Below, in pieces: positions 1 through 21,879 of a stretch of DNA of 21,879 nucleotides (positions within the stretch are counted from its first letter, which is position 1; each line of letters opens with the position of its first letter). A model generated the notes under the pieces. The model searched no databases and was not told where the DNA came from. It saw only the letters and a program-made list of their open reading frames with translations. A program made the position numbers and the translations under genes. Source of the DNA: a virus. The stretch covers positions 1 to 21,879 of the IMG/VR virus record IMGVR_UViG_3300002053_000142. The stretch is one strand, 5' to 3'.

Positions 1-42
1 GGATACCGGATGGATTTTGGAGGAACAACTGATGGACAGTAA
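1..42 (+). CDS. 3' end of an upstream gene (partial)
   Basis: Frame 1 is open from the window edge to a TAA at 40-42 and encodes the last 13 residues of something upstream (GYRMDFGGTTDGQ). It overlaps the ATG at 32 of the next gene by 11 bases, a spacing typical of translationally coupled phage genes. Thirteen residues are too few to identify a product. The reading could also be chance, since another frame is open through the same bases. Confidence 0.35.
   Translation, partial: GYRMDFGGTTDGQ
19..24 (+). promoter_or_regulatory. Ribosome binding site deciding the start at 32
   Basis: GGAGGA lies 7 bases before ATG 32. It begins only two bases after the alternative TTG at 17, so it cannot serve that start. 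It therefore supports ATG 32. It lies inside the end of the upstream frame, which fits coupled translation. Confidence 0.6.
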
Positions 43-976
43 GAGAACAGTTATCGACACGATGGATGTTGAGGGTAAACCGCTCAAGTTGGCGGTACTT
101 CGCCCAACGAACAGAATCAGCCAGGAAGCGAATATGGCATACAATCTACGGATGGCAGAGTTGATGCGTCGAGGGTCTCAGAATCCTTCGCAGCGACTTA
201 TGCTTCGGGCTGAACTGGAAGAGTATCTTGCCAAGATGGGTGTTTGGACTCTACGAGATCAGGCAGAGGTGGAAAAGCTGGCGCTGGAGATTCGTGCGCA
301 CGAACTGATGCTCAAAAAGGGCGGTATCAAAGTTTCCGAGGGACGGGCGTTGGCCCTGGAGATGGCAGAGAAGCGACAATTGATTCTCGAAAAGCACCAG
401 AAGCGGTTGCAATTTGATTCTGCTACGATTGAGTCTCAGGCGGAGAATTTTCGATTTGAGTTTCTGCTTGTTAAATGCTTGGTGTCGGCTGATACCGGCA
501 AGCCATTTTTGCGCAATCATGACGAGTACATTGAACGACAAGATGAGCGGGCTATTGTCGATTGCGCCGGAGCGCTGGCGAATATGGTGTATGGTGTTGA
601 TGATAGCGTTCAAAAGAATATGTTCGAGATGAAATGGCTCAAGGACGCTGGCATGATTAACGATGATGGACGGTATACCAGACCGGACGGGACAATTGTT
701 GACCGTAATGGTCGGCTGATCAACGAGGATGGGCGATATATCGATCGAGAGGGCAATCTGATCGATACGTTTGGGCGTCCAGTGGATGAGCATGGCAATT
801 TGTTGGTGGATGACTCAAAGCCATTTATCGACGATGAAACTGGGGAAACGGTGGTGATTGGTGACATAGGAACAACAACCAAAACAAAACCGAGTGCCAA
901 GAAAAAGCAAGCTTCTGCCAAGAAAGGAACGGGCAAGAAGAAAAAGAAGAAGATCACCACCAAGCAGAAGAGTTAG
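32..976 (+). CDS. Putative tail assembly / chaperone-position protein with Gly heptad repeat
   Basis: A 314-residue protein just upstream of the tape measure gene, the position where tailed phages usually carry tail assembly chaperones. I chose ATG 32 over the in-frame TTG at 17 because GGAGGA at 19-24 is spaced 7 bases from the ATG. The N-terminal two thirds look alpha-helical and charged, with long Lys/Glu/Leu stretches (for example around LMLRAELEEYLAKMG). Residues about 213-260 form a seven-residue repeat, each unit ending in Gly with a hydrophobic pair and an acidic residue (RLINEDG, RYIDREG, NLIDTFG). The last 30 or so residues are rich in lysine, with a run of six Lys, and could contact nucleic acid or an acidic partner. 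I recall similar layouts in uncultured marine phage tail clusters, but no named family is certain. The chaperone role rests on position. No convincing slippery heptamer for the usual G/GT frameshift is seen. Confidence 0.75.
   Translation: MDSKRTVIDTMDVEGKPLKLAVLRPTNRISQEANMAYNLRMAELMRRGSQNPSQRLMLRAELEEYLAKMGVWTLRDQAEVEKLALEIRAHELMLKKGGIKVSEGRALALEMAEKRQLILEKHQKRLQFDSATIESQAENFRFEFLLVKCLVSADTGKPFLRNHDEYIERQDERAIVDCAGALANMVYGVDDSVQKNMFEMKWLKDAGMINDDGRYTRPDGTIVDRNGRLINEDGRYIDREGNLIDTFGRPVDEHGNLLVDDSKPFIDDETGETVVIGDIGTTTKTKPSAKKKQASAKKGTGKKKKKKITTKQKS
668..814 (+). repeat. Exact 21-base (7-codon) glycine repeat
   Basis: Glycine codons fall at 668, 689, 710, 731, 752, 773 and 794, exactly every 21 bases. 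Each protein unit has the pattern x-hydrophobic-Ile/Val-Asp/Asn-x-x-Gly. The bases themselves have diverged, so selection has kept the protein periodicity and not the DNA. This suggests a repetitive beta or solenoid segment. The fold is not known to me. Confidence 0.75.
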
Positions 977-989
977 GGGTGTGATGTAA

Positions 990-3900
990 GTGGCATTTGT
1001 ACTTGACGTTAATCTCAGAATCCAAGAGATTCTCGGTCTACAAAAGGTCGAGGCTGCTCTTGGTAAGCTGCAAGGTGCAGTGCAAACCGGCGCGGCTGCT
1101 GGGGCTGGCGTTGCGGCTGGCGCTAGTGGTGCAAGTGCTATAACCAAAGCTGCTCAGACTCAAGCCGCTGCCGCGAACACTCTTGTTGCAGCACAAAATA
1201 AGGTTACCTCGTCCACAAATAAAATGAGCGCAGCACAAGGGAAAGCGGCCAGCAGTACACAAAAGGCTGCTGGTGGTATGAAGAAAGCTGGTCAGTCTGC
1301 TGAGAACTTTGCCCAGTCAGTCCGAATTGCCGGTAGGCGATATGCTGCGTTTGTTACTGCTACCGCCGCACCGCTTGCTATCATTGGCGGTCTTACAAAG
1401 GCTACTGCATCAGTTATTGAATTTGACACCGCCATGCTGAAGTTACGACAGATTATGGGCCAGACCGAACAGCAGATCAGTGGCACAAGAGAAACAATTC
1501 TTGATCTTGCATCTAGCACTGGTACGGCTGCTAGCGAGATTGCTCGTGTTGGCAAGATTTTGGCTCAGGCGGGTCAGCGTGGGGATGTATTGACCGAATC
1601 GTTGACTGCATTGTCTAAGGTTCCATTGACACCATCGTTCGAGACTATTGATGCTGCTATAGAAGGTACTATTGCTGCTCTCAACCAGTTTAATAGTGAG
1701 GGGTTGACCACCACCAACGTCCTTGATGTTATGACTGCGCTATCCAACAAGTTTGCTGCGTCATCAGAGGATATCGCAAAGGGTGTCGCTCGTGGTGGTG
1801 CTGCCTTTGAGGCTATTGGTGGTACATTCCAAGAGTTTGCTTCTATGTTTACCACAATTCGTCAGGCTACACGAGAAAGTGCTGAGACAGTCGGTACATT
1901 CATGAAGACAATCTCTTCTCGTCTTGCTGATCCTAAAATCGTTAACTTTCTTGAGGGTAAGGGTATTCGAATTTCTGAGGCGATTGAGGCGGGTAATCCA
2001 GTTGAGGCTATCAAGCGAATTGCGGCTGCACTCAAAGAGACTGCTAGTATTCAGGATAGAATTGAAATAGGTACTAAGCTTGGTGGTAGACGACAGATTT
2101 CTCGTTTGTTAGCTTTGATCAGCAACATCAATGTACTCGATGAAACCCTGAAAACGGCAGCGATGTCGAGCGGGGAATTCGGGAAGATAGCAGAAGAGGG
2201 TCTGAAGGGCCTACAGGCGCAGCTTAATATCATGGTACAAGAGTGGAATAAACTGGTGCAATCATTGGCTGGACCAGTGTTTGTTCCGTTGATCAAAATG
2301 GCTACACAGGCTGGTAAGGCTTTGGCATATATGGCTGACTTTGCTAAGCCAATTATCCCAGCACTAACATATATTGTTGGTTTTTCTGCTGCATTCAAGC
2401 TTTTGGCTGTTTCGATCACTAGCGCTGGTAAAGCACTAGCATTCATGGGCACAGTTGGCAGGACCGTTGGTGGTGGATTGGCGGCTACTGCTGCTGCCGC
2501 TCAGGGTATGGCGCTTGGTGCTGGGGCTGCTGGTGGTGCTGCCGGGGCCACAGCTAGAGAAAGAGTCCAACGACGTTTGGCTGGTGGCGTTGGCGTGAGC
2601 GCTGGTGGCGCTGCTGTTGCCGGTGCTGCGGGTGGAAGGCTGGCCGGTGGTCTGCGAGGGGCTGCTGCCTCACCAATGGCTTCACTAGCCGCATTTGCCG
2701 CTTTAACTCTCGCAGCAAGCAAAGCATCAGAATCTTTCACACAAGCTGGTAATTCAGCTGGTCTATTTGCTTCTGAAACTGTCAAAGCCATCGGTGTTAT
2801 CGCATTGGCTGCCACTGTTCTGTCGGGCAAAGGTCTGGCAGGTGCAATTACAGGCGTTGTAGGAGCACTTGGTCCATTCGGTGCCGCTCTTGCTGCTGCC
2901 GTTGCAGTTCTGGGTGCGTTTACATATGCGGCAACCAAAGCTGTAGATATGGATGTGCAAGGTATCCTAGATGCGGCTGCTAAAAAAGTCGGCGAAATGC
3001 AAATAACACCTGGGCAACTGGAGACACAAGAGGGTCTTCAGCAGGTTACAGGAGAAATGGGTCTGGAGGCTATCAAAGCTATTCAAGATTCTGCTGAAAG
3101 ATATGGGGAGGGAATCAGCGGTTTCTTGGCCAGCACCTATGAACGTGTCAAGAATTTGTTCCAAGGCAAAGGCTTGATGACCATCAGCGATGCTGATGCG
3201 CAGCAAATGATTGAGGATATTGTTGGTAACAATCCAGAATTGCTCAATCAAGTTCTTAGGTCTGCTATAGAACAATTCGGTGCTGGAGGTTTGGAAGCTG
3301 GCATTGATCAGATGTTGTCAGAGTCCTTTGGTGGCAATGTAGAAGTTGCTGCTCGTATTCGTCAGGCTATGGTCAAGCAGCTTGGCGGCATGGAGCAAAT
3401 TGCTAACAATATTGAGCAAGTACGAATTGATGCAGAGGTAACTAAACTTGGCAATGCTCTAGCCAAGGCTTCAAAAGATTTCGAGACACTACATATTCCG
3501 GCACAGATTAGTACCGAACTTGGCCTGCTAAGTGATGCAGTTGGTAACGCCGCCCGTGCTATCGAGACCAATGTCACTATGTTTGATCGATTGAGTCAAG
3601 TTATAGGCCAGGATGTTGGTGTAGCGAAACCTGGGACAGAGTTCAGCAGACAGGCTGTCGAACAATTGGCTCGTACTGGTGGCATCGGCGACTTACTCGA
3701 CTTGAGTCAATTCGAGGGGCTGGAAGAATTTACAACAGATATGGCCCAAGTTGGCAAGGCTCTTGATGACTTTATGAAATCTATTATCAAGAGTAAAGCT
3801 AATGCCGATTCACTGCGTTCGCTGTTGAGTGATCCGCAGGTTGATCCATTTGACGTGTTGGATGACTATATTGACAAGTTTATGGATGAATATCCAGAGC

Positions 3901-5972
3901 AGATTCCACCCGAAGCGGAAGCGGCTTTCAAGGCGGCTGCGGCAGGCTTGGGTCAACAATTGAAGGGATTGCTTGTAGATTCTGCTGGCGTAGTTCCTTC
4001 TACCGAAGAAGTCCAGAATGCATTTGAATCTGTACTTGGCAAGCAGCAACCATTCTATGATGCCGCTATTGATGTCTACAAAACTTGGTTGGATCGTCAG
4101 ATGCAGCAACTCAATCTGGCACTTTCTGGAGAAGAAACCTTGGCTCAGGTTGACGTTGGTACCGCCGAACTAGGTAATACTATCGTAAGCAGTTTGCAGA
4201 ATGCTCTACAGAATGTCGGTCTTGAGCTTAGTCTGCCTGGGTTTGAGATGGGTCTTCAGGATGCTAATGATGTTATGATCGATCTGGCACAGAATGGTGA
4301 TTTGGTAGGACAGGTACTCCGGGAGTACGAAGGCAGTTACCGTAAACACGCTGAGTTACAGAGACAAGTCGCAGAGGCACAGCAAACTGGTGAAGGTGCC
4401 AGTCTAGGCTTGCTGAAAGCTTCTAATGAAGCATCGATTGAAGTGCTTAATCTTCAAGTAGCTTTGAGTCAGTTGGCTAAAATTGCACAGCAAGCTCCAC
4501 AAGCGTTGTCAGAGCGACAAGAAGAGCAGCGAGAGCTTGGCTATGGTTTTAACGAGAAAGCCGCTGCGAGATTCTCTGAACGACTCGAAGATAGCAGCAA
4601 GCAGATGACCGAATTCATCAGTCGGCAACGTCAATTTATCGAAGCTCAAACGGCTATAGATGTTTCCCAAGCATTCGAGGAACCAGCGGATATTTTTGCG
4701 GCAGCATTGCGAGAGAGTGCCTCGGCAGTGCGGGCATTTACCTCGGCTTTGACCACAACAGATTTACAAAAGGGTCTTGGTGCTCTTGATGTCAGGACTG
4801 CTCCAGAAGGTCGCGTATATACAGAACGTGCTCCTGTCCCGGAGGCTCGCCCGACAGAACAGCGGGCCGTAGAGACGCGACATCTGCAATCTGCGCTATT
4901 CGGTGGAGATATGGGCCGCGTTATGGAGGCTATGGTCCAGGGTGCTGTCCAAGTGGCTGGTGACAAGTTGCAGAGTCAACTTTACCGTGGTGATTACACC
5001 GAAGCAGAAGCTACCAAGGAATTCCGCGATAGCATTAAGGACTTCAAGGGATTCATCTACGATATCCCGAAATTGATTCAAGATAGTGGCTTGGACCCCA
5101 CCGAAGTAGCTCGTGCCGCTGCCGACGTACTGAGAGAACAGGCGGCTGAACCTGGAGTCCGAGAAGTTGAGCATATTGGGGCTTTGCAGCGATCTGTTGG
5201 AGACCTAACCAACAGCCTGAAAACTCTGATCGAACGACCCGAAGTGGCTCGTGAACCACAGCAGATTATGGAACAACTGCCAGCCAGCATATTGCAGATG
5301 TTGCAGAATCTAGGACAGCCGGGTATGCCAACACCAGAAGCCGAAACAGCACCACGCGCGTTTGAGGACATTTCTGCTTCAGCGGCGACAGCCATCCAGA
5401 CTATGGGTGAATCTGTGGGTCAGCTACAGGCTGTCGCTGATGTTCAAAGAGAAGCCTTGTCTGCACAACAAGAGGCTGCTGCTGCTGGTGGTGCTGATGG
5501 GGAGGGTGCTCGTGAGGCTATCGCCCAGACCACAGAGGCCGTAAATGCTCTTGGTGATAGGGTCGATTCGGTCGCCAAGGCCGTTGATACGCAGACACAA
5601 CAGGCAGCGGAGTTGGCTGCCGCTGAGAGAGAGAAGCCATTAGAAGTTGCAGGTCTGGAAGCGAATACTGAAGCGATTGCTTCTAATAACGCAGTCATCG
5701 ATAAGTCCCAGGAGAGCATGGGTAATCTCAACGATGGTATGACAAGAATTGCTGGGGCAATGGAGGAAGGTATCGGTATTAACATTGAGACTATGAGCGA
5801 TGTCAAGGTAGACGTTGCTGGTGTTGGGGAAGCAGCGAAAGAATTTACAGCAGAGTTCGAGGCTGTTGCGACAAGAGTCGCCAAGGCTGAGATCAATGCT
5901 GTTCTCCAGCAGTTGGCTCGTGCGGCTGGTAGCTCGGAAGCGGCGAATGCTTTTGAGAGTGCAATAACATAG
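990..5972 (+). CDS. Phage tail tape measure protein (TP901-type core)
   Basis: At 1,660 residues this is the tape measure, which runs inside the tail tube, sets tail length and often helps DNA cross the host membrane. The start is GTG 990: it follows a TAA at 987-989 directly and has AGGGG at 975-979 upstream. Residues about 143-340 match the TP901/PhageMin_Tail core, beginning at FDTAMLKLRQIMGQTE and followed by the helical LASSTGTAASEIARVGKILAQ type segment. Before it is an Ala/Gln/Lys-rich coiled region. Hydrophobic segments lie at about 117-143, 455-476 and 600-649, and residues about 490-560 are very rich in Gly and Ala. The remainder is mostly helical, with heptad-like stretches up to the C-terminus. 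I see no lysozyme or peptidase motif. The gap to the gene before is 13 bases and to the next is 9. Confidence 0.95.
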   Translation: MAFVLDVNLRIQEILGLQKVEAALGKLQGAVQTGAAAGAGVAAGASGASAITKAAQTQAAAANTLVAAQNKVTSSTNKMSAAQGKAASSTQKAAGGMKKAGQSAENFAQSVRIAGRRYAAFVTATAAPLAIIGGLTKATASVIEFDTAMLKLRQIMGQTEQQISGTRETILDLASSTGTAASEIARVGKILAQAGQRGDVLTESLTALSKVPLTPSFETIDAAIEGTIAALNQFNSEGLTTTNVLDVMTALSNKFAASSEDIAKGVARGGAAFEAIGGTFQEFASMFTTIRQATRESAETVGTFMKTISSRLADPKIVNFLEGKGIRISEAIEAGNPVEAIKRIAAALKETASIQDRIEIGTKLGGRRQISRLLALISNINVLDETLKTAAMSSGEFGKIAEEGLKGLQAQLNIMVQEWNKLVQSLAGPVFVPLIKMATQAGKALAYMADFAKPIIPALTYIVGFSAAFKLLAVSITSAGKALAFMGTVGRTVGGGLAATAAAAQGMALGAGAAGGAAGATARERVQRRLAGGVGVSAGGAAVAGAAGGRLAGGLRGAAASPMASLAAFAALTLAASKASESFTQAGNSAGLFASETVKAIGVIALAATVLSGKGLAGAITGVVGALGPFGAALAAAVAVLGAFTYAATKAVDMDVQGILDAAAKKVGEMQITPGQLETQEGLQQVTGEMGLEAIKAIQDSAERYGEGISGFLASTYERVKNLFQGKGLMTISDADAQQMIEDIVGNNPELLNQVLRSAIEQFGAGGLEAGIDQMLSESFGGNVEVAARIRQAMVKQLGGMEQIANNIEQVRIDAEVTKLGNALAKASKDFETLHIPAQISTELGLLSDAVGNAARAIETNVTMFDRLSQVIGQDVGVAKPGTEFSRQAVEQLARTGGIGDLLDLSQFEGLEEFTTDMAQVGKALDDFMKSIIKSKANADSLRSLLSDPQVDPFDVLDDYIDKFMDEYPEQIPPEAEAAFKAAAAGLGQQLKGLLVDSAGVVPSTEEVQNAFESVLGKQQPFYDAAIDVYKTWLDRQMQQLNLALSGEETLAQVDVGTAELGNTIVSSLQNALQNVGLELSLPGFEMGLQDANDVMIDLAQNGDLVGQVLREYEGSYRKHAELQRQVAEAQQTGEGASLGLLKASNEASIEVLNLQVALSQLAKIAQQAPQALSERQEEQRELGYGFNEKAAARFSERLEDSSKQMTEFISRQRQFIEAQTAIDVSQAFEEPADIFAAALRESASAVRAFTSALTTTDLQKGLGALDVRTAPEGRVYTERAPVPEARPTEQRAVETRHLQSALFGGDMGRVMEAMVQGAVQVAGDKLQSQLYRGDYTEAEATKEFRDSIKDFKGFIYDIPKLIQDSGLDPTEVARAAADVLREQAAEPGVREVEHIGALQRSVGDLTNSLKTLIERPEVAREPQQIMEQLPASILQMLQNLGQPGMPTPEAETAPRAFEDISASAATAIQTMGESVGQLQAVADVQREALSAQQEAAAAGGADGEGAREAIAQTTEAVNALGDRVDSVAKAVDTQTQQAAELAAAEREKPLEVAGLEANTEAIASNNAVIDKSQESMGNLNDGMTRIAGAMEEGIGINIETMSDVKVDVAGVGEAAKEFTAEFEAVATRVAKAEINAVLQQLARAAGSSEAANAFESAIT

Positions 5973-5981
5973 GAGAATAAT

Positions 5982-8900
5982 ATGGCTGCATGTTTTTATA
6001 CTGAATGTTTCAATGTTATCACACCTAGTGGTACGCAAGGAACCTGGGTAGAGTATGACTTATCTGCTTACGGAGTTCCAGCGTATGCTGTTGCAGAAAT
6101 AGCATTAACCAGCGATGATGCATTGGCGGCCAGAAATTGTGGCATAAGAGCAACTTCCGGTTCATTAAATCGATATATAGCTATTACAAAAACTTTAACT
6201 GATAAATCGTGTTTAACTATGCATGTCCAAGCTGATGCTAATTCACATATTGATGCATATGCTCAAAACAATAATGATGTTAGATTTATTTTACTTGGAT
6301 ATTGGTCTGGATGCACATATATTGAAAGAATAGACAATTTTACTTCACCGATCTCATCTGGCTGGCATGGTGTATCACTAAGCGGTTATACTGTTTCTAG
6401 CGGACAAATAGTTGAGATTGCTGCTGCCAATACTGATAATACCAATTCAAGATACTTAGGTATTCGTGGTAGTGGCATAGATTCTGATTATTTATTTGAT
6501 GTGAGATATGCTGGAGATTATAATCAATGTTTATCTCTATTATCTACAACAAGTATTGATGATCAAGCATCTATTGAAATTCATACCGAAGACAAAGATG
6601 CTACCCAATTTTGGCTTTTAGGATATTTCAGTAATCCACCGGGCACGTTTACAGAAACAAAAATAGAATTTCCTAAACCCCTTGCTACAAATTGGCAAGA
6701 ATTAAATTTAAGTGCCTCGGGTGTGCCGTATAATTGTGTAGCAAATTTTTTGTTATGCCATCGAAATGAAGCATGGTATCAATATCTTGGTATACGTAAC
6801 ACTTCATCAGAGATCGGTAGGTATGTAGACAAACTAGACCGCGCTGTTAATAGTGATACTGGTGGTATTTATGTAGGAATGACTGTTAATGTCGATACTT
6901 CTGGATATATTCAAGAATATGTATCAGATATTTCTCCAGCGAATCCAACTCAAATATTAGTAGGATATTGGGATAATTTTCTTGATTATGAAGTAACACC
7001 AATATCGGATAATTTTAGTTTATATATTAATAGTCGTGGATCGTACAACAATTTATTTGATTTATATATCAATGGTTATGAAATCATAAATTCAAGTGGA
7101 CAATATCCATCTGGTGTTCCTTTCTACATATACGGTGTTCAACTTGCCAGTGCCGATCTGTTTACTTATGGTCTTGATATACATCAAGCATCTGGAGACC
7201 TTTTTGTCCATGGTGTTTATGGTTACGCCACCAACCCCGATGATTGTCCTGCTTATCCGTCTGGTGTATCGTTGTACATGAAGGGATTCGGCATCATTCC
7301 CCATAGCGGACAGTGCAATCTCTTTACACAAGGTCTTGACTCGCTTGATGCGTCTGGTGACCTATTTGTTCATGGGGTTACCTCTCATGTCGCATCCGGT
7401 GATCTATTTATCAAGGCACCGGAGCCAGCAGCTTCTTCTCTCAATCTGATCGTGTACAACTTAGTCGATGCCGGACCTGGGCTAATCAGAGAGGCCGATG
7501 CCGTTTTCTATCTAAAGTATTATCACGATGGCCTTGGTGCTGCTGGTAGTATTAGGGAATTTGTCAACGATCAGGTATTATACATTCCAAACACTCTATT
7601 CCAATACAGCTACTTCATTGGCGTATCTGGTAAGATAGTAGAGCATGTTAGTGATTCTAGGTTGGTTGAACCATTTGTTCCTACCGAGGGCGACGGTACT
7701 TATCCACATTATAATGATTTGGGCGGATTCAACTATCGTGATTCAATGGACACTGATTACCGAAGTCCAGGTGGTGGGTGGCAATCGACCAAGCTTGGCT
7801 ACTATGAATCTGAGAAATACAAACAGAATATCTGTGGTACAGTTGAAGACTATGGATATCCTGGTTCTGGCAGTATTACAACGGTCTTCTGGATGTCTGG
7901 TGCTCATACTTCTGGCAACGTTGCAGAGGTAGGCTGGTTCCGCAAGAATCTTCCAGAAGAACTTGATGTTGCTCTGGCTTCACATACGTTGGGTATCCGT
8001 ATTGAAAGTGAAAGTGGTATCACAGTTATCACGAATGTTCGTGACGTACCATATGAACAACCGAGTGGTGGCGGTTTGTGGTGGGGTGGTACTACTCACT
8101 ATGGTACTCCAAGTGGTACCGATTGGACCTGGAACCCAGAAGTCACAGGGCTCTATCGAACTTGGGAAGAAGAGTGGCCTACAGTATATATTACACACGA
8201 TCCAATCACTTTTGTTGCCATACATGCTGATTTTATAGCCAGTGGTGTCGATGGTAGTCATCCGAATCACATGAAAGTTTATTTGAGTCTTGACGGGCAA
8301 CCGTGGACATATATTGGCTCTGGCCTTACTGGCCCACCTGCCAGTTCATTGTATAGCTATAGTAACCCGACAAACCAAAGGGCTGAAAACTCTGTTGGCG
8401 TAAGACAGCAGGGTGTTAATGTCACTGGTGGTATTATTCCACCAGAATTGGGTGGTGTTAAACAGGGCAGTATCATCCTGGCAGAGAACGTATTGTGGAC
8501 TGATGCTGATCGCTTTACCACCGATGAGTTAAGAGACCTACACAGCATTGTTGATACATACAATCGACCACTAGATGAATATCGGCCTACGATTGTTCCG
8601 CCATCCACCTACATCAGACGGACGGTTGGAACATTTGCGTATGATCCAACAATTCCAGGGATTGGCTATAATCCGGGTGAAATCTGTTCAGGACTTCGTG
8701 TTACTATCGAAGTTGGCCTGGGTGCTTATGGTGCAGATGCATCCGCATATTTGCTCGAAGAAACACCACCATCTGGATTCTATATCAGTAATATCCAGCC
8801 TACCACAATTTCACCATATCATGGCCAAGGTACCAGACCGGATGGTGGACAGCAGATATTTCATGATCCACAAAGTGGTATCATGCAGCCGTATAACGAT

Positions 8901-10553
8901 GAACTCAATCTCAACTCATATGGGGCGTCTATCCGATGGGTCAACCATGATAATCACCCAGAGATTAACCAGAGACGTTCACCAACTCCGACTGGTATCT
9001 ATACCTATGATATGTATCCAATACATTATCATGGTGTTCCTCGTGTTGACGATTTTGTGTTCACCGGTAGCGGAGTGTTCTTCGGTGGATCGACTGGTAG
9101 CGGTATCTTTGTTGTACAGACAACTGGTGATACCAGCGGAACTACCAGCGGTTTGACAGGTGGTGTAATCAGCAATGGTTGCGATCTATATATACAAGGG
9201 CCACTACAACCAAGCGGGACTGCCAATCTATACCTGAGAACACAAGAAACATTCACGAGTGCCTACATCGGTACGGCTCCGAGAACACCAGAACTTACAG
9301 ATTTCATTTTTGCTGCTGATGGTGCCGCAGCTATTGAATCAATGGCTGGTATTGAGTATGGACCACCATTGTTTACAAAGGGGCCACTCCAGTATGAAGA
9401 TAGTTGTGATCTAGTTATCTTCGGCCCGGCAGCTAACAATGTAGATTTCTATATGCAAGCACATGTACATGTCGATACCAGTGGTGATTATCCATCTGGT
9501 GTTTTGCTGCGTATCGGTGATGGCTACGAACAAAGTGTCGCATCTGGCGATCTATATATTAAGGGTCCAACACCATGGTCAAGTGGAATAGACTTATATA
9601 CAATGGCTGGTGCCTTCACCAGTGTCAATGGTGGTGCTGGTCACGGTCCTAGCCCGCCATTGTATGCACTTGGGCATGAGGGTAGCAGCGGAAATTGCAA
9701 TTTATTCATCAAGGGACCAGAGTTCATCTGTTCAAGCGGTAGCTTCTCATATCCAGGCAATCCCGATGATTTTGAATATCCATATGGTGATCCTAGCCCG
9801 TCCCTGTATATGTATGGGTATGATCAAGCTAGCGGAACATGTCCGCTATTTATTGGTCCGGGAAGACAATGGGGTAGCTGGACTCTATACCTGCAAACTG
9901 ACGACAATGACGAAACCAAAACACTCAACCTATTCATCCATGGTTTCACACCAGCATCCGGTTCCTCTGGCGTCAACCAGACATTCAACAATATTGGACT
10001 CTACCTCGAAGCTGCCGACGCTGATTATCCGTACACCGCTGGCGGGACAGAAGAGTGGACGCTATTCTTGAAGGCCCAAGAGGGCAACCTGACCAGTGAC
10101 GAAGCGTGGACACTATTCCTGAAGTCTGATTTCACAACACCAGCGTCCTGCCCAATGTATATGTTCGGCCATGCTTCTGGCGAATCGCCACACGGGAACG
10201 AGATCAGCGACTCTGTTGGCTTGGTGTGCAGTGTCAATCCTGACGACCCAACCAGAATCGGATTCATACCATACGACGCGCATGATGACCCATGGACCCT
10301 GTTCTTGAAGGGCGAGCCGGGTTGGTTCGGAACGGCCACTTTGTACATGTCGGGAGCCGTCCCAGCACTGTATTCTGCGTCGGGCAATCTGTTTGTAGAG
10401 GGACTCTTTGAACAAGAGACTGGTACAGTATCGCTTTATTTGATGGGTGTCTCTGGAATGTTCAACAACGGCCCAAGCGGGCTTCACCTGTTCTTAGACG
10501 CTGGTACCCTTGTGTATAATACCAGCGGGAACCTGTACGTACATGGATATTAA
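5982..10553 (+). CDS. Giant repeat-rich tail fibre-like protein
   Basis: A 1,523-residue beta-rich virion protein, probably a fibre or tail appendage that binds the host surface (inference). ATG 5982 is preceded by AGGAGA at 5971-5976, which overlaps the tape measure stop. Domains in order: three tandem copies of a domain of about 110 residues ending in GYW or GYF (residues 22-330); a first block of about ten short strand repeats such as SGDLFVHGV (345-495); a LamG/concanavalin-like region (about 506-866), with a typical closing segment TTDELRDLHSIVDTYNRPL; a region of unclear fold; then about 25 more strand repeats such as WTLFLK and SLYMYG, running to the last residue (1067-1523). No chaperone or peptidase domain is seen at the C-terminus. 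Base composition changes strongly along the gene, from AT-rich at the 5' end to GC-rich at the 3' end. No named family is certain. Confidence 0.85.
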   Translation: MAACFYTECFNVITPSGTQGTWVEYDLSAYGVPAYAVAEIALTSDDALAARNCGIRATSGSLNRYIAITKTLTDKSCLTMHVQADANSHIDAYAQNNNDVRFILLGYWSGCTYIERIDNFTSPISSGWHGVSLSGYTVSSGQIVEIAAANTDNTNSRYLGIRGSGIDSDYLFDVRYAGDYNQCLSLLSTTSIDDQASIEIHTEDKDATQFWLLGYFSNPPGTFTETKIEFPKPLATNWQELNLSASGVPYNCVANFLLCHRNEAWYQYLGIRNTSSEIGRYVDKLDRAVNSDTGGIYVGMTVNVDTSGYIQEYVSDISPANPTQILVGYWDNFLDYEVTPISDNFSLYINSRGSYNNLFDLYINGYEIINSSGQYPSGVPFYIYGVQLASADLFTYGLDIHQASGDLFVHGVYGYATNPDDCPAYPSGVSLYMKGFGIIPHSGQCNLFTQGLDSLDASGDLFVHGVTSHVASGDLFIKAPEPAASSLNLIVYNLVDAGPGLIREADAVFYLKYYHDGLGAAGSIREFVNDQVLYIPNTLFQYSYFIGVSGKIVEHVSDSRLVEPFVPTEGDGTYPHYNDLGGFNYRDSMDTDYRSPGGGWQSTKLGYYESEKYKQNICGTVEDYGYPGSGSITTVFWMSGAHTSGNVAEVGWFRKNLPEELDVALASHTLGIRIESESGITVITNVRDVPYEQPSGGGLWWGGTTHYGTPSGTDWTWNPEVTGLYRTWEEEWPTVYITHDPITFVAIHADFIASGVDGSHPNHMKVYLSLDGQPWTYIGSGLTGPPASSLYSYSNPTNQRAENSVGVRQQGVNVTGGIIPPELGGVKQGSIILAENVLWTDADRFTTDELRDLHSIVDTYNRPLDEYRPTIVPPSTYIRRTVGTFAYDPTIPGIGYNPGEICSGLRVTIEVGLGAYGADASAYLLEETPPSGFYISNIQPTTISPYHGQGTRPDGGQQIFHDPQSGIMQPYNDELNLNSYGASIRWVNHDNHPEINQRRSPTPTGIYTYDMYPIHYHGVPRVDDFVFTGSGVFFGGSTGSGIFVVQTTGDTSGTTSGLTGGVISNGCDLYIQGPLQPSGTANLYLRTQETFTSAYIGTAPRTPELTDFIFAADGAAAIESMAGIEYGPPLFTKGPLQYEDSCDLVIFGPAANNVDFYMQAHVHVDTSGDYPSGVLLRIGDGYEQSVASGDLYIKGPTPWSSGIDLYTMAGAFTSVNGGAGHGPSPPLYALGHEGSSGNCNLFIKGPEFICSSGSFSYPGNPDDFEYPYGDPSPSLYMYGYDQASGTCPLFIGPGRQWGSWTLYLQTDDNDETKTLNLFIHGFTPASGSSGVNQTFNNIGLYLEAADADYPYTAGGTEEWTLFLKAQEGNLTSDEAWTLFLKSDFTTPASCPMYMFGHASGESPHGNEISDSVGLVCSVNPDDPTRIGFIPYDAHDDPWTLFLKGEPGWFGTATLYMSGAVPALYSASGNLFVEGLFEQETGTVSLYLMGVSGMFNNGPSGLHLFLDAGTLVYNTSGNLYVHGY
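6045..6971 (+). repeat. Three tandem copies of a domain of about 110 residues
   Basis: The copies run W22-W108, W128-F216 and W238-W330 of the fibre protein. Each has a Trp, then a Leu-Ser-x-x-Gly stretch (LSAYGVP, LSGYTV, LSASGVP), a GIR motif (GIRATSG, GIRGSG, GIRNTSS), a middle part with alternating hydrophobic residues, and a final LLGYW, LLGYF or LVGYW. The copies have clearly diverged and are visible only at protein level. Confidence 0.75.
7014..7467 (+). repeat. First block of short beta-strand repeats in the fibre
   Basis: About ten units of the form x-x-Leu-aromatic/hydrophobic-hydrophobic-x-Gly, often preceded by Ser-Gly: DLYINGY, PFYIYGV, DLFTYGL, GDLFVHGV (twice), SLYMKGF, NLFTQGL and GDLFIKA. 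Spacing is about 12 to 25 residues. Confidence 0.7.
9180..10550 (+). repeat. Second block of short beta-strand repeats in the fibre
   Basis: About 25 units of the same strand pattern as the first block, among them CDLYIQGP, GDLYIKGP, CNLFIKGP, PSLYMYG, WTLYLQ, LNLFIHG, WTLFLK (three times), ATLYMSG, GNLFVEG, VSLYLMG and GNLYVHG. The last unit ends the protein. The units are diverged, so they are a protein-level repeat. Confidence 0.7.
10512..10520 (+). promoter_or_regulatory. Candidate promoter motif GTGTATAAT before the HNH gene
   Basis: GTGTATAAT, with a perfect TATAAT (10515-10520), lies in the last codons of the fibre gene about 23 bases before the likely HNH start. The same nine bases occur at 21381-21389 before another gene. 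No clear -35 hexamer is present, so this could equally be coding sequence (Val-Tyr-Asn). Confidence 0.25.
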
Positions 10554-11274
10554 AATGAATAGCAAAAAATACCCAAAATGGACAAATATTGAAATTGAAA
10601 TATTGAAAAATTTTTATCCGAATGGTGGTTACAAAGCTTGCTGCGACAAACTCGACCGTACCTATACGGCCATTATCAGCAAGGCCAAGCAACTGGGGTT
10701 AAAAGCTTATGGGGTGCAGGGCGGACAAAGAAGGTTGATGGTTTCAAAAATTGAAAACAACAAAGTAATTGCAATTTGTCCACGACACGGCCATACAAAG
10801 CACTCTTATAGTACTAGATGTGGGTTAAATCGATTGAGATGTGATAAGTGCGAATCCGAACAATTTCGAAAATGGTCGCAGCATCCGTCGTCAAAAGAAA
10901 AGAGGAAAAACGCACAAAAAAACAGGTTGCGGCAACCAATCTATATATATCAAAATAGGCTGAGAAGTGCATTGCGACATCGTCTTAACAGACAAAAAAG
11001 CTTTACCAAACATCTTCCGTATTCAGGCAGAGAATTATGCGATCATTTGGAGGATGTGAGACGACAACAAAACAATAGATGCCCTATGTGCAAAAGTGAT
11101 TATGATGATGTGGGTTATGATATCGATCATATCATACCAACATCTTCTGCCTCGAACGAGTCAGAATTGTTAGCACTGTTTAGTTTAGAAAATTTATCAT
11201 TATTGTGTCCAAGATGCAACAGATTTGTCAAAAGAGATAGAACACCATCCAATCTTGTTGGCAGCAGGTATTAA
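10543..11274 (+). CDS. HNH homing-type endonuclease with HTH and zinc motif
   Basis: A 243-residue free-standing HNH nuclease that would cut DNA, most likely a homing endonuclease carried between phage genes. Residues about 8-55 resemble a Myb/SANT or helix-turn-helix DNA-binding unit (W-T-x-x-E-I, then CCDKLDRTYTAIISKAKQLG). Next is a candidate zinc site, C79-x2-H82 and C100-x2-C103. The nuclease has C180-x2-C183, D195-H196 followed by IIP, N217 and C222-x2-C225. The residue after the last Cys is Asn226, where many HNH enzymes have His, so the motif reads H-N-N. The start is uncertain: ATG 10543 overlaps the fibre stop by 11 bases, ATG 10555 follows it by one base, and TTG 10510 is also in frame. 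None has a strong Shine-Dalgarno site. The gene is richer in A and T than the genes after it and sits between two structural genes, consistent with insertion. It does not interrupt a coding region, so there is no sign of an intron. Confidence 0.85.
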   Translation: MDIKMNSKKYPKWTNIEIEILKNFYPNGGYKACCDKLDRTYTAIISKAKQLGLKAYGVQGGQRRLMVSKIENNKVIAICPRHGHTKHSYSTRCGLNRLRCDKCESEQFRKWSQHPSSKEKRKNAQKNRLRQPIYIYQNRLRSALRHRLNRQKSFTKHLPYSGRELCDHLEDVRRQQNNRCPMCKSDYDDVGYDIDHIIPTSSASNESELLALFSLENLSLLCPRCNRFVKRDRTPSNLVGSRY

Positions 11275-11285
11275 GGGAGGACAAG

Positions 11286-13031
11286 ATGGCTTCAGTTGTA
11301 TATGACAGCAAAGCAATTATTCCAGCGCCACTGGTAACGGTGACCAAGGTCTACCGTGCTGCGGGTGATGGCGGGAAGCACGGTGTGGGGTATGAGATTT
11401 CGCTGGCAGGAACGCTCCTGCCGTTCCGAGGTTCCCCAAGTGGTAGTTACCCTCTGGGCAACCCATCCAACGCTTTCTGGACGGTTGGTGGCTATCCACC
11501 GGATGAGACATACGTGGGCGGCGATACGCCGTTCGTGCAGCTAGAACGCAAGCAAGAGGCCCTACGGTGGCTGTTCAGGGAAGATGGTAAGGTGCTGGAG
11601 TGGTACGGCGGTGCCGCTTCCCCGGTCAAGTGCCGTCCGAAAGTCAGATCGATCAATTTCCCAGAAGGGCAATGGGCCGATCGTTGCGAATATCGGATTG
11701 AACTAGAAGCTGAATATCTGACGGGCATTATCGACGAGGACATTTTTGATGCTTCGGGCCTTCAGGATGTGTCGGAGGAATGGCAGTTCAGCGAAGTGGC
11801 AGGACACAAAGGTAAGGTGTTCGAGATCAGTCATATTGTCAGCGCCAAGGGGTTGTTGACGTTTGATGAGGTGACAGGGGATGAGACCCAGGCTTGGGCT
11901 AACGCCAAGAGTTGGTGTGATGCACGAATTGCCGGGATACCTGACAGCACCTTTGTCTCCTACGCGACGGGATTTACCAACTGGGTTAACGGTAGCTATA
12001 CCAAAAGCCTGAATGTTGCGGAACGCGATGGCAGTTATGCTATTACTGAGACGTGGACCATCAGAGAAGCAGGTCCGGGTGAAGTAGCTGCAACCTACAT
12101 TGAGAAAACGTTTACAGTAATCCATCGCACAGAAGACAATGCTGTTGATGTAAGTTACAACGGAACTATTTATGGGCTGCACAATCGAGAGCGCACTGGG
12201 GGATCATCTGCTGTAGCCAATGCTAAGGCGCAAATTCCAACGAATGCCGCTGCTAAAACAGCAGCGGAAACATCTTTGGGGACACTGTTGGCTGGTTATG
12301 TGATACCGACATCGCCTACACAGAAGAATGTTACGGTTAACGAAAAGGATGCGGTTGTCACTTTCAGTTTTAATTGGTCGGCTGGCGAAAATGCTAATTA
12401 CACACAGGGTAATGAGGCCACCCTATCCTACAATGCCAGCGATGGTGTCTATACTCTTTCGCTCAATGTCGATATCGAAGGCAAAGGTACCACTAAAACG
12501 GCGAGGCTAAATAATGCTAGAAGCAATATCCCGTCAGATGTAAATGCGCGGACTTTGGCTCAAACTTTGATTGGATCACAAAAACCCGCTGGTGTTACTT
12601 TTACGGGTGCTCATGTGGCCAAGACAAGTGCGCTGAATGAAACGAGGGGGACATCTCGGACAACGTGGACATGGACAGACAAGGACGAGAACAATGTCGA
12701 TATTGTTGTCGATATTGCATATCCACAGATCATGGCAGCAAAATTGTTCATTCCTGGCCGAATAGCTGGCCCAATCATTCAACGGATCAACACTGCTACC
12801 GCTCAACAGATCAGTGTGAGCTATCGTTCCGAGGGGCATGGGTCAACGAAGCCGGATACTAATACGGTTGCTGATACCATGGATGCAGCAGGGGGCGTAC
12901 CGTATGGTCCACTGATTAGTCCGTGGTATCCTGGGTCATACATCCTAGAGAGTGATCATGAAGTGTGGAATCCAACTACAGGGAAGTATTCCCGTACTAG
13001 GGTGCATACGGTAACGGAGAGTGGATCGTAA
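11286..13031 (+). CDS. Distal-tail-like virion protein with triplicated domain
   Basis: A 581-residue structural protein downstream of the tape measure region and directly before the hub-like gene, a position that fits a distal tail or tail-tip component (inference from context). ATG 11286 has a strong GGGAGG at 11275-11280. The N-terminal 160 residues form a compact beta domain (YEISLAGTLLPFRG, EALRWLFREDGKVLEWYGG, CEYRIELEAEY), of the type seen at the start of tail-tip ring proteins. Residues about 180-464 contain three diverged copies of a unit of about 93-109 residues: a helix with an Ala-rich N-A-K/R pattern, then beta strands ending in an aromatic pair (ITETWTI, FSFNWSA, TTWTWTD). The C-terminal part is a further beta segment. 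The stop codon overlaps the next ATG (TAATG). The exact family is not recognised. Confidence 0.75.
   Translation: MASVVYDSKAIIPAPLVTVTKVYRAAGDGGKHGVGYEISLAGTLLPFRGSPSGSYPLGNPSNAFWTVGGYPPDETYVGGDTPFVQLERKQEALRWLFREDGKVLEWYGGAASPVKCRPKVRSINFPEGQWADRCEYRIELEAEYLTGIIDEDIFDASGLQDVSEEWQFSEVAGHKGKVFEISHIVSAKGLLTFDEVTGDETQAWANAKSWCDARIAGIPDSTFVSYATGFTNWVNGSYTKSLNVAERDGSYAITETWTIREAGPGEVAATYIEKTFTVIHRTEDNAVDVSYNGTIYGLHNRERTGGSSAVANAKAQIPTNAAAKTAAETSLGTLLAGYVIPTSPTQKNVTVNEKDAVVTFSFNWSAGENANYTQGNEATLSYNASDGVYTLSLNVDIEGKGTTKTARLNNARSNIPSDVNARTLAQTLIGSQKPAGVTFTGAHVAKTSALNETRGTSRTTWTWTDKDENNVDIVVDIAYPQIMAAKLFIPGRIAGPIIQRINTATAQQISVSYRSEGHGSTKPDTNTVADTMDAAGGVPYGPLISPWYPGSYILESDHEVWNPTTGKYSRTRVHTVTESGS
11824..12677 (+). 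repeat. Three diverged copies of a helix-plus-sheet unit
   Basis: Unit 1 runs about 11824-12062 (ISHIVSAKG, AWANAKSWCDARIAGIP, ITETWTI). Unit 2 runs about 12145-12383 (VSYNGTIYGL, AVANAKAQIPTNAAAKTAAE, FSFNWSA). Unit 3 runs about 12424-12677 (LSYNASDGVYTL, RLNNARSNIPSDVNARTLAQ, TTWTWTD). Units 2 and 3 align best: SYN, then N-A-K/R-x-x-IP, then an Ala-rich helix. Confidence 0.6.
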
Positions 13032-15436
13032 TGGCTACAGTGATTTATGACGATACGTGGGGTGCTAGAACGACCAAGGTCTTTGGCTGTTCGTTCAAAA
13101 GTATTACTGCGCAGATGGGATTCAATAGTCAGCCCATCGTTTTCACCGTTACTGTTGTCGAAGAGGAAGATCAAGATTTTACCCTGGACCAGTACGATGT
13201 GCGTTCGGCTCAGTATGTTGCGTTTGGTGAGCTTAGTATTCTAGGCATTGTCCAGTCATGGGAGAGGACTACGATTGATCCGAATGGGACTGGTATCTAT
13301 GTTGTGCGGTTGACGGACTGTCGCACAGTTCTTGATTCTGCCAATATAGCCAATGTATATGTTGACGAACCTGAGTCAGAAGTTGCGCTGATTGACAGCA
13401 ATGTTGTCTACATCGGTTCTGATCGAAGCACCGAATCTTCTTCTTCTAGTACAGAGGAAGATAAGGGTGTTCTGTTTCGTACTATAATGGAGCGAGTAGA
13501 AGCCGCCACTCTTCGCTATGGCAATAATGTCTTTGAGGTTGATATGAGTGAGTTGGCAACTCTAACCAATTGGCGTGGCGAGGGTGTGGATCATTACTAT
13601 ATTGAAGGTGAAGTAAGGTCACTGGTTTCTACGATTACTGAATTCTGTAATGCTGTTGGTGCTGAGTGGTGGGTAGAATCGCAACGTAAGAGCGTTGTTG
13701 ACGATACCATTGTGATTACAATTAAGGTAGTTCGACGACTAGATGGTATTGGTAATCCTACTGCTTTAGAAATGGACGAACTTGCTGCGCTGCACGGTGA
13801 TCGTGTGATTCGTCGCAAAGATGGTTACGAGAATACTGACACCACCACTCATAAGGTCATTTGGGGTGGTGTTAAGCGAAAATTGGATCAAGTTCACGGA
13901 GTGGAGATCAAGCAGTTCTGGGGATTTAATGAACTCGGACAACCATTGCCAACTCCAGCATATACAATGCCAGATGAACCACAATACCGCCGCATTGTAA
14001 CTACGATCGAAGAAATGGAAGATGCTCTCAACGGCGACCTAGATGGTGCTATGGATGCCGATCAACTTGCTGCGCTTAAGCGGTACATTGATGATTTTTG
14101 GGGTAAGCGATTCTATTTCGCGTTGAACAAAAATACAATGTCCGATACTGGTCGGGATTTACCCAACTACCCAGAGATTATCCCTGCTGGATGGTGGGAA
14201 GGCTCGACGCCACCACATGGTGTTCGACAATTTGACCCAGATGTCCTGCTCAAAATGACAACCGAAGATGGACGATGGGGGCCATTCGTTCATTTGTCTG
14301 AACTTTTCTTGACTGGTTCTGGTACTGTAGAATCTCCGCTTACTCCGCATTATGTAACTTGGGCACCTGTTGTTCAGAACTCAAACAATCTAATACCACG
14401 AGAGAGTGAATCATATATGAAGTGCAACCTAGAACAATATGGTCGCTATGTTATCATGGTTTTACCTGTTGCATTGACTCGATATTATATGGACCCAGAC
14501 ACCGGAGAGTTGAATGAGAATCGCATGACTCGCCATGGATCGTTGTCCAAAGCATGGGCACCAATTATGGACCGAGGTGTTCATTATGGACCATGGAGTA
14601 ATACGTCAATGGTGAGAAGCCGTGTGCCTTCGGCTGGTTCGTCTGAAGTTTCGATTGATAAAGACTTGGTGCCATGGACCTTTGGGGTACGCGGTATGCT
14701 CCATGATACGGCTATGACCCAGCTAACCGAGATGGCTGCCAAGAAGATTGATACTCTACCTGGGTTATCTGTGATCAATACTGGCCAGCTTGAAGTGGCT
14801 GATGTGCCACAGGTCAATATCGGTCAGTCAATTGGCCTCGGTGGGAGCATAACCGAAGTATTCATTCGATTCGACAATAATGGCGTCATGACCAGATACG
14901 TCATGAATTTGTACACCAGAGAGCTTGGCGAGTTCAAACGAAAGAAACAAGAAGAGAGGGAAAAGGACGACATTGACGACGAGAAGGAACCGGAAGATGA
15001 TTTCCCAGAGAACAAGGATGACTTCGAAGCTCCACCAGAGCCAGAGTCCGCTCCCGAGACTGAAGAGGAAGAGGTTCCAACTGGCCCGACACAAGAAGAG
15101 ATGGAATATATCTACCAGAAGCCAGAGGGTGGAATGGGTGTAGTTTCTGTGAAGGAAGGTGGCCCCTTCTATTCCGTCAGGCGACTCAGCTATGCTGATG
15201 TAGACCCAGATACCTTTGCAGGTGGTCTTGATGTTACCGGTTCGTATTTTCTTGCTGAGTGGAACAATGTGCGGAACTTAGCAGAAGCAGAGAATAGCCC
15301 AGGACTGATACCTGTTGGTACTCGGGTTACGGTTAGTATTTTTTCGGAGAGTGATGAGCATGGTCCATATCTGCCGTATATGGAACAAACGCCGCAGGTG
15401 TTCACACCACCGGTTGTTGAAGAGGAAGGTGGATAA
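13031..15436 (+). CDS. Putative baseplate hub / tail-associated protein
   Basis: An 801-residue protein that probably forms the hub at the tail tip. Its ATG overlaps the preceding stop (TAATG), with GGAG at 13016-13019. Residues 1-110 look like the first barrel of a hub protein: a beta domain with QYVAFGELSILGIVQSWER, then YVVRLTDCRTVLDSANI, the pattern of gp27/late-control-D type proteins as I know it. A Ser-rich linker (about 132-144) joins a second domain with EGEVRSLVSTITEFCNAVGA and a KVIWGGVKRKL strand. Residues about 640-694 are a highly charged Glu/Asp/Pro linker. The last 90 residues form a separate small domain (FYSVRRLSYADVDPDTFAGG). The hub role is inferred from fold-like motifs and gene order. 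It could instead be another tail-tip protein. Confidence 0.7.
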   Translation: MATVIYDDTWGARTTKVFGCSFKSITAQMGFNSQPIVFTVTVVEEEDQDFTLDQYDVRSAQYVAFGELSILGIVQSWERTTIDPNGTGIYVVRLTDCRTVLDSANIANVYVDEPESEVALIDSNVVYIGSDRSTESSSSSTEEDKGVLFRTIMERVEAATLRYGNNVFEVDMSELATLTNWRGEGVDHYYIEGEVRSLVSTITEFCNAVGAEWWVESQRKSVVDDTIVITIKVVRRLDGIGNPTALEMDELAALHGDRVIRRKDGYENTDTTTHKVIWGGVKRKLDQVHGVEIKQFWGFNELGQPLPTPAYTMPDEPQYRRIVTTIEEMEDALNGDLDGAMDADQLAALKRYIDDFWGKRFYFALNKNTMSDTGRDLPNYPEIIPAGWWEGSTPPHGVRQFDPDVLLKMTTEDGRWGPFVHLSELFLTGSGTVESPLTPHYVTWAPVVQNSNNLIPRESESYMKCNLEQYGRYVIMVLPVALTRYYMDPDTGELNENRMTRHGSLSKAWAPIMDRGVHYGPWSNTSMVRSRVPSAGSSEVSIDKDLVPWTFGVRGMLHDTAMTQLTEMAAKKIDTLPGLSVINTGQLEVADVPQVNIGQSIGLGGSITEVFIRFDNNGVMTRYVMNLYTRELGEFKRKKQEEREKDDIDDEKEPEDDFPENKDDFEAPPEPESAPETEEEEVPTGPTQEEMEYIYQKPEGGMGVVSVKEGGPFYSVRRLSYADVDPDTFAGGLDVTGSYFLAEWNNVRNLAEAENSPGLIPVGTRVTVSIFSESDEHGPYLPYMEQTPQVFTPPVVEEEGG

Positions 15437-17235
15437 TGGCGGGCATAGGGCATTTGCCAGACAATAAATTGGTTAGCCTCGCTATGCACGGCTACAATGC
15501 ATATCAACCAGAGGTTGGTATCTTTTGTGGTGGGTACCAGGGATTACTCTATCCAAATCCAACAACGTTGTCGTATCCAGGATTTGACCCATATCAATAT
15601 CTTGAGCCGGTAGCTTCTGAGTACACACCGGATGTACAATATACTGGGCTTGGTGTTGGCAATCCAGGTATTGACTACAAGAACCCTGGACATGTGCTTG
15701 GTCTAGTGGATACATTCTCCAGGATGGCATATGGGATAGGTCAGATGCTTGCTGTACACGAAGGGAGTGATGGTGCTGGTGGTGTTGGTCCTGTTATTTC
15801 GATAAATGTGCCGATGATTGGTTTCGAAGAGGCTGAGACATTTGGTATGGATGATATTTATCCCGCTGTTGCCGAATTGCCTAGCGATTGGCCAAATAGT
15901 TTTACGATTCTTGCTAATGGTAGAGTGTCTCCAGACCCGAGGGCATTTACATCGTTTTCGGCTGGCGCTGGTCATACGCCAACGCTGAATCCGCTAGACG
16001 CTGAAACCTTCAACGGTTTGTTTGCGGGCAAGACCATATTGTCGTATTATGGGATGCCACAATACTTCAGAGCAGCTATCGAGGCACTAGCCAGTGCTGC
16101 CGAACCATTGGCTGAGAAATCGGAGATGGAGTTTACCTTAGATAGCCCACATATGTTCAATTACTATGCTCATCTAACCGACTTCTTTTCAGATATTGAT
16201 GATCTTGATCACCATATATTGATTCCTGGTGGGTTGGCTGTGAGTCAGTGTAAAGTTCTTACGCCAGCAGAGGCTTTGAAGGTTACTACTGGTTTTGATA
16301 ATTATCACAATGGGGCTAATGGTATGAATGAGTACCGCTCACTAACAGAGTTGAATTCAGTTATCAATCTGGTTCCATTACAGATGATCGGTGCTACTTA
16401 CTGGCTGGATGATCATAGTTATCGTCAAGTGTTTCCTCCAGGTGGTGGCACTTATTATGAGAATGATGAATGGACTCCACGTAGCTTCAGTGTTGCCTCA
16501 TATATGATTGCAGATTTGGTAATCAATGTAGCTGATATACCTGTTGATCCTGATGACCCAGAACCAGGAGAGGTAACGATTGATGGTACGGCCACGGTAA
16601 AGCCAATCATTACTAACCCAGAAGCTTACTATTGGAACTTTACTAATCGGCCAGAGCCCGATCCTGATCCTGGGTGGGAATATGACGCACCATTGTCAAC
16701 ACTCATCGATGGCGCAGAAGAATACATCCAGAGACAGGTAAATATTACTATGTCGATGACCAATAAGTACACTTGGGACAGAACGTGGTTGGGTGGTGGT
16801 AAGACAACCGATGGTGACGGATTTAATGATACACTAGAAGATTGGACTTTGGGTGGTAACAGCGATCTTGGTTTTACCCCAGCAGATACTACACCATTAG
16901 AGGTGCCATTCTCGAAGACCTTTACCATGGGTGCCGGATGTACCAGTGTGCGGATGCGTATTTTTTGTCGCAATCGACACAGTATTGGGCAGGCCGGGGA
17001 TTTGATGATTCATCCAGATAATTGGGTACCGTACTCCATGTTGTACCCAGATTGGCATCTATTACTGCCGAACATCGGTGAGTATATTACCGTGTATCCA
17101 CGGGGAGTTATCGAAACCGGCTGGCAAAATGATCCAACCGAAGTAGTAAATGCTATGGAAATGTCTAATATAGAGGTGTCATTCACTGTGACTGGTACGA
17201 AGTTTGATCCGATTACCTTTGAGGTGTCGTTGTAA
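15436..17235 (+). CDS. Virion structural protein of unknown function
   Basis: A 599-residue protein that I do not recognise. The ATG overlaps the hub-like gene's stop (TAATG), with AGAGGAAGG at 15421-15429 as ribosome binding site. The composition is rich in Tyr, Pro, Asp and Gly, as in other tail proteins here, with no signal peptide or membrane segment. A Pro/Asp hinge (VDPDDPEPGEV) at residues about 370-380 and a second one (PEPDPDPGWEYD) at about 406-417 divide it into an N-terminal and a C-terminal half. Residues about 459-469 (DGDGFNDTLED) resemble a calcium-binding Asp loop, but not a full EF-hand. The C-terminal region is beta-rich and ends in FTVTGTKFDPITFEVSL. Its position after the hub-like gene suggests a tail-tip or appendage component. 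Confidence 0.75.
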   Translation: MAGIGHLPDNKLVSLAMHGYNAYQPEVGIFCGGYQGLLYPNPTTLSYPGFDPYQYLEPVASEYTPDVQYTGLGVGNPGIDYKNPGHVLGLVDTFSRMAYGIGQMLAVHEGSDGAGGVGPVISINVPMIGFEEAETFGMDDIYPAVAELPSDWPNSFTILANGRVSPDPRAFTSFSAGAGHTPTLNPLDAETFNGLFAGKTILSYYGMPQYFRAAIEALASAAEPLAEKSEMEFTLDSPHMFNYYAHLTDFFSDIDDLDHHILIPGGLAVSQCKVLTPAEALKVTTGFDNYHNGANGMNEYRSLTELNSVINLVPLQMIGATYWLDDHSYRQVFPPGGGTYYENDEWTPRSFSVASYMIADLVINVADIPVDPDDPEPGEVTIDGTATVKPIITNPEAYYWNFTNRPEPDPDPGWEYDAPLSTLIDGAEEYIQRQVNITMSMTNKYTWDRTWLGGGKTTDGDGFNDTLEDWTLGGNSDLGFTPADTTPLEVPFSKTFTMGAGCTSVRMRIFCRNRHSIGQAGDLMIHPDNWVPYSMLYPDWHLLLPNIGEYITVYPRGVIETGWQNDPTEVVNAMEMSNIEVSFTVTGTKFDPITFEVSL

Positions 17236-17242
17236 GGTGTAT

Positions 17243-17263
17243 AAGAAGGAGGGAAGGAGAGAA
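17243..17263 (+). promoter_or_regulatory. Double Shine-Dalgarno purine tract before 17266
   Basis: A run of 21 purines contains AAGGAGG at 17246-17252 and AAGGAG at 17254-17259. The second is spaced 6 bases from ATG 17266. Two strong sites in tandem suggest efficient translation of the small gene. Just upstream, GGTGTATAA at 17236-17244 matches a motif before the paralogous gene at 21443. Confidence 0.55.
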
Positions 17264-17265
17264 TC

Positions 17266-17901
17266 ATGGCAACACTAGAGCTATACGCTGGCGAAGACAC
17301 CTTGGTCTCCGCGAGTTCTGGTTTGGGATTTTTTGGGGATGATGGCTTCGGCGATGCCGTATCCATCGGTGCCTACAATGGACATACGTTCGTGACGAAC
17401 GCCAGTGGTACTGTTGAGAGTTTTGAGTGTAACAACAATAAATACAATGGTGCTTCTGGGGTGATCCATGGACAAGAGAGTTCTGGTATCGCACTACGAC
17501 AATTGCCAAATGAGCTAGCTACTGCTAATATAAGGTTCACCCATGGCTCTGCTGTCTATTGCCAGCAGGCCAAGCTGTGGGTGTTTGACGGCAGCTTCAC
17601 TGGCGCTGTTGCTAACAAAGAACGTCCTGCGGAGAATTTAACATTCTATGCCGCTGAGATACGTCACAGAAGTAATCGACAAGCTATTACGAGTGTGTAT
17701 AGTGATGCATCATGGGCAAATGTGAGCGCATCAGGTTCTAATTATATCTCTTTGGTTAATTCTCCTGGTCTGAATGGTGCCAGAGAGGGTGGTTTTGAGG
17801 AACTCAGCACTCAGCATGATTGGTATATTGCCCTAACCTGCACACCGACACAACTCGGTGACAAGCAATTTGGTATGACTTTCGAGCTTGAGTATCTATA
17901 G
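17266..17901 (+). CDS. Small beta-rich virion protein, paralogue of the gene at 21443
   Basis: A 211-residue protein with no recognised family. It has a double ribosome binding site and probably high expression. It shares its layout and several motifs with the truncated gene at the window end: ASSGLGFFG against NSSGLGFFG near residues 17-25, a matching SGV plus I/G stretch, and NIRFT followed about nine residues later by L-x-V/I-F-D. The copies have diverged strongly at DNA level. The sequence suggests a single beta-sandwich domain followed by a second short strand-rich part ending in FGMTFELEYL. No signal peptide is visible. Its place among tail genes suggests a minor tail or decoration subunit (inference). 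Confidence 0.75.
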   Translation: MATLELYAGEDTLVSASSGLGFFGDDGFGDAVSIGAYNGHTFVTNASGTVESFECNNNKYNGASGVIHGQESSGIALRQLPNELATANIRFTHGSAVYCQQAKLWVFDGSFTGAVANKERPAENLTFYAAEIRHRSNRQAITSVYSDASWANVSASGSNYISLVNSPGLNGAREGGFEELSTQHDWYIALTCTPTQLGDKQFGMTFELEYL

Positions 17902-17913
17902 GAGTCGGTAGTT

Positions 17914-19566
17914 ATGCGAATGTACACCATACATTTTGGCCATGGTCTTGAACATACAGAGATGTTCTCTGATTATGCTAGACAAAATCTGCCCTCCAAG
18001 TATACCGGTTGGAATAATGGCGCAGGTGGTGTTGATCTTGCTGGTAGTCGTAACACCCAGATTGTGTCTCATCGAGAAATTTTTGAGCGGTATGGTGTCA
18101 AGGGTGGGCATGGCGAACACTGTCTTGAGGTTTGGCAGCATGAGGATGGTTGGCATCAATATGCTTGCCATATATGGACTGGTGGATATGGAGACCTGCC
18201 GTTCACGGGACATGCCGATGATGTTAGACCATTCTATCTGAAGTTTGATTTCATGTATACTCAAACTGGTGGTGGCGGCGTACTCATTCTTCAGAGAAGT
18301 AAAACCGGTGATGTATCCAGAGACTTGACGCTTACATTGTCAAACGGATATTTGACCGTTAACGGCAGTAAACACATCACCCAACCAGATACCGATCCGC
18401 CCAGTTATCTGCCAACTGCTTGGTTGCCCAGAGCGGATGGCCGACAGGGGACCATCTACCTGGAGCCAGACAAGTGGCACGAAATTCAGGTGTTCATCAA
18501 TCCAAAGATTGGTTGGGATGTTAGTGAAGTAGGTGGGAACCCAATTGGTCTTGGTTATTACGAAGTTAATCCTTTCAAAACGTTTTTCGAAGCCTACGAA
18601 GAATCTCCTGGGAATCCACCCTATATACCTGGATCAGAAGCTTTTGCTGGGACAGAAGAATATCCTCTTCAGATGGACCCATGGCCAGCCGATGGTCATC
18701 CGTTGTTTCCTAACACTATGCTTCCGGGACAGGACCAAACAGCGTGGCCACCAGAGAATTATGCCAGTGGTCAGTATTTCTACGGTGAAGACCTGGGTAT
18801 GATTTACGTGTGGGTAAACGGTAAACTCGATATTCAACATACAACTAACATGTCAAATGAACAGACCGGAGAAGGTTGGGGCGGTGGATACTCTAGGCAA
18901 AAAATATACCTTGGGTATGGCATTGCCAGTAGTACAGAAGATAACATTCGTAGTGGTCGTTTCTTTTACGACAATATTATTCTGAATGATAGTCGTGATC
19001 CTTCTGGAGCAGTGCCGTCTAAGATATTCGATCCGCTTTTCTCGTCTCATGCTAGTCTAGAATGGAATCCTGGATACAATCTGAAGTTTACCGCAATGGA
19101 AATGGACCCAGATTACTGGAGAGATGACCACTACGGCGGTGTATATGGTCGCAAACACAATACCTGGATGCCTGATTATCCGAGGGGTGCCTTGGTCCCA
19201 AGTGGGGAGCCATATTTTGTAGCAGCGCCTAATCGCTATGGTGCTCCGACTGATGGAATGATTCCTCATGGAACCAAGTTGACTGTCATCAATGTTGACT
19301 GGAATGGGGAGCAACAGGATTACGTTGTTCACCATGGTAATGAGGATTGGCACGCCGATTATCATTTAGCACCGCAGGAAGGTCGTTCTAGGGATTATGC
19401 CTATCAACATATACAACCAAATGAAAGTAATCCGTGGTCTGCTAGCAGTGATCCTCCTACGTTACGGTCTGATGTGTCTGGTAGTAGGTCTTTGTTTTAT
19501 CTCAAGCGTCCCCTGTATTTGGACATGTATACAAGATTACTCGACCGGGACCGACAGTCCATGTGA
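17914..19566 (+). CDS. Lectin-like tail protein, N-terminal part (LamG/ConA-like)
   Basis: A 550-residue protein. ATG 17914 has AGGAG at 17900-17904, overlapping the previous stop; ATG 17920 is an alternative. Residues about 107-360 resemble a concanavalin A-like/LamG jelly roll, as in polysaccharide-binding or lyase-like phage proteins: FYLKFDFMYTQTGGGGVLIL, EPDKWHEIQVFIN, YVWVNGKLDIQHTTN, YLGYGI and the closing FFYDNIILND. A second region follows (about 370-540), with many aromatic residues. The last 20 or so residues before the TGA at 19564-19566 (TRLLDRDRQSM) look unlike a domain end. The next open frame (+1) continues with convincing protein for another 590 residues, so this is probably the first part of a longer protein whose frame is broken. 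I see no catalytic residues that I can defend. Confidence 0.75.
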   Translation: MRMYTIHFGHGLEHTEMFSDYARQNLPSKYTGWNNGAGGVDLAGSRNTQIVSHREIFERYGVKGGHGEHCLEVWQHEDGWHQYACHIWTGGYGDLPFTGHADDVRPFYLKFDFMYTQTGGGGVLILQRSKTGDVSRDLTLTLSNGYLTVNGSKHITQPDTDPPSYLPTAWLPRADGRQGTIYLEPDKWHEIQVFINPKIGWDVSEVGGNPIGLGYYEVNPFKTFFEAYEESPGNPPYIPGSEAFAGTEEYPLQMDPWPADGHPLFPNTMLPGQDQTAWPPENYASGQYFYGEDLGMIYVWVNGKLDIQHTTNMSNEQTGEGWGGGYSRQKIYLGYGIASSTEDNIRSGRFFYDNIILNDSRDPSGAVPSKIFDPLFSSHASLEWNPGYNLKFTAMEMDPDYWRDDHYGGVYGRKHNTWMPDYPRGALVPSGEPYFVAAPNRYGAPTDGMIPHGTKLTVINVDWNGEQQDYVVHHGNEDWHADYHLAPQEGRSRDYAYQHIQPNESNPWSASSDPPTLRSDVSGSRSLFYLKRPLYLDMYTRLLDRDRQSM

Positions 19567-21340
19567 TACGCAACACCACCTCATTCGCGTTCCGTCTGGT
19601 GTTAGCGGATACGTTGATTACATATCTGATGGTCAGTGTCCGGGTGATCGTACCTATAGAGCTTGGCATAATGGTACTGCTGCTATCATGCACGGTTCTT
19701 CTATGTCTGATTGGCCATACAACCCAGTAACAGGTAATCCTTGGACATGGGATGAACTTGATGATCTGCAAATCGGTGTTTCTCACGAGAGCCAAACTGG
19801 TGGTAACCATGTTAATGTCTATACAATACTTCTGGTAGTTGAGCATGGTAGTTCCATCGATCCAGAGATCGGTATTTTGGGCAACAATCTGTTGGAGTGG
19901 GCGGTTGCTGATGAGATTCCATTCCATATGCAAAGCAAAGCCATGTATCACCCCGGATGGCGGTGGTATGAACCGGGTGAGAACTACAGTTATTACAACC
20001 GGTGGGATGTCAGTCCTTCATTCATTATCAATAGGACAGATAGACAAACAGCAGATGGTCAGGCAACTATCTACAATCCTCAGTATAGCGGTACTATTTC
20101 CTGGGATTATTCTATTCGATATCTGAACGGTGACATTGTTCAAGGCCCTCAGTACCGTGTGTTCGATGAGCATTTCCCAGAAGTTTGGGTATATACGATC
20201 AGCGGCTATCTTCCGTCCAATCCGATCCGTCATCCGATGCGTGGGGAAGTGATAACTGATTGTGATGGTAATCACTACACATTTTTGACTTATCCTGTTT
20301 TACAATGGAATGCCAAAAAGTTCCCGACTGATCCTGGTTTATCGCCGCTGAATCGATATCCGTACATCCTTTATGATTACTCGACTATGTATGTGATACC
20401 ACTGCATACACACAATGTCGCAACGTTGCTCGATCCTGATGAAATGTTCCGCAACTGGACTGATCCTAACACCAAGCCTAGTATTAGTGGTTCGTTGGGA
20501 ACTACATGGACTATCAATAAGCAACAGAATGCTTTCAATTTTGAGATTGATCCAGACAGCTATTTCCATCCATTTAGTCCATCGTCAGTGGTCAATCATG
20601 CTGCCACTCATCCAGAAGAGTCGATTGACTACACCTATCCGGCTTCCAGAAGTGGTTATGACTATTATTTCCAGGCACCGGATTTGGCGTCTGGTTCTGT
20701 CATGCAAACTATTCACCTAACTGACATGCTTGGTGTTCCCGAAGCTGGTATCGATCATGAGCTTTACGAGGCCCATATCGGTTTGTATCAGACAACAGTT
20801 AATCAAGCAGTCAATGATACTGGTGAAGGTAGGTTTGATTTTTACAGTGGCAATCCAAGTGCAAGCACCTTCATTTCTGGGTATACTTTCGGGCACGACG
20901 GAACAGCAGGGTGGCATTTGAACGAAGCTAATGTGCTGGTGCCTTCCGGGACACGGCAGGTAAGATTTACATTCAACGCTATTCGTAACACCACAGGGCC
21001 GAAATCTCCTGGTGGTACTCTGGGTGGTACATCCAACTTCGCAGCTTTCGATGAGCCGTTTTTCATCCTGAGCATGTCATCTGGATACACATCAGCCGCT
21101 TATCATCCAGCAGACACCGACCAAGATGGCCGAATCGGATATGAGGAATTGGCCAACTATATTATGTTGTGGCAGAGTGGTATGCTACCTCTTGGGATAG
21201 CGAAGGATTACCTAACGAGGGCAGAGGCTATTTGGCAGAGCGGGAAGTCCACGTATTTTGGTGATCCATCTGGTGGTCGTTACTATGATGCGGATGATGG
21301 GCCAAAACCAGAGAGATGGACGGGTTCAGGTTACGTTTAA
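19397..21340 (+). CDS. Lectin-like tail protein, C-terminal part with EF-hand/dockerin-like end
   Basis: The frame is open from a TAG at 19367 to a TAA at 21340, and ATG 19397 is its first ATG. Convincing protein begins only near 19530-19560, where the upstream frame ends. None of the in-frame ATGs (19397, 19418, 19472) has a well-spaced ribosome binding site, and their first 45 residues look like a shadow of the other frame. It is thus likely the continuation of the 17914 gene. An early segment with WTWDELDDLQIGVSHES has the pattern of beta domains that follow LamG units in phage tail proteins. Residues about 445-555 look like a carbohydrate-binding jelly roll (FISGYTFGHDG, LVPSGTRQVRFTF). 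Residues 573-584 are a canonical EF-hand loop, followed by helices with YLTRAEAIW, as in dockerin-like modules. The protein ends 102 bases before the next start. Confidence 0.7.
   Translation: MPINIYNQMKVIRGLLAVILLRYGLMCLVVGLCFISSVPCIWTCIQDYSTGTDSPCDTQHHLIRVPSGVSGYVDYISDGQCPGDRTYRAWHNGTAAIMHGSSMSDWPYNPVTGNPWTWDELDDLQIGVSHESQTGGNHVNVYTILLVVEHGSSIDPEIGILGNNLLEWAVADEIPFHMQSKAMYHPGWRWYEPGENYSYYNRWDVSPSFIINRTDRQTADGQATIYNPQYSGTISWDYSIRYLNGDIVQGPQYRVFDEHFPEVWVYTISGYLPSNPIRHPMRGEVITDCDGNHYTFLTYPVLQWNAKKFPTDPGLSPLNRYPYILYDYSTMYVIPLHTHNVATLLDPDEMFRNWTDPNTKPSISGSLGTTWTINKQQNAFNFEIDPDSYFHPFSPSSVVNHAATHPEESIDYTYPASRSGYDYYFQAPDLASGSVMQTIHLTDMLGVPEAGIDHELYEAHIGLYQTTVNQAVNDTGEGRFDFYSGNPSASTFISGYTFGHDGTAGWHLNEANVLVPSGTRQVRFTFNAIRNTTGPKSPGGTLGGTSNFAAFDEPFFILSMSSGYTSAAYHPADTDQDGRIGYEELANYIMLWQSGMLPLGIAKDYLTRAEAIWQSGKSTYFGDPSGGRYYDADDGPKPERWTGSGYV
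21113..21148 (+). other. EF-hand calcium-binding loop coding region
   Basis: The twelve codons encode DTDQDGRIGYEE, which fits every key position of a canonical EF-hand loop: Asp 1, 3 and 5, Gly 6, Ile 8 and Glu 12. It is followed by a helical stretch, as in a dockerin repeat, though only one clear loop is present. Confidence 0.75.
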
Positions 21341-21349
21341 GAAATAAAG

Positions 21350-21371
21350 TGGGATTCAAGGTCCATTTTTT
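21350..21371 (+). terminator. Possible weak intrinsic terminator
   Basis: TGGGA and TCCA can pair around a seven-base loop, with one bulge, followed directly by six T residues (21366-21371). It lies just after the large tail gene. The stem is short and imperfect, so termination would be weak at best. Confidence 0.25.
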
Positions 21372-21380
21372 GGGCTGTTG

Positions 21381-21389
21381 GTGTATAAT
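21381..21389 (+). promoter_or_regulatory. Candidate late promoter GTGTATAAT
   Basis: A perfect TATAAT (21384-21389) within GTGTATAAT lies in the only sizeable intergenic gap (21341-21442), 53 bases before the next ATG. No good -35 box is seen at 16-18 bases, so a standard sigma-70 promoter is doubtful. A phage-specific late element is an alternative. The rest of the gap holds the ribosome binding site AGGGGGTG at 21429-21436 and nothing else that I recognise. Confidence 0.4.
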
Positions 21390-21442
21390 AGAGTGGATGA
21401 AGTGTAGGCTTTGGAAAAACGAAATGAGAGGGGGTGAAAGAC

Positions 21443-21879
21443 ATGGCAGCAGCGATTAACTTCTATGCAGGGCAAGGTGGTGGAACCTGGGTAGACCTGA
21501 ATTCGTCTGGTCTAGGCTTTTTCGGTGCATCGTTTGGAACTTCGGTTCAAGTCGGGGAGTATCAGGATAGCACCTACATCAGCGCGAGTGACGGTAGTGC
21601 TCCAGCGGGTCCAGAGGCCACGAACTGCAAGTATGACACTGTTACTTCCGGTGTGATCATCGATGGCGCAGCGGCGGTTGTTCCGTCAGCGGTTGCGATC
21701 AACTCTGGTACGCTGAACATCCGTTTCACGTTTGATACGGCTGTGAAGACCCAGAACTGTGAGCTTCGCATCTTCGATCGTACATCGATCACGAATGGTG
21801 CTGAGGGCGTTACGACTCAGGTGCTTCAGGTGTGCAACGGTGGTTCTGGTGTTAGTTCCAGTGGTACAGCACTCGCTCC
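21443..21879 (+). CDS. Virion protein, paralogue of the 17266 gene (partial, 3' end missing)
   Basis: Open from ATG 21443 to the window end: 145 full codons with no stop. AGGGGGTG at 21429-21436 is the ribosome binding site. Motifs shared with the 17266-17901 protein include SSGLGFFG near residue 22, TSGV around residue 69, NIRFT around residue 90, and CELRIFD just after. Codon use is more GC-rich (ATC, TTC, CTG, CGT) than in its neighbours. Together with its own candidate promoter, this hints at high expression, for example as a repeated decoration or tail subunit (inference). The family is not recognised. Confidence 0.75.
   Translation, partial: MAAAINFYAGQGGGTWVDLNSSGLGFFGASFGTSVQVGEYQDSTYISASDGSAPAGPEATNCKYDTVTSGVIIDGAAAVVPSAVAINSGTLNIRFTFDTAVKTQNCELRIFDRTSITNGAEGVTTQVLQVCNGGSGVSSSGTALA

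Follow-up and report, generated by a model that had tools for sequence, protein, structure and literature searches.

The two overlapping reading frames that make up the large predicted tail gene in the window analyzed here (the whole stretch of 21,879 nucleotides) very probably represent one gene interrupted by a net deletion of 113 nt, whether natural or introduced in assembly, as judged by alignment with intact relatives. The split looks like an ordinary recent mutation or assembly error, with no new translation trick involved.

An examination of the open reading frames of the window shows that the first frame runs uninterrupted from the ATG at 17914 to the TGA at 19564-19566 (550 aa). The second, in the +1 frame, extends without a stop from 19370 as far as the one that ends at 21340, with its earliest ATG at 19397 (647 aa). 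Both are open across 19370-19566, as the initial annotation had described, and the CCC-C that it had pointed out is indeed present at 19510-19513, in frame 1. Downstream of the join frame 2 contains no stop in 607 codons. The start codons of this frame around the join show weak Shine-Dalgarno matches and have no equivalent in the relatives, in agreement with the earlier view that the second half lacks a start of its own; the combined length likewise fits the joined product of about 1,140 residues that had been foreseen. The features of the locus are listed in Table 1.

Table 1. Coordinates of the features of the large tail gene, numbered from the first letter of the window
Feature	Coordinates	Strand	Remarks
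Shine-Dalgarno-like AGGAG of the large gene	17900-17904	+	9 nt before the ATG at 17914
5' part of the lectin-like tail gene, frame 1	17914-19514	+	Residues 1-534 of intact relatives; ungapped DNA match to 19514
Predicted concanavalin-like/LamG jelly roll, N-terminal domain	17914-19026	+	AF2 model and fold search
Shadow part of the frame-2 ORF, including ATG 19397	19370-19514	+	Relatives code in frame 1 here
Probable deletion join, net 113 nt missing relative to the nearest relative; includes CCC-C	19510-19516	+	Breakpoint ambiguous by a few bases
Final frame-1 codons, read out of frame (..YLDMYTRLLDRDRQSM) up to and including TGA 19564-19566	19515-19566	+	No counterpart in relatives
3' part of the large gene, +1 frame, IWTCIQD to stop	19515-21340	+	Matches relatives to their C-terminus

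Protein-guided scans of IMG/VR recovered relatives of this gene on five contigs of 140-168 kb (IMGVR_UViG_3300014914_000003, 3300017989_000057, 3300027852_000031, 3300039183_000005 and 3300009037_000003), in every one of which it is a single continuous ORF (1179, 1170, 1165, 1164 and 1118 codons). No relatives were found in the phage record collection or in genome_contigs, and exact-DNA scans for a second copy of the window's virus, from which near-identical records may have been withheld, matched only the 80%-identical relative. The orthologues occupy the equivalent position in a colinear tail module, match the window protein from the first to the last residue at 57-89% identity, and share its MRMYT[LIM]H start and GSGYV-like end. 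They differ from it in being unbroken; in the window, 113 nt are missing from the central part of the gene. The closest relative, IMGVR_UViG_3300014914_000003, shows about 80% DNA identity and 85-89% protein identity to the window. Frame 1 is 89% identical in amino acids to residues 1-534 of this relative and 61% identical to IMGVR_UViG_3300027852_000031, while frame 2, taken from IWTCIQD to its final residue, is about 83-85% identical to the closest relative and 66-67% identical to the next. Aligned to their homologues, the two halves form one continuous protein in all five cases, which bears out the original proposal that the two frames belong to one gene. Going by these alignments, both halves are genuine coding sequence of one protein. 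By the same comparison, frame 1 after about 19514 and frame 2 before about 19514 are shadow readings; this had been suspected for the first 45 or so residues of the second frame, where the relatives code in frame 1.

At the DNA level the window aligns with the closest relative without gaps over 17235-19514 (80.8% identity), and the match resumes at 19517 (79.7% identity). The interval between 19514 and 19517 measures 115 nt in the relative as against 2 nt in the window, which corresponds to the net loss of 113 nt. The missing block, LSVSGEQPLAGGYGLGGVKDYVPNINTDMGETILPPIYR, has a counterpart in each of the five relatives (96-117 nt between the same flanking codons), and its conservation is on a par with that of the protein overall (17 of its 39 positions are invariant, as against a protein mean of 37%). 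As 113 = 3 x 38 - 1 cannot be divided evenly by three, the loss shifts the frame by one position and the TGA is encountered 17 codons later; the deletion by itself brings about both this shift and the stop at 19564. Read in the +1 frame immediately past the proline codon, the window gives ..YLKRP-CIWTCIQD.., and, because the relatives read RIWTCIQD, its cysteine-containing CIWTCIQD is the homologous continuation. The initial annotation had regarded the Cys-rich reading past CCC-C as less natural and had placed the junction at 19535-19566; the match to the relatives overturns the former, and the alignment moves the latter to 19510-19516. The only irregularities at the join are the absence of 38 residues and a single hybrid codon where the two ends meet. 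The breakpoints show no direct repeats in either the relative or the window, and microhomology of at most 1-3 nt is possible; slippage between flanking repeats was rejected on this ground. A one-base indel is likewise ruled out by the size of the net loss: a genomic indel or assembly error, as originally suggested, is the right class of event, but the +1 or -2 base change then envisaged is actually a 113-nt deletion.

We propose that the locus is one gene coding for a predicted tail/adhesion protein of about 1,180 residues with an N-terminal concanavalin-like domain. With the 113-nt block missing between about 19514 and 19515, the reading frame changes, and in the sequence as written translation from 17914 ends 17 codons past the join at TGA 19564 to give a truncated protein of 550 aa. 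The downstream stretch of about 600 codons, having no start of its own, would go unmade apart from rare +1 slips.

Both halves of the gene remained under purifying selection until very recently, as is shown by comparison with the closest relative (first half: dN 0.069 and dS 1.6; second half: dN 0.101, with dS above 4 and saturated). A relative-rate estimate for the 3' half gave a dN of 0.049 on the window branch versus 0.052 on the sister branch (bootstrap standard deviation of the difference 0.011), and there is no excess of dN downstream of the lesion on the window branch that would signal relaxed selection. Disuse over an appreciable part of that branch would have left such an excess of amino-acid change; its lack implies that the lesion arose very recently, is carried by a minority of the population or was introduced in assembly. 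The remaining genes of the window are all frame-intact and colinear with those of the closest relative, which points to a single lesion; their intact frames also argue against generally poor sequence, and the lack of repeats flanking the join argues against a simple repeat collapse in assembly. On balance we lean towards a real deletion that is very recent or present in a minority of the population, and a local assembly or consensus error is a serious contender, though a little short of an even chance. The lesion resembles an indel-disrupted phage tail/adhesion gene or a metagenome mis-join in being a single-site loss that is not a multiple of three, in a gene otherwise intact under purifying selection, with no further lesion in the window record; no differences from such cases were noted.

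The initial annotation had also offered programmed +1 frameshifting, which at CCC-C 19510-19513 would join the frames into a 1,140-residue product made beside the 550-residue one. CCC-C is the most slip-prone proline context: it permits perfect +1 re-pairing, and here it sits exactly at the join, with the direction of the shift as needed. It is scarce in frame within the window (3 of 7,095 codons), and the shifted reading CIWTCIQD runs exactly into the family sequence. There are phage precedents for CCC shift sites, in that the cps and tsh genes of Listeria phage PSA undergo +1 programmed frameshifting at CCC_UGA or CCC_UCC plus a pseudoknot (PMC5009743). As in PSA, the rare proline codon CCC occurs in the window at the very point of the required +1 shift. 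However, the PSA sites rely on an adjacent stop or on a pseudoknot farther downstream, and they add a C-terminal extension, whereas neither stimulator was found in the window (pseudoknots lying outside the fold model). The codon following the CCC of the window is CTG (CUG) and no stop codon. An ordinary fold of the 87 nt that follow the slip site (19514-19600) is less stable than the mean of the shuffled sequences (z +1.15, again with pseudoknots outside the model), and no SD-like stimulator is evident in the sequence upstream of the CCC, ATCTCAAGCGT. A further difference from PSA is that the relatives do not share the site, and that it is missing coding DNA which moves the frame. All five relatives are read in a single frame and none has CCC-C at the site, the proline and the next codon being CCT CTT, CCA CCT, CCT GCG, CCA CTT and CCA CCG; the relatives thus neither retain a shift site nor require one. 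The deletion accounts fully for the frame change, and a shifted product would still be without 38 conserved residues. Programmed frameshifting is thus very unlikely. It is conceivable, at a similarly slim probability, that the deletion has been fixed in the phage and that the chance presence of CCC-C at the join permits a +1 rescue; if true, the receptor-binding protein would be made both as a long form of reduced length and as an abundant short form of 550 residues.

Genuine fission into two genes, in which a separate start would serve the 3' part, is consistent with the long open frames kept in both parts. However, upstream start codons in frame 2 occur only within the shadow sequence and have poor ribosome-binding sites, the ATG that comes next, at 19688, falls about 57 codons into the conserved region and likewise has no ribosome-binding site, and the relatives show neither a start nor a break here; we consider fission highly improbable. 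Internal initiation was rejected on account of the lack of a ribosome-binding site and its absence in the relatives. An internal non-coding insertion, a bypass element, an intron or the like might be imagined behind a length difference that is confined to a single point and is not a multiple of three. Yet it is the window that has the shorter version, and the extra block of the relatives is conserved in-frame coding sequence, so that there is nothing in the window to splice or bypass; this reading, which we accord a negligible probability, is refuted.

As for the function of the gene with the internal deletion, PHROGs matches place it in the tail module, downstream of the tape-measure gene. 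Searches of Pfam, PHROGs, NCBIfam and PDB sequences gave no family match for the large protein, and one weak stretch of it hit PHROG 6368 (function unknown; E 0.004). An AlphaFold (AF2) model of residues 1-371, built with six sequences, has a mean pLDDT of 45 and a pTM of 0.55, with the core strands at 70-80. The best VIA match of this low-confidence model is Cip1 (3zyp; Z 11.4, rmsd 3.5, 169 aligned residues), followed by glucuronan lyase (2zzj; Z 11.3), and many concanavalin-like entries are tied at the top. Clostridial neurotoxin binding domains also appear among the entries and reflect the generic jelly-roll fold only. Foldseek with the N-terminal model returned no match at E<=0.001, and a whole-protein AlphaFold model of the closest relative was unusable (pLDDT 28). 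The lectin domain of the initial annotation thereby receives moderate fold support from a low-confidence model but no sequence-family match, and the lectin-like label appears plausible. For the EF-hand end that had been suggested, considered here as an EF-hand or dockerin-like C-terminus, the Pfam match is sub-threshold (E 0.03, 14 bits versus a 25-bit cut-off). The predicted fold and the gene position together suggest that the protein may bind or degrade host surface polysaccharide.

Several other genes of the window also merit description. The small genes that flank the large gene, at 17266-17901 and at 21446-21877 by the right end of the window, form a pair of paralogues with about 30% protein identity, and the same paralogy is seen in two relatives; the latter gene is highly conserved, with 97% identity to the nearest relative. 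The gene at 5982-10553 codes for a repeat-rich tail protein of 1523 aa whose length differs strongly among relatives, with frames of 2365 and 1824 codons in two of them. In one relative, three consecutive stretches each match the N-terminal portion of this protein, a pattern that suggests duplication or loss of repeats. Overlapping the end of this gene is an HNH/endonuclease VII-like gene (10510-11274), which is 85% identical in the closest relative and unmatched in the fetched region of the next, and which appears to be a homing-type endonuclease standing free within the tail module. The 599-aa protein encoded at 15436-17235 shows 47% identity to the closest relative as against 85-94% for its neighbors, which suggests fast diversification or exchange.

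The deletion implies a correction in annotation: 17914-21340 is best recorded as one gene with an internal 113-nt deletion, and neither as two genes nor as a candidate for recoding. Together with its intact relatives it delineates an undescribed family of tail/adhesion proteins of about 1,120-1,180 residues, with a likely concanavalin-like N-terminal domain, in uncultivated phages represented by contigs of up to 140-168 kb.
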